From contig CAJQPY010000010.1 in the NCBI GenBank assembly GCA_905480335.1, forward strand, positions 62,001 to 126,000: 64,000 bases of DNA, written 5' to 3'. Positions 1 to 64,000 of this stretch are shown piece by piece (position 1 is the first letter of the stretch; each line of letters begins with the position of its first letter). The DNA comes from an uncultured Ilumatobacter sp. GTDB taxonomy: Bacteria > Actinomycetota > Acidimicrobiia > Acidimicrobiales > Ilumatobacteraceae. Made by a program: the position numbers and the translations under genes. Below the pieces are notes generated by a model. The model saw nothing but the letters and a program-made list of their open reading frames with translations. It was not told the DNA's origin and ran no database searches.

Positions 1-1
1 C

Positions 2-892
2 CACCTGATGTGGGTACTCCTGGAGCGCGGTGACGCCGCGATTGTCCCGACTCCGAGTTACCCAATCCACATCTATGGCCCGTTGTTTGCCGGCGCAGAC
101 CTCCGCCAAGTACCGATGAAGTTCCTCGCTGACCCGTCCGACCGCGAAACTTTCACCGACGACTTCATGGACAGCCTGCACACGGCGTACGACGTCGGAT
201 GGCCGAAGCCCAGAGTGCTCGTGATGTCATTTCCGCACAACCCGACCGGAGCGATCGTCGATCTTGACTTCATGCAGCGCGTCGTCGATTTCTGCCGCGA
301 ACGGGAGATGATCGTGGTGAACGACTTCGCATACGCCGACATCGGATTCAACGACCATCAGCCGCCAAGCATCCTGCAGGCCGAAGGCGCTATGGAGTGC
401 GCCGTCGAGCTCTACTCGATGACGAAATCTTTCCAGATGGCAGGCTGGCGGTCGGCTTTTTTGCTCGGCAACGCCGATGTGGTCCAGGCGTTGGTGAAGC
501 TAAAGAGCTATCTCGACTACGGCATGTTCCAGCCGGTACAGATCGCCTCGACGGTCACGCTCAACGAGGCACAGGACTTCCCCGACCAGGTCCGAGCGAT
601 CTACGAGTCGCGATGTGACACGCTCGTCGACGGTCTCGCCCGGATCGGGTGGGACATGCCAAAGCCGGGGGGCTCAATGTTCTGTTGGGGGCCAATTCCC
701 GAGCCGTACGCAGAGATGGACTCCGTTGAGTTCTGCTCGCACGTCGTGCGCGAAGCCGACGTAGCGCTGTCACCGGGTGTCGGATTCGGTCCGGGTGGCG
801 AAGGGTTCATCCGATTTGGGCTCATCGAAAACGAGATGCGGATCAACCAGGCGATCCGAAACCTGAAGCGAGGACTGCCGAAACTCGGCTGA
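2..892 (+). CDS. Class I/II aminotransferase (LL-DAP/alanine aminotransferase-like), 5' truncated by window edge
   Basis: PLP-aminotransferase motifs SFPHNPTGAIVD and SMTKSFQMAGWRSAFLLG; frame is open to the left edge. Confidence 0.85.
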   Translation, partial: HLMWVLLERGDAAIVPTPSYPIHIYGPLFAGADLRQVPMKFLADPSDRETFTDDFMDSLHTAYDVGWPKPRVLVMSFPHNPTGAIVDLDFMQRVVDFCREREMIVVNDFAYADIGFNDHQPPSILQAEGAMECAVELYSMTKSFQMAGWRSAFLLGNADVVQALVKLKSYLDYGMFQPVQIASTVTLNEAQDFPDQVRAIYESRCDTLVDGLARIGWDMPKPGGSMFCWGPIPEPYAEMDSVEFCSHVVREADVALSPGVGFGPGGEGFIRFGLIENEMRINQAIRNLKRGLPKLG

Positions 893-917
893 CACACACG
901 CTGGGTACCTTGACCTA

Positions 918-1532
918 ATGATCACGGTTGTGGTGCGGGTGTGGTTACCCGATCGACCCGGTGCGCTCGGACAAGTCGCCAGCCGGATCGGTGCGGTACG
1001 AGGCGACGTGCTCGGGATCGAGATTCTCGACCGCGGAGCGGACCGCGTGATCGACGAACTCACGGTTTCGTTACCGTCGTCAGACCTGGTGCCGCTGCTA
1101 ACAAACGAAGTCGACGCAGTCGACGGCGTCTCAGTTGAAGACGTGCGACCAGTCGAGCTCAACCGTGCAGATCTGAATCTTTCAGCGCTCGCGGCAGGCG
1201 CTGCGATGGCCGAAGCCGATCCGAGTGCGCGTCTCCACGTGCTCTGCTCCGCAGTTCAAGATCTTGTCGCAGCCGACTGGGTGATAGTCCTTCGAGACCA
1301 ACACATAATCACCCAGGTCGGCGAGTCACCGCAGCTGAGCCGGCTGACCGCATTCCAACTCGGAAGCGAGCACCTCAGCGCCGTTGACGAGGCGCTTCCC
1401 GATGACCTCGTCTGTGAGCATCTCGTCTCAAAAGGCCTCACGGTCGCAGCCGGCCGTGTCGACCGGGTAATCCACGAGCGCGAACGCGTCCGGGTCAGCC
1501 TTCTAGCGCGTCTCGCCGACGCACTCCTCTGA
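918..1532 (+). CDS. ACT-domain protein with a C-terminal GAF-like region
   Basis: N-terminal VVVRVWLPDRPGALGQVASRIGAVRGDVLGIEIL is typical of ACT domains; C-terminal part not confidently assigned. Confidence 0.7.
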   Translation: MITVVVRVWLPDRPGALGQVASRIGAVRGDVLGIEILDRGADRVIDELTVSLPSSDLVPLLTNEVDAVDGVSVEDVRPVELNRADLNLSALAAGAAMAEADPSARLHVLCSAVQDLVAADWVIVLRDQHIITQVGESPQLSRLTAFQLGSEHLSAVDEALPDDLVCEHLVSKGLTVAAGRVDRVIHERERVRVSLLARLADALL

Positions 1533-1711
1533 AAACCTGCTCCGCCGCAGCCCCCAGATGTCGTTGACGGATCGCATCGGCGTTCCCACTCCGATCTCAG
1601 CGGATCGTTACGCTCACCACCGCCAGTCGTTGAAATGTCGAAACCGGAGTGCCGGAAAGGGGAACTGACGGACAAGGGCTCCAGAGGGCAGCGCTGGAAC
1701 GGAAACGAAAG

Positions 1712-3205
1712 TCAAGATTCCCAGGCGCGGGAACGTTCAACAGCGCGCAGCCATTGGGCATGGAGGGCATCGGTCGCAATGCGGTCGGCGACCGGAGCGA
1801 ACTCGGCCTCAAGAGCCCATGCGGCCGCGATGTCGTCAGTCGACGCCCAGACCCCCTCGGCGAGTCCGGCGAGGAACGCCGCACCCAGCGCAGTCGTTTC
1901 CTGATCGACGGGCCGCTGGACTGTGACGCCGAGTTGATCGGCCTGAAACTGGCACAGCAAGTCAATCACCGATGCGCCGCCGTCAACGCGCAGATCGACA
2001 ATCGGCGTGCCGCTCGCAGCGACCATGGCATCAATCACGTCACGAACTTGATACGCCATCGACTCCACAACAGCGCGGGTGATCTCCGCCCGCCCGGTGC
2101 CGCGAGTAATGCCCACAATCGCCCCGCGAGCGTACGGATCCCAGTACGGAGAGCCCAGTCCCGCAAATGCAGGAACGACGTAGACCCCACCTGTATCCGC
2201 CACCGACTCGGCGAGAGGGCCGGTCTCAGCGGCACTGTCAATGATATTGATCCCGTCACGGAGCCACTGGATAGCTGCACCGGTCACAAATATCGCTCCT
2301 TCGAGCGCATAGTGCGTTGTGCCATCCGCAAGCGTCCACGCAACAGTCGTCAGCATGCCCTCCGTTGGCGGCGGACACTCAGCGCCGACGTTAAGCAGCA
2401 CGAACGAACCGGTGCCATACGTGTTCTTCGCCATCCCAGGGGTCACGCACGCTTGACCGAACAGCGCAGCCTGTTGATCGCCGGCCACACCGCTCACCGG
2501 AATTCCCCCGGGGATACCAGACGATGATGCGGTGACACCGATGCGGCCACTGGAGGGAACGATGTCGGGGAGTGCAGTGATTGGGACGCCAAGAAGCTCA
2601 CACAGATCCTGATCCCATGTTCGTGAGCGAATATCGCACAGCATGGTGCGGCTTGCGTTGGTCACGTCGGTAGCAAAGATCTCGCCGCCGGTGAGGTTCC
2701 AGATAATCCATGCATCAATGGTGCCGAGTGCGAGGTTGTCGTCGACAGGGATGTCTCGATGCTCGAGCATCCAGGCGAACTTGGTACCCGAGAAATACGG
2801 GTCGAGGACGAGACCTGTGCGTTCGCGGACGAGCGGAAGATGTCCGCCTGCCTCAAGTTCGTCGCAACGATGCGCCGTGCGTCGGTCCTGCCAGACAATC
2901 GCGTTGCCATAGGCAACACCGGTTGAGCGATTCCATGCAACGACAGTTTCACGCTGATTGGTGATTCCGATTGCCACCACGCGTCCAAGGCCAACCTCGG
3001 TGACTACCTCGTTCAGCGTCGCAACGACCGCAGCCCAAATCTCCTGCACATCATGCTCAACCCAGCCGGGCTCGGGATAGTGCTGCGTGAACTCGCGATA
3101 TGACGCAACCGTGGGCGAATCGTCGACGAACACGGCGCGACTCCGGACGCCGGTTGTTCCGGCGTCGATGGCAATAACACAGTCTGATGCGGACACGGCC
3201 GCCAA
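1712..3205 (-). CDS. glpK: Glycerol kinase
   Basis: FGGY kinase motifs: CVIAIDAGTTGVRSRAV, QDRRT, GVAGDQQAALFGQ, YGTGSFVLLN, LRVDGGASVIDLLCQFQAD. Confidence 0.93.
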   Translation of the reverse strand: MAAVSASDCVIAIDAGTTGVRSRAVFVDDSPTVASYREFTQHYPEPGWVEHDVQEIWAAVVATLNEVVTEVGLGRVVAIGITNQRETVVAWNRSTGVAYGNAIVWQDRRTAHRCDELEAGGHLPLVRERTGLVLDPYFSGTKFAWMLEHRDIPVDDNLALGTIDAWIIWNLTGGEIFATDVTNASRTMLCDIRSRTWDQDLCELLGVPITALPDIVPSSGRIGVTASSSGIPGGIPVSGVAGDQQAALFGQACVTPGMAKNTYGTGSFVLLNVGAECPPPTEGMLTTVAWTLADGTTHYALEGAIFVTGAAIQWLRDGINIIDSAAETGPLAESVADTGGVYVVPAFAGLGSPYWDPYARGAIVGITRGTGRAEITRAVVESMAYQVRDVIDAMVAASGTPIVDLRVDGGASVIDLLCQFQADQLGVTVQRPVDQETTALGAAFLAGLAEGVWASTDDIAAAWALEAEFAPVADRIATDALHAQWLRAVERSRAWES

Positions 3206-3211
3206 TGTAGA

Positions 3212-3580
3212 TCAGCGGCGACGCGGCTTCGACTTCGGCCGATTTCCTCCGCCCGAGGTTCGGCGAGTCGGGGCGGGGGACCCGCGCCCAGCGCCCGTGG
3301 CAGATTCACCCGGCGCTTCACCGTTCCTCTTTGATTTGGCTTGGGGTGTTCCCATTTCCTTCAGTGAACGGCGTTGATATCCGAACTTGGCCATGACGAA
3401 GCCGAACAGCACATAAAGCGGCCCCGAGACGAGGAGTCCGGCGATCGCTCCGACGACTCCGGAGTCACGAAAGAAGATCGCCAGAACGGCGATCATGATG
3501 CCGACGTAAATCAGCCACTCGCGGATGAGACGCTGCCAGGGCACCGGACGACTGGAATCCCACCTCATATGCCTATTCAA
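3212..3580 (-). CDS. Small membrane protein with basic C-terminal tail, unknown function
   Basis: Two hydrophobic stretches then Lys/Arg/Pro-rich tail; start may be 3568 (MRWDSS). Confidence 0.5.
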   Translation of the reverse strand: MNRHMRWDSSRPVPWQRLIREWLIYVGIMIAVLAIFFRDSGVVGAIAGLLVSGPLYVLFGFVMAKFGYQRRSLKEMGTPQAKSKRNGEAPGESATGAGRGSPAPTRRTSGGGNRPKSKPRRR

Positions 3581-3598
3581 TCAGCCAGACCCGGCCTG

Positions 3599-4660
3599 AT
3601 GGCTGCGCCGCTACTATCACGACCCGTGCGAGTCGGGATCCTCACCGGTGGCGGCGACTGTCCCGGGCTTAACGCAGTCATCCGCGCTGCGGTTCGAAAA
3701 GGTGAACGCGTTTACGGCGACGAGATGATCGGGTTCCTCGATGCTTGGGATGGGGTGCGTGATCGGCGGACGACACCGCTCTCGATTGATTCGATGCGTG
3801 GAATGTTGCCGCGTGGAGGCACGGTGCTGGGCACCCGGCGAGGGAGCCCGTTCGACACGCCTGACGGTGTTGATCACGTGAAGCAGACCATAAGTGACCT
3901 TGGGCTCGACGGGCTGATCGTGATCGGCGGCAACGGCAGCCTGTCGATCGCATGCCGTTTGCACAGTGAACACGGGCTCCCGATTCTCGGCGTTCCGAAG
4001 ACGATCGACAATGACATCGAGGGAACCGACCTCACATTTGGTTTCACCACGGCAGTGCAAATCGCAACGGATGCGATCGACCGCCTGCACACCACGGCCG
4101 AGAGCCACGATCGGGTCATGTTGGTCGAGGTCATGGGCCGGCACACCGGGTGGATCGCAACGCATGCAGGAATTGCCGGCGGCGCAACGGCGGTGCTGAT
4201 TCCCGAGATTCCCTTCGACGTCGAGGAATTGTGTGGTCGACTGATCCGCCGCCACGACAGGGGACGGTTTGCCTCGATCGTCGTCGTCGCCGAAGGAGCC
4301 GAACCGATTGCCGGCACCCTCGAGATGGGCGAAAAAATTTACGACCGCTTCGGCCATGTCGTTCTCGGAGGAATTGCGACCCGAGTCGCCCACGCAATCG
4401 GTGATCGCACCGGATTCGAAACGCGAGTGGTCCAACTCGGTCACGTGCAGCGCGGGGGCACACCAACAGCGTTCGACCGCGTGCTCTCCACACGCTTCGG
4501 TGTCGCAGCGATTGATGCTGTCCACGACGAGCAGTGGGGCAAGATGACCGTGCTTAAGGGTGAACAGATCGAGCTTGAGGACCTCACTGTCGCAGTCGGG
4601 CAGACCCGCACCGTCGACCGTGAGCTATTCGATGGCGTTGCGGCGCACTTCTTCGCGTGA
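3599..4660 (+). CDS. pfkA: 6-phosphofructokinase (PfkA family)
   Basis: GILTGGGDCPGLNAVIRA, IGGNGSLSIA, GVPKTIDNDIEGTD, VMGRHTGWIA, GHVQRGG; ATG at 3599 chosen over the longer ORF. Confidence 0.9.
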   Translation: MAAPLLSRPVRVGILTGGGDCPGLNAVIRAAVRKGERVYGDEMIGFLDAWDGVRDRRTTPLSIDSMRGMLPRGGTVLGTRRGSPFDTPDGVDHVKQTISDLGLDGLIVIGGNGSLSIACRLHSEHGLPILGVPKTIDNDIEGTDLTFGFTTAVQIATDAIDRLHTTAESHDRVMLVEVMGRHTGWIATHAGIAGGATAVLIPEIPFDVEELCGRLIRRHDRGRFASIVVVAEGAEPIAGTLEMGEKIYDRFGHVVLGGIATRVAHAIGDRTGFETRVVQLGHVQRGGTPTAFDRVLSTRFGVAAIDAVHDEQWGKMTVLKGEQIELEDLTVAVGQTRTVDRELFDGVAAHFFA

Positions 4661-4664
4661 TGCC

Positions 4665-5258
4665 TCAGGTGACAGCCAACGCTGGAAAGTCCGGCTGCGA
4701 CGTCTCAAGGAACTCGGGATAGTCGTAGATCGTCAATGGACGATCGGCCACCTCGCCGTCGCCAGTCGGCCAACCCTGATTCTGCCCATTGACGCGCAAC
4801 CGAACCTGCTGCACCTGATCGACCTCAGAAGCCGTGGCAACGATCTGGGCAAGTGCCTGACGTAGACCAAGATCGGAGAGTTCGCTCAACGCGTCGTTGA
4901 TGTCGATTGTCAGCCGGGTCCCGACCGTTCGTGCTTGTTCGATCGCAAGATCCGCCGGGATCGCGGTGGTCAGGCCAAGAGCGTTTTCGTCTTCGTTCGC
5001 TCCGGCAAGCAACGACGTGAGGAGTTCTTCGGCGTCGGTGGCGTCATTGCGCGACACCGCTCGCAGGCGAGGCTGTTCGTCCGTACCGACCGGACTCAGC
5101 AAGTAGATCCGGCTGGCGCCCTCCGCAGCATCACCTGTTGCCGGATCCCCAAAGTTGCCGCGTTGAGTGACCGGGATATCGCGGGGCGATCCATCCTCCC
5201 GAATCGCACAGGACGCAAACAAGGCCGCCAAGATCACGATGAGCAGAGTTCGTCGCAT
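4665..5258 (-). CDS. GerMN-domain lipoprotein (LpqB-like)
   Basis: Lipobox-like LFASCAI near N-terminus, GerMN-like region, lies directly downstream of RR/HK pair. Confidence 0.65.
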   Translation of the reverse strand: MRRTLLIVILAALFASCAIREDGSPRDIPVTQRGNFGDPATGDAAEGASRIYLLSPVGTDEQPRLRAVSRNDATDAEELLTSLLAGANEDENALGLTTAIPADLAIEQARTVGTRLTIDINDALSELSDLGLRQALAQIVATASEVDQVQQVRLRVNGQNQGWPTGDGEVADRPLTIYDYPEFLETSQPDFPALAVT

Positions 5259-6694
5259 CAGTCGTCCAACTCGGTCGCCATCAGTTCGATCACGAACCGT
5301 GCACCAGTCTCACCGTCAAGGCGATCCTCGACCCAAATTCGTCCACCGTGCATCCGTACATGTTCATCGGCGAGCGACAACCCGAGTCCGGCGCCTTCGC
5401 TTCCGGTACGACGCCCTGATCCTCCGCCGCGCGCGAATCGGTCGAAAATGAGTAACCGTTCCTCGAGCGGGACACCCAGTCCGCGGTCCTCGACAGCAAT
5501 CGTGACATGTGACATGGGCTCTGAAGAAAGGTTGTTCACCTCGATCGTGACCTCAGGGTCACCCCCGCCGTAGGCGCGTGCGTTGTCGATGAGGTTTGCA
5601 ATCACGCGCGCAAGTCGACGCTTGTCGCCGCGGATCAGCGCGAGTTCGGCTCGTTCGCTGACGTTCACCCGAGTCGTCGGTGCCGAGCTAACACCGACCG
5701 CCTGCCGGACAAATTCCGCAGCGAGCAACTCCTCCATATTGAGCCGGATTGCACCTGCGTCGAAGCGCGAAATTTCGAGGAGGTCCTCGACGAGACCCTG
5801 GAACCGAACGACATCGCCTGACAAGAGGTTGAGTGCCGATTGGGCCCGCTCGGGAAGGTCATCACGGCGCGCTTCCATTACCTCGACCGATGCGGCGAGC
5901 GTCATCAACGGCGATCGCAGCTCGTGGCTGACGTCGGACGCAAACCGAGCATCGCGTTCGACTCGCTTTTCGAGGGCCTCAGCCATGTCGTTAAAGGATT
6001 CGGTGAGGACTCGGAGATCTGGGTCCTCGGTGTGCCCCAATCGAGTATCGAGACGTCCGCCGGCGATCGCCGATGCCGCCTGAGCTGCTGTGCCCAGCGG
6101 TCGGACTGCGCGACGCGCAGAGAGGATCCCGACGAGAACACCCAGTCCGGTGGTGATCAGCGCCGCGAGCACGAGGGCCACGCGGAGGTTCGACAGGGTT
6201 GAGTCGACATCATCGAGGGGGAAGAATTCGAAGTATGCGCCGACGTCGGGAACGGACCATCCGACAATGATGTTCAGGTCATCTTCGATGCGCACGATCT
6301 GGCGAGCCGGCGTTGCGTTGCCGACGACCTGCTCGAACAGCTCGGGTGGGATGTTGTCACGGGTGTACGGCGGAGTGCCGTACTGACTGTCGCGGTACCA
6401 GATCATGTAACGCTGGACGCCGATGCGGTCGAGTGATGCTCGGGCGGCAATCGGCTCGGATGGCAGAGTCGGTCGCAGATCTCGTTCAACGCCGAGCGCG
6501 TTCCGGCGGGACGTGTCGATCGCCACCTCATCGCGTTCGGCAACGAGGTTCGATCGGGTGAGCCCGAATGTCGTCGCAGCGAGCAAGACCGACAGCGCAA
6601 TCGAGCCCAGCGTGATGATCAGCAGAATCCGTCGACGGAGGCCGAGCGCAGCAGGCCTCGAGCGTCGAAACGTTCGTCGAATTGGACCGGCCAT
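5258..6694 (-). CDS. mtrB: Sensor histidine kinase, MtrB-like
   Basis: TM segments, HAMP, DVSHELRSPLMTL H-box, NLIDNARAYG N-box, DRGLGVP, GAGLGLSLADEHV. Confidence 0.85.
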   Translation of the reverse strand: MAGPIRRTFRRSRPAALGLRRRILLIITLGSIALSVLLAATTFGLTRSNLVAERDEVAIDTSRRNALGVERDLRPTLPSEPIAARASLDRIGVQRYMIWYRDSQYGTPPYTRDNIPPELFEQVVGNATPARQIVRIEDDLNIIVGWSVPDVGAYFEFFPLDDVDSTLSNLRVALVLAALITTGLGVLVGILSARRAVRPLGTAAQAASAIAGGRLDTRLGHTEDPDLRVLTESFNDMAEALEKRVERDARFASDVSHELRSPLMTLAASVEVMEARRDDLPERAQSALNLLSGDVVRFQGLVEDLLEISRFDAGAIRLNMEELLAAEFVRQAVGVSSAPTTRVNVSERAELALIRGDKRRLARVIANLIDNARAYGGGDPEVTIEVNNLSSEPMSHVTIAVEDRGLGVPLEERLLIFDRFARGGGSGRRTGSEGAGLGLSLADEHVRMHGGRIWVEDRLDGETGARFVIELMATELDD

Positions 6695-6715
6695 GATGGC
6701 TCCCGACCGGGCCGG

Positions 6716-7396
6716 TCAGGTCTGGAGGCGATAGCCGAGGCCGCGCACCGTCACGACGTGACGCGGATTAGCCGGATCGTTCTCCACCTTGGTCCGGAGG
6801 CGTCGGATGTGCACATCGACGAGGCGGCCATCACCGAAGTAGTCGTAGCCCCAGACCTTGTCGAGCAACGCCTCGCGGCTCAAGACTTTCCCGGGGCTCT
6901 CAGCGAGTTCGCAGAGTAAACGAAATTCCGTCTTGGTCAGGTGGACCTCGTCTCCTTCGCGGAGGACCTTGCCCTCGTCGGGGATGAGTTCAAGATCGCC
7001 AAAGACCAATCGTGCGTGCCCGGGAGCACCCGGGCGGATTCGGCGAAGGAGGGCACGGATCCGGGCTGAAAGTTCTTTCGGAGCGAATGGCTTAGTCAGG
7101 TAATCGTCGGCCCCAGCTTCGAGCCCAGCGACGATGTCGTGCGTGTCGTTGCGAGCCGTGACCATAACCACCGGGACAGCACTGGTCCGACGCAGCGTAC
7201 GGCAGAGCTCAAACCCGTCGATCCCCGGCAACATGATGTCAATTAAGACAACGTCGGGGGAGGACCGCTGGAAAAGTTCAATTGCTTGTTCGCCACTTTC
7301 GGCTTCGTCGACGATCCAGCCCTCGTCCTCGAGCGCAAGCTTCACCGCAGAACGGATTCGCTCGTCGTCTTCGACCGCAAGGATTCGAGTGCCCAC
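6716..7396 (-). CDS. mtrA: OmpR-family response regulator, MtrA-like
   Basis: RILAVEDDERIR receiver, DVVLIDIMLPGIDGFEL, winged-helix VDVHIRRLRTKVENDP; GTG start at 7396 (ORF extends to 7414). Confidence 0.88.
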   Translation of the reverse strand: MGTRILAVEDDERIRSAVKLALEDEGWIVDEAESGEQAIELFQRSSPDVVLIDIMLPGIDGFELCRTLRRTSAVPVVMVTARNDTHDIVAGLEAGADDYLTKPFAPKELSARIRALLRRIRPGAPGHARLVFGDLELIPDEGKVLREGDEVHLTKTEFRLLCELAESPGKVLSREALLDKVWGYDYFGDGRLVDVHIRRLRTKVENDPANPRHVVTVRGLGYRLQT

Positions 7397-7447
7397 AGGT
7401 ACATAATGCCGCATTTCACCTGCTGACGGTGGACACGCGCAAGAAAT

Positions 7448-8242
7448 TCAGTCGGCGATGCCTTCGATGGCGGCGGGGTGAAGTGCTGGTGTGGCCGCAA
7501 CCACACCGTGCGGGGCAGTCACATTGATGTCTGAGCTGTCGAACGCAGTGACAATTCCGCCAGCTTCGGTGACGAGAAGAACGCCGGCCGCGATGTCCCA
7601 GGACTTGACGAACTCCTCGAAGTACAAGTCGACGCGACCGCTAGCCACGTACGCCAGGTCGAGTGCAGCACTGCCCTGGCGGCGGATGTCACGGACGGTC
7701 GGCAGAACGCGCGCAATGCGCGCAGCCTGGACTTGGCGGTGGCCGTCGAGGTGATAGCTGAACCCAGTAGCGGCGAGCGAAGTCGCCAGATCCGTGGAGC
7801 CCGAAACGTTCACGGCAACGCCGTTGATGGTCGTGCCGCCGCCGAGAGCGGCGCTGTACAGCTCGTCGACGACGGGCGCATAAACCGCCCCGGCGACGGG
7901 GTGGCCGTCGCGCAGCACAGCGATCGAAGTGCACCAGCCGGGCAGGTCGTAGACAAAGTTCACCGTGCCGTCGATTGGGTCGATGTGCCACTCGTACGCA
8001 GACGTGCCGGTATGGTTGGCGCCCTCCTCGCCCACGATCGAGTCGTCAGGTCGTTCGCGACGCAAGCGATCGACGACCATCGCCTCGGCTAAGCGATCAA
8101 ACTCGGTGACCGGGTCAACTGCGCTTGACTTCGTCGCATGGGCAGCACGTACACCGGGCCCGAGTTGACGGCGAGAACGAAAGGCGAACGATCCTGCCTC
8201 GTGGGCGATCTCGTCGCAAAGGGTCCGGAGTGAAGCGTCCAT
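7448..8242 (-). CDS. Inositol monophosphatase family protein
   Basis: GEEGAN, WHIDPIDGTVNFVYDLP and SWDIAAGVLLVTEAGG motifs. Confidence 0.9.
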   Translation of the reverse strand: MDASLRTLCDEIAHEAGSFAFRSRRQLGPGVRAAHATKSSAVDPVTEFDRLAEAMVVDRLRRERPDDSIVGEEGANHTGTSAYEWHIDPIDGTVNFVYDLPGWCTSIAVLRDGHPVAGAVYAPVVDELYSAALGGGTTINGVAVNVSGSTDLATSLAATGFSYHLDGHRQVQAARIARVLPTVRDIRRQGSAALDLAYVASGRVDLYFEEFVKSWDIAAGVLLVTEAGGIVTAFDSSDINVTAPHGVVAATPALHPAAIEGIAD

Positions 8243-8535
8243 CAGGCTCCGGGTGAGTGGCCGGCCGCTTCACGGTCAGTTGTCTCGCGCCATTCGCCGA
8301 GCGCCCGCATCACCAGAACGGCAACGATAGCCATGCCGCCTGCGGCCATCGCCGCACCGACGAGCAGGCCGACGCCGAGAGGCAGAGCGCAGTCGCCTTC
8401 GCACTGGAGTTCGACAAGCGAATAGCCGATGAGTCCGCCGGCAAGTCCGCTGAGCAAGATCGCGACAAAGGCGCCGACCCGCACACCGACGCCTGGGATC
8501 GCCGACAACGGCCGGCTGGGATCAGAAGCATCCAT
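8242..8535 (-). CDS. Small membrane protein, unknown function
   Basis: Two hydrophobic stretches; ATGA overlap with the IMPase gene. Confidence 0.55.
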   Translation of the reverse strand: MDASDPSRPLSAIPGVGVRVGAFVAILLSGLAGGLIGYSLVELQCEGDCALPLGVGLLVGAAMAAGGMAIVAVLVMRALGEWRETTDREAAGHSPGA

Positions 8536-8567
8536 CGGCGCCGAGGCTAACGGCGCCGATGGATGCT
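8527..8567. repeat. Perfect 16-bp inverted repeat AGCATCCATCGGCGCC / GGCGCCGATGGATGCT with 9-nt loop
   Basis: Arms 8527-8542 and 8552-8567 read directly; exact reverse complements. Confidence 0.95.
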
Positions 8568-9994
8568 CACAGAGCGGGTAGGTACTCGAACGCAGAGACC
8601 GTTGCGAGGCCGGGAACCTCCTGCAGTTCCCCGCTTTCGTTCAACTCGATGACGGGAAACTCGAACGTGCACACGCTTGGGTAATCCACCGCTTTCCCGC
8701 AGTCGAAGGGCAACCCCGACGGCCAGATCGATTCGTTTGTCGACCCCATGTACTCGTAAAGGGATTGGCCTGTGACCTCACCGCCCTCGCTGACAATGGC
8801 GTCAGCGAACTGGGCAAGTGTCATGGCTTGGACAATCCCGAGTCCGCCAAGTCCGAGTGCACTCGGATCGATCTCGTCAGCGGGGACGTCGAGGATCGGC
8901 GACATGATCTCGGCAATTAGGTCGTTAGCTGCGCTCGGCTCATTCGTTTGCGCTCCAAGGAAGATCCAGCCGAGCGCATCATCGCCGACCTGCTCGAGGA
9001 CCTCGGCCGCAGCGCACGAACTTGTAGCCAACACCGGGGTAGTGATGCCGAGGGAGGAACGGCCGCGCATGGTGCCGATACAACCCGCGTTGTCGTAGAG
9101 CGACACCAGTAGGTCTGGATCGCCGGAATTCGCCTGCGACATCAGACCCTGAAAGCCTGCGTCGGTCTCTTCGGTCCCACCCTTGATCGATGTGTACTCG
9201 ATGCCGGCAAGGTCGAGCGAAGCGGTCAACGATGCCTCTGTTCCGTTCGATCCAGGAGCGTCGGCGCTAATGATCCCAACGGATTGGGCATCGAATTGTT
9301 CAGCAGCAACTGCGGCAATACCGGCCGCGAGTGTGGCGTTCCCGCCGGTCACAAACAGAGCCTCCGCCGTGTAATCGCCGGGCAAGAGCGGCAGAAGACC
9401 GATCACCGGGAGGCCGGAGGCTTGGAACGTCGGATAGCTGGGGAAGAGATCGAGGCCTAGTAGCGCGAGATCGACGCCAGAACCTGCGATTTCCTGCGCG
9501 CATGACTGTGAGGTCTCGGGTGAACCCTTCGAGGCGCATGACACCAGTTCGAGCGGACGTCCGCCGTAGCCGCCGTGTTCGTTGAGGTAGGCGAAAGTTG
9601 CCTCGGTGTTAATGCGGATGTCAGGAAAATCGAGCCCGGGCACGCCCTCGGAGTTGATCAGCCCGATTCTCAGTGGTTCGCCTGTGGGCGGACCGAGTTC
9701 GGGCACCCGTGACGTGAAATCGCCCTCGACATCGGTTGACGGTGCATCGGTTGCAGCCGGCGCGTCGGTCGCGTCGCCCGCCTCGGTAGTTGCCGTCTCG
9801 TCAGCGTCGGCGACGGTGTCGGTCGTTTCGTCGTCGGCCGCTGCTGGTTCGGTGCCAGCCGGGGCCTCAGTGCCGTCGGGTTCGGAGTCCGACGTTGAAT
9901 CCGTCGAGTCGCTCCCGCCCGAGCATCCGGCCGCGACTAGCGACGCAGCCACCAGTCCGCACGCCAGACGTCGACCAGTTGTACGCCCGATCAC
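8567..9994 (-). CDS. ABC-type branched-chain amino acid/amide substrate-binding lipoprotein
   Basis: Lipobox LVAAGCSGG, acidic Thr/Asp/Ala linker, PBP type-1 fold (PLRIGLINSEG); GTG at 9994 preceded by GGAGG. Confidence 0.8.
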   Translation of the reverse strand: MIGRTTGRRLACGLVAASLVAAGCSGGSDSTDSTSDSEPDGTEAPAGTEPAAADDETTDTVADADETATTEAGDATDAPAATDAPSTDVEGDFTSRVPELGPPTGEPLRIGLINSEGVPGLDFPDIRINTEATFAYLNEHGGYGGRPLELVSCASKGSPETSQSCAQEIAGSGVDLALLGLDLFPSYPTFQASGLPVIGLLPLLPGDYTAEALFVTGGNATLAAGIAAVAAEQFDAQSVGIISADAPGSNGTEASLTASLDLAGIEYTSIKGGTEETDAGFQGLMSQANSGDPDLLVSLYDNAGCIGTMRGRSSLGITTPVLATSSCAAAEVLEQVGDDALGWIFLGAQTNEPSAANDLIAEIMSPILDVPADEIDPSALGLGGLGIVQAMTLAQFADAIVSEGGEVTGQSLYEYMGSTNESIWPSGLPFDCGKAVDYPSVCTFEFPVIELNESGELQEVPGLATVSAFEYLPAL

Positions 9995-10584
9995 GTGAGG
10001 CCTCCGAGTCTGACGTCGCCTTTGGTTTTGTTCATCGTTGGACCCCCATCGCAACGTGCGTGGGCTCGGCAGATTCCGAACCCGCAATGTGTGACACAGG
10101 TTACACGTGGTGCTTGCGCGCCGACGATTCTGGTCGCGCTGCTGCGCGTCAGGTGGCCTTGACGTGCGGGCGCGAAACGGTGCCCGTCACCATCGCCTGA
10201 AGAACTGCAGATGAGAAGGATCGGTCGGGTTGCACCGCCGATGTCGACGTACCCGGCGGTTACTAATGTGTCCACGAACTGAACCACGAATTCGTCGTCG
10301 TAGCAGCGGGGGCGCCTGCCGTCGCTACGCGCCTCGGCATCAAGGAAATTATCGCTCACACCCTGGTTATTAAGGGCTGTCGGCCGGGAAACCACCGGTG
10401 CCTACGTGCCGTGCAGCACCCTGGCATTCGCCCGGTTGAAAAATCGGACGGCTGGTGGCAACTCTCAACGACTGCTTTGTTGCTCTCACGTCCGAGGCGG
10501 TCGCCACCTCTCGTCTCAACTTGGAAAGTCGTCGGCAGAGATGTTTGCGTTCTGGCACAATGTCGATCAGTGGGCGACGCAAAG

Positions 10585-11826
10585 ATGAGAACCATTTTGC
10601 ACGCCGACATGGACGCTTTTTTTGTATCAGTGGAACTTCGGCGGCACCCTGAGCTCGTCGGCCAGCCCGTCGTTGTTGGAGGCACAGGGAACCGTGGCGT
10701 GGTGGCTGCGGCCTCCTACGAGGCTCGACGTTTCGGTGTTCACTCGGCGCTGCCGTCGGCGATCGCCCGTAACCGATGCCCACATGCGGTGTTCCTGGCG
10801 GGCGACCACGAGCACTACGGCAAAGTAAGCGCCGAGGTACGCGCCATCTTCGACCGGTATACGCCGTTGGTTGAACCGTTATCCCTCGACGAGGCATTTT
10901 TGGATGTGACGGGGGCGAAAGGGTTGTTCGGAAACGGTCCGAAGATTGCACAGCAAATTCGCAGCGAGGTGGCCGACGAACTCAATCTCGGGTGCAGCGT
11001 TGGCGTTGCGTCCAACAAATTCGTCGCCAAACTGGCGTCTGTTGAAGCCAAACCGCGCGCCTACGTGGACCGAATCGATCCCGGCGAGGGTGTGAAGGTC
11101 GTCGCTGCAGGAGCTGAGCAGGTGTTCCTCGATCCCTTGCCGGTCGAGCGACTGTGGGGCGTCGGGCCAGTAACTCTGGAGAAGCTGATTCGGCTCGGGA
11201 TCACATCCGTCCGTGACCTCCGACATGTCGACTTAGCGGTGTTAGCGACAGCTCTCGGGTCGAATCAAGCCCGTCACCTCGCTGCGTTGGCCGTTGGAGA
11301 CGATGACCGCGACGTCGAACCCGATCGGGAAGCCAAATCGATCGGTCACGAGGAGACGTTTGCTCGCAATGCGCACGAGCGAAGCGAGATGCGCACGCAT
11401 CTCGTCAGACTTGCCGATGCCGTTGCCAGCCGGTTGCGCAAGGCTGGGGTGGGAGCGCGCACGTTAACGCTCAAGGTGCGTTTCGATGACGGATTCACGA
11501 CGGTGACAAGGTCGACGACCGGGTCTGAAGCGATCGACAGCGCTGAGATGATCGTGGCCGTACTAGAGCCGATGATGGAAGCGATCGACCCATCACCGGG
11601 TATTCGCCTCGTCGGTGTGTCAGGTTCCAACCTCGGCCCGGTCTTTCACCAGATGACGTTGGACGAGGCCGTGGCTCATGCGCCTACGTTTGGCGCGACG
11701 GACGCGGCGCTAGACGTGATCCGGGATCGATTCGGCGCTGACGCGATTGGTCCTGCCAGCGCAGTGAGAGGCGGGAAGGTCCAGAACGTGCGGCGCGGTG
11801 GGCAGCAATGGGGACCGGATCAATAG
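10585..11826 (+). CDS. dinB: DNA polymerase IV (Y-family)
   Basis: MRTILHADMDAFFVSVE, SLDEAFLDVTG, CSVGVASNKFVAKLAS, WGVGPVT; ATG 10585 chosen over upstream ORF start. Confidence 0.93.
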   Translation: MRTILHADMDAFFVSVELRRHPELVGQPVVVGGTGNRGVVAAASYEARRFGVHSALPSAIARNRCPHAVFLAGDHEHYGKVSAEVRAIFDRYTPLVEPLSLDEAFLDVTGAKGLFGNGPKIAQQIRSEVADELNLGCSVGVASNKFVAKLASVEAKPRAYVDRIDPGEGVKVVAAGAEQVFLDPLPVERLWGVGPVTLEKLIRLGITSVRDLRHVDLAVLATALGSNQARHLAALAVGDDDRDVEPDREAKSIGHEETFARNAHERSEMRTHLVRLADAVASRLRKAGVGARTLTLKVRFDDGFTTVTRSTTGSEAIDSAEMIVAVLEPMMEAIDPSPGIRLVGVSGSNLGPVFHQMTLDEAVAHAPTFGATDAALDVIRDRFGADAIGPASAVRGGKVQNVRRGGQQWGPDQ

Positions 11827-12763
11827 GCCGTCGGTCGACTGCGGTGCCTAGGCCGCAAAAAAAGGCGAGCGCGTGGTTGGTGGGAGAGTCTTGCAGTTGT
11901 CCTCGGCTTTTGGACGGGAGCCTCGGATTGGTCGTGGCGGGGGCCGCAGCGACTGGAGTGCTTGTGACCGGCGTCGTGATGACCGGCGGCACAACCTCAG
12001 TGGTGCCCGGTGATGGTGCGGCGAGAGGCGGCCCTTACGGGCCGGTCTTGAAGGGTCGAATGGTGTCCGAGGGGCGGGTTCACACGCTTGCGGGAACTGT
12101 CCTGCCCGCCACTGATTTCGCAACTGGGTCTGTTCACGTCACGGCAGTCGAATACTGCCTGCTTGACGAGTTCGAAAAGATTGTTCACGATGTCCGTGTC
12201 GTCCCCGTTCACGCCTTTATTTCGATAGATGCTGACCGATGTCTGGTTGCCGGTGGGACATGATGATGCCCAGACCGGCCCAGGTGCATCATCAGTCAAT
12301 TATCCAAAAGCGCTAATCGTGATCGATCTCGTGGCGCAGATTCTGAGTCGTCTGCTCCCCACCCACTTCACAGCGTCTGCCAGCGGTGATGTCCACAAGA
12401 TGCGACCACGCCTTAAGCACCATGCAAAGCAAGGTGTCCGATACTTCGTTCAGTGGCAGTCCAAGACTTCAGCATTAATTTCGCTTCCTGGTTGCTTGTG
12501 GCATCGAATCAAAAATGATGCAGACGGTGGACGCGTAAGCCCGGCTCGGTCCGGATCAGGTTGGCCTGACCAACCAAGCTGAACCCGAGGCATCGACCCA
12601 GACAGCTTGCGTCCCTTTTTGAGTCGAAGCGAGTATTAGCCTGACCAGTTCCGCGACTGTCACCGGCCTAACAAGGAGCGAGGAGACGTCCGGGAGTGGG
12701 GCTGCGACCAGGAACCTTGTAGACCGCGTTGAGGAACGCCGTTCGACGTGCGATGATAAGGAA

Positions 12764-13093
12764 GTGCCACTGTCGGAAGACGAACAGCGCATCCTCAGGC
12801 AGATCGAGGAAGAGCTTGAGCAGGACCCTACGTTCGCGCAACGCGGTTACCGCGTCTCGCGACGACGATCAGCGCTTCTCGTGGTTGGACTCGTTGCTGG
12901 GCTGGCCGTGACCGTAGCTTGCCTGGCCGTCAACTTCGTCGCAGCGTTCGTGGCGTTCCTGTTCGTCGTGCTGATGGCGGTGAAGCTTGAGTCCGAGGTG
13001 CGGTTACTCGGTCGCGAACAGCTTGGCCAACTTCCAATCTCTGCCTGGCTACACGCCCGTCGCCCTGACGAGCAAAGCGATATCGTCGACTAG
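12764..13093 (+). CDS. DUF3040 family membrane protein
   Basis: MPLSEDEQRILRQIEEELEQDPTFA signature followed by two TM segments. Confidence 0.85.
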   Translation: MPLSEDEQRILRQIEEELEQDPTFAQRGYRVSRRRSALLVVGLVAGLAVTVACLAVNFVAAFVAFLFVVLMAVKLESEVRLLGREQLGQLPISAWLHARRPDEQSDIVD

Positions 13094-13129
13094 CGGCACG
13101 TTCTGTCGGGTGATTGCTGGTCCGCCGTA

Positions 13130-15394
13130 TTAAGTCAACTGCGTGAAGTAACGTTGCGCCCGCGCCGCAGGCGTGAGCGAACTGGTAACGGCCCGCTCAA
13201 CCTGGCGCACCCAGATTCGGCAGTTATCGAGAGTCGTGATGCCGTAGGAGCCCTCATCGTCGAGGTGCTCGGACCCGTCGGGGGAGTAGTTGACGTAGGT
13301 GACGACGTCGGCAAGTGAGTGCATCGGGCGAGATGCGACCGGGAACACCAACGCCGTCGCTGCGGCGGTCTCGCTTGGTGTGCGGTCCGGCGAATCGTCG
13401 AGACCCATCGAGCGAAGCGCCCGGTTGGCTCGAGTCCACAGGTGGGCGAGTTGTGCGCTCGGCGATTTGATCGATGACCGGTAAAGCCGCCGGCTCGCCG
13501 CCGGGACAGCCAGAACGAGACCGATTGCGGCGATCACTGCGAGGACGCGCCATGAGATCCTGGAGCTATCGCCGCTGCTCATCGTTGCAATGGACTCAGA
13601 TGTCGGTTCGATGTCGGGGGGCGGCACGGTCGTTGGCGCCGGGGCGCCCCCGCTGTTGACCAGGGTGGTCTCGGGTACCGCGACGGTGGCCGTCGGAGTA
13701 TCAGCATCGGCAGCGTTGTCGTCGACGGCTGGACCCTCATCTTGCTGCGGTGCGACACCGGTGTACTCTTCGGCTCCAGGGGCACCGCGACCTGGTGTCG
13801 GTTCGAAAGGGACCCACCCGATGTTGTCGAACCACACCTCGGGCCAGGCGTGAGCGTTGCGGCCCAGTACCGAATATGCGCCGGTCCCATCGATGGCACC
13901 CTGGGTGAAACCGACCGCCACGCGGGCGGCGATGTTGAGAGAGCGAAGCATTGCGGCGTACGCGCCGGCAAATTGTTCGCAGTAGCCGACGCGGTTGATC
14001 AAAAACGACTCGATGGCGTTGTTCCCGTGACCCTCCTGGATCTCCAAGCTGTAGGTGAACTCGCTGCGCATCCAGTTCTGTAAGGACAGCGCTGCCGCGT
14101 ACGCCGACGTGGACCCAGCGGTGACCTCGCGTGCGGTTACAGCGACCGAGTTCGGAAAGTTCGATGGAAGTTCGAGATAAATCGGATCGCCCGGATCAAG
14201 TGAGGTCGCCGATGAAAGCGTTATTGACGAGAATCGCGGTGAGGCCGAAATAATCGAGAAACGATCCCCGGCCGCAAGATCGCCGCCGGTCTTGACGAGG
14301 GTGGCGCTGTCCGCATTCCATCGCAGATCGTTGCGAAGATCCCCCACACCAGTTGCAGCTACGGGCTCGGCTGCGGCGGGCAGCAATGCGCCGCCGAGCG
14401 CGGCGATCGTAAGTTCTTGGCGAATTTCGATCGCACCGGCGGCGCCTTGGCCGATCACCCCATCGGCCCGGCTTAGATCACGCTCGGGTAGCCCCCAGGT
14501 GACGCCGTCGAACTTTGGGAGCGCTGACGAGCGCCAGTACGAATCAATGTTGGCCCCGACGGTGAACAGTTCGGTGGTTGAGCGGTTGGTGAGACGTGAT
14601 CGGATGTCGACCAGCGGGCTGACCACTTCGGTGACGCTGCCGCTGCTGCCTCCTTTTGTTTCGTAGATCGGATCGGCTCCGGCGCCGGGGAGACGCGGCC
14701 CGACGACACCAGCGATTACTGCGACGAAGAGCGCTGATCCCACGGCGACCGCAACTACTCGGCCGAGATTGACGTGGGAGATGCCGATCGAGCCCGTTCG
14801 TGACGGCGTGTGATGTTGACGCAGAACAACAGTCGCAAAGATTCCAGCAGCGATGAGCGCCATTGTGGAAACAATTCGCATGCGGTCGGTTCCGAGCGCG
14901 GCGACGAAGACGAACAGCACGCCGCCTGGCACGAGCGCCTCGGCGCGGGCGTCCGCCCTGAAAGCGAAGGTGTCGGCGAGCAGTACGGCTGCCGCAACGC
15001 CGAGCGCCGCAAGTACGTCCCAGCCGGCAAGGAAGGCAACTGGCGCTACCGCTGTCCGGAACTGCTCGCCGACTAACTCGAGTTCGAGTCGAAAAAGATC
15101 CCAGCTCTCGAAGGTGGGAAGGAACAGCGTGAAGGTGTCTCGATAGAACATCGCGCCAGTGAGCCAGATCGCCCCAAGGCCCGTTATCGGGAACGCAATC
15201 CAGACGGGCACATGCAGCAGTCGTAGAGCCAGCGCAAGGCCGTGCCCGACGACGGCGATGAGTAGCAGATTGTCAAAAAAATCCCATCCACTAAAAACCC
15301 GGGCGAATCCGCCCACGACAGCTACGGAGTAAAGCAGGAGCGCCGCTGATGCGGTGACCTCTGAGGCGGTGGAGTTTGTTCGATGGTTGAACAT
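13130..15394 (-). CDS. Transglutaminase-like membrane protein (TgpA/DUF4129 type)
   Basis: N-terminal TM bundle, NRVGYCEQFAGAYAAMLRSLNIAARVAVGFTQG and AHAWPEVWFDNIGWVPFEPTPG. Confidence 0.88.
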   Translation of the reverse strand: MFNHRTNSTASEVTASAALLLYSVAVVGGFARVFSGWDFFDNLLLIAVVGHGLALALRLLHVPVWIAFPITGLGAIWLTGAMFYRDTFTLFLPTFESWDLFRLELELVGEQFRTAVAPVAFLAGWDVLAALGVAAAVLLADTFAFRADARAEALVPGGVLFVFVAALGTDRMRIVSTMALIAAGIFATVVLRQHHTPSRTGSIGISHVNLGRVVAVAVGSALFVAVIAGVVGPRLPGAGADPIYETKGGSSGSVTEVVSPLVDIRSRLTNRSTTELFTVGANIDSYWRSSALPKFDGVTWGLPERDLSRADGVIGQGAAGAIEIRQELTIAALGGALLPAAAEPVAATGVGDLRNDLRWNADSATLVKTGGDLAAGDRFSIISASPRFSSITLSSATSLDPGDPIYLELPSNFPNSVAVTAREVTAGSTSAYAAALSLQNWMRSEFTYSLEIQEGHGNNAIESFLINRVGYCEQFAGAYAAMLRSLNIAARVAVGFTQGAIDGTGAYSVLGRNAHAWPEVWFDNIGWVPFEPTPGRGAPGAEEYTGVAPQQDEGPAVDDNAADADTPTATVAVPETTLVNSGGAPAPTTVPPPDIEPTSESIATMSSGDSSRISWRVLAVIAAIGLVLAVPAASRRLYRSSIKSPSAQLAHLWTRANRALRSMGLDDSPDRTPSETAAATALVFPVASRPMHSLADVVTYVNYSPDGSEHLDDEGSYGITTLDNCRIWVRQVERAVTSSLTPAARAQRYFTQLT

Positions 15395-16545
15395 CAGCTC
15401 GTTCTCCCGGCCTGGACGCGTCCGGACCTTCCGACCAGCGAATTCCACTTATCCAAGAACTCTCCCTCGGTACGAGCTGAGACGTTGACCGCCCCGCGAG
15501 GGGTTTCGTCAGTCGTCACCACAACGGTTGCCTGTGTTGGGTCGATGACGTTGCGCGCCTGATTGACGCCGCCACTTGAGCGCGAACCGGCGATGGCCAC
15601 TAGTAAGCCGACCCCCTCGCCTGGTTGGCGATCGAGGGCCGGGATGTGCGCGGCCCCGAGTTGGATAGCGGCGAGTACCCGCAGTGCGTCAGCGGCAACA
15701 TCGGGCCCACGGAGGTCGACGCCGCCCGCAACGAAGCGAGTCACAAGGTCAGCTTGTGCCGCACTGTGCACGAGGCTGGCTGCCACGGTGACGCCCCGCT
15801 CGAATGACGCAGAATTGGCGTACGAGGCGGGGTCGGTGTCGAGTACGACAAGCATTCGTCGCAATCCCTCGACCGCATGCTGCTTCACGAGGATCGCCTC
15901 ACCACGTGCGGACGCTCGCCAGTGGATTGAACGCGGTTCATCGCCGTCGACGTACTCGCGCAAGCTGTGGAACTCACCGGGTCCGAGTCGGCGGGCCTGT
16001 GCGAGCAAGTGGCGTCCGAGGGGTCCAGTGCCGAGCCGCGGCATTTCGAGTGAATGTGCTCGGGGGGTCACTACGACCTGGTCGACACCCGTCACAATTC
16101 GGATCCGACGCAGCAACCCGAGCGGGTCGGCGACCTCCGCCTCCAACGGGCCGAGTTCAATCAGTCCTCGCGACGCCGTCGGCAGATGGTAGCTGGCGGT
16201 GGCGGTGCCGCCGGCGGCGATCGGCTCGACTGTCAAATCCGCCATGCGGTCGCCGACGTTCGCCCGTCGTACCCGTTCGTGCAAGTCGAACCGTGTCGAC
16301 CGAATCGTGCCGTGATGCTCGAGATGTAGGTCGACAATGCCCGTTTCGCCAGCGACGAGAGTAACTGGCCGGACGCGACGGACGCCGCTTACGTGCGGCG
16401 TGCGCAATAGGACGCGCGCAAGTGCCATGATGAACGCCCCTAGGAAGCCAGCGCCGATCACGAACAGTTCGATCACACCGAATACTCGCCCGATCGCAAG
16501 TGACACCGCACCGGCAATGAGTGCGAGCGTGCCGTACCTGGTCAT
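15394..16545 (-). CDS. DUF58 domain protein
   Basis: GPLGRHLLAQARRLGPGEFHSLREYVDGDEPRSIHWRASARGEAILVKQ; 1-bp overlap with the transglutaminase gene. Confidence 0.9.
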   Translation of the reverse strand: MTRYGTLALIAGAVSLAIGRVFGVIELFVIGAGFLGAFIMALARVLLRTPHVSGVRRVRPVTLVAGETGIVDLHLEHHGTIRSTRFDLHERVRRANVGDRMADLTVEPIAAGGTATASYHLPTASRGLIELGPLEAEVADPLGLLRRIRIVTGVDQVVVTPRAHSLEMPRLGTGPLGRHLLAQARRLGPGEFHSLREYVDGDEPRSIHWRASARGEAILVKQHAVEGLRRMLVVLDTDPASYANSASFERGVTVAASLVHSAAQADLVTRFVAGGVDLRGPDVAADALRVLAAIQLGAAHIPALDRQPGEGVGLLVAIAGSRSSGGVNQARNVIDPTQATVVVTTDETPRGAVNVSARTEGEFLDKWNSLVGRSGRVQAGRTS

Positions 16546-16587
16546 CCGCCAAAAACGATCACGGTCGGTCCATAATCGACAGCAGTG

Positions 16588-17649
16588 TCACGACCTGGCG
16601 ACGGGAACGGGTACCGCAGCGAAGACTTCGCTGATCGCGTCCTCAGCCGACAGTCGCGAGGCATGTTCCGCGTGGATCATGATTCGGTGCGCCAGTGCAG
16701 CAAGACCGACGTACTTGACGTCGTCGGGCGTTGCGTAATTGCGGCCTTTTGCCGCAGCGTGGGCCTTCGATGCCGAGGCGAGCTGAAGCGTTGCACGAGG
16801 TGAGAGTCCCAGTTCGATGGCTGGATGGTGTCGGCTCGCCTCGGCGAGGTCGACCAGGTACGCCTTGAGTGCGGAAGCCATATACACCGATTGCACTGCC
16901 TCAATCATCGTGAGGACCTCTGCTGCCGATATCACTGGCTTGAGTGCAGCGATCGCATCGCCCGAGTCGCCGTCGTCGAGCATCTGCAGCTCGGCTTCTC
17001 GAGCGGGATAGCCGATCGAGATGCGTAAGAGGAAGCGATCGAGCTGGCTTTCAGGCAGTCGGTAGGTGCCCTCCTGTTCGACCGGATTTTGCGTTGCAAC
17101 GACCATGAACGGTGGCGGGAGCGGCCGACTTACTCCGTCGTTGCTGACTTGTCGCTCCTCCATGGCCTCGAGCAGCGCTGACTGGGTCTTCGGTGAAGCT
17201 CGGTTGATTTCATCAGCGAGCAAGATGTTAGCAAACAATGGGCCAGGCTCGAAGCGAAACGTTTCGGTCGATCGAGAGTACACGCTTACGCCGACTAGAT
17301 CGGTCGGCAGGAGATCAGGCGTAAACTGAACCCGTCGCCACGAGCAGTCGATCGAGGCAGACAAGGCTTTAGCAAGGCTGGTCTTGCCCACGCCCGGGAC
17401 GTCTTCGACGAGCAGGTGGCCTTCGGCTAGTAGGCACACGACCGCCAGTTCGACCGCCTCAGGTTTCCCCCGGATTACTCGACCGACATTGGCAGTAATC
17501 GCGTCGAAGAGCTGGGCGAACGTGCGATTCGTTCCATTGACCTGACCCGGGTGATCGGGCTGGGCCTGCAACGGTCCGTCCGAAATGATGTCCGTCGTCA
17601 CGACAATGAGGGTAGACCGAGGAGCCGGTCGATGCCCTTCGGAGAGCAT
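16588..17649 (-). CDS. MoxR-family AAA+ ATPase
   Basis: EDVPGVGKTSLAKALS Walker A, ILLADEINRASPKTQSALLEAMEE, ATQNPVEQEGTYRLPESQLDRF; true start probably the GTG near 17601. Confidence 0.92.
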   Translation of the reverse strand: MLSEGHRPAPRSTLIVVTTDIISDGPLQAQPDHPGQVNGTNRTFAQLFDAITANVGRVIRGKPEAVELAVVCLLAEGHLLVEDVPGVGKTSLAKALSASIDCSWRRVQFTPDLLPTDLVGVSVYSRSTETFRFEPGPLFANILLADEINRASPKTQSALLEAMEERQVSNDGVSRPLPPPFMVVATQNPVEQEGTYRLPESQLDRFLLRISIGYPAREAELQMLDDGDSGDAIAALKPVISAAEVLTMIEAVQSVYMASALKAYLVDLAEASRHHPAIELGLSPRATLQLASASKAHAAAKGRNYATPDDVKYVGLAALAHRIMIHAEHASRLSAEDAISEVFAAVPVPVARS

Positions 17650-18535
17650 GATCTACGCTGTGGCCGTGCCAGCACCCCCGGTTCTCGCAGTCGTCGTCGA
17701 ACCCTCTCGGCTAGCTGCGGCTCTGGTTGGACCCGACGGAACGATGCACGTGCGCGACCGCGTCACGATGCCATCGCGAGATGTGTGGCGAGCACTCGAC
17801 CGCCTCGTGCGACGGGTCAATGCTGCGGCGCGCGAGTCAGTTCCCCCATTCTCGGCCGTTGGCGTAAGCTGCGTCGGACCCGTCGACGAGCAGGCGGGGA
17901 CCGTGTCGCCCCCGTACGTTCCAGGGTGGAACAGCTTTCCGTTGCGGGAGCATCTGGAGGAGCTGACCGAGCGTCTGGTCATCATAGCGACGGCTGGAGC
18001 TGCGGCGGTTGAGGCCGAACGTCTTGTTGGAGAAGCGATGACGACGCCGAGCTTCGTCTTGCTTATCGCCGATGCCACCCTCGATTCGGCGTGCATGGTC
18101 GACGGGGTCCGCTTTTCCGGCGCGCACGGCAATTTCGGATCGCTCGCACACATAACAGTCGACATGGACGGCCTGCCGTGCTGGTGTGGTGCCCGCGGGT
18201 GTCTGGAACCATACCTATCGTCTATTGCACTCGAAGCCGAGATGAACCGGCCGCTACGTCGGGCAAACCCATCGATCGTCGAGCGTGCGGGCATCATGCT
18301 CGGGAGGGCGATTGCATCTGCTTGCGCAACAATCGACATCGACACTGTCTTCGTGACTGGAGGGGTGATCGACGCATTCGGCGATCAGCTACTTGACGTG
18401 GCCAGACGCGAGCTGCTCACCAGGACCCGGCTCCCGAACCTGGCCGGGATCTCGGTGATCGAACCGGTGGAGCACATCAATCCGCTGCTGCGGGCCGCGT
18501 CGCTGGTCTTGTCGAGTTCGGCCACCAACCGGTAA
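17648..18535 (+). CDS. ROK family protein (sugar kinase-like)
   Basis: GAHGNFGSLAHITVDMDGLPCWCGARGCLEPYLS zinc motif (CxCGxxGCxE). Confidence 0.85.
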   Translation: MIYAVAVPAPPVLAVVVEPSRLAAALVGPDGTMHVRDRVTMPSRDVWRALDRLVRRVNAAARESVPPFSAVGVSCVGPVDEQAGTVSPPYVPGWNSFPLREHLEELTERLVIIATAGAAAVEAERLVGEAMTTPSFVLLIADATLDSACMVDGVRFSGAHGNFGSLAHITVDMDGLPCWCGARGCLEPYLSSIALEAEMNRPLRRANPSIVERAGIMLGRAIASACATIDIDTVFVTGGVIDAFGDQLLDVARRELLTRTRLPNLAGISVIEPVEHINPLLRAASLVLSSSATNR

Positions 18536-18559
18536 TAAAGCTTTGGTATCGTTGGGTAC

Positions 18560-19780
18560 ATGCAGCCCACGTACACCGCCGAAGCAGAGGCCTACCGCGA
18601 GAAGGTCCAAGCATTTCTCGCCGAAAAGCTCCCATCAAACTGGCAGGGAATCGGCGCTCTGCAAGGCGAGGAGCTTGAAACCTTCGTGACCGAGTGGCGC
18701 AATGTGTTGTACGAGGCCAACTACCTGGCACCAGGTTGGCCCACTGCGTTTGGTGGCTCAGGGCTCAGTGCGACCGAGCAGGTCATCCTCGCCGAGGAAT
18801 TCACTAAGGCGGGCGTCCCGACCGGCGGCCCGAATGATGCGTTCAGCATCCAGATGCTGGGCAACACCATCCTCATGTGGGGTACCGACGAGCAGAAGGC
18901 CCACTACATCCCTCGCATACTGTCGGGTGAAGACGTCTGGTGTCAGGGCTACTCCGAGCCCGACGCAGGTTCTGACCTTGGAAACGTCGGTCTCAAGGCA
19001 GAACTCGACGGCGACGAGTGGGTGCTCAACGGTCAAAAAATCTGGACCTCGGCCGGCCACCTCGCAGACCATATCTTCACCCTTGCCCGCACAGATCCGG
19101 ATTCGCCGAAGCACAAAGGCATTTCGTTCCTACTCGTTCCGATGGACCAGCCCGGCATCGAAGTTCGTCCGATCAAGATGATTTCGGGTGACAGCGAGTT
19201 CAACGAGGTTTTCTACACCGATGCCCGCTGCCCGAAAGACAACGTAATTGGCGGGGTCAACAACGGTTGGGGTGTGGCCATGTCGCTGCTCGGCTACGAA
19301 CGCGGTGAAGCCGCCGCCACTGGCCCGATCCGTTTCAAAGCTGAGTACCAGCGCCTTGAGGCGATGGCCAAGGAGCGAGGTCTCACCGACGATCCGGTGA
19401 TCCGGCAAAAGCTTGCAGTTGCATACTCAACATGTCAGATCATGGGCTACCTCGGACAGCGTGTGCTCACACAATTCCTCGCAGGCCATCATCCGGGACC
19501 GGACGCAGCGATCGGCAAGCTTCAATGGAGCGAATACCATAAGGTCATCACCGAGTTGGCGATGGACGTCTTGGGTGCCGACGGTTTGTTCTGGGACGGC
19601 CGCAAACCTCCATCGTCGTTCGGTCCAGATGATGGTGGCGCAGCGAACACACAGTCCTCGTGGATCGGCACTTTCCTCAACGCTCGGGCCGGCACAATCT
19701 ATGCCGGTTCCAGCCAGGTGCAGCGCAACATCATTGGCGAGATGATCCTCGGGCTGCCGAAGGAGCCCAAGCCGGCGTGA
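18560..19780 (+). CDS. Acyl-CoA dehydrogenase
   Basis: WCQGYSEPDAGSDLGNVGLKAE, GQKIWTSAGHLAD, YAGSSQVQRNIIGEMILGLP. Confidence 0.92.
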   Translation: MQPTYTAEAEAYREKVQAFLAEKLPSNWQGIGALQGEELETFVTEWRNVLYEANYLAPGWPTAFGGSGLSATEQVILAEEFTKAGVPTGGPNDAFSIQMLGNTILMWGTDEQKAHYIPRILSGEDVWCQGYSEPDAGSDLGNVGLKAELDGDEWVLNGQKIWTSAGHLADHIFTLARTDPDSPKHKGISFLLVPMDQPGIEVRPIKMISGDSEFNEVFYTDARCPKDNVIGGVNNGWGVAMSLLGYERGEAAATGPIRFKAEYQRLEAMAKERGLTDDPVIRQKLAVAYSTCQIMGYLGQRVLTQFLAGHHPGPDAAIGKLQWSEYHKVITELAMDVLGADGLFWDGRKPPSSFGPDDGGAANTQSSWIGTFLNARAGTIYAGSSQVQRNIIGEMILGLPKEPKPA

Positions 19781-20016
19781 TCTCAGCGGCTGTTGCGATC
19801 GCCTTTCGGCCATCGCTGTGGTCGACGGCTGTTCGCCAGATGCGCAGGACCAGCGCGCCGGGCTGGTGGAAGCATCGCCCATTCCTCCCGATGCCATCGG
19901 GCAGCTATGCGGATTTCCGCCTCGTTACGCAGTACGGGGACCCCGACCATGCATGGGATCCCGATGATGTGGTGAAATACCTGCGATGGTGCAAAGCCTG
20001 GGATGCCCGAAGTTGA
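19777..20016 (+). CDS. Small conserved-type protein, unknown function
   Basis: GTGA overlap with ACAD; sequence GWWKHRPFLPMPSGSYADFRLVTQYGDPDHAWDPDDVVKYLRWCKAW resembles short actinobacterial hypotheticals. Confidence 0.65.
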   Translation: MISAAVAIAFRPSLWSTAVRQMRRTSAPGWWKHRPFLPMPSGSYADFRLVTQYGDPDHAWDPDDVVKYLRWCKAWDARS

Positions 20017-20536
20017 CGGCTCGCAAGGTGCGCCAGCCGTGAACAGCGCTCTCGTCCTCAACGCTAGCTATGAGCCGCTCAGCGTTGTGTCGTCGAGCCG
20101 TGCGACATGCCTTGTGCTTTCGGACAAAGCCGAACTGCTCGAAGACGACGGGCGTGTCATCCGTTCGGAGAAGCTGAGCGTTCCGAGCCCGTCGGTGATA
20201 CGGCTGCGGTACATGGTTAAAGTTCCGTTCATCCGGCGTGCAGCACTCTCACGGCGAGCGATCTTCGCCCGAGACGACCATCGATGCCAGTACTGCGGGG
20301 GCCACGCAGACTCGATTGACCACGTGTTGCCGCGATCGCGTGGCGGAGAACACTCGTGGGAGAATGTCGCCGCAGCCTGTAGGCCGTGCAACCTCGACAA
20401 GCGCGACCGCACCCCGAACGAGGCGGGGATGCGCCTAGCGAAGCCCTGCCGTGCGCCGCGCTCGTCGGGATGGGTGATCGTGTCGGTGAATGGAATACCT
20501 GAGACTTGGCGTCGCTATCTGCCGATGGCTTCGTGA
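20003..20536 (+). CDS. HNH endonuclease
   Basis: CQYCGGHADSIDHVLPRSRGGEHSWENVAAACRPCNLDKRDRTPNEAGM; alternative GTG start 20039. Confidence 0.88.
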   Translation: MPEVDGSQGAPAVNSALVLNASYEPLSVVSSSRATCLVLSDKAELLEDDGRVIRSEKLSVPSPSVIRLRYMVKVPFIRRAALSRRAIFARDDHRCQYCGGHADSIDHVLPRSRGGEHSWENVAAACRPCNLDKRDRTPNEAGMRLAKPCRAPRSSGWVIVSVNGIPETWRRYLPMAS

Positions 20537-21192
20537 CCGCCTATCGACTGGTGCGCCGACGTTCGACGGCGGCCGAGTTTCACGCGATGCCGCTACCCGA
20601 CCCCGTCGAGCCCGAGATCTGGCTTCACGAGATTACAGCGCCGGCACTCGTGCTCGGTTCCACGCAACTTGACGACGTCGTCGATCCCATAGCGTGCGAG
20701 CAGCACGGCATCGAAGTGGTGCGACGACGCAGTGGAGGAGGAGCGGTGCTGCTTATTCCCGACGCAGTGGTGTGGGTCGATGTCATCCTGCCTGCGGGGA
20801 GCGCCGGGTGGACGGATGACGTTCACCGTCCGATGGTTTGGTTCGGTGAGTGTCTCGCCGCAGCATTCGCTCAAGTCGGCGTTGGCGGGACAGCCGTTCA
20901 CGACGGTGCGATGATTTCGACAGCAGCCTCGCAGCTAGTGTGTTTTGACGGCTTGGGCCCGGGTGAACTCACCCTTGATGGCGCAAAACTTGTTGGCATT
21001 AGCCAACGCCGGACGCGGTCGGCTGCCCGGCTGCAGGCTTGTTGGTACACGCACTACGACGCTGAGCTACTTCCGCGGTTGTTGCGCGCCGAGATTGAGG
21101 TTGGAACGCTCCGCCCAGTTGCGACGGTGGGTTCTCCAGCGGCGCTGGACGTCACAGCGCGGCTGGCCGACAGCCTCAGCGGCGCCACCTGA
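20533..21192 (+). CDS. Lipoate-protein ligase A-like (BPL/LplA fold)
   Basis: RRSGGGAVLL and LDGAKLVGISQRRTR; GTG start overlapping the HNH stop. Confidence 0.75.
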   Translation: MTAYRLVRRRSTAAEFHAMPLPDPVEPEIWLHEITAPALVLGSTQLDDVVDPIACEQHGIEVVRRRSGGGAVLLIPDAVVWVDVILPAGSAGWTDDVHRPMVWFGECLAAAFAQVGVGGTAVHDGAMISTAASQLVCFDGLGPGELTLDGAKLVGISQRRTRSAARLQACWYTHYDAELLPRLLRAEIEVGTLRPVATVGSPAALDVTARLADSLSGAT

Positions 21193-21356
21193 CTCACTGG
21201 GTGCTGCCGGTTACGCAGCTGGACTGGGGGAGGGGATGGCCGTTGTGTCATCGGGGTTATCGACCCACCGTTTCCTCGCCGGGCACGGCACCGCGAACCT
21301 AGGGTCGGGCTTGCGCTGCATTTGCTAGATCGAATTTCGGATTCAGGGTAAAGAAG

Positions 21357-21412
21357 TGGGGCCAAATGGTTGACGATGGGGAAAAATGGGGGCATTATTG
21401 AGCGCTGTGGGG
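21357..21412 (+). promoter_or_regulatory. Putative MraZ operator (TGGGG-type repeats)
   Basis: TGGGG at 21357, TGGTT at 21367, TGGGG at 21377 and 21387 (exact 10-bp steps), further TGGGG at 21408; just upstream of mraZ. Confidence 0.75.
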
Positions 21413-21453
21413 GAAAGCCTCCCGTGGTTCTCAGGCAGGGAGCGATCAGAACT

Positions 21454-21861
21454 GTGTTTGTCGGTGTGTACGAGCGTCAGCTCGACGAGCGGGGACGAGT
21501 TGCGCTGCCGGCCTCGTTTCGCAGCACGATCGGTGAACAGTGCTACCTCACGTACGGCGACGACGGGTGCGTTCGAATTATGAGTTCCGACGTGTTCCAT
21601 GTCGAAGCGCAGGAGATGATCGATCGGGTCAAGGCCGGCGAGGTCTCGCGAGCAAAACAACGTGTATTCGCATCGTCGGTCGTAGTCGCAGGTATCGACA
21701 AGCAGGGACGCATTCTCCTCGACCCTCGACTGCGTGCCCACGCCGCCATCGAATCCCAGGCCCGCGTCACAGTACTGGGTGCGCTCGATCGCATCGAGAT
21801 CTGGGAACCGAAGCGGTACGAACAGCAGGAAACCGTCGGCCTCCAGGAGATGGTGCAGTGA
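21454..21861 (+). CDS. mraZ: Transcriptional regulator MraZ
   Basis: FVGVYERQLDERGRVALPASFRS; first gene of dcw cluster; GTG start. Confidence 0.92.
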   Translation: MFVGVYERQLDERGRVALPASFRSTIGEQCYLTYGDDGCVRIMSSDVFHVEAQEMIDRVKAGEVSRAKQRVFASSVVVAGIDKQGRILLDPRLRAHAAIESQARVTVLGALDRIEIWEPKRYEQQETVGLQEMVQ

Positions 21862-22805
21862 CGAGTTTCGAACACGATCCTGTGATGGTTGACGAGATCA
21901 CGGCAATCTTCGACGCGGTTCCGGCCGGGACTGTCATCGACGCGACGCTGGGAGCCGGCGGACATAGCCATGCATTGTTGAGTCGGCGTGCCGACATCGA
22001 CATCTTGGGAATCGACCAGGACGCGGACGCGATCGACGCAGCGCTCTCCCGGCTGTCCGAGTTCGCTGACCGCGTCCGCACGAGCCGTCGCCGGTTCAAC
22101 GAACTGGACGAGGCGATGGCCGAGCATGGCGTAACCGAGATCAGTGGCGCCTTGTTCGATCTTGGGGTGTCTTCCCCCCAGCTCGACCGTGCGGAGCGTG
22201 GGTTTTCGTATCGCAGCGAGGGCCCAATCGACATGCGGATGAACAGCGACCAGCAATGGTCGGCACAAGACGTTGTCAACGGCTACGGCTCTTACGAACT
22301 AGAGCGCGTAATTAAGACCCACGGTGATGAGCGTTTCGCACGTCGCATCGCCGATGCGATCGTGGCAGCCCGCCCGATTGCCACAACGACCGAACTCGCC
22401 GAGGTCGTGACAACAGCGATTCCAGCTGCCGCCCGGCGAACAGGCGGGCATCCAGCAAAACGCACGTTCCAAGCGATTCGGATCGAGGTCAACCAAGAGC
22501 TTGACGTCCTTCCCGACGCACTGGACCAAGCCGTGGTTGCGACCTTGCCGGGGGGAAGAGTGGCTGTTCTGTCTTACCACTCGGGCGAAGATCGCATCGC
22601 TAAGCAGCGCTTCTCGGTCGCTGCCGGCGTCTGTGGCTGCCCCCACGATCTGCCCTGTGTCTGCGGTGCGATCCAGACCGTGCGTGTGGTCCGTGGCGTG
22701 CCGAAAAGGGCCTCTGCCGACGAGCAAGCGCGAAACCGCCGGTCGTCCAGTGCACTCCTGCGAGTCGTCGAGAAGACCGAGCCCATCCCGAAAGCAATGA
22801 TCTGA
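21858..22805 (+). CDS. rsmH: 16S rRNA (cytosine-N4) methyltransferase RsmH/MraW
   Basis: HDPVMVDEITAIF, DATLGAGGHSHALL, FDLGVSSPQLDRAERGFSY, AVLSYHSGEDRIAKQ. Confidence 0.95.
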   Translation: MTSFEHDPVMVDEITAIFDAVPAGTVIDATLGAGGHSHALLSRRADIDILGIDQDADAIDAALSRLSEFADRVRTSRRRFNELDEAMAEHGVTEISGALFDLGVSSPQLDRAERGFSYRSEGPIDMRMNSDQQWSAQDVVNGYGSYELERVIKTHGDERFARRIADAIVAARPIATTTELAEVVTTAIPAAARRTGGHPAKRTFQAIRIEVNQELDVLPDALDQAVVATLPGGRVAVLSYHSGEDRIAKQRFSVAAGVCGCPHDLPCVCGAIQTVRVVRGVPKRASADEQARNRRSSSALLRVVEKTEPIPKAMI

Positions 22806-23287
22806 TGGCAGCGGTCGCGGCTAGCTCGCCCAGGGGCGCGCCCGCCGCCGGTTCCCGGCGTCAGCAGCCGCCGACTCTCCGCGTCGTCGCCCCCCGGCGG
22901 CGGTGGCCAGCGGTGGCCGGTGGAATCGTTCTCCTCGCAGTTATGGCAGCGATGCTCGGAGCAGCCGTGTTTCACACGCAGCTGGCGGAACGCCAGCTCG
23001 AGATCGACCAGCTCGAACGTCAAGTGCGAGCAGAACGTACCCGCTTTGACGAATTGCGACGAGATCGTGCCGTGCTGCGCTCACCACAGCGGATCGCGGA
23101 CGAGGCTAAGGCGCTCGGAATGGCGCCCGGCGAGACGAGCCGCTTCGTCGAAATCGACCCGATGCAGCTCGCCGTGCAGCTTGCAGCGTCTGGTGTCACC
23201 GCTGACGACACCAACAGGGTGATCGTCGAGACCGGGCCGCTTGACCAATTCCGCGACGTTAAGTCGGTATCGGTGGGTCAGCCGTGA
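22805..23287 (+). CDS. ftsL: FtsL-like cell division protein
   Basis: Single TM then coiled coil; position between rsmH and ftsI. Confidence 0.75.
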   Translation: MAAVAASSPRGAPAAGSRRQQPPTLRVVAPRRRWPAVAGGIVLLAVMAAMLGAAVFHTQLAERQLEIDQLERQVRAERTRFDELRRDRAVLRSPQRIADEAKALGMAPGETSRFVEIDPMQLAVQLAASGVTADDTNRVIVETGPLDQFRDVKSVSVGQP

Positions 23288-25251
23288 GTCGCCGACGCGC
23301 TCCACTCGTTAAACAGCAGCCAAAACGTCGCTCTGCGACAACTGCGACGCGAACGTCAGATCGCTCGAGCGACACCGTCGGTCGTCGACCACCGAAACGT
23401 CGTCGTGGGGCGGCACCCACGCCTCCCAGAGGAACCACTCGACGGCATCCGACGCGAACGCAGCGTAAAGAAGCAGTTCGCCGCAGAGTTCGGGCGCCGC
23501 GCCCCGAGCTACGGGCTAACGATCAGAAGGCGGGCAGCCCTCGGCGACGCCTGCTCGCTGCGCTCTTCGCGCTGTCGGTGCTACTGCTCGCAATTGTCGG
23601 TCGAGTAGTCATGCTCAAGACATCCGATGCCGAGTCGTTCCGCTCCGCTGGCGCACAGCAGTGGACCAGGTCTACCGACATCGCCGCCCATCGCGGCACG
23701 ATCTTCGACCGCCAAGGTAACGAGCTTGCTATGTCTGTTCCGGCTGCGGCGATCTCGATTAACCCAAAACTTCTCGAGAACGGGCCGGCTACGGTGCAGA
23801 TTCTCGACGACCTGCTCGGATTGTCCGACGAAAAGGTTGCCGAGCTGCTCGCCGAGGTCGCAGCCGCAGATCGCGGTTTCGTCTATGTTGCGCGTCAGGT
23901 CGACGCCTCGATCGGCGACCAAATTGCTGCACTCAATCGCCCTGGAATCAACGTCGATGCGGAGACTCGGCGCGAAATGCCAGGCGGCGCCACGGGTCAG
24001 ACCGTGCTCGGACGGACCAACATCGACGGCATCGGCATCGCTGGGCTTGAGTTGCAGTACGACGACGTTCTCACCGGGACCGGCGGCGAGATGACACGAG
24101 AGATTGCACCCGGTGGCCGAACCGTCCCGGGCTCGGAAGTCGTTGCCCAGCAGCCGGTGTCGGGCGACGATCTGGTTCTCACTGTCGACCGATCGATTCA
24201 GTTCGCCACCGAACAGGTACTTATCAAGCGGGTCGCCGAGATCAACGCTCGCGGCGGGTTGATCGTCGTGATGGACACCGACACCGGAGAGATCTATGCG
24301 AATGCCTCCGTGCGCCGAGATGCTGAGACAGGGGAGCCGGTCGTCACCAGCGGCAACTTCGTGGCCGTCGACAGCTATGAACCCGGGTCGGTAGCGAAGG
24401 TAATCACTGTCGCAGGCGCTCTCAACGAAGGGGTAGTTACTCCTGACACCACCTTCGAGATCCCGTGGCGCAAGCAGTACTACGACGATCTTCTGAAAGA
24501 CTCCCATCAACATCCGACCGAGGCGATGACTGTGTCGGACATTCTCATCGAGTCGTCGAACATCGGGACGATCACGGTCCAGGAGCGGATGGGTCGATTC
24601 GTGCACCACGACTACATGACCGCATTCGGACTGGGGTCCGTCACCGACCTCGGGTTCCCTGGCGAATCGGCGGGTATTCTCCGGCCTGCCGACGAGCTGT
24701 GGGGGAGCGAGCGCGTCACCGTGGCCTACGGCCAGGGGTTGTCGAGCACCCCGCTTCAGATGGTGGCGGCGGTGAACACGATCGCCAACGGCGGCGTGTA
24801 TGTAGCACCGAGCCTCGTGCGGGCCGTTGTCGGCCCCGACGGGACGACCACCGACCTTCCGCCTGCGGCAACCCACAGGGTTGTGTCCGAGCTGGCAGCT
24901 CGACAGACGGCAACAATGATGCAACAGGTCGTGTGCGCCGGGACCGCAAGTCGCGCCGCAGTCGACGGGTTGCACGTCGCCGGTAAGACCGGGACCGCGT
25001 TCAAAGCAGCCGACAACGGGACCTACTACGACGAGAACGGCGACCGCATCTACTACTCGAGCTTTGTGGGGTTCTACCCGGTAGAGGATCCGCAGGTGAC
25101 CGTGCTTGTGGCGCTCGACGAACCACCAGCCGGCACCGGCGACAGATTTGGCGGAACCGCCGCCGCACCTGTTTTTGCCGACCTCACGCCGACCATTATC
25201 CACGAACTCGGCATCCAGCCGGCCGAAGAAAGCGAGGGGTGCGAGGAGTGA
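23284..25251 (+). CDS. ftsI: Penicillin-binding protein / septal transpeptidase FtsI
   Basis: AAHRGTIFDRQGNELA, SxxK (EPGSVAK), SSN, HVAGKTGTA. Confidence 0.92.
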   Translation: MSRRRAPLVKQQPKRRSATTATRTSDRSSDTVGRRPPKRRRGAAPTPPRGTTRRHPTRTQRKEAVRRRVRAPRPELRANDQKAGSPRRRLLAALFALSVLLLAIVGRVVMLKTSDAESFRSAGAQQWTRSTDIAAHRGTIFDRQGNELAMSVPAAAISINPKLLENGPATVQILDDLLGLSDEKVAELLAEVAAADRGFVYVARQVDASIGDQIAALNRPGINVDAETRREMPGGATGQTVLGRTNIDGIGIAGLELQYDDVLTGTGGEMTREIAPGGRTVPGSEVVAQQPVSGDDLVLTVDRSIQFATEQVLIKRVAEINARGGLIVVMDTDTGEIYANASVRRDAETGEPVVTSGNFVAVDSYEPGSVAKVITVAGALNEGVVTPDTTFEIPWRKQYYDDLLKDSHQHPTEAMTVSDILIESSNIGTITVQERMGRFVHHDYMTAFGLGSVTDLGFPGESAGILRPADELWGSERVTVAYGQGLSSTPLQMVAAVNTIANGGVYVAPSLVRAVVGPDGTTTDLPPAATHRVVSELAARQTATMMQQVVCAGTASRAAVDGLHVAGKTGTAFKAADNGTYYDENGDRIYYSSFVGFYPVEDPQVTVLVALDEPPAGTGDRFGGTAAAPVFADLTPTIIHELGIQPAEESEGCEE

Positions 25252-26723
25252 GGGCGAAGACATCTGTCCAGCCCGTGAGTGCTGCCGAGGTCGCTGACCG
25301 TCTTCGTGCTGCGGGCCTCACGGTTCGCGTGGTGGGCGATCCGTCGATCATGGTGCATGGCCTCACGCACGACTCGCGTACGGTTCGTACAGGACAAATG
25401 TTTGCGTGCCTGCGCGGTCATTTGTTCGATGGGCACGATTACGCCTCGCAGACCGTTGCAGACGGTGCCTCTGCCCTGCTCGTTGACCACGAGCTCGCTG
25501 GCGTCGGGGAAACGGCCCAACTCGTCGTGGACGACACCAGGCTGGCAGTCGGTCATGCCTCTGCGATTGCATGGGGCGATCCGTCGCAGCATGTCACCAT
25601 GATCGGAATCACGGGCACGAATGGCAAGACCACGACAGCTCAGATTGTTGCAGAACTACTTGACGCGGCCGACCAGCCGACTGGGATCATCGGCACGCTC
25701 CACGGTCTGAGGACCACGCCGGAAGCGCCTGAACTCCACGCAAAGCTGGCCGAATTCGTGAAGCAAGGTAAACGGGCCGTGGTGATGGAGGTCTCGTCGC
25801 ATGCGCTTGCCCTTCATCGGATTGACGGCACCGTTTTCGACCTTGTGGCCTTCACCAACCTCGGACATGACCATCTCGATCTGCACGGCTCCCCCGAGGC
25901 TTACTTCAGGGCCAAATCGGCGTTGTTCACGCCGACTTTTGCCCCGCTGGCGGTGATCAACGTCGACGACATCATGGGTCGACTCCTTGCGAACACGCTC
26001 TCCGACTGCTCCAACGGGGAGACGATGAGCGTTATGACCGTCGACCGCAATGACGTCAAGGTTGCGGCGGTTACGGCGACCGAGCACGCCTACCAGTGGA
26101 ACGGTCGAACCATCTCGGTTCCGCTCGGCGGCGAGTTCAACGTGGCGAATTCGCTGATGGCGCTGTCAATCGTCGCTGCGCTCGACATCGACATCGACGC
26201 AGCCATCTCCGGTTTCGAGTCGCTTGCGGCGGTGCCCGGCCGGTTCGAAGTGATCGACACCGACCAGACTCGTTCCCGCGGTATCACCGTGGTCGTCGAC
26301 TACGCCCACACCCCCGATGGTTTAGAGCGACTCTTGCGTGCGGCTCGTGCGCTCACGGATGCGCGTGTGATCGCAGTCTTCGGGTGTGCCGGACACCGAG
26401 ACCGACAGAAGCGGCCGATCATGGGCGAACTCGCTGCGCGGTTGGCCGATCTTGCGATCGCTACCTCCGACAACCCCCGCGGTGAGAATCCGGACGCAAT
26501 CATCAATGACGTGATCGAAGGGGTCTCTGAGCACTACCGTGCCCGCGTGATCGCGCTTGCAGATCGTCGTGGCGCCATTCGACGCGCACTCGAAGTTGCG
26601 CAACCCGACGACGTAGTTGTCATCGCCGGCAAGGGCCATGAGGCCACCCAGGATCTTGGCGCCGAGACGATCAAGTTCGATGACCGCCTAGTGGCGATCG
26701 AAGAACTTAAGGACATGTCGTGA
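25248..26723 (+). CDS. murE: UDP-MurNAc-tripeptide synthetase MurE
   Basis: GITGTNGKTTT, VVDYAHTPDGLERLL, SDNPRGENPD (DNPR, typical of meso-DAP-adding MurE). Confidence 0.93.
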   Translation: MRAKTSVQPVSAAEVADRLRAAGLTVRVVGDPSIMVHGLTHDSRTVRTGQMFACLRGHLFDGHDYASQTVADGASALLVDHELAGVGETAQLVVDDTRLAVGHASAIAWGDPSQHVTMIGITGTNGKTTTAQIVAELLDAADQPTGIIGTLHGLRTTPEAPELHAKLAEFVKQGKRAVVMEVSSHALALHRIDGTVFDLVAFTNLGHDHLDLHGSPEAYFRAKSALFTPTFAPLAVINVDDIMGRLLANTLSDCSNGETMSVMTVDRNDVKVAAVTATEHAYQWNGRTISVPLGGEFNVANSLMALSIVAALDIDIDAAISGFESLAAVPGRFEVIDTDQTRSRGITVVVDYAHTPDGLERLLRAARALTDARVIAVFGCAGHRDRQKRPIMGELAARLADLAIATSDNPRGENPDAIINDVIEGVSEHYRARVIALADRRGAIRRALEVAQPDDVVVIAGKGHEATQDLGAETIKFDDRLVAIEELKDMS

Positions 26724-27763
26724 TTTCAATTCTTCTGGCGGCCCTAGTTTCGACCGTGGCGTCGCTACTCGGAACGCGATATCTGATGGTTTTCTTTCGA
26801 AGCCGGGGTCATGGTCAACCGATTCTCGGCAAGGAGGATCTCGGACCCGAGCACCACATGTCCAAGCAGGGCACGCCAACGATGGGTGGACTCGCCATCG
26901 TGGGAGCGGCGTTTGTCGGGTGGATGGTGGCCCACGTGCGCCCTGACCTGCCATTTGCACGGCAGTCGCTGATCGTGTGGGCCGGTGTGCTGTTCATGGC
27001 GCTGATGGGGTTTCTTGACGACTACATCAAGGTTCGCAAGCGACACAACCGTGGCATCTTTTGGAAACAGAAAAATTACATCACGATGCTCGCGAGTTTC
27101 GGTATGGCCTGGTGGCTCGTCGTCGGCACCGGGATTTCCGAGACGATCTCGATCACGAGAGCTGAACTCGGCATCGAAGTACCCACCGCACTCTGGGTGC
27201 TCTGGGCCGGAGCGATCATCTGGGCGACGACCAACGCCGTCAACGTGACCGACGGTCTCGATGGTCTTGCGGCCGGTTCGGCGCTCATGGGGTTCGGTGC
27301 CTTTGTCATCATCTCGTACCTCGCATTCCGGAACAGGGAGCTATATCCATCGGTCGTCAACCCGCTCGACATGGGCGTGTTCGCAGCAGCATTCGCAGGT
27401 GGATGTCTCGGATTCCTCTGGTGGAACGCGGCACCGGCGCGCATCTTCATGGGTGACGTCGGCGCGCTCGCAATCGGTACTGCCCTCGCCTTCCTTGCGC
27501 TCACACTTAATACGCATCTCCTGATCGTCCTGCTCTGTGCAATCAACGTGATGGAAGCGGGCTCGGTGGCGATCCAGATGGGGGTCTTCAAAGCCTCGGG
27601 CCGCAAGAAGCGTCTGTTCCGGATGTCGCCGATTCACCACCACTTCGAACTGATCGGGTGGCCCGAGACCACGGTGATCATCCGTTTCTGGCTGATCGCA
27701 GCAATCTCGGTCGGCTTGGCACTCGGCATCTTCATCGCCGACTTCTCCAGCATTTCGGTGTGA
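26720..27763 (+). CDS. mraY: Phospho-MurNAc-pentapeptide transferase MraY
   Basis: GTPTMGGLAI, FLDDYIKV, TDGLDGLAAG, FMGDVGALAIG, SPIHHHFEL. Confidence 0.96.
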   Translation: MISILLAALVSTVASLLGTRYLMVFFRSRGHGQPILGKEDLGPEHHMSKQGTPTMGGLAIVGAAFVGWMVAHVRPDLPFARQSLIVWAGVLFMALMGFLDDYIKVRKRHNRGIFWKQKNYITMLASFGMAWWLVVGTGISETISITRAELGIEVPTALWVLWAGAIIWATTNAVNVTDGLDGLAAGSALMGFGAFVIISYLAFRNRELYPSVVNPLDMGVFAAAFAGGCLGFLWWNAAPARIFMGDVGALAIGTALAFLALTLNTHLLIVLLCAINVMEAGSVAIQMGVFKASGRKKRLFRMSPIHHHFELIGWPETTVIIRFWLIAAISVGLALGIFIADFSSISV

Positions 27764-29088
27764 TGCGAGCTCTTGTATACGGTTTGGGCGTTGCTGGAGG
27801 GTCCACGGCTCGAGCTATGCAACGGCGCGGCTGGGACGTGATAGCAGGTGATGACTTCGTCACCGAGGGACGCTCATCGCTGGCGACGGAGCTCGGCATC
27901 GAACTTCTCGATGCGCCTGACCTCAAGACCTTACGCCTGGTACTAGAGGGTTGTGACGTCCTCTGCCCAGCTCCCGGCATCCCTGAGCATCATCGGGTGA
28001 TCGATGCGGCTCAAGCAACCAGAACCGAGATCGTCTCGGAGATTGAGCTCGCCTATCGCTGGGAGCAGGAGCGACCCGGTGGTCCGCGACCGATGCTCGC
28101 CGTGACCGGAACCGACGGCAAGACTACGACGACGCTGATGGCTGTGGCGATGCTGCGCGCCGCTGGGCTGTCGACCGTCGATGCGGGGAATACCGAGACT
28201 CCGCTCGTTGATGCCATCGACGAACCTCACGACGCCTTTGTCGTTGAGTGCACGAGCTTTCGACTGGCATGGACGCGTGACTTTCGTGCCGAGGCGGCTG
28301 TATGGCTCAATTTAGCCCCAGACCATCTCAACTGGCATGCCTCGATGGACACATACGAAATTGCAAAGGCAAGGATCTGGGCAGCGCAGCACGATGACGA
28401 CACTGCCATTGCGTTCACCGGTGCGCCCAACGTAATGCGACGTCTCCAAGAGGCTCCTGGCCGTCGAGTGACCTTTGGTCGGGGCGGTGACTACTGCCTC
28501 GACGAAACTCGACTAGTTGGGCCGTGTGGGACAATCACTACGACCGACGCGATGCGTCGAAGCCTGCCGCATGATATTACGAATGCGCTTGCGGCTTCGG
28601 CGATGGTGCTCGAAGCGGGCCTCGCAGACACCTGCGCTATCGAACAGGCGCTTGCCAATTTCAGTGGCCCCGCGCACCGACTGGAGCACCTCGGCACGCA
28701 TGCCGGCGTCGACTGGTACAACGATTCGAAGGCGACAACTCCGCATGCTGCTGCGGTTGCGGTCCGGGCCTTCGACGAGATTGTCCTGATCGCCGGAGGA
28801 AAGGATAAACACGTGGATCTCGCCGAAATGGCCGTCGAGCTAGAGCGACTCCGTGCCGTTATCGCGATCGGCGAAACGCGTGCGGACGTTGCCGGTGTTT
28901 TCGCCGGCGTCGACGTTGTGGAGACCACTGAATTCCTTCCTGCAGCCGTTGCTCGTGCCGCCGAGATCGCTGTGCCTGGCACCACGGTGCTGCTGTCGCC
29001 CGGATGCGCCAGCCTCGACCAGTACCACTCGTTCGAAGACCGCGGCGATCACTTCCGCGAACTCGCACACCAGCAAGGAGTCCGTTGA
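27763..29088 (+). CDS. murD: UDP-MurNAc-L-alanine:D-glutamate ligase MurD
   Basis: AVTGTDGKTTTTLM, NLAPDHLNWH, HRLEHLG, WYNDSKATTPHA, LIAGGKDK. Confidence 0.93.
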   Translation: MRALVYGLGVAGGSTARAMQRRGWDVIAGDDFVTEGRSSLATELGIELLDAPDLKTLRLVLEGCDVLCPAPGIPEHHRVIDAAQATRTEIVSEIELAYRWEQERPGGPRPMLAVTGTDGKTTTTLMAVAMLRAAGLSTVDAGNTETPLVDAIDEPHDAFVVECTSFRLAWTRDFRAEAAVWLNLAPDHLNWHASMDTYEIAKARIWAAQHDDDTAIAFTGAPNVMRRLQEAPGRRVTFGRGGDYCLDETRLVGPCGTITTTDAMRRSLPHDITNALAASAMVLEAGLADTCAIEQALANFSGPAHRLEHLGTHAGVDWYNDSKATTPHAAAVAVRAFDEIVLIAGGKDKHVDLAEMAVELERLRAVIAIGETRADVAGVFAGVDVVETTEFLPAAVARAAEIAVPGTTVLLSPGCASLDQYHSFEDRGDHFRELAHQQGVR

Positions 29089-30356
29089 TGGCATCCACTG
29101 TCTCTGTCCACGATCGGCGCCAAGCAGCGCTATCTCGGCTAGGTCACGAGGCGTCCCCGCAGCGCCGGACGCGCTCTCCCCGCGTCCGGCCGAAGTCACC
29201 GGGTGCCCGCTCTCCGCGCGAATCGTTGGGCGCTCCCGCAGGCGTCTGGTACGGAATCATTGCGGTGGTGATCGTTTTTGTCATGCTCGGACTCGTGATG
29301 GTGCTCTCCGCGTCGGCGGTCACCGAGGCGAATCGCGGCAACTCTCCGTACAGCGTTTTTCTCCGTCAGGCCATGTGGGCTGGGTTCGGACTTGTCGGCA
29401 TGGTCATCATGGCAAGGATTCCCTACGGACTCTGGAGGCGGATGACGGTGCCGTTGGTTGTGGTCGGTGTCGCCGCAATGCTCGGACCGTTCGTCCCGAT
29501 GATCGGCGGAAGTGTCAACGGCGCCCGAGCCTGGATCCGCTTCGGTGGGTTTAGCGTTCAGCCTTCCGAGTTCCTCAAACTCGCAGTGGTCATCGCAACC
29601 GCCGACCTGCTGACGAGGCAGGCCGGTGCGATGAACCATCGACGCCGCACGCTCATTCCGCTCGCGTTACTCGCCGGGGTTGGGGCGGGGCTGTGCATGT
29701 TGCAGGGTGACCTCGGTTCAGCGGTCGTGCTCGGGGCCGTCGTGTTCTCCATCGGTTGGATCGCCGGCGTGCCGTTCACGCCGCTAGCCGTTATGGCGTC
29801 GGGCGCCACTGCCGCAGGCCTTTTCTTCATCGTGTCGAGTCAGACCAGGATCGACCGCTTCACGGCGTTTATGGACGTCACTGGCAATAAAGATCGTCTT
29901 GCCTGGCAGACCTACCAGGGCTTCGTCGGCATGGCCTCGGGTGGAATCGGCGGTTCTGGGATCGGTGGCAGCAAGACTAAGCTCGGCTATCTCCCGTACG
30001 CTCACAGCGACTTTATTTTTGCAATAATCGCCGATGAGTTGGGTCTGGTCGGTGCCGGAGCGGTAATCGGCGGGTTCATCTTGCTGGTCCTGTTCGGTGT
30101 GCAGACGGCGCTGGCTTCGACCGACCGCTTTGGCATGCTTGTGGCCGGTGGAGTCTCCTCCTGGTTCGGGGTGCAGGCCATCGTCAATCTGGGTGGTGTC
30201 ACCGGGCTGATGCCGGTCACCGGACTCACGCTGCCGTTCTTCTCGGCCGGCGGAAGTTCACTGTTCGTGTCGATGGTCGCAGTTGGGTTGCTCCTCAGTG
30301 TCGCCCGGCGAGTCGGAAGTCGGAGCGAGCCCGAGATCCGGCGGGCCGCATCCTGA
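29088..30356 (+). CDS. ftsW: FtsW/SEDS-family peptidoglycan polymerase
   Basis: Multi-TM, GARAWIRFGGFSVQPSEFLKLA, GLMPVTGLTLPFFSAGGSSL. Confidence 0.94.
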   Translation: MASTVSVHDRRQAALSRLGHEASPQRRTRSPRVRPKSPGARSPRESLGAPAGVWYGIIAVVIVFVMLGLVMVLSASAVTEANRGNSPYSVFLRQAMWAGFGLVGMVIMARIPYGLWRRMTVPLVVVGVAAMLGPFVPMIGGSVNGARAWIRFGGFSVQPSEFLKLAVVIATADLLTRQAGAMNHRRRTLIPLALLAGVGAGLCMLQGDLGSAVVLGAVVFSIGWIAGVPFTPLAVMASGATAAGLFFIVSSQTRIDRFTAFMDVTGNKDRLAWQTYQGFVGMASGGIGGSGIGGSKTKLGYLPYAHSDFIFAIIADELGLVGAGAVIGGFILLVLFGVQTALASTDRFGMLVAGGVSSWFGVQAIVNLGGVTGLMPVTGLTLPFFSAGGSSLFVSMVAVGLLLSVARRVGSRSEPEIRRAAS

Positions 30357-31477
30357 GCACGTTCGCTGTTGTCACCGGTGGCGGAACGGCGGGCCATGTT
30401 CTTCCCGCACTTGCTGTCGCGGGTGCTCTGGCTGCTGCGGGGCATGAGGCTGACTCGATCCACTATGTCGGATGTATGCGCGGGATTGAGACGAGGCTGC
30501 TTCCGGAGACCCTGTATCCGCACACGTTCTTCGATGTTGTCGGTTTCCAACGGTCGTTGAGCCGCCGCAACCTGGCCTTCGCGCCAAAAATGTGGCGCGC
30601 CCGCAGTGAGGCGGTCGCTCTCTTGCGTCGTCTTGATCCCAACGTCGTGGTGACGGTCGGGGGGTACGCAAGCATGCCGGCAGTCCTCGCCGCCCGGAAG
30701 CTGGGGGTTCCCATTGTTGTCGTCTCCTACGACTTCGTCCCGGGACGTGCCAGTCAATTCGCGGCCCGTTCGGCCGCAGCATGTGCGGTGGCGTTCGAGA
30801 ACTCGCCGCTTCCGAAAGCAACGGTTACCGGCGCGCCAGTACGTCAGGCGATCCTGGCGCTCGATCGCGTCGGTGACCGGGCGGCGGCCCGACGTCGACT
30901 CGGGGTTCCCGACGATCGATTCCTGGTTGCGGTGATGGGCGGATCGCTGGGGTCAGGAGTTCTCAACGCAGCGATTGCGCGCTACGCAAACGCTCACCGA
31001 GACGATGACGGGTTGGCGATCCGTCAGGTCGCCGGCGAACGGTTCATCGACGAGGTTGCCGTCGTCGATTCGTCCGGGTCGACCGGGCTTTTTCACCAAA
31101 TCGTGGGTTATGAGGACAACATGGCGTCGATCTACGCCGCCGCTGATCTCCTTATCGGGCGCGGCGGAGCAAGCACCGTCCATGAGGTGGCCGTAACTGG
31201 AATCCCGGCCATTCTCATTCCTTGGACGGGTGCGGCCGACGATCATCAGACCGAGAACGTGCGTTGGTTAACCGACGCCGACGGTGCGGAGCTGATGACC
31301 GAGACGGCTCTCGCCGCTGATCCGTCTCATCTCGATGAAGCTATCGAACGCCTCCGCAACGATGTCGAGGCCCGCGAGCGGCTGTCGAGAGCTGCTCGTC
31401 GCCGCGGCGAGGTCCATCGATCGGGTGCCATGGCCTCGCTGGTCGAACGTGTCGCCCTAGCATCGACGGCGAGATGA
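30353..31477 (+). CDS. murG: UDP-GlcNAc transferase MurG (probable CTG start)
   Basis: TFAVVTGGGTAGHVLPALAVAGAL conserved N-terminus lies upstream of the first ATG in frame (30476); only plausible initiator is CTG at 30353 overlapping ftsW stop. Confidence 0.88.
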   Translation: MSTFAVVTGGGTAGHVLPALAVAGALAAAGHEADSIHYVGCMRGIETRLLPETLYPHTFFDVVGFQRSLSRRNLAFAPKMWRARSEAVALLRRLDPNVVVTVGGYASMPAVLAARKLGVPIVVVSYDFVPGRASQFAARSAAACAVAFENSPLPKATVTGAPVRQAILALDRVGDRAAARRRLGVPDDRFLVAVMGGSLGSGVLNAAIARYANAHRDDDGLAIRQVAGERFIDEVAVVDSSGSTGLFHQIVGYEDNMASIYAAADLLIGRGGASTVHEVAVTGIPAILIPWTGAADDHQTENVRWLTDADGAELMTETALAADPSHLDEAIERLRNDVEARERLSRAARRRGEVHRSGAMASLVERVALASTAR

Positions 31478-32880
31478 CCGAACAGCTTTCCGTTCCCGTG
31501 GTTCCGCTCGATCTGTCGATCCCGCACCGGCTGCATATCGTTGGTGTAGGCGGTCCGGGCATGAGCGCGATTGCGATCGCGCTCGCCGAAATGGGCCATG
31601 AGGTGTCCGGGAGTGACCTTCGTGAACATCCGGTCCTCGAACGCGTTCGTGCTGCCAACGTGGAAGTGACGATCGGGCACGATCGCAGCCTCGTCCACGG
31701 TGTCGACGCGGTCACTGCCTCGACTGCCATTCCGGAGGAGAACATCGAACTGAGGGAGGCGCGCTCGACAGATGTCGCCGTGCTGCGCCGTGCTGCGATG
31801 CTCGGCTCAATCTGCGACCAGGCGAAGGCACTCGCAGTTGCTGGGACCCACGGCAAGACTACGACAACGTCGATGCTGATGCTGATGCTTGCTGATGCTG
31901 GGCTCCGTCCGAGTTTCATCATTGGTGGTGACGTGAGCGACCTCGGTACCGGAGCACAGTGGACAGGCGGGGAGTTTCTGGTCGTCGAAGCAGACGAGAG
32001 TGACGGAACCCACCTCGAACTCCCGCTCTACGGGACCATTGTTACAAACATCGAAGTTGATCATCTCGATCATTACGGGTCGTTCGAAGCAATTGTCGAG
32101 AGCTTCGACAGCTACCTGCGACAGGTTCCGGGTCCAAAGGTGGTGTGCGGCGACGACGAGGTGGCTTGCCAGTTGGCTGCAGCCCATGATGCAATTACGT
32201 ACGGTCGAGGCGAGGGCGTCGATGTCCGCGCAGTCGATGTTCGTGCCGCCAATGGAGCGTTCGTGTTTGATGTTGAGCGCAACGGTGCAACGGTCGGCAC
32301 GATCGAGTTGCCGATGCGCGGTATCCACAACGTTGTGAACGCAACTGGCGCAATTGCTTTGGCGCTTGAGGTCGGTGTCGAGTTTGAACACATCCGCATT
32401 GCGCTCGCGAAGTTTGGAGGTGTTGCGCGACGTTTCGACGTCCGTGGAATCGATGGCGGAGCGACGTTCGTCGACGACTACGCCCATCTGCCGTCCGAAA
32501 TCTCTGCGGTGCTTGCAGCGACCCGCCACAGCGGGGAGAACTGGCGACGAGTTGTCGCGATCTTTCAACCAAACCGCTACAACCGGATTGCCGAAATCTG
32601 GCAGGAGTACGGGACTGCGTTCGGAGACGCAGACCTCGTCGTCCTGACCGAGATCTACGGTTCGGGCACCACTCCCATTCCCGGAGTCACCGGCAAGCTC
32701 ATCGTTAATGCAGTCACCGAGGCCGATCCGAAAAAGCGCGTCGTGTGGCTTCCGCGTCGGTACGACTTGGTCGACTTTGTGGCGCGCGAGGCGCGTGACG
32801 GCGACATCGTGGTCTCGATGGGCTGTGGTGACATCGCAACGCTCCCGTCGGAGGTGCTCAATGCCCGTCGCCGCGCCTGA
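31474..32880 (+). CDS. murC: UDP-MurNAc-L-alanine ligase MurC
   Basis: HIVGVGGPGMSAIA, AVAGTHGKTTTTSML, DEYAH-type motif VDDYAHLPSEI, FQPNRYNR. Confidence 0.95.
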   Translation: MTEQLSVPVVPLDLSIPHRLHIVGVGGPGMSAIAIALAEMGHEVSGSDLREHPVLERVRAANVEVTIGHDRSLVHGVDAVTASTAIPEENIELREARSTDVAVLRRAAMLGSICDQAKALAVAGTHGKTTTTSMLMLMLADAGLRPSFIIGGDVSDLGTGAQWTGGEFLVVEADESDGTHLELPLYGTIVTNIEVDHLDHYGSFEAIVESFDSYLRQVPGPKVVCGDDEVACQLAAAHDAITYGRGEGVDVRAVDVRAANGAFVFDVERNGATVGTIELPMRGIHNVVNATGAIALALEVGVEFEHIRIALAKFGGVARRFDVRGIDGGATFVDDYAHLPSEISAVLAATRHSGENWRRVVAIFQPNRYNRIAEIWQEYGTAFGDADLVVLTEIYGSGTTPIPGVTGKLIVNAVTEADPKKRVVWLPRRYDLVDFVAREARDGDIVVSMGCGDIATLPSEVLNARRRA

Positions 32881-33799
32881 CGCAATCGCTCTGGCGGCTA
32901 CCGAACTCGGTGAGCTGGCTCGCTTTGACGAACCGCTTGGGCCATTCACCACCTACAAGGTGGGCGGGCGCGCCGACCTGTTCGTCAACGTTGTCAAACC
33001 CGCTGACCTGCACCGTGTTGCTGCTGCCTGCCGCTCGAGTGGGCTGCCCGTGTTGATCGTGGGGCGCGGATCGAACCTGCTGGTCGCGGATCGAGGTTTC
33101 GGCGGCATTGCGGTGTCACTCGCCGAGATGGCGAACGGCATCGAAATCAACCGCGACCACTCGATCGTTCGTGCAGGCAGCGCAGTGCTGTTGCCCGTGT
33201 TGTCGCGTCGACTGGCCAGTGCTGGCTTGACCGGGTTCGAGTGGGCCGTGGGAGTGCCCGGCTCGATAGGTGGGGCGGTGCGGATGAACGCAGGCGGACA
33301 TGGCTCTGACCTGTCGGAGTCGCTGATCGACGTGTCGGTATTCGACCTTGCAGCATCGGCTGATCGAACACTAAGAGCCGATCAGCTCGGTTTGCGTTTC
33401 CGAGGAAGCGATCTTCGTGCGACGACCGTCGTGATCTCGGCGCGCCTCCAATTGGCGCCGGGTGACCCTGAGGCAGCGCACCGAGAACTCGTCAAGATTG
33501 TTGCGTGGCGTCGCGCCAACCAGCCTGGAGGGCAGAACGCAGGGTCGGTGTTCGTGAACCCGATCCCCCATGAGCTCAGTGCAGGGCAGTTGATTGACGA
33601 AGTCGGACTGCGTGGGGTTCGCTACGGCAGTGCAACGGTCTCCGACAAGCACGCGAACTTCATTCAAGCCGACCAGGGAGGATCAGCCGACGACGTTCGG
33701 GCGCTGATGGAACTCGTCCGTGAACAGGTCGCGACCGCCACCGGTCATGTACTGCGCAGCGAGATTCGTCTGATTGGATTCGAGGAACCATCGTCATGA
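32861..33799 (+). CDS. murB: UDP-N-acetylenolpyruvoylglucosamine reductase MurB
   Basis: FTTYKVGGRADL, GRGSNLLV, GVPGSIGGAVRMNAGGHG, NAGSVFVNP, KHANF. Confidence 0.94.
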   Translation: MPVAAPDAIALAATELGELARFDEPLGPFTTYKVGGRADLFVNVVKPADLHRVAAACRSSGLPVLIVGRGSNLLVADRGFGGIAVSLAEMANGIEINRDHSIVRAGSAVLLPVLSRRLASAGLTGFEWAVGVPGSIGGAVRMNAGGHGSDLSESLIDVSVFDLAASADRTLRADQLGLRFRGSDLRATTVVISARLQLAPGDPEAAHRELVKIVAWRRANQPGGQNAGSVFVNPIPHELSAGQLIDEVGLRGVRYGSATVSDKHANFIQADQGGSADDVRALMELVREQVATATGHVLRSEIRLIGFEEPSS

Positions 33800-34938
33800 G
33801 TCCCTGGAGACGCAAGACGAACGATGCGAAATTGGACGCCGCCACCGATGCCGTACCTGAGTTCACCGATGTCAAGATCGTGAAACAGGAGTCGACTTCG
33901 AGCAAGGCTCCGATCGAAGGATCGGGCTCTGACGAAACGGATGACGATGTGCTTGCCGAACTGTCTGTCGCGTTCGGCGACGACGATGCCGAGCCCACGA
34001 AGGCGCGCGATGCGGGGTTGACGACGATCGCGATTGGCGGCGCGGATGATCTCCCGGATGCGGTGTATCTCGACGACGGACTCGTTGGAGCCGAGGGTTC
34101 AGAGCCGGTTTTCATAGATGACGACGGAACCAGCGATGCGCTGCTGACGAAAGATGCCGCTGGCCCGGGAATCGAGCTGCGTCTACGACAGCGCCGCATA
34201 GGCGTTCGGCGCGCCGAAGGTCGGCGCCGGCTTTTTCGGTGGGGGGTCGTCGCAGGCGTGTTCGTCGTTGTTGTCGCTGTGCTGGCCGTACTCGGTTCGT
34301 CGCTGTTCTCGGTCAACGACATCAGGGTGTCAGGTGTCCAACGAGCCGACGCAGATGCCGTGATGGCGCTGGTCGACGACTTGATCGGCGAACCTGTGCT
34401 GTTGGTTGACACCGAGGCTGCTGAAGAGCGACTCGAGCAAATTCCGTACATCGACAGCGCCCGGGTGCGGACTGACTTCCCTAATGGAATCACCGTCGAG
34501 GTCCGAGAACGTGAACCGGTGGCGACAGCGGTGGGGGCTGATGGCCGATTCCGTATCCTTGACCAAGAGGGTCGAGTTGTCGATGTCATCGATGGCCAGC
34601 CGATCGCGTTCGTTCTGGTCTCGGGACCAACGACACTCGACTTGGAGGCCGGAGAGTACGCCGACACTGGCTATGCGGCCGCAGCGTCGATGGTCACCAA
34701 GTTGACACCCGACGTTCGCTCGCAGATGATCTCGATGTCAGTTGTTCCCGATGGAGCCGATCTCCGATTTCTCCTGTCAAATGAACCCGGATCCGACATT
34801 GAGGTCCGTCTCGGCGCAGCGATCACAGACAACGATCAGATTGAACGTCTGGTGCGACTCCAGCGGGTTCTCGATGACGTTGCCGGGTCCGATACGACAA
34901 TCATCGACGTGTCGACGTCGGAGACGACTGAGCGATGA
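33796..34938 (+). CDS. ftsQ: FtsQ/DivIB-type POTRA cell division protein
   Basis: Acidic cytoplasmic N-terminus, TM, POTRA FSVNDIRVSGVQRADADAVMALV; position between murB and ftsZ. Confidence 0.88.
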   Translation: MSPWRRKTNDAKLDAATDAVPEFTDVKIVKQESTSSKAPIEGSGSDETDDDVLAELSVAFGDDDAEPTKARDAGLTTIAIGGADDLPDAVYLDDGLVGAEGSEPVFIDDDGTSDALLTKDAAGPGIELRLRQRRIGVRRAEGRRRLFRWGVVAGVFVVVVAVLAVLGSSLFSVNDIRVSGVQRADADAVMALVDDLIGEPVLLVDTEAAEERLEQIPYIDSARVRTDFPNGITVEVREREPVATAVGADGRFRILDQEGRVVDVIDGQPIAFVLVSGPTTLDLEAGEYADTGYAAAASMVTKLTPDVRSQMISMSVVPDGADLRFLLSNEPGSDIEVRLGAAITDNDQIERLVRLQRVLDDVAGSDTTIIDVSTSETTER

Positions 34939-35089
34939 AGTGCATTGAGACGCGGCTAGCGTCCCCGCGTTGTGACGACGAACCTGGCAGAATGTGTCAT
35001 GGTTCGTGTACCCGGACCGACACTACGATGCCCGCATCCCTGAACAAAAACGACGTCGCGGTCAACGCGAGCAGATGGAGGACCCACTG

Positions 35090-36178
35090 ATGGTCGGCAC
35101 ACCGCAGAATTATCTCGCCGTGATCAAGGTCATTGGCGTCGGTGGAGGTGGCGTTAACGCCGTCAACCGCATGATCGACGCTGGCCTGAAAGGTGTTGAG
35201 TTCATCGCTGTGAACACCGACGCGCAGGCGTTACTCATGAGCGACGCCGACGTGAAACTCGACATCGGGCGCGACCTCACCAGAGGCCTCGGTGCTGGTA
35301 GCGATCCGGAAGTCGGCCGTGAGGCAGCGGAGTCGCACCGTGATGAGATTGAAGAGATGGTGCGCGGTGCCGACATGGTCTTCATCACGGCGGGCGAAGG
35401 CGGCGGTACCGGAACCGGCGCCGCACCCGTGATCGCTGAGATCTCACGAGAAGCGGGCGCGCTCACGATCGGCGTCGTGACACGTCCGTTTTCCTTTGAG
35501 GGTCGACGCCGCTCTGTCCAGGCCGACAACGGCGTCCAGCGCCTGAAGGAAAAAGTCGACACGTTAATCGTCATCCCGAACGATCGTCTTCTCACCGTTG
35601 CTAACGACAAGACCAGCGTTCTCAACGCCTTTAAGATGGCAGACGAAGTCCTGCTGCAAGGCGTCTCGGGAATTACAGGCTTGATCACCACTCCGGGCCT
35701 GATCAACACCGACTTTGCCGACGTCAAGGCAGTCTTACGCGACGCGGGTACGGCGCTCATGGGGATTGGTCAGGCGAGCGGTGACGAGCGGGCGGTGTCG
35801 GCGGCCAAGGCCGCGATCTCAAGTCCGTTGCTCGAATCTGCAATTGACGGCGCCCGCGGGGTGCTACTCAACATCACTGGTCCGTCAAGCATGGGTCTGT
35901 TCGAGATGAATGCCGCCGCCGAGATCATCCACGGCGTCGCCCATCAGGACGCACTGATCATCTTCGGCACGGTCGTCGACGACGAGATGGGTGACGAGGT
36001 TCGCGTGACGGTCATTTCGGCTGGTTTCGATCGCACTGATTCCGTGACAGCGACGTTGCCGGATTCGCAGCCGCGTACATCTCCAAACCGGATCACCGAG
36101 TTGTTCGGTGACGTAGAGGACGCCGACCCGCTCGCAGACGACGACGATGACTTCGACGTCCCTTCGTTCTTGAAGTGA
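35090..36178 (+). CDS. ftsZ: Cell division GTPase FtsZ
   Basis: [30 protein letters not shown]-terminal [11 protein letters not shown] 35090 preceded by GGAGG. Confidence 0.97.
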
Positions 36179-36187
36179 GGTCGGCGG

Positions 36188-36895
36188 GTGCCCTCCCCGC
36201 TGTTTGAGTGCACGCTTGGTGGCCGTGACGTTCGAATCATTGCGACCGACCGCAGCGACGGTGACATTCATCCGGAGCGCGTGCCGAGTGGCGAACTGGC
36301 GACCCGCCAACGGTCGGCGACTGGTCGCAAGTGGACGATGGTTGACGAGGTGCACGGCACTGATGTGGTCGACGTGACCGCCGCCGATCCCTGGATGCCG
36401 GTGGTGGGTGTCGGTGATGTCATCGTGACCAGGGACGCCGATCTTCACATTGCCGTATGGAGCGCAGACTGTGCCCCGCTCTTTCTCCTCGCAGATGACG
36501 GTACGACAGTTGGAGCACACGCCGGCTGGAAGGGAATTGCAGCAGGTGTCATCGATGTTGCGGTCGAGACGGTCCGTCGAGACGGGGGACAGGTAAGAGC
36601 GGCGGTGCTTGGTCAGGCGATCGGGCCATGCTGCTACGAATTCGGTCACGACGACCTTGCTGTCGTGGCGCAGCGTGTGCACGCTCGGCCAGCCGAAGTC
36701 ACCGGACGAACCCCCGGTGGGAATACCTCGCTCGACGTGATCGCTGCGGTTCGGTCTGGGCTCGATCACCATGGTGTCGCGCTCGACGTCGCCGGGCCCT
36801 GCACGGGGTGTGATGATCGATGGTTCTCGCACCGCATTCGTGGCGACCGCGGCCGCCACGCGACTGTCGCTTCGATCGGGCCGGAGTCGCAGTGA
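36188..36895 (+). CDS. pgeF: Laccase-domain purine nucleosidase/PgeF family (YfiH)
   Basis: VHGTDVVDV, SADCAPLFL, AHAGWKGIAAGV, GPCCYEFG. Confidence 0.9.
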   Translation: MPSPLFECTLGGRDVRIIATDRSDGDIHPERVPSGELATRQRSATGRKWTMVDEVHGTDVVDVTAADPWMPVVGVGDVIVTRDADLHIAVWSADCAPLFLLADDGTTVGAHAGWKGIAAGVIDVAVETVRRDGGQVRAAVLGQAIGPCCYEFGHDDLAVVAQRVHARPAEVTGRTPGGNTSLDVIAAVRSGLDHHGVALDVAGPCTGCDDRWFSHRIRGDRGRHATVASIGPESQ

Positions 36896-37596
36896 ACCAT
36901 CACTCGGCCGATGAGGTCGCGCACCAGTTCGAGTCGATCCGTCGCCGTATCGATGCGGTCGAGCGGCCGTGGACCGATGCTGTCGAGATTACCGCTGTCA
37001 CCAAGGCGTTTGCCCCAACCGTAGTTGACACGGCAGTCGAGGCTGGATGCACCGTAATCGGGGAGAATTATGCCCAGGACCTGTTATCGAAACGGGCCGC
37101 AATCGAGTGCCTCGTTCCGCACCGGCGACCGCGCGTCGATTTCATCGGTCATCTTCAGTCCAACAAGGTTCGTCAACTCGTTGGCCTCGTCGATCGCTGG
37201 TGCACGATCGATCGAAGTTCCATCGCCAAGGAGATCGCCAACCGCGCTCCAGGAGCAGAGGTTTTACTTCAGGTCAACGCCACCGGCGAGGAGAACAAGG
37301 GGGGATGTCGGCCTGACGATGTCGCTGCTTTGCAGCGGCAATGCGTTGAACTCGGACTGGTAGTCGCCGGGTTGCTCGCCATCGGTCCAACTGGGCTGCC
37401 GGCGGAGGACGCAGCACCAGGTTTTCGCCTTGTACGTTCGCTGGTCGATGATCTAGGGCTCGCTGTGTGTTCGATGGGAATGACCGGCGATCTTGATGTC
37501 GCTGTCGCCTGCGGATCGACGAATGTGCGGATCGGATCATTGTTGTTCGGGGCCCGACCGGCCCCAGTCCACCAAGAAGGGGACGGGCGCGGCTAA
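36892..37596 (+). CDS. PLP homeostasis protein YggS family
   Basis: ITAVTKAF, GENYAQDLLSK, HFIGHLQSNK-like DFIGHLQSNKVRQLV, SMGMTGDLDVAV. Confidence 0.9.
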   Translation: MNHHSADEVAHQFESIRRRIDAVERPWTDAVEITAVTKAFAPTVVDTAVEAGCTVIGENYAQDLLSKRAAIECLVPHRRPRVDFIGHLQSNKVRQLVGLVDRWCTIDRSSIAKEIANRAPGAEVLLQVNATGEENKGGCRPDDVAALQRQCVELGLVVAGLLAIGPTGLPAEDAAPGFRLVRSLVDDLGLAVCSMGMTGDLDVAVACGSTNVRIGSLLFGARPAPVHQEGDGRG

Positions 37597-37619
37597 CCTC
37601 CGGCGCTCAGGAGGAAGAC

Positions 37620-38240
37620 ATGTCACTCTGGAAGAAGACCATGGACTACCTGGGTCTTGGTCCCGACGATGCTTACGACGACTACGACGACGAATACGGG
37701 CAGGAACCCCCTGCCCGGCAGCAGCGTGCGCCTCGTGAGTCCGAGCCCCAACAGGGACGGAATGGTCGTGGAGGCTGGGAACCCGAGCCCGAGCCCACCG
37801 TGCGCACCGTCGCAGCGCGGCCTAGCTTTCCGTCGCGCGACTTCGATGCGTCAGCTGCGTCGCGGCGCCCAGCGCAGGGCACACCTCCATCTGCTGGGAG
37901 GTCGAATGACTCAGGCGTCCACGTCCGCCCGCCCACTGATGAACAGCCGCAGAATCAACCACAACTCCGGAGTATTCCAGGAGGGGCCATGGAGCCACAC
38001 ACCGTCCGACCACGTCGATTTGACCAGGCACAAGAGGTCGCCGACGCATTCAAGAACGGCACACCCGTCATCATGAATCTCGAGGGAACCGAGCGAGATG
38101 TTGCTCGTCGACTTATCGACTTCGGCAGTGGCATCTGTTACGCCCTCGATGGAACAATGGAGAAGGTGGCGACTGGCGTGTACCTCTTGAAGCCGCCGGC
38201 GCAGCGGCCTCAACGCGGTTACGACGAATACGACGACTGA
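37620..38240 (+). CDS. sepF: Cell division protein SepF
   Basis: MSLWKKTMDYLGLGPDD and C-terminal NLEGTERDVARRLIDFGSGICYALDGTMEKV. Confidence 0.93.
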   Translation: MSLWKKTMDYLGLGPDDAYDDYDDEYGQEPPARQQRAPRESEPQQGRNGRGGWEPEPEPTVRTVAARPSFPSRDFDASAASRRPAQGTPPSAGRSNDSGVHVRPPTDEQPQNQPQLRSIPGGAMEPHTVRPRRFDQAQEVADAFKNGTPVIMNLEGTERDVARRLIDFGSGICYALDGTMEKVATGVYLLKPPAQRPQRGYDEYDD

Positions 38241-38277
38241 ACGCACGCTTGTTGCAGCCACCACAAGGGAGCATCAC

Positions 38278-39141
38278 ATGGACATCAGCCCACAGCGAGT
38301 ACGCACGGTGGAGTTTCGGACTGTCAAACGCGGTCTAGATCCCGATGAGGTGCGCGAGTTCCTAGCTGAGGTTGCCTCCGAATTGGAGTCGGCTCAGAAC
38401 CAGTCGACAGCGATGGAGGCCCGCGCTCGCGCTGCAGTGGCGCGTCTTCAGGAGGTCTCTGAGAGCGGATCAAGCACGCCAACTGCGGCAAGTGAACCGG
38501 CGGGTGTTGCGGTGACCGCAACTCCGGCGGCGTCGGTTGACGAGTCTGAAACCATCAGCCGAACATTGTTGCTTGCTCAGCGGACCGCCGACACGGCCCT
38601 CGCTGAGGCCAAAGCAGAAGCCGAGAGGATCGAGCGCGACGCCAGCAGCGAAGCAGCGGAGACGATCGATTCGGCCAGGGAGACGTCGTCACGGCTGCTC
38701 GACGAGGCACGCGACGAGGCACGCCGGGCGGGAGAAGCCGAGCGGCTCACCGTCAAGACCGAGGTCGACTCTCTGCGGGCCAGGCGTGACTTCCTTGAGT
38801 CTGACGTGGAGCATCTCGAACGCCATCTGACCGACGAGCGCTCGCGTCTGCGCGAGGCGGCCACAACGCTACTCGACCTCACCGAGCGCGTTCCCGGTGG
38901 GCTCGGCGAAGTTCGCCCTCCGTTGCTGTCCGCCTCCGACGACGAGACACCTGTCGGAACCAACATGGGGACGATGACCGACAGCGACATCGATCCCGAC
39001 GCCCACGCCATCAGCTTCACATTCGAGGGGTCGGGCACTCAAGACGACGCGGTTAGTGGAGCCCTTGACTTCGATGACAGCGCAACCCCTGGCGTGACGG
39101 GTACCGAAGACGAGCTCGGCGACGATACGAAACGTACGTGA
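38278..39141 (+). CDS. divIVA: DivIVA-domain protein (Wag31-like)
   Basis: MDISPQRVRTVEFRTVKRGLDPDEVREFLAEVASELE then coiled coil. Confidence 0.88.
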   Translation: MDISPQRVRTVEFRTVKRGLDPDEVREFLAEVASELESAQNQSTAMEARARAAVARLQEVSESGSSTPTAASEPAGVAVTATPAASVDESETISRTLLLAQRTADTALAEAKAEAERIERDASSEAAETIDSARETSSRLLDEARDEARRAGEAERLTVKTEVDSLRARRDFLESDVEHLERHLTDERSRLREAATTLLDLTERVPGGLGEVRPPLLSASDDETPVGTNMGTMTDSDIDPDAHAISFTFEGSGTQDDAVSGALDFDDSATPGVTGTEDELGDDTKRT

Positions 39142-39174
39142 ACCTCGGCGGGCGGCGTCGATAGCCTCGCATGC

Positions 39175-42100
39175 GTGCCTTATCCCGACGTCGATCCGCA
39201 GCCCGACTTTCCCTCGATCGAGAGGTCGATTCTCGAGCGTTGGGAACGTGAGGGTACGTTCCAGGAATCGGTTGATCAGCGTGACACCGGGCCAAGTGGT
39301 GACAACGAGTTCGTGTTCTACGACGGCCCACCGTTCGCCAACGGTCTGCCCCACTACGGTCACCTTCTCACCGGCTACGTAAAGGACGCGATACCGCGAT
39401 ACCAGACGATGCGTGGTCGGAGGGTCGAGCGCAGGTTTGGCTGGGACTGTCACGGCTTGCCAGCCGAGGTCAAGGCCGAGCAAGAACTTGGCATCTCAGG
39501 TCACCCGGAGATCAATGCGTTTGGCATCGACAAGTTCAACAACGCGTGCCGCACCAGCGTGCTGCAGTTCACCGATCAATGGCGTTCGTATGTGGGCCGG
39601 CAGGCGCGTTGGGTCGATTTCGAGAATGACTACAAGACGCTTGACCTGTCGTATATGGAGAGCGTGATGTGGGCGTTTAAGACGCTCCACGACAAGGGGC
39701 TCATTTACGAGGGTTTCCGGGTTCTTGCGTACTGCTGGCGATGCGAAACACCGCTGTCGAACACCGAGACAAGGATGGACGACACGTATCGGGATCGCCA
39801 GGACCCAGCGCTCACGGTCGGGTTCACGCTCGATTCGGGAGAGCAGATCCTGGCATGGACGACAACTCCGTGGACGCTCCCATCAAACCTTGCGCTCGCG
39901 GTTGGTCCCGATCTGGACTATGCCGTCGTTGAACTCAGTGGCCGCCGATACATCATCGCCGACGCGCTCCGTTCGTACTACGAGGCGGAACTCGGCGATG
40001 GTGAGGTCGTTGAAATGCTCACGGGCTCTGATCTTGTCGGCCGGACCTACAGACCTTTGTTCGACTACTTCGCCGATACCGAGGTGCACGGGACCGAGCA
40101 TGCCTTCCAGGTGATAGCTGCGGACTTCGTCACCGTCGAAGACGGCACCGGTGTTGTTCACCTCGCACCTGGCTTTGGCGAGGATGACCAAGTCGCCTGC
40201 AACGCAGCGGGAATCCCCACGCTCTGTCCGATGGACGAGCACGGGTGCTACACGGGGGAGGTTCGTGACTGGGCCGGAGCGCATGTCTTCGACGCGAATC
40301 CCGACGTGATCCGTTCTCTGAAGGACCGCGGCACGCTCGCCGAGGGTGGCGTTGTCGTCCGTCACGCCACCTACGACCACTCGTACCCCCACTGCTGGCG
40401 CTGCACCCAGCCGCTCGTTTACCGCGCAATCTCGTCGTGGTTCGTCGAGGTCACGAAGTTTCGTGACCGAATGGTTGAACTCAACGAACAGATCACGTGG
40501 CAGCCAGCGCACGTCAAGGAGGGAAGTTTTGGCAAGTGGATCGAAAACGCCCGTGATTGGGCGATCAGCCGGAACCGTTTCTGGGGTTCGCCCATCCCGG
40601 TCTGGCGCTCCGACAACCCCGAATACCCGCGCGTCGACGTCTATGGCTCGATCGAACAACTCGAAGCAGACTTTGGGGCGTCCCTCGATGGGGGCAAGGT
40701 GACCGACCTCCATCGCCCGATGGTTGATGACCTCGTGCGCCCGAATCCCGATGACCCAACTGGTGAGTCGATGATGCGTCGGGTGCCGGAAGTGCTCGAT
40801 TGCTGGTTTGAGTCGGGTTCGATGCCCTTCGCCCAAGTGCATTATCCGTTCGAGAACACCGAGTGGTTCGAGGATCACTACCCGGGTGATTTTATCGTTG
40901 AGTACATCGGTCAGACCCGCGGCTGGTTTTACACGCTGCATGTACTGGCAACGGCGCTCTTCGATCGTCCAGCGTTTTCATCATGCGTGTCTCACGGGAT
41001 CGTCCTCGGTGACGACGGCCAAAAGATGTCGAAGTCGTTGAACAATTACCCGGACCCCTTGCTGATGTTCGACAGTCACGGTGCGGACGCGATGCGATGG
41101 CATCTGCTGTCATCCACGATTCTGCGCGGTGGCGACGGAATGGTGACCGAAGTCGGGATGCGCGAGACGGTGCGGCAGATCCTGCTTCCTCTCTGGAACT
41201 CGTGGTACTTCCTTACGCTGTACGCAAACGCTGGCGAATGTCAGGGCAACGTGCGAACCGACTCGACGAACGTGCTTGACCGATATGTGCTGGCGAAGAC
41301 GCGCGATCTGGTCGCTGACATGACCGATTCGATGGACAAATACGACTTGTTTGGCGCGTGCCAGCATGTCCGGGTCTACCTCGATGTGCTGACCAACTGG
41401 TATGTCCGACGGAGCCGATCCCGCTTCTGGGACGGGGATCAGATCGCTATCGACACATTGCACACCGTGCTATCCGTCTTTACGCGGGTTACCGCACCGC
41501 TGCTTCCGTTTATTTCCGAGGCGATCTACGACGGTCTTCACGGCGATGAGCCCAGTGTCCACCTCGGCAACTGGCCGGCTGTTGATGAACTCCCCGCCGA
41601 TGACGACCTTGTGGCCTCAATGGATCTAGCGCGTGACGTTTGCTCGTCGACGCTGTCGGTCCGCAAGGCGCACCAACGCCGAGTGCGTTTGCCGTTGCAG
41701 TCGCTGACTATCGCCGCGCCCGACGCAGGGCGCCTTGTTGACTTAGTCGACTTGATAGCGAACGAGGTCAACGTGCGTGCTGTCGACCTGACGACCGACG
41801 TCGGATCGGTCGCCAGCGAGGAGCTGAAACTTGTTCCAGCGAGGCTTGGCCCTCGTCTCGGCAAGGACGTGCAAAGCGTAATTAAAGCGCATAAGGCGGG
41901 TGACTGGAGCGTCGATGGTGACCTTGTGACTGTCGGGGGCTTCGTTCTTGAGGCTGGGGAGTATTCGATCGAGCAAGTGGCTTCTGATGACCAGGCCAGT
42001 ACCGGTCTTGCCCAGCATGTGGGTGTCGTGGCACTCGATACAACGGTCACCGAAGAACTTGAGATCGAAGGCCGTGCCCGGGATCTGATTCGCTCGATTC

Positions 42101-42297
42101 AGCAGGCTAGACGGGATGCCGACCTAGACGTGTCGGATCGGATCGAACTTGACGTCAACGCAGGCCCGGCGGTCGCCAAGGCGCTTCGAGCCCATCAAGA
42201 GTTAGTGATGGCCGAAACATTGGCGACAGCAGTGCGGATCGATGAGACAGGTGACGATGGCGTCGATGCGATGATCACTGTGGTCAGTACCCGCTGA
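39175..42297 (+). CDS. ileS: Isoleucyl-tRNA synthetase
   Basis: GLPHYGHLLTGYVKD, RRFGWDCHGLPAE, GDDGQKMSKSLNNYPDP. Confidence 0.96.
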   Translation: MPYPDVDPQPDFPSIERSILERWEREGTFQESVDQRDTGPSGDNEFVFYDGPPFANGLPHYGHLLTGYVKDAIPRYQTMRGRRVERRFGWDCHGLPAEVKAEQELGISGHPEINAFGIDKFNNACRTSVLQFTDQWRSYVGRQARWVDFENDYKTLDLSYMESVMWAFKTLHDKGLIYEGFRVLAYCWRCETPLSNTETRMDDTYRDRQDPALTVGFTLDSGEQILAWTTTPWTLPSNLALAVGPDLDYAVVELSGRRYIIADALRSYYEAELGDGEVVEMLTGSDLVGRTYRPLFDYFADTEVHGTEHAFQVIAADFVTVEDGTGVVHLAPGFGEDDQVACNAAGIPTLCPMDEHGCYTGEVRDWAGAHVFDANPDVIRSLKDRGTLAEGGVVVRHATYDHSYPHCWRCTQPLVYRAISSWFVEVTKFRDRMVELNEQITWQPAHVKEGSFGKWIENARDWAISRNRFWGSPIPVWRSDNPEYPRVDVYGSIEQLEADFGASLDGGKVTDLHRPMVDDLVRPNPDDPTGESMMRRVPEVLDCWFESGSMPFAQVHYPFENTEWFEDHYPGDFIVEYIGQTRGWFYTLHVLATALFDRPAFSSCVSHGIVLGDDGQKMSKSLNNYPDPLLMFDSHGADAMRWHLLSSTILRGGDGMVTEVGMRETVRQILLPLWNSWYFLTLYANAGECQGNVRTDSTNVLDRYVLAKTRDLVADMTDSMDKYDLFGACQHVRVYLDVLTNWYVRRSRSRFWDGDQIAIDTLHTVLSVFTRVTAPLLPFISEAIYDGLHGDEPSVHLGNWPAVDELPADDDLVASMDLARDVCSSTLSVRKAHQRRVRLPLQSLTIAAPDAGRLVDLVDLIANEVNVRAVDLTTDVGSVASEELKLVPARLGPRLGKDVQSVIKAHKAGDWSVDGDLVTVGGFVLEAGEYSIEQVASDDQASTGLAQHVGVVALDTTVTEELEIEGRARDLIRSIQQARRDADLDVSDRIELDVNAGPAVAKALRAHQELVMAETLATAVRIDETGDDGVDAMITVVSTR

Positions 42298-42345
42298 GCA
42301 GGTAGAGTCCGGCGCTCACACCGCCGAAACCAGATGGGGATCTCT

Positions 42346-42903
42346 ATGGCCGCTGCGAAAAAAAATGCCTCCAAGAACAAGGCTCCGGTGAAGAAAGCTC
42401 CGGTGAAGAAAGCCCCGGCCAAGAAAGCTACTTCGATCACCTCGCCGCTGCTTTCCAACGAGATCCCAACGGTGCATGAAGTTCCCGCGCCACGCGGGAC
42501 GTCTAAGGACGGCATTTCCTACACCAAGGACTTCGATGTCAAGTTCCTGAAATTGCAGCGGGACGAACTCGAAGCGCGGCGAACTGCCGAATTGAAGCGG
42601 GCTACGCGCCTTGAGGATGAGGCTGAGAGTCTCATTGAGGACGGCGAAATGGGCGACGTTCAGTTCGATGATGAGGGCGGCGAGGGCGACACAATGGTCG
42701 TTCAGCGCGATTTGGATCGGCTGTTATCAAGCCAAGCCCATCAGACGGTCGAAGAAATTGACGAGGCGCTAGAACGAATCAAACGCGGTTCGTACGGTTA
42801 TTCGGAGGTGTCCGGTCTTCCAATTCCGCGGGAGCGACTTGAGGCACTCCCGGAGACCACGGTCCTAGCTGCTGAGAAAGTCAGTGGCGCTGGACGACGA
42901 TAA
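42346..42903 (+). CDS. DksA/TraR-like protein lacking zinc-finger cysteines
   Basis: [51 protein letters not shown]; Lys/Ala/Pro-rich N-terminus; ATG 42346 preceded by GGGGA. Confidence 0.82.
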
Positions 42904-43495
42904 GTCAGAGACGTCAGACGCCGATTTGGCCGAGACGTTCGATGACGATCTCCTAACACCATCAGACCAAGCCGTCCTTGAACCGGCTGATATGGCGAAG
43001 TCGAAGAGTCCGTGGCGCGCACCGATTCTGCTGGCCATCGGCATCGTGATCGCCGACCAGCTCACGAAGCACTGGGCCGTTAATCGGCTCGCTGACGGGA
43101 CTGAGATCAATGTGTTCTGGACGCTGCAGTGGAATCTTGCGTTCAACAGTGGGATGGCGTTCAGCCGCGGTCAGGGCCTCGGACCTGTCATCGCTGTTGT
43201 TGCGACGGTGGTGATCGTCTGGTTGCTCGTGTCCCTGCGAACATCAGGTGGCAAAATGAACACGTTCGGCATCGGCTGCGTGATTGGCGGTGCAGCCGGC
43301 AACCTGATCGATCGTGCGTTTCGTCAGGATGCGTGGCTGCGCGGCTCGGTGGTCGATTTCATCGACTTCCAGTGGTTTCCGATCTTTAACATCGCCGACA
43401 TCGCGATCAACGTGGGAGCTGCGGCGCTGATTCTCAACGCCATCCTCACCGGCCGACGAGTTGGTCGCCTTCCGCCCGAAGGCGGCGCTGGATGA
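42884..43495 (+). CDS. lspA: Lipoprotein signal peptidase (signal peptidase II)
   Basis: [52 protein letters not shown]; start may be 42992. Confidence 0.94.
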
Positions 43496-44436
43496 CCGAC
43501 AGATCTGACTCAGTCGATCGATTGGTAGAGGAGGTTCCGGCGGCGCTCGGCGGGCAGCGCCTAGACCGAATCGTTGCCTTAATCGGCGACCTGAGTCGTG
43601 CCGACGCAGCCCGGACGATCAAGGCCGACGGGGTGATGGTCGACGGGGAACTCTGCCGGTTGGGCAAAGTGCGCCTCGTGGAGGGGCAGCATGTTGCGGT
43701 CGATCCAGCGATGTTCCCGGTCACCGAGGTGCCCGGTCCCGACCCGAGTGTGGAATTCGACGTTGTGTACGAGGATGACCTCGTCATCGTTGTCGACAAA
43801 CCACCTGGCCTTGTCGTTCACCCCGGTGCTGGCAACATGACGGGCACGCTGGCGAACGGTTTGCTGGCACGATTTCCCGACATTGAAGATGTCGGAGACC
43901 GTATGCGTCCCGGAATTGTCCACCGACTTGACTCTGGCAGTTCGGGATTACTCGTCATCGCACGGACGCAGGATGCGGCGGAGCATTTGGTCAGCCAGTT
44001 TGCTGACCACAGCGCAACACGTGTCTACGACGCAATGGTGTGGGGCGTTCCCGAGGCACCACATGGGATCATTGATGCACCACTCGGTCGGAGCCGGAGC
44101 GACCCGCTGCGGATGGCAGTCGTCGCGAATGGACGACCATCGCGTACGGACTATCAGGTGATCGGAACCTTCTCATCGCCGGCCACAATCTCCCGGCTTG
44201 AGTGTCGACTTGAGACCGGGCGGACCCACCAGATCCGCGTCCACTTGTCGTCGATCAATCATCCGTTGTTGGGTGACCCGACATACGGTCAGCGAAAACC
44301 GACTCTCGGGCTCGCCCGTCCATTCCTGCACGCTGCGCAGCTGCAGTTCAACCATCCTGAAACCCGAGAGCGAGTGACGTTCCACAGCCCACTTGCTTCC
44401 GACCTGCAAGCCTGGCTGGATAACGCCGAGGTCTAG
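43492..44436 (+). CDS. rluD: RluA/RluD-family 23S rRNA pseudouridine synthase
   Basis: S4-like N-terminus, [47 protein letters not shown]. Confidence 0.93.
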
Positions 44437-44446
44437 CCGGGTCGGC

Positions 44447-44899
44447 CTAATGTTCGTGCGCAGGCAATGACGGCCAGAGAGCTTCACCGCGACTGATCTC
44501 GGCGATGGTATCCAGCGTGTAACCGTCGAGGTGATCGCGCATGTGGGCGCCCGCTTGGTCCCAGATCGCGAGCAAAACGCACTGTCCCTCATGATCGCAC
44601 GCTCCGTCTTGGTGAGGCTGACCGAAGTCGCCGAGCGTGATTGGACCGTCGACCGCAGAGACGATCTCCGACAACCGAATTTCCGTCGCAAGTCGATTCA
44701 GTGTGTAGCCGCCTCCGACCCCGCGTTTGGAGCGGACGAGACCAGCTCCTTTGAGCGCCAACAAGATCTGCTCCAGGTAGGGCTGGGGGAGGCCGGTGCG
44801 TTCCGCAATATCGCGCACAGACGTCGGACCCTGCTCATTGCGCAGTGCCAGCGACAGCAGGGCTCGACACGCGTAGTCGCCTCGGGTAGAGATGCGCAC
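44447..44899 (-). CDS. Rrf2-family transcriptional regulator
   Basis: VRISTRGDYACRALLSLALR, LPQPYLEQILLALKGAGLVRSKRGVGGGYTLNR; C-x5-C (CDHEGQC); GTG start at 44899. Confidence 0.9.
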   Translation of the reverse strand: MRISTRGDYACRALLSLALRNEQGPTSVRDIAERTGLPQPYLEQILLALKGAGLVRSKRGVGGGYTLNRLATEIRLSEIVSAVDGPITLGDFGQPHQDGACDHEGQCVLLAIWDQAGAHMRDHLDGYTLDTIAEISRGEALWPSLPAHEH

Positions 44900-44946
44900 G
44901 GCTGCACTGTAGGCCACCAGTTGCCCGAGTCCGTAGACTATTCTGA

Positions 44947-46068
44947 GTGAATCCATCAGGCGGGAATCCGATTGTTCCGGATTATTCGGGTCCGAACGTC
45001 CGTGGGATCGTGCCGGCGCTGCTCGCACCCGGGGCGTGGGACGAGACGATGCCCCACTGGATGCCCGATGCCGTGCGCGCTGCCGATGCCGCCGTGTTGT
45101 TCGTGCTTGACGGACTCGGCTGGGACCAACTCATAGCGCGCCCGGCGCTGGCGCCGACGCTGATGTCGATGCAGGGAAGATCAATCCAAACCGTTGCTCC
45201 CACGACTACCGCAACTGCGCTGAGTTCGATCACCACCGGGCTGACACCGGGTGAACACGGGCTGATCGGGTACCGGATGGTGCTAGGTGGCGAGGTGATG
45301 AACGTTTTGCGGTGGGCAGTCGGAACACAGCACGTTCGGCGGTCTCAGCCGCCGTCGTCCGTCCAGCCGTTTCAGCCATTCCTCGGTCAGCAAGTCCCGG
45401 TCGTGGCTCAGGGCGAACTCCAGGAGTCGGGGTTCAGTGAGGCGCATCTGCGCGGCAGCAACCCAGTGGGCTGGCGATCGCCTTCGAGTATCGCAGTTGA
45501 AGCCGCATCTCAGGTCAGGGCAGGAGAGCGATTCGTCTACTGCTACTACAACGGTGTGGACAAGATTGCCCACGAACGTGGTTTCGGTGACTTCTACGAT
45601 GCAGAACTCCGCTTCGCTGATGCGCTGGTGGCAGATCTCATCGACACTGTTCCAGCCGGAACCGCTGTGCTGGTCACAGCCGACCACGGCCAGGTTCATG
45701 TCGGTGATCGGGTGGTGCACCCGAGCAGTGAACTGCTGGGTCGGGTCACGATGCAGTCTGGTGAGGGTCGGTTCCGGTGGTTGCACTGTGCTGCCCCGGA
45801 CATCGCAGGCCTTATCGACGTTGCCGAAAGCGAGGTTGGGGAGATCGCGTGGGTTGTAAGCAAGGAACAGATGCTCGATGAGGGCTGGTTCGGACCTACC
45901 GTCTCTCCTCCCATTCAGCGTCGCCTCGGCGATGTTGCGCTGTGTGCCTTCGAGCCGGTGAGCTTCTATGAGCCTGCCGATTCCGGACCGTTCGAACTTG
46001 TCTGTCGGCATGGCTCGATGACGTCGGCCGAAGTCAATGTGCCGCTCCTTGGTGCCTTCGTCGGGTGA
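44947..46068 (+). CDS. Alkaline phosphatase/nucleotide pyrophosphatase family protein
   Basis: VLFVLDGLGWDQL, APTTTATALSSITTGLTPGEHGLIGYRM, VTADHGQVHVG. Confidence 0.85.
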   Translation: MNPSGGNPIVPDYSGPNVRGIVPALLAPGAWDETMPHWMPDAVRAADAAVLFVLDGLGWDQLIARPALAPTLMSMQGRSIQTVAPTTTATALSSITTGLTPGEHGLIGYRMVLGGEVMNVLRWAVGTQHVRRSQPPSSVQPFQPFLGQQVPVVAQGELQESGFSEAHLRGSNPVGWRSPSSIAVEAASQVRAGERFVYCYYNGVDKIAHERGFGDFYDAELRFADALVADLIDTVPAGTAVLVTADHGQVHVGDRVVHPSSELLGRVTMQSGEGRFRWLHCAAPDIAGLIDVAESEVGEIAWVVSKEQMLDEGWFGPTVSPPIQRRLGDVALCAFEPVSFYEPADSGPFELVCRHGSMTSAEVNVPLLGAFVG

Positions 46069-46087
46069 CGCGCGAGACTTAGGAACT

Positions 46088-46609
46088 ATGTCAGACAGTG
46101 TTGTTCAACCTGAAGTAGTGACCGGCGAGCCGAGCCCTGCCCCCGTCTTGGAGGCAGATCCGCAAGCAGGGGATGAGGTCGTGCAGGGCGACTCGGTAAC
46201 CGAACCAGCGAAGGTGATGCGAGTCGGGTCAATGGTCAAGCAGCTCCTCGAGGAAGTACGCACGACCGATTTGGACGAGGCGTCACGCGAGAGACTTGCA
46301 GAGCTGTACGAGCGGTCGGTAGTGGAGCTGTCCGATGCGCTATCGCCTGATCTTCAGGAGGAACTGCGCACACTGTCGTTGCCGTTTGAGCATGATGAGG
46401 TCCCCAGCGAGGCAGAATTGAGGGTAGCGAAGGCGCAGCTCGTCGGATGGCTCGAGGGCCTGTTCCACGGGATCCAGGCGAGTATGATGGCCCAGCAGTT
46501 CGCGGCGCAGCAGATGCAACAGCGATCGCTAATTTCGGGACAGTCGGATCCTCAGGGTCAGCCGTCAGGTGGAACGCCGCAGCCCCCGCAGACCGGTACC
46601 TACTTGTAG
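46088..46609 (+). CDS. bpa: Bacterial proteasome activator (Bpa/PafE, DUF2587)
   Basis: EPAKVMRVGSMVKQLLEEVRTTDLDEASRERLAELYERSVVELSDALSPDLQEEL and AQLVGWLEGLFHGIQASMMAQQ; C-terminus TGTYL. Confidence 0.9.
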   Translation: MSDSVVQPEVVTGEPSPAPVLEADPQAGDEVVQGDSVTEPAKVMRVGSMVKQLLEEVRTTDLDEASRERLAELYERSVVELSDALSPDLQEELRTLSLPFEHDEVPSEAELRVAKAQLVGWLEGLFHGIQASMMAQQFAAQQMQQRSLISGQSDPQGQPSGGTPQPPQTGTYL

Positions 46610-46666
46610 CTCCGGCACGAGGCGGCTGGCGACCTGGCTCACACGCGGGTAATTTACGTCCTACTC

Positions 46667-49600
46667 ATGGCCGATTCGTTCACGCACCTCCATGTCCACA
46701 CTGAGTTCTCGATGCTTGACGGCGCATCCCGCCTCGACGAACTTGTAGCGAAGGCGGTTGAGGACGGCCAGCCCGCGATCGGTATGACCGATCACGGCAA
46801 CATGTATGGGACCTTGGACTTCTACAACGAGTGCCAGAGTCAGGGCATCAAACCGATCATTGGCACGGAAGCCTATATGGCCCACGACCACCGGTCCGAA
46901 CGACCATCGCGACGAGGTCGAGTCGACGATTCGGGGGGCGACACCCAAGGTGGCAACAAGCTTTACTACCACCTAATTTTGCTTGCGGAGAACAACGAGG
47001 GGTATCAAAACCTAATTCAACTCTCGTCATTGGCATTCATGGAGGGCTACTACTACAAGCCGCGGATGGACTGGGAGCTGCTTGAGAAGTATTCGAACGG
47101 GTTGATCGCGACCAGTGGCTGCTTGGGCGGTCATGTTCTGCAGTCGCTGTTGAACGGTGACGAACTCGGTGCGCTGGAGAAGGCGGCGCGCCTGCAGGAC
47201 ATCTTCGGACGCGACAATTTCTTCATCGAGGTTCAGGACCACGGCATTCCAGCGCAACGCGAGACCAACCCGAAACTGTTGGAGATCGCCAAGAAGATCA
47301 AGGCCCCATTACTCGCAACCAACGACAGCCATTACACACATCAGCACGACCACGATTCTCATGACGCTCTGCTCTGTGTTCAGACCGGATCACTAATGTC
47401 TGACCCCAAGCGTTTCAGGTTCGAAGGCAGCGATCACTACCTTAAGACATCGGCTGAGATGCGGTACCTGTTCCGCGAAATCCCGAGCGCATGCGACAAC
47501 AGCTTGTGGATCGCCGAGCGTGCGAATGTCGAGATCGAGTTCGGCAAGCCCCTGCTTCCCAACTTTCCCTTGCCCGAAGGATTTACAGATGACGAGGCAT
47601 ATCTTCGCCACCTGACGCAACAAGGTGCCGAGAAGCGGTGGGGCAAAGACGTTCCAGCGGCGGCAGTCGAGCGGCTTGCGTACGAGCTCCAAGTCATCTG
47701 CGACATGGGGTTCGCGTCGTACTTCCTGATCACGTGGGACCTCATTAAACACGCCCGAGACAACGACATCCGCGTCGGCCCGGGCCGCGGGTCGGCTGCC
47801 GGATGTGCGGTGGCCTACTGCTTGTGGATCACCGACCTCGACCCGATCGAGTACGACCTGCTCTTCGAACGCTTCTTGAACCCGAGTCGCGTCTCGATGC
47901 CCGACATTGACATGGACTTCGAGACGCGCTACCGCGACGAGATGATTCGGTACGCGGCTGAAAGGTACGGACGCAAGCACGTCGCCCAGATCGTTACCTT
48001 CGGCTCGATCAAGGCTCGCAACGCTGCCAGGGACGCCGCCCGAGTGCTCGGCTATCCGTATGGCGTGGGCGACAAGGTCGCCAAGGCGATGCCGCCCTTG
48101 GTGATGGGGCGTGACACACCCCTCAAGTACTGCTTCGAGCAGCACTCAAAGTACGCCGATGGCTACAAGGCTGCTGCCGACCTGCGGGCGATGTACGACA
48201 CTGATCCGGATATCAAGAAAGTCATCGACGTCGCCAAGGGTCTCGAAGGACTGAAACGATCCGACGGGATCCATGCGGCTGCCGTGGTGATCACGAAAGA
48301 TCCAGTTACCGACTACGTGCCTATCCAACGCAAGCCTGAGTCGGGCAAGGATCCCGAGGATGCCCCCGTGGTCACACAGTACGAGATGCACGGTGTCGAG
48401 TCGCTCGGTCTGTTGAAAATGGACTTCCTTGGATTGCGCAACCTTGACGTGATATCCGATGCGCAGTTCATGATCAGGGAGCGTCACGACCCTGAGTTCG
48501 ACATCGAGAGGACGTCCCTCGACGACACGGCGACCTATGAGTTGTTGTCTCGTGGGGACACGATCGGCATCTTTCAGCTTGAGTCGCCACCGATGCGACA
48601 GCTTCTTAAGGCGATGGAACCTCGAACGTTCCCTCATATCGCCGCTGTCCTCGCTCTTTACCGGCCGGGGCCGATGTCGGTGAACATGCACTACGACTTT
48701 GCCGACCGGATGAACGGCCGCCAGGAGGTCACGTACTTCCATGATGATGCGAAGGAAGTGCTCGGCGACACGTATGGCCTGATGATCTATCAGGAGAGCG
48801 TCATGCGCGTGGCGCAGAAGTTCGCCGGGTACTCGCTGGCCGAGGCCGACAACCTGCGTAAGGCGATGGGGAAGAAGTCCCGCGAGGTTATGGCCAAGGC
48901 TCGTCAGGCGTTTGAGGACGGTGTCGTAGCCGAGGGGTATGGCAACGAGATGGGCCCGATGTTGTTTGACATCATCGAGAAGTTCGCCGACTACGCGTTT
49001 AACAAGAGTCACACCTTCGGGTACGGCCTGATCACGTACCAGACGGCGTACATGAAGGCGCACTATCCGGTCGAGTACATCGCATCGCTGCTTACCAGCG
49101 TCAAGAACAACCTCGATAAAGCGGCGACCTACCTTGCGGACTGTCGATCGATGGGAATCAAGGTGTTGCCGCCTGACGTGAATCGCTCCCTAATGAACTT
49201 CGGTGCACTTTCGCCTGACGAGTTACCCGAAGGCGTAACGGTTCCCGTCGGCTCGCCGGGAGCGATTACGTTCGGGCTGTCGGCGGTCCGTAACGTCGGC
49301 GAAGCGCTGGTGGAGCTACTCATCATCGAACGGACCGAGAATGGCCAATTCTCGAGCTTCTATGACTTCGTTGAGCGGGTTCCCGAAGCGGTGCTCAACA
49401 AGCGGACCATCGAGTCGCTGATCAAAGGAGGCGGGTTCGACTCACTGGGCTATGAGCGGCGCGCCTTGCTCACGGTGTTCGAACACATCATCGACACGAC
49501 TGTCAAGCGTCGACGGGAAGCCGAAAAGGGAGTGATGAGTCTGTTCGGTGACTGGGGCAAAGAGGCCTCGGAAGATTTAGCCAGCGATGGTGGTGGCGCA

Positions 49601-50278
49601 GATCATTCGGACAGTGGGTTCGATGAGCGTACGCCGATTCCGGAGCACATGGAGTTCGACAAGTCTGACAAGCTTCGGTACGAGAAGGAGATGCTCGGGC
49701 TGTACGTGTCCGACCATCCGCTATTCGGCGTCGAAGCCGCGCTCAAGCGCAAGGTCGAACACGACCTCATTGACCTTCCGAACATGGAAGATGGCACCGC
49801 TGTCGTCGCAGGTGGGGTGATCACCAATCTCGCGCGGAAGTTCACCAAAAAGGGCGATCAAATGGCCGTGTTTGTGCTTGAGGACCTCGATGCGTCGATC
49901 GAAGTGACAATTTTCCCGCGAACGCTGGCCGAACAGGGACACAAGCTCGAAGATGACCTAATCGTGTCGGTTAAGGGTCGCCTCGATCGACGCGACGAGT
50001 CGCGATTCGGGCTCATCGGACAGACGATTACCGTGTTACAGGGCCTCGATGACGGGACCGCTGCGCCGCTTCGGCTGCGTCTGCCAGCGCCGTCGCTGGA
50101 CGAGCTAAGGATCCAACGTCTGAAGCGAATCGTGAAGGAGCATCCCGGCGAGTCGGTCGTGATGGTTGACATCGGCCACCACAAGGTTCTCAAGTTATCG
50201 GACGAGTTTCGCGTTGATCTCGACCGCGTTGTCGGCGAACTCCGGATGGCATTCGGACACGACGCTGTCCTGCTGTAG
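46667..50278 (+). CDS. dnaE: DNA polymerase III alpha subunit
   Basis: PHP domain [84 protein letters not shown]. Confidence 0.97.
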   Translation: [1203 protein letters not shown]

Positions 50279-50288
50279 AATAAGAACG

Positions 50289-50945
50289 ATGGCTCTTGAT
50301 GTAGTGACGAATGACGCGTCAGCGCTCGAAGACACCGACCTCGAAGAGTTGGCGTCGATGGACGAGGCGTTCAGCGCCGGCCAGCTGTCGAAAGCAAAAG
50401 AAGACTGGGTGCTCATCACTACCGCCCGATTTGGCAACGCTTTGAATGGCTTCACGTTTTCAACTCTTGAGCGAATCGGTGGCACGCCGTGCGTGCTCAT
50501 CGGATTAATGAGCGTGAAGCGATCAAGCAAGCGTGATCAAGTGCTTCGTGGCTTAATGAACGAGGCCTATCATCGAGCCTTGATGGCCTTCCCCGACGAG
50601 GACGTCGTTGTCGGATCGCGTTTCGTCAATGCCGATGCCCGCGAGGCGTTCAAGGACCTAGATGGTGTGATCCCGTCGCCCGGCGACGCAGCGGGTGGCG
50701 AAGAGCGCGCCTGGGGACGCCGGCTCGCCAGACGTTTCTCGATCGACAAGACCTACGAGGCCAAGCTCTTCACGGCAACCTCAAGCGCACAGGACGGCTA
50801 TCTCGATTTCGAGACGGCGACACCTGAGAAGCTGGACACCGAACTCGTTGAGATGATGAGCAAGATTCCAGTAAAGAAGGGTGGGGCGATGGTCGTCTAC
50901 GGCTGGACAATGGCCGAGGACCTCGTCAAGCTTGGCAAACGCTGA
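50289..50945 (+). CDS. Hypothetical protein, unknown function
   Basis: Full-length ORF with coding-type composition between dnaE and nitroreductase; no recognised domain. Confidence 0.7.
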   Translation: MALDVVTNDASALEDTDLEELASMDEAFSAGQLSKAKEDWVLITTARFGNALNGFTFSTLERIGGTPCVLIGLMSVKRSSKRDQVLRGLMNEAYHRALMAFPDEDVVVGSRFVNADAREAFKDLDGVIPSPGDAAGGEERAWGRRLARRFSIDKTYEAKLFTATSSAQDGYLDFETATPEKLDTELVEMMSKIPVKKGGAMVVYGWTMAEDLVKLGKR

Positions 50946-50955
50946 GGCACACTAC

Positions 50956-51573
50956 GTGACCGAGTTCCGCGAGGTTGTCCGCAATCGGCGGATGACGAGA
51001 GCGTTCGTGCCTGACCCAATCGAGCCTGGGCTCATCGAGGAACTCGTTGCTCTCGCAAGTCGAGCACCGAGTGCTGGCAAGACACAAGGGTGGCACGTGG
51101 TGGTGCTCGAGGGCGCTGATGAGGTCGCGCGATACTGGGATATCACCCTCCCGACCGAGAAGCGAGTGTCGTTTCGATGGCAGCATCTGCTCGATGCTGC
51201 GGTCCTGATGATCGTGCTCGCAGATCCCTCGGCTTACGTCGACCGATACGCCGAACCCGACAAGGCCCGGACGGGACTCGGCGCTAGTGCCGAGGCGTGG
51301 CCAGCGCCTTACTGGACCATCGACACGTCGATGGCGGCAATGACGTTGCTGCTAGCCGCGGAGGACAACGGGCTCGGCGCGCTGTTCTTCGGTGTCTTTC
51401 AACACGAGGCGGACGTGCGGGCTGAGTTTGCGATTCCTGATGGGCTTGAGATCGTCGGTGCGATCGCACTGGGTCACCCACGGGAGGATCACGGTGCCGG
51501 GCGCTCGTCGAACCGGGCCCGCCGAGCACCCGGCCAGATCATTCATCGGGGTCGCTGGCGGCCTCTCGCCTGA
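50956..51573 (+). CDS. Nitroreductase family protein
   Basis: [56 protein letters not shown]. Confidence 0.88.
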
Positions 51574-53602
51574 CGCCGGTCAAGGACTGAACAAACTCGT
51601 TGACAGTTGTGGCCGGAGTGGCGCAGACGTGGTCCCGACAGACGTAGGCATTTCCGGGTGTTCGCCCGTCCCAGAGCGGCGAATCGTAGGGCTCGCCCCA
51701 GGCGATCACCGTGTCTGGTCGCCAGATTGAGTGCGCGATGCGAACGAACTCGGACATGTCGTGCTCGTTGCCGTCGTCATCGGTTCCGCTGACGATCACA
51801 ACTTCAGTGGTCCCGCGGCGGGCCAAGTCAGTAGCGAGCATTGCGTTCGAGAACATCCCGACTTTGTCATCAAGTTGGCCGGCGAGCATGTGCAGGATCC
51901 TGTCGGCATGGTTGGCATAGCGCGGTTCGCCCGTCAGGGCGGCGAGGCGATATAGCGCCATCGCTCCCTGTGAGTTCGCCGACGGCAAGGAGTTGTCGGC
52001 GATGTCTTTCTGCCGGACAATTAGCCGCTCACCGTCTTCGGCAGTCGTGTAAAGCCCACCGTTACTCGGATCGAAGAACCAGTCGAGCATCGTGTCGGCG
52101 GTCGCCTTCGCTTCGTTGATCCACCGGGCCTGACCAGTTGACTCAGCGAGTCGGGTGAACGCGTCGATCAGCGCAGCGTGATCGGCGGCGAGGGCGTCGT
52201 GGCGCGCTGGGGGATTGCCATCTGCCTGCCATGTGCGGTACCACCGGCCGTTCCTGCCGCGCATGTTGTCGATCAGGAATCCAGCGTTGCGCACAGCCGC
52301 ATCAAGCCAAGGTTGGTGGTTGAACGTGGCTCCGGCTTGGCTGAGTGCAGCGAGGAAGAGAGCATTCCACTCGAGGATCACCTTGTCATCAAGGCCCGGC
52401 CGGGGTCGCTCCAGGCGGGCCTCAGCCATCCGAGATCGAGCGTATGTGATCTCGTCAGAACGAATCAGGTCATCGCGATGGTGGACGCGATTCGGGATAC
52501 TCCGAGGTCCGTCTTGGGTCTCGAAGTTGCCATCGTCGGTGATGTCCCAATACTCAAGTACAGCGTCGATGATGTCGGGTCGCGCGTTCGCGAGCGTCGA
52601 CCGCACTTCATTGGGTGTCCAGGTAGCGAACAACCCCTCGACGCCCGTGCCATCGACATTGGGGGAGTCGGCGTCCTCCGCGGAGAAGAATCCGCCCTCC
52701 TCATGGGTAAGCGTGTTAAGGACGTACTCAATCGTGTCCTGAACGACGAAACGCCACTGCGGCTCGCGCAGCACAACCAGTGCATGCAGGTAGGTCTGGA
52801 CGAGTAGTGCCTGATCGGACAGCATCTTCTCGAAGTGTGGAACGAGCCATTCGCGGTCGGTTGAGTAGCGCGCAAAGCCGCCCCCGACGTGGTCGTAGAT
52901 CCCTCCGGCAGCCATCGCATCGAGCGTGGTTGTCACGACAGTCTTGGCAGCTTCGGATCCGCTGGTCATGTATGCCCGCAGGATCAGCTCGATGTGGAAT
53001 GTCGACGGAAACTTCGGTGCAGTGCCGAAGCCCCCCCACTCCTGGTCAAAGGCGCGCGCCAGTGTCTGGACGGAATGATTTATTTGCTCGACGGTCGGGA
53101 GCCCGTCGGCGGGGGAGAGATTTGCGGTCTTCTCTATCGCCTTCATCAGAGCGTCTGTGTTCTGTTCGAGCTCGGCAGGCTTGTCGCGATACGCCTCGTC
53201 GACGGCTTCAAGCAGCTGGATGAAGCTGTCGCGTGGGAAATACGTGCCGCCGTAGAAAGGCTTCGCATCGGGTGTCAGGAAGACGGTCATCGGCCATCCG
53301 CCCTTTCCGGTCAGCGCCTGCACAGCGTCCATGTAGAGCTGGTCGACATCGGGCCGTTCCTCACGGTCGACTTTCACATTGACAAAGAGCTCATTCATGC
53401 GGGCCGCAACGTTGGTGTCTTCGAAACATTCGTGAGCCATGACGTGGCACCAGTGGCAGGCGGAGTACCCCACAGAGAGCAGAATTGGGACGTTCCTGCG
53501 GCGGGCAGCAGCAAATGCCTCGTCGCCCCACGGGTACCAGTCGACGGGGTTTTCGCTGTGCTGTCGCAGATATGGCGACGTCTCCTCAGCCAGGCGGTTC
53601 AC
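51539..53602 (-). CDS. Thioredoxin-domain protein, YyaL/DUF255 (SPATA20-like)
   Basis: [56 protein letters not shown]. Confidence 0.93.
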
Positions 53603-53627
53603 GCTTCGGAGGGTACCGTCGAGACAA

Positions 53628-53893
53628 GTGAGCATCATCGGTTGAATTTCGGGGGCCTGTTCGCCGATGGCTCAGCCCGATGGGTAGTCAAGGACAACTG
53701 CAGCGGCTGTCCGTATACAGTTTTCGTGGGTGTGCTCGGTGCGTTTACCGGCGGGTTCTTGATGAGCGCGATCGACAGTATCGGTGTCGACGAATTCTCT
53801 ATCCTTAGCGTTCTTGTCGCCGCGCTGGGAGCCGCGCTGCTGTTGCTCCTGTTGCAGGAGATCTTCGGACGCACTGCAGGAACTCGTCGCTAG
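53628..53893 (+). pseudogene. GlsB/YeaQ/YmgE-type small membrane protein, apparently frameshifted near 53643
   Basis: GTG 53628 gives MSIIG then stop; +1 shift continues [41 protein letters not shown]... (possible TTG start at 53642 if intact). Confidence 0.5.
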
Positions 53894-53908
53894 CGCAAGT
53901 GGTCAAGT

Positions 53909-53924
53909 CGGGCCGAGTGGCCCG
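53909..53924. terminator. Short hairpin CGGGCC-GAGT-GGCCCG between convergent genes
   Basis: Perfect 6-bp GC stem with 4-nt loop; no T-tract. Confidence 0.35.
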
Positions 53925-54013
53925 GAGAGGGACGCTACGGCGGACTAAATGCAAGGCGCCGTGATCCGCCCGAAATTCCGGATTCGAAACGGTCCGTGAG
54001 GCCAGTGTGAGGG

Positions 54014-54793
54014 TCAGGCGCCGACGGCGTGATACCCGCCGTCGACGTGAATGATTTCGCCGGTGGTGGCCGGGAACCAGTCGCTTAGCAGTGCGATGAC
54101 TGCGCGAGCGACGGGCTCGGAATCGTTGACGTTCCAGCCGAGCGGTGCCCGGCCGTCCCACGTGTCTTCAAACAGCGCGAAACCGGGAATTGACTTAGCC
54201 GCCATGGTCTTGACGGGACCGGCGGCGACAAGATTTGATCGGATCCCCCTCGGTCCGAGCTCTTTGGCTAGGTAGCGATTGACCGACTGGAGAGCAGATT
54301 TTGCCACGCCCATCCAGTTGTATGCCGGCCAGGCCTGCTGATTGTCGAAGTCGAGCCCGACGAATGCGCCACCCTCGCCCATTAGGGGCACGAATGCGTC
54401 TGCCAACATTTTCAGCGAATAGGTCGAGATATGCATTGCGACGGCGACGTCGTCCCAAGGCGCAGCCATGAAGTCGTCGCCTAAGCACGATTCCGGTGCG
54501 AAGCCGATTGCGTGGAGTACGCCATCGACGCACCCCCACTTCGCTTCGACTGCATCGCGAACGACGTCGCCGTGTTCGGGCACGGTTACGTCGAGTTCAA
54601 ACACTTCGATTGCCTCAGCGTTCGGATGGCTCAGCTTCCGAGCTGTCCGCTCGGTAAGTCGGAGCGCACGCCCTGCGCCGGTGAGCACAATGTCAGCTCC
54701 TTCATCGAGTGCCATCTGCGCCACACCGAACGCCAGTGAGGCGTCGGTGAGGACACCGGTGATCACGATCTTCTTGCCGTCGAGAAGTCCCAT
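54014..54793 (-). CDS. fabI: Enoyl-ACP reductase, InhA-like FabI
   Basis: KIVITGVLTDASLAFGVAQ, PAYNWMGVAKSALQSVNRYLAKELGPRGIRSNLVAAGPVKTMA, LLSDWFPATTGEIIHVDGG. Confidence 0.92.
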   Translation of the reverse strand: MGLLDGKKIVITGVLTDASLAFGVAQMALDEGADIVLTGAGRALRLTERTARKLSHPNAEAIEVFELDVTVPEHGDVVRDAVEAKWGCVDGVLHAIGFAPESCLGDDFMAAPWDDVAVAMHISTYSLKMLADAFVPLMGEGGAFVGLDFDNQQAWPAYNWMGVAKSALQSVNRYLAKELGPRGIRSNLVAAGPVKTMAAKSIPGFALFEDTWDGRAPLGWNVNDSEPVARAVIALLSDWFPATTGEIIHVDGGYHAVGA

Positions 54794-54849
54794 TGGGCCG
54801 AAGGTAGCGGTCTTGTGTCGTCCGCGTCGCGATGTGCAACGCTAGGACG

Positions 54850-55536
54850 GTGAGCAACCCCGCAACCGAACTGCCGAGTATTGGCATCCTGGGCGGCACC
54901 GGCCCTGCTGGTCGTGGGCTTGCGGCCCGCCTCGCAAGTATTGGACACACCGTAGTGATCGGTTCGCGGTCCAAGCACCGGGCGCTCGAAGCCTGCGACC
55001 TGCTTGCCGCGCGTTGGCCCGCGATCAGCAATCGGCTCGTCTGCGGCGACAACGCAACGGCCTCTCACGCCAAGATCGTCGTCATCGCGACGCCGTGGGA
55101 CGGGGCAGTGACCGTTGCCCAGGAGAATGCCGACCATCTCGTCGGCAAAGTCGTGGTCTCGATGGCCAATGCACTCGTTCGCGTTAATAGTGAGTTCCAG
55201 CCGCTTGTGCCGCCGCGGGGCAGTGTGGCTGCCCACGTGCAAGCCGCAGTACCGCGATGCCGACTCGTGGCAGCCTTCCATCACCTTCCGGCTGCCGCGC
55301 TCGGCAACATTGATGCTCCAATTGACTCCGATGTGCTTGTATGCGGCGACGACCGAGCTGCGGTCAGCGACGTGAGCGACATCGTCGCTCGTATTCCTGG
55401 CTGCCGTCCGCTCAATGCCGGCGAACTCTCGAATGCAATGGCGATAGAGGCATTCACCACAGTGTTGCTTCAGCTCAATGTTCGCTACAAGACCCGTGTT
55501 GCTCCGAAGCTCACGGGAATCAACGACCCTTCCTAA
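54850..55536 (+). CDS. NADPH-dependent F420 reductase family protein
   Basis: IGILGGTGPAGRGLAARLASIGHTVVIGSRS; VVIATPWDGA; LVAAFHHLPAAAL. Confidence 0.82.
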   Translation: MSNPATELPSIGILGGTGPAGRGLAARLASIGHTVVIGSRSKHRALEACDLLAARWPAISNRLVCGDNATASHAKIVVIATPWDGAVTVAQENADHLVGKVVVSMANALVRVNSEFQPLVPPRGSVAAHVQAAVPRCRLVAAFHHLPAAALGNIDAPIDSDVLVCGDDRAAVSDVSDIVARIPGCRPLNAGELSNAMAIEAFTTVLLQLNVRYKTRVAPKLTGINDPS

Positions 55537-55552
55537 AGGTTGGCCCAGCCCG

Positions 55553-56671
55553 ATGCAGCTCTACGACACCTCCCGACGTTCGATTGTCCCGTTTGAACCG
55601 GAGGACAACGTGCTGATGTACACGTGCGGCATCACGCCGTACGATGCGACGCACCTTGGTCATGCTGCCACGTTTATCGCGTATGACACGCTCCAACGTC
55701 ATCTGATCGACAAGGGCCATGCGGTCACCTGCGTCCGGAATGTGACCGATGTCGATGATCCGCTATTCGCCAAGGCACGCGAACTCGGCATCCACTACCT
55801 AGATCTGGCGGCCAGCGAAGAAGCCCGTTTTGAGCGTGACATGGTGGCGCTCAATGCTCTGCCCGTTGCGAGCAGCCCTCGTGCCTCGTCGGCGATTCCT
55901 GACATTCGTGGCTTTATCGGAATGGTGATCGATCGGGGTTATGCGTACGAAGCGGGAGGATCTGTGTACTTCGATGTGTCGAAGTACGAGTCGTTCGGCT
56001 CAATGAGTAACTACAGCGAGGCTGAGATGCTGTCGTTTGCGAAGGAGCGCGGTGGCAACATCGACGATCCGAACAAGCGCAACCAGCTTGACTTTGTGCT
56101 CTGGCACCCGTCGGCTGCCGACGAGCCGTCATGGGACACGCTGTGGGGACCAGGCCGGCCAGGATGGCACATCGAGTGTTCGGCGCTGGCGCTCCGCGAG
56201 CTGGGAACCACGATTGACCTTCACGGTGGGGGCGCCGACCTGATTTTTCCACACCACGAGTGTGAGCGAGCTCAGTCGGAGGCGGCTACGGGGGAACAGT
56301 TCGTCAAGCACTGGATGCACACAGCGCTCATTTCGATGGATGGCCAGAAGATGTCGAAGAGCCTGGGCAACCTTGTTTTCGTTGATCAACTCCGTGAAAC
56401 GTGGGACCCGCGTACCATTCGGCTCGGCATTATCGAGCACCATTATCGCACGGAATGGGAGTGGGACGATGAGTTGATGCCACGGAACAAAGCTCGTCTC
56501 GACGCTTGGCGGGCGAACGATCGGCCCAACCCTGACCTCCTCGCAGGAGTGCGTGAGCGACTGGACGACGACCTCGACACGCCCGGCGCGTTCGCGCTCA
56601 TCGATGTTGCAGCGGCGTCGGGTCGCGGCGTGAAGGAAGCGAGCGAGCTGCTCGGCGTCGAACTCGGCTGA
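55553..56671 (+). CDS. mshC: Cysteine:glucosaminyl-inositol ligase MshC (CysS-like)
   Basis: MYTCGITPYDATHLGHAATFIAYDTLQR, WHIECSALALRELGTTIDLHGGGADLIFPHHECE, MDGQKMSKSLGN. Confidence 0.88.
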   Translation: MQLYDTSRRSIVPFEPEDNVLMYTCGITPYDATHLGHAATFIAYDTLQRHLIDKGHAVTCVRNVTDVDDPLFAKARELGIHYLDLAASEEARFERDMVALNALPVASSPRASSAIPDIRGFIGMVIDRGYAYEAGGSVYFDVSKYESFGSMSNYSEAEMLSFAKERGGNIDDPNKRNQLDFVLWHPSAADEPSWDTLWGPGRPGWHIECSALALRELGTTIDLHGGGADLIFPHHECERAQSEAATGEQFVKHWMHTALISMDGQKMSKSLGNLVFVDQLRETWDPRTIRLGIIEHHYRTEWEWDDELMPRNKARLDAWRANDRPNPDLLAGVRERLDDDLDTPGAFALIDVAAASGRGVKEASELLGVELG

Positions 56672-56721
56672 CTCACCCGGGGTTCACACGGTGATAGAAG
56701 TGCCGTCGGGATCTTCGTCTA

Positions 56722-57498
56722 TTGTCCGTTGCTGTGGGCACACGAGCGGGAGCCGGAGCGTTGCAGCGGCGAACCCGGCGCGTGCTCAACCCAGCCGTGA
56801 CGCGGCTGTGGAACATTGAGATGTCGGGCTATGACCGGCTCCCAACCGAGGGTCCGGCAATCTTGTGCCCCAATCACATCAGCTTCCTCGACTCGGCGTT
56901 GCTGACCTTTACCGTCCCGCGCAACATCTCTTTCGTGGGTAAGGCCGAGTACATGGATTCGTGGAAAACGAAGTTCATCTTTCCTGCCATGGGCATGATT
57001 CCGATCGATCGCTCCGGGGGCGAAAGGAGTTCTTCAGCGCTTGACGCAGCCATGGGTGTTCTCCGGAGGGGCGAGCTCTTCGGGATCTATCCAGAAGGCA
57101 CGCGTAGTAGGAACGGGAAGCTCCATAAGGGTCGCACCGGCGCCGCCAGGTTGGCATTGGCGACTGGTTGCCCGATCTACCCGGTCGGTATTGCCGGCAC
57201 CGACGCAATCCAGCCGCCTGATGCAAAAATGCCAAAGCTGCGCAAGTCGTGTTCGATTACGATCGGCCGGCCTATCAAGCCAGAACGCTATGCCAACCGG
57301 GGCGCCGAGCACCTGGCATGGCGATCGATGATGGATGAAGTGATGTTTGAGATCAGGGAAATCACCGGGCAGGAGTACGTTCACTACTACGCAGGCGAAG
57401 AGCCGGAGAGCGCCACGCGTGTCGCCACGATCACCGACGTTGCGAAAGTCGATCCGGCCTCGGGCGTCAAACAGAAACTCGTCGCCTCAGCCGGTTAG
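56722..57498 (+). CDS. 1-acyl-sn-glycerol-3-phosphate acyltransferase (PlsC family)
   Basis: CPNHISFLDSALL and IYPEGTRSRNGKLHKGRTGAARLA; start TTG 56722 or GTG 56734. Confidence 0.9.
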   Translation: MSVAVGTRAGAGALQRRTRRVLNPAVTRLWNIEMSGYDRLPTEGPAILCPNHISFLDSALLTFTVPRNISFVGKAEYMDSWKTKFIFPAMGMIPIDRSGGERSSSALDAAMGVLRRGELFGIYPEGTRSRNGKLHKGRTGAARLALATGCPIYPVGIAGTDAIQPPDAKMPKLRKSCSITIGRPIKPERYANRGAEHLAWRSMMDEVMFEIREITGQEYVHYYAGEEPESATRVATITDVAKVDPASGVKQKLVASAG

Positions 57499-57522
57499 CC
57501 GCCCACGTATCCTTGACGCACC

Positions 57523-59535
57523 ATGTCGAACAATCCAGGAATGATTTCGGTTGCTCTACCCGACGGGTCCGAACGTGAACTCGAGGCTCCTGCCACGCCG
57601 CTGACTCTTGCCGGATCCATCGGGTCCGGTCTTCGCAAGGCGGCAGTTGCAGCAACGGTGAACGGCACCGATACCGACCTGACCACAGAGCTCGGCGACG
57701 GCGACGTTGTGGCGATCATCACGAGTGACACTGAGGCAGGGCGGCACGTGCTCCGGCATTCGACGGCACACGTGCTGGCGCAGGCCGTCACCCAGCTCTA
57801 TCCGGGAGCGAAATTCTCCATTGGTCCGGCTATCGAGAACGGCTTCTACTACGACTTTGATCTTCCTGACGGGCAGACCTTCCATGAGGACGATCTTGGT
57901 CGGATTGAGAAGCAGATGAAAGAGATCGTCAGAGCGAACCAGCCTTTCACCCGAACGGAACACACGATGGCAGAAGCCAAGGTGTTGTTCGCCGATCAGC
58001 CCTACAAGGTCGAGATTATCGAGCGTGTGGAGTCCGCGGGCGCCGACGACCTTGACGTTGGCGAGGTCGCCGGGGACGTCATCTCGGCTTACCGCAACAC
58101 CGACGATTTCGTTGATATGTGTGTTGGCCCCCATGTGCCATCGACTGGCAGGCTCGGTTTTTTCAAGCTGCAGAAAGTTGCTGGAGCGCATTGGCGCGGC
58201 AACGAGAGCGGCAAGATGCTCCAGCGACTGTACGGCACGGCGTGGGAGTCGAAACAGGCTCTCGCGGCTCACCTCCACCAGCTCGAAGAGGCGGCTAAAC
58301 GCGACCACCGAAAGCTTGCCAACGAACTTGATTTGTTGTCGTTTCCTCAGGAACTGGGCGGGGGCCTCGCAGTGTGGCATCCGAAGGGCGCGATTATTCG
58401 GAAGCTGATGGAGGACTACAGCCGGCTCCGGCACGAGACGGGCGGGTACGAGTTCGTCTACACGCCGCACCTTGCGAACGGAAAGCTATTTGAGACCTCA
58501 GGCCATCTCCAGTGGTACGCCGACGGGATGTATCCCCCGATGGAGATGGACAACGGCACGTACTACATGAAGCCGATGAACTGCCCGATGCACTGTTTGA
58601 TCTTCAAGAGTCGCCAGCGCAGCTATCGCGAGCTCCCGTTGCGCCTCTTTGAGCTCGGCAACGTTTACCGCTACGAGCGCGCCGGTACGCTGCACGGCCT
58701 GTTGCGGATCCGCGGTTTTACGCAGGACGACAGCCACATTTACTGCACGAAGGAGCAGCTCAGCGACGAGATCGCAAGCCTGCTGGACTTCGTGCTGTCA
58801 GTGCTGCGGGCATTCGGCTTTGAGGACTTCACGTTCAACCTGTCGACTAAGGATCCCGTGAAGTATGTCGGTTCGGATGAGATCTGGGATGAAGCGACAG
58901 CGGCGCTCAAAGCTGCGCTTGAGTTACACGGCCTCGACTACGCGGTGAAGGACGGCGACGCCGCCTTTTATGGTCCGAAGATCGACATCGACGTCCGTGA
59001 TGCGATTGGGCGGTCGTGGCAGTTGTCGACGATCCAAGCCGATTTTCAGCTCCCCGAGCGTTTCGAACTCGAATATGTCGGCGCCGACAACGACCGACAC
59101 CGGCCGATTATGCTGCACCGCGCGCTGTTCGGGTCGATCGAACGGTTCTTCGGCGTGCTAATCGAACACTATGCCGGCGCGTTTCCGACGTGGTTAGCCC
59201 CGGTCCAGATTCGGGTACTTCCCGTAGCCGAGGCACATGAAGCGCCAACGCAAGCCGTCGTGGCTGCACTTGAGGCTGCCGGGGCACGTGTTGATTGGGT
59301 CAAAGCCGACGTTGGCCTAGGCAAGCGGATCCGCATGGCGAAGATGGAGAAGCTGCCGTACGTGTTGGTGGTCGGCGACGACGATGTGGCAGCGAACACC
59401 GTTGGCGTGAACCTGCGCAGCGACATGGTGCCAGAGGGCGGCGAGGACGTCGAGCGGGATGTGCCGCTAGCGACGTTTATCGAGCGTTTCCGTGCCGAAG
59501 TTGACAACGCTGCGACCGCAGCGCTGACGGCCTAA
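57523..59535 (+). CDS. thrS: Threonyl-tRNA synthetase
   Basis: TGS domain, RHSTAHVLAQAV, MKPMNCPMHCLIFKS, GLLRIRGFTQDDSHIYC. Confidence 0.96.
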   Translation: MSNNPGMISVALPDGSERELEAPATPLTLAGSIGSGLRKAAVAATVNGTDTDLTTELGDGDVVAIITSDTEAGRHVLRHSTAHVLAQAVTQLYPGAKFSIGPAIENGFYYDFDLPDGQTFHEDDLGRIEKQMKEIVRANQPFTRTEHTMAEAKVLFADQPYKVEIIERVESAGADDLDVGEVAGDVISAYRNTDDFVDMCVGPHVPSTGRLGFFKLQKVAGAHWRGNESGKMLQRLYGTAWESKQALAAHLHQLEEAAKRDHRKLANELDLLSFPQELGGGLAVWHPKGAIIRKLMEDYSRLRHETGGYEFVYTPHLANGKLFETSGHLQWYADGMYPPMEMDNGTYYMKPMNCPMHCLIFKSRQRSYRELPLRLFELGNVYRYERAGTLHGLLRIRGFTQDDSHIYCTKEQLSDEIASLLDFVLSVLRAFGFEDFTFNLSTKDPVKYVGSDEIWDEATAALKAALELHGLDYAVKDGDAAFYGPKIDIDVRDAIGRSWQLSTIQADFQLPERFELEYVGADNDRHRPIMLHRALFGSIERFFGVLIEHYAGAFPTWLAPVQIRVLPVAEAHEAPTQAVVAALEAAGARVDWVKADVGLGKRIRMAKMEKLPYVLVVGDDDVAANTVGVNLRSDMVPEGGEDVERDVPLATFIERFRAEVDNAATAALTA

Positions 59536-60035
59536 TGCTCGAGCGGATCTGGTCGGGTTGGCGAGCCGCCTACGTCGGCGCTGATCGCCTGGCGTCTGAG
59601 TCGACAGCGACGAGTCCATTCACACAGATCCTCGAATCGGGCGAGTCCGACGACGAGGCGTTCATCGTGCACCGGGGGGAGCGGGTGTTCGGGATCCTCA
59701 ACATTTATCCCTACACGGCCGGACACCTGCTGGTGCTGCCATACCGAGAGGTTCCCGACCTCGCTGACTTGACAGCCGCCGAGACTGGCGAACTCTGGTC
59801 GACGGTCACCGATGCGGTGGTCGCCGTTCGGGTGGCGTATGCGCCTGACGGTCTGAATGTTGGCCTCAACCTCGGCCGGCCGGCCGGCGGATCGGTGCCG
59901 TCACACCTCCATGTGCACGTCGTGCCGCGTTGGACCGGCGACAGCAATTTTATGTCATCGATCGCCAATACCCAGACGCTTCCGGAATCGTTGACCGCCA
60001 GCGCCGATCGGTTGCGTGCAGCGTGGCCCGCATGA
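59535..60035 (+). CDS. HIT-family hydrolase/AP4A phosphorylase-like
   Basis: NIYPYTAGHLLVLPYREV and PSHLHVHVVPRWTGDSNFM. Confidence 0.9.
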   Translation: MLERIWSGWRAAYVGADRLASESTATSPFTQILESGESDDEAFIVHRGERVFGILNIYPYTAGHLLVLPYREVPDLADLTAAETGELWSTVTDAVVAVRVAYAPDGLNVGLNLGRPAGGSVPSHLHVHVVPRWTGDSNFMSSIANTQTLPESLTASADRLRAAWPA

Positions 60036-60168
60036 GCAACCGAGAAAATGGCGGCTCGCTAGCTTGGTGCCTTCGTGAGTACCTGCGGTGCTGATCGCCG
60101 CGTACCCTTTTGAGCGCTTCACGAAGAAGGCTGGCCGCCGATCGGTGCGCCCCCGTAGCCTTGCGGAG

Positions 60169-60636
60169 ATGAGCGATGAGATCCGTGACGAATTGCCGGA
60201 CGACTTGAACCCGGCGGGGTTCGTCGGCGCTTACATGTTTCCCGACAACAGCCGCCGTCGTTGGCCTGGTGCGATTTACTTAGTGTTTGCCGCCCTGTGC
60301 GTCCTGGTCCGCTTCGTTTTTTCCGACGAAGCAGTTGTGAACGACGGCTGGATTGTGGCGGCAGTGGTCCTGGGCGTTGCTGGCGTGTTCTCGCTCACGT
60401 CAGGGTGGCGGATGAACATCGACGAGAAGGACGCTTTGGTCCAGGCTCAGCAGGCCGTTGGCTTCGCAGTCGGTCACGCCTCGGCGCAGCAGGTGTGGCG
60501 TGGTCTCCGGAGCCGACCGACCTGGCGAGTGCTTTGCTACTCAGCGGAGGAGCCGCCTAAGGATCGCGGACTTGTCCTCGTTGACGCCCTCGATGGTTCG
60601 ATCGTCGAACAGCTCGTCGAACCGAACCCCGACTAG
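60169..60636 (+). CDS. Membrane protein of unknown function
   Basis: Two TM segments then soluble C-terminus; lies between HIT gene and pgsA; ORF extends upstream to 60088. Confidence 0.7.
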   Translation: MSDEIRDELPDDLNPAGFVGAYMFPDNSRRRWPGAIYLVFAALCVLVRFVFSDEAVVNDGWIVAAVVLGVAGVFSLTSGWRMNIDEKDALVQAQQAVGFAVGHASAQQVWRGLRSRPTWRVLCYSAEEPPKDRGLVLVDALDGSIVEQLVEPNPD

Positions 60637-60646
60637 CCTTTGCTCG

Positions 60647-61336
60647 ATGTTCGACGGCAGATTCAGAAAACCCGTTGATAACGCGGTCAAGCCGATCGGG
60701 AAAGTGCTCCGCAAGACCGGGCTGACTCCAGATCATCTAACAATTCTCGGCATGCTCGTCGGAATCGGCGCGGGCGTTGCCATCGGCTCGGGGCGTTTGT
60801 GGCTCGGAGCTGCGTTGGTCGTGCTAGCCGGTCTCCCCGATCTTCTTGACGGCGCCTTAGCGAAAGCCACCGATACGTCGAGTCAGCGGGGAGCTTTCTT
60901 CGATTCGACGATTGACCGGATCACCGACTTCTTTCTGCTCGGTGGAATCGCCTGGTACTTCGCGACCGGTAACTTCGCCGACGAGCTCCCAATGCTGCCA
61001 TTTGCGATCGCTGGCATGGCCTCGCTGGTGAGCTACATGCGTGCCAAAGCCGAGTCACTCGGGATTGATGCCAAGGGTGGGCTGATGGAACGCGCGGAGC
61101 GAATCATCGCAGTACTCATTGGGCTTGTTATTAATCCCTTGCTCATTCCGATTTTGTGGCTGATGCTCGTGCTGACGACGATTACTGCGTTCCAACGGTT
61201 CTGGAAAGTCTGGAAGCAAGCGGCCATCGCCCCGGTCACCCAGCAGCGCATCGAGATGCGTCGGTCCCGACGTGCCACCCGGAGGACGGCGCGAACCGAG
61301 CGACGCCGCACTCGCGTGCCGCGACGCCGTCCCTGA
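60647..61336 (+). CDS. pgsA: CDP-alcohol phosphatidyltransferase (PIP synthase/PgsA-like)
   Basis: DLLDGALAKATDTSSQRGAFFDSTIDR matches D-x2-DG-x2-A-[RK]-x8-G-x3-D-x3-D. Confidence 0.88.
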   Translation: MFDGRFRKPVDNAVKPIGKVLRKTGLTPDHLTILGMLVGIGAGVAIGSGRLWLGAALVVLAGLPDLLDGALAKATDTSSQRGAFFDSTIDRITDFFLLGGIAWYFATGNFADELPMLPFAIAGMASLVSYMRAKAESLGIDAKGGLMERAERIIAVLIGLVINPLLIPILWLMLVLTTITAFQRFWKVWKQAAIAPVTQQRIEMRRSRRATRRTARTERRRTRVPRRRP

Positions 61337-62250
61337 TGCCGGAGATCACTGACGCATTCACCACCAACGGATACAAACTCGCAGCGCTCGCGGCCCGGGT
61401 GACGCCCGGCGTGTTCGCGGCCGGCCTCGCAACACCGTTCGGTGCTGGCGCAAACTTCTTCAGCCCGGAACGCCGCGCGATGATTGAGCGGCATCTCCGT
61501 CGCGTTGACCCGACGCTCCGTGGACTTCGCCTGCGGCGCGCAAGTCAGCAGGCGTTCGATTTCTATGCCCGCTACTGGATCGAGAGCTTTCGGCTTCCGA
61601 CGCTGTCGAAGCGCGTGGTTGACCGTGGCTTCACAGAGGATGGGTACCCTCAAATCGTCGAAGCGCTACGCGAGGGTAATGGCGTGATCATCGCGCTCCC
61701 GCACCTCGGAGGCTGGGAATGGGCCGGTCGGTGGATTGCAAACCAGGGCCATGAGATCACCGTTGTAGTGGAGCATCTCGATCCCCCTGAGCTGTTCGAT
61801 TGGTTCGTCGACCTCCGGTCGAAGCTCGGGATGCATGTCGTGCCGCTCGGGCCGAAAGCCGGTGGAGCGGTGATGTCGGCCTTACGTCAAAATCACATTG
61901 TGTGTCTGCTCTCGGACCGCGATATCGGCCAATCTGGACCCGAGGTTGACTTCTTTGGTGAGCGCACCACGTTGCCGGGTGGCGCCGCGACCATCGCGCT
62001 GCGGACTGGTGCGCCGATCTTTCCGACAGCTGTGTACTTCACCGATCGCTTTGATGCGCATCTCGGTTGGGTGCGCATGCCGATTCGAGCCGAGCGGCAG
62101 TCGAAGCGGCTACGCGACGACGTGCACCGCCTGACGCAGGATCTTGCGCACGAGCTCGAGATTCTGATTCGTCGAGCGCCGTCTCAGTGGCATCTGTTCC
62201 AGCCGAACTGGCCTAGCGACCCTGGGTATGCCGATCTAGCAGAGAAGTAG
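61336..62250 (+). CDS. Phosphatidylinositol mannoside acyltransferase-like (HtrB/LpxL superfamily)
   Basis: ALPHLGGWEWAGRWIA, SDRDIGQSGPEVDFFGERTTLPGG, WHLFQPNW; TGATG junction with pgsA. Confidence 0.88.
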   Translation: MPEITDAFTTNGYKLAALAARVTPGVFAAGLATPFGAGANFFSPERRAMIERHLRRVDPTLRGLRLRRASQQAFDFYARYWIESFRLPTLSKRVVDRGFTEDGYPQIVEALREGNGVIIALPHLGGWEWAGRWIANQGHEITVVVEHLDPPELFDWFVDLRSKLGMHVVPLGPKAGGAVMSALRQNHIVCLLSDRDIGQSGPEVDFFGERTTLPGGAATIALRTGAPIFPTAVYFTDRFDAHLGWVRMPIRAERQSKRLRDDVHRLTQDLAHELEILIRRAPSQWHLFQPNWPSDPGYADLAEK

Positions 62251-62420
62251 CAGAACCTAGAGTTCGTGCGCGCTTGCCAAGTGCACGAAGACGCGCCGAC
62301 GATCGATGATCGAGGACAGCAACAGATGGTAAAATGCCTGCGTGTGGTGCGTAACCCAAGGCCATGGATTCGGCCGATCATTTTGGTCGAGCTGACCAGG
62401 TGACACCGGCTGCGTCGATC

Positions 62421-62445
62421 CGGCGTCGGGCTGAGTCCGACGCCG
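62421..62445. terminator. Hairpin CGGCGTCGG-GCTGAGT-CCGACGCCG
   Basis: Perfect 9-bp stem, 7-nt loop in the acyltransferase-pimA gap; no T-tract. Confidence 0.45.
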
Positions 62446-62467
62446 TTGCGGCGTAGGATCGTCCCAG

Positions 62468-62740
62468 ATGATCAAAGACGACATCGCCGTTGATTCTTCG
62501 CCGACGAGAGGGATGGCATCGGACTACATGGCGGTAACGATCGTCGACGGATCGGATCTGGCACAGATGGCATTTTTGAGAGGAGTCACGAGCGTGGCAG
62601 CAGGAATCGAGAGCGGCGAGCCGCTTTGGGCTTTGCGCCGACTCGGATGCGGTGTCGGTAAGGGATACCTGCTGACGAGTGTGCTCGAATTTGATGCGGC
62701 TCATCAACGTTTCGGAGTCGGCCTGGTTAGCGCGTCGTGA
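62468..62740 (+). pseudogene. Degenerate C-terminal fragment of an EAL domain
   Basis: MIKDDIAVD...VTSVAAGIESGEPLWALRRLGCGVGKGYLLTSVLEFDAAHQRF resembles the EAL C-terminal half (KID...VVAEGVET...L..LGC..GQGYL). Confidence 0.5.
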
Positions 62741-63825
62741 CGATGCGGATCGGCATTCTCTGCCCCTACAGCTTGACCGTCCCCGGCGGCGTGCAGATGC
62801 AGGTGCTCGGCTTGGCACGTGCACTCCGGTCGCGAGGCCTTGAGGCGCGGGTGCTTGGACCCTGCGACGGTCCGCCGCCGGAGAGCTTCGTGACCCCGCT
62901 CGGCAACTCGCTGCCCACCTCGGCGAACGGCTCGATTGCGCCGCTCGCTCCCGACCCACCCGCAATGTTTCGAACGTTGCAGGCACTCTCAGCCGAGCGC
63001 TTTGACGTGGTCCATCTCCATGAACCGCTCGCACCAGGGCCGACGCTCACCGCAGCGGTAACGCATCGGTATCCGACCGTCGGCACGTTCCACGCTGCCG
63101 GAACATCGGCCAGCTACCAGTTGATCAAACCTTGGCTTTTGTCGTGGATCAAGCGGATCGATCACAAGGTTGTCGTCTCGAAAGACGCGCTTGAGCTCGT
63201 TCAGTCGCATCTTGGGGGTGACTACGAGGTGCTGTTCAATGGCGTCGAGGTGGAACAGATCCGGCGGACGCCGCCAGTCGTGCTCCGTCAGGGTGAGCCG
63301 CCGGCGATCTTCTTCTGCGGGCGCCATGAGGAACGCAAGGGTCTAAGCGTTCTCGTCGAGGCCTTCAGTCGGCTCGACATTGATGCGCAACTATGGATCG
63401 CGAGCGCCGGTCCCGACACCGCACGCCTCACCGATCAGACAGCCGACGACTTGCGCGTGCGGTGGCTCGGCCGGATTACCGACGATGAGAAGTACGCCCG
63501 ACTGAGATCAGCTGACGTCTTCTGCGCGCCATCGCTTGGCGGGGAATCGTTCGGGGTTGTGTTGATCGAGGCGATGGCTGCCGGAACGACCGTGGTGGCT
63601 AGCGGGCTGGACGGGTACCGCAACGTCGCAACGCATGAGGTCGATGCATTGCTCAGCGCGCCGGGTGACGTCGACGGGCTGGTAGCTGCACTCCGGCGAG
63701 TTCTGACCGACCGAACCCTCTCCGAGCAGCTGCGAGCGTCCGGCAACACGAGGGCTGAAGATTTTGCGATGTCAGCACTCGCTGATCGATACATCGAGAT
63801 CTATCACGATCTCGCCCGCGCCTGA
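62737..63825 (+). CDS. pimA: GT4-family glycosyltransferase, PimA-like
   Basis: [82 protein letters not shown]. Confidence 0.9.
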
Positions 63826-63842
63826 CCCCTTACACTGCGCTC

Positions 63843-64000
63843 ATGCTTCTGCTCACCCTCGTCATCGTGATCGTGGTCGCCGTGATTGCCGTGGGTGTCG
63901 CCATGTACAACGGCTTAATCCGTAGCAAGAACCAGGTTGAGAACGCCTGGTCGCAGATCGATGTCCAGCTCAAGCGACGCCTTGATCTCATCCCGAACCT
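63843..64000 (+). CDS. LemA family protein, 3' truncated by window edge
   Basis: [52 protein letters not shown]. Confidence 0.9.

Follow-up and report, generated by a model that had tools for sequence, protein, structure and literature searches.

The NTGA overlap of −4 nt is the commonest spacing of neighbouring bacterial genes and is associated with translational coupling (PMC12548453). Coupling at overlaps is influenced by Shine-Dalgarno sequences (PMC6728339), and the compensation of suboptimal starts by stronger Shine-Dalgarno sequences is a known trend (PMC5622118). CUG makes up 0.024% of bacterial starts and its yield in E. coli is 0.86% of that of AUG, which counts against initiation at CTG (PMC11497404). 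The same can be said of a reporter selection in M. smegmatis, which failed to enrich CTG even when a consensus Shine-Dalgarno preceded it (PMC4633059). A switch from GUG to CUG has been reconstructed before in an analysis of 36 genome triplets, where it affected one of 5,080 ancestral GUG starts (PMC5622118).

The ftsW-murG junction studied here lies in a stretch of 64,000 nucleotides from an uncultured Ilumatobacter sp., which was analysed as a whole and is hereafter called the window. It has the −4 nt geometry of NTGA coupled pairs, also present elsewhere in the cluster of the window, except that the N is C and not the usual A, G or T. As in the rare bacterial CUG starts already described, the codon is an NTG with a first-position mismatch and a switch from GUG is the likely origin, but murG is single-copy and normally essential, and the CTG is common to two species whose silent sites have diverged strongly. 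The ordinary ftsW-murG junctions of the family share the gene order and often the overlap (GTGA in the relatives G009 and G002, ATGA in several others), whereas their start is ATG, GTG or TTG in all those read, CTG being confined to the window genome and Ilumatobacter nonamiensis. The CTG start of murG, very probably real as judged from the sequences compared below, is a new conserved example of an already known rarity. The features concerned, by coordinates in the window, are as follows.

29088..30356, forward strand: ftsW, 422 aa, its ATG overlapping the murD stop as TGATG and its end reading GCA TCC TGA (Pfam FTSW_RODA_SPOVE, 8.4e-90)
30035..30037, forward strand: in-frame TGA that closes the murG frame upstream, inside ftsW, 106 codons before the CTG
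30340..30345, forward strand: weak GGCGGG resembling a Shine-Dalgarno, 7 nt upstream of the CTG (anti-Shine-Dalgarno duplex −5.2 kcal/mol)
30353..30355, forward strand: proposed murG start codon CTG, the one start candidate common to the species compared; I. nonamiensis has the identical codon, G009 and G007 have GTG there
30353..31477, forward strand: murG, 374 aa when read from the CTG, present once in the genome, with Pfam GT28 N- and C-terminal domains, PDB MurG matches and one TIGR01133 match
30354..30356, forward strand: ftsW stop TGA, overlapping murG as CTGA, with the same CTGA in I. nonamiensis (locus L038)
30476..30478, forward strand: ATG, first in-frame canonical start, rejected for murG (the GGGTAGH loop would be lost and the Met is not conserved)

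The gene murG is a normally essential cell-wall gene, whose product is the undecaprenyl-PP-MurNAc-pentapeptide GlcNAc transferase (GT28). The protein of the window contains the GT28 N- and C-terminal domains (PF03033, 4e-27; PF04101, 5e-28) together with the G-rich loop, and it matched the MurG sequences 7d1i (4.2e-38), 3s2u and 1f0k of the PDB. Its TIGR01133 score (220.3 bits, E 2.9e-65) was below the curated NCBIfam cut-off of 250.25 bits, which is a scoring threshold and not a biological feature. The assignment stands because the gene occurs once, lies between ftsW and murC, and is backed by its Pfam and PDB matches. A second murG copy was rejected, with only one TIGR01133 match in the genome (2.95 Mb, 94% complete).

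The junction of the window reads ...CGGCGGGCCGCATC CTG AGC ACG TTC GCT... The murG frame is open from 30038, and ATG, GTG and TTG are absent from 30038 to 30475, a stretch that includes the 105 codons upstream of the CTG. We thus recovered on the sequence what the original prediction had stated, namely that the frame has no canonical start before ATG 30476 and that CTG 30353 overlaps the ftsW TGA as CTGA. The missing upstream canonical start is by itself unsurprising, since 36% of synonymous ftsW shuffles had none in the murG frame. The further claim that a start at ATG 30476 would delete the glycine-rich loop also held, the 41 residues removed including GGGTAGH. With this ATG the Glyco_transf_28 match went from profile position 2 and 95.4 bits (CTG start) to position 36 and 54.3 bits, and the N-terminal Pfam domain was complete only with the CTG start. 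This is also a practical problem, as gene finders restricted to ATG, GTG and TTG would cut these residues off MurG here.

In I. nonamiensis YM16-303, the closest sequenced relative of the window genome (G008, loci L003 and L038; NZ_BAOL01000105.1, a separate assembly), the same CTGAGCACGTTC lies over the ftsW TGA, so that the −4 nt start/stop overlap is present in both CTG species. An in-frame stop precedes the CTG of I. nonamiensis by 24 codons, and the 23 codons between them contain no ATG, GTG or TTG. The two MurG proteins were 76% identical, the fourfold-degenerate sites were 41% identical in murG and 44% in ftsW, and the FtsW tails failed to align (EPEIRRAAS in the window, ...SRRRTP in I. 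nonamiensis). The low identity at fourfold sites and the unalignable tails indicate that the two species do not share the CTG simply through recent common sequence, and the retention in I. nonamiensis of a CTGA junction lacking a canonical alternative is, on these alignments, beyond chance. A pattern search for the CTG junction retrieved two of the 11 genomes of the genus, exactly the window genome and I. nonamiensis. The C of the CTG is at the same time the third base of a fourfold ftsW codon (TCC in the window, CCC in I. nonamiensis); FtsW coding does not force this C, because a silent change of TCC to TCG or of CCC to CCG would restore GTG.

About 64 genomes from the family and the order were read for murG, and a canonical start (ATG, GTG or TTG) was present near the conserved N-terminal motif in all of the approximately 62 besides the two with CTG. 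At the codon itself, G009 has GTG AGC ACC with a GTGA overlap (GTGAGCACC) and G007 has GTG TCG ACG (GTGTCGACG), and relatives conserve the MurG residues that follow directly on the CTG. The alignment of the junction, with CTGA conserved in I. nonamiensis and GTG at this codon in G007 and G009, gives good support to the predicted start of murG at CTG. The window genome and I. nonamiensis were sisters in the MurG tree (support 99/97). The codon distribution most likely corresponds to a single change from GTG to CTG in the common ancestor of the two species, kept since, although the placement of G007 and G009 is unsettled. In the draft genome G003, we observed three distinct murG-like matches, each on its own contig (L007, L060, L061), perhaps due to mixed strains or contamination.

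The original prediction had left room for a sequencing or assembly error at 30353, the true base being G or A and the junction an ordinary GTGA or ATGA. The GTG at the murG start codon of other near relatives would fit such an error, and artefacts or pseudogenes do occur in this assembly, where an apparent frameshift was seen at a CCCCC run elsewhere, but the identical sequence in the independent assembly NZ_BAOL01000105.1 strongly contradicts it. A shortened MurG, made from ATG 30476 or another downstream codon, would agree with the choice of a gene finder restricted to the three canonical codons, for which this ATG is the first available; it would lack the GGGTAGH loop together with some 34 positions of the N-terminal GT28 domain (about a quarter of the profile), and it would leave the conservation of the residues right after the CTG unaccounted for. 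Moreover, the Met is not conserved, CMRGIE in the window corresponding to CTRGIE in I. nonamiensis and CERGIE in G007. Given the comparison with I. nonamiensis and the canonical starts near the N-terminus elsewhere, both the base error and the truncated MurG are very unlikely.

Given that murG lies in the −1 frame of ftsW and that this frame stays open far upstream, one could also imagine that a −1 frameshift shortly ahead of the ftsW stop yields an FtsW-MurG fusion, with the CTG as a plain leucine codon. By inspection, the bases leading up to the ftsW stop of the window (CCGCATCCTGAG) contain no slippery heptamer, and we saw none of the usual form at the junction of I. nonamiensis; the lack of conservation of the FtsW tails and the ordinary starts at the same codon in relatives also argue against such a fusion, which we consider highly improbable. 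Initiation at ATC 30350, one codon ahead of the CTG, has in its favour that actinobacteria can use start codons mismatched at the third base, ATT having been enriched in the M. smegmatis selection and CTG not (PMC4633059). However, I. nonamiensis has CCC at that codon, with no ATA, ATC or ATT in frame near the junction, so that ATC 30350 cannot explain both species and is an improbable start.

The reading that we favour, with a probability of about 0.87, is that murG would be initiated with fMet at CTG 30353 by termination-reinitiation on the ftsW TGA, the codon being derived from an ancestral GTG. The ribosome terminating FtsW, or its 30S subunit, would sit over the CTG and re-initiate one base back, held by a Shine-Dalgarno that is weak in the window (GGCGGG) and strong in I. 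nonamiensis (GGAGG). The change from GTG to CTG was most likely tolerated since MurG would be made by ribosomes that have just finished with FtsW; we infer that such tight coupling is what makes a poor codon acceptable at this position. The anti-Shine-Dalgarno duplex energy was −9.5 kcal/mol for the GGAGG of I. nonamiensis and about 0 to −3 kcal/mol in many relatives, the starts of the distant ones being picked by a crude rule, and this GGAGG is among the strongest Shine-Dalgarno sequences seen at the ftsW-murG junction. A special RNA structure at the junction was not detected, the folds being no more stable than those of shuffled sequences in the window (z −0.6), I. nonamiensis (−0.3) and G007 (−0.5).

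The original prediction had further suggested that the rare codon could limit MurG supply relative to FtsW, an idea for which no specific support emerged. Selection of the CTG as such a throttle, by which MurG would be kept scarce, would be an addition to initiation at CTG, and not an alternative to it. In its favour, CUG initiates very poorly in E. coli (PMC11497404), and the silent change that would restore GTG was found in neither CTG species. On the other hand, the strong Shine-Dalgarno beside the CTG in I. nonamiensis resembles compensation, and retention in two species only is no proof of selection; we hold the throttle to be unlikely. A broader proposal would be that termination-reinitiation loosens the choice of start codon so far that an essential actinobacterial gene can persist on CTG throughout a clade, in a phylum where the only reporter selection retrieved did not enrich CTG, the codon perhaps being selected for the FtsW:MurG ratio; it is tentative and rather unlikely as a whole. 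Among natural CTG starts, that of murG is comparatively well supported; the gene is present once and is normally essential, and its likely ancestral GTG can still be seen in relatives. The ftsW-murG pair therefore lends itself to a clean test of whether ribosomes that re-initiate are less exacting about the start codon than those starting afresh.

The original prediction had likened the 4-bp overlap to the GTGA/ATGA junctions in the rest of the cluster. This geometry is present at murE/mraY (GTGA), murG/murC (ATGA) and murB/ftsQ (ATGA); murD/ftsW reads TTGATG and mraY/murD reads GTGATG. A CTGA at murC/murB was rejected as a second CTG start, being out of the murB frame; murB has ATG 32861. The overlap of this ATG with the end of murC is of about 20 nt (window 32861-32880).

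To survey CTG use in the genome, the window and about 0.85 Mb from other contigs were compared with 400 kb of G007, yielding about 147 non-overlapping ortholog alignments. Reading of these alignments revealed no credible CTG start other than that of murG. A CAG-anticodon initiator tRNA was likewise rejected: among the 30 of 35 tRNA loci read, in this 94% complete genome, the only initiator found was an ordinary CAU one carrying the GGG/CCC stem, and the tRNA with a CAG anticodon was one for leucine. With murG as the sole credible case and an ordinary initiator tRNA, this looks like one unusual gene and not a changed initiation system. A literature search on CTG starts in actinobacteria and on Ilumatobacter start codons retrieved nothing specific.

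One further CTG candidate of the ortholog survey was discarded as a broken ParA-like gene. This ATPase gene (L089 on G000:C8, minus strand, around locus position 4635) is split over two frames at a CCCCC run, with the KGGVGKTT part in one frame and the rest in another, and is intact in G007 (L134); the split is either a homopolymer assembly error or a pseudogene. Among the tRNAs, ARAGORN called a tRNA-Pyl (CTA) at L154:1501-1574 (G000:C33), which is most likely an ordinary tRNA-Arg, since its 7-nt anticodon loop CTTCTAA reads TCT.
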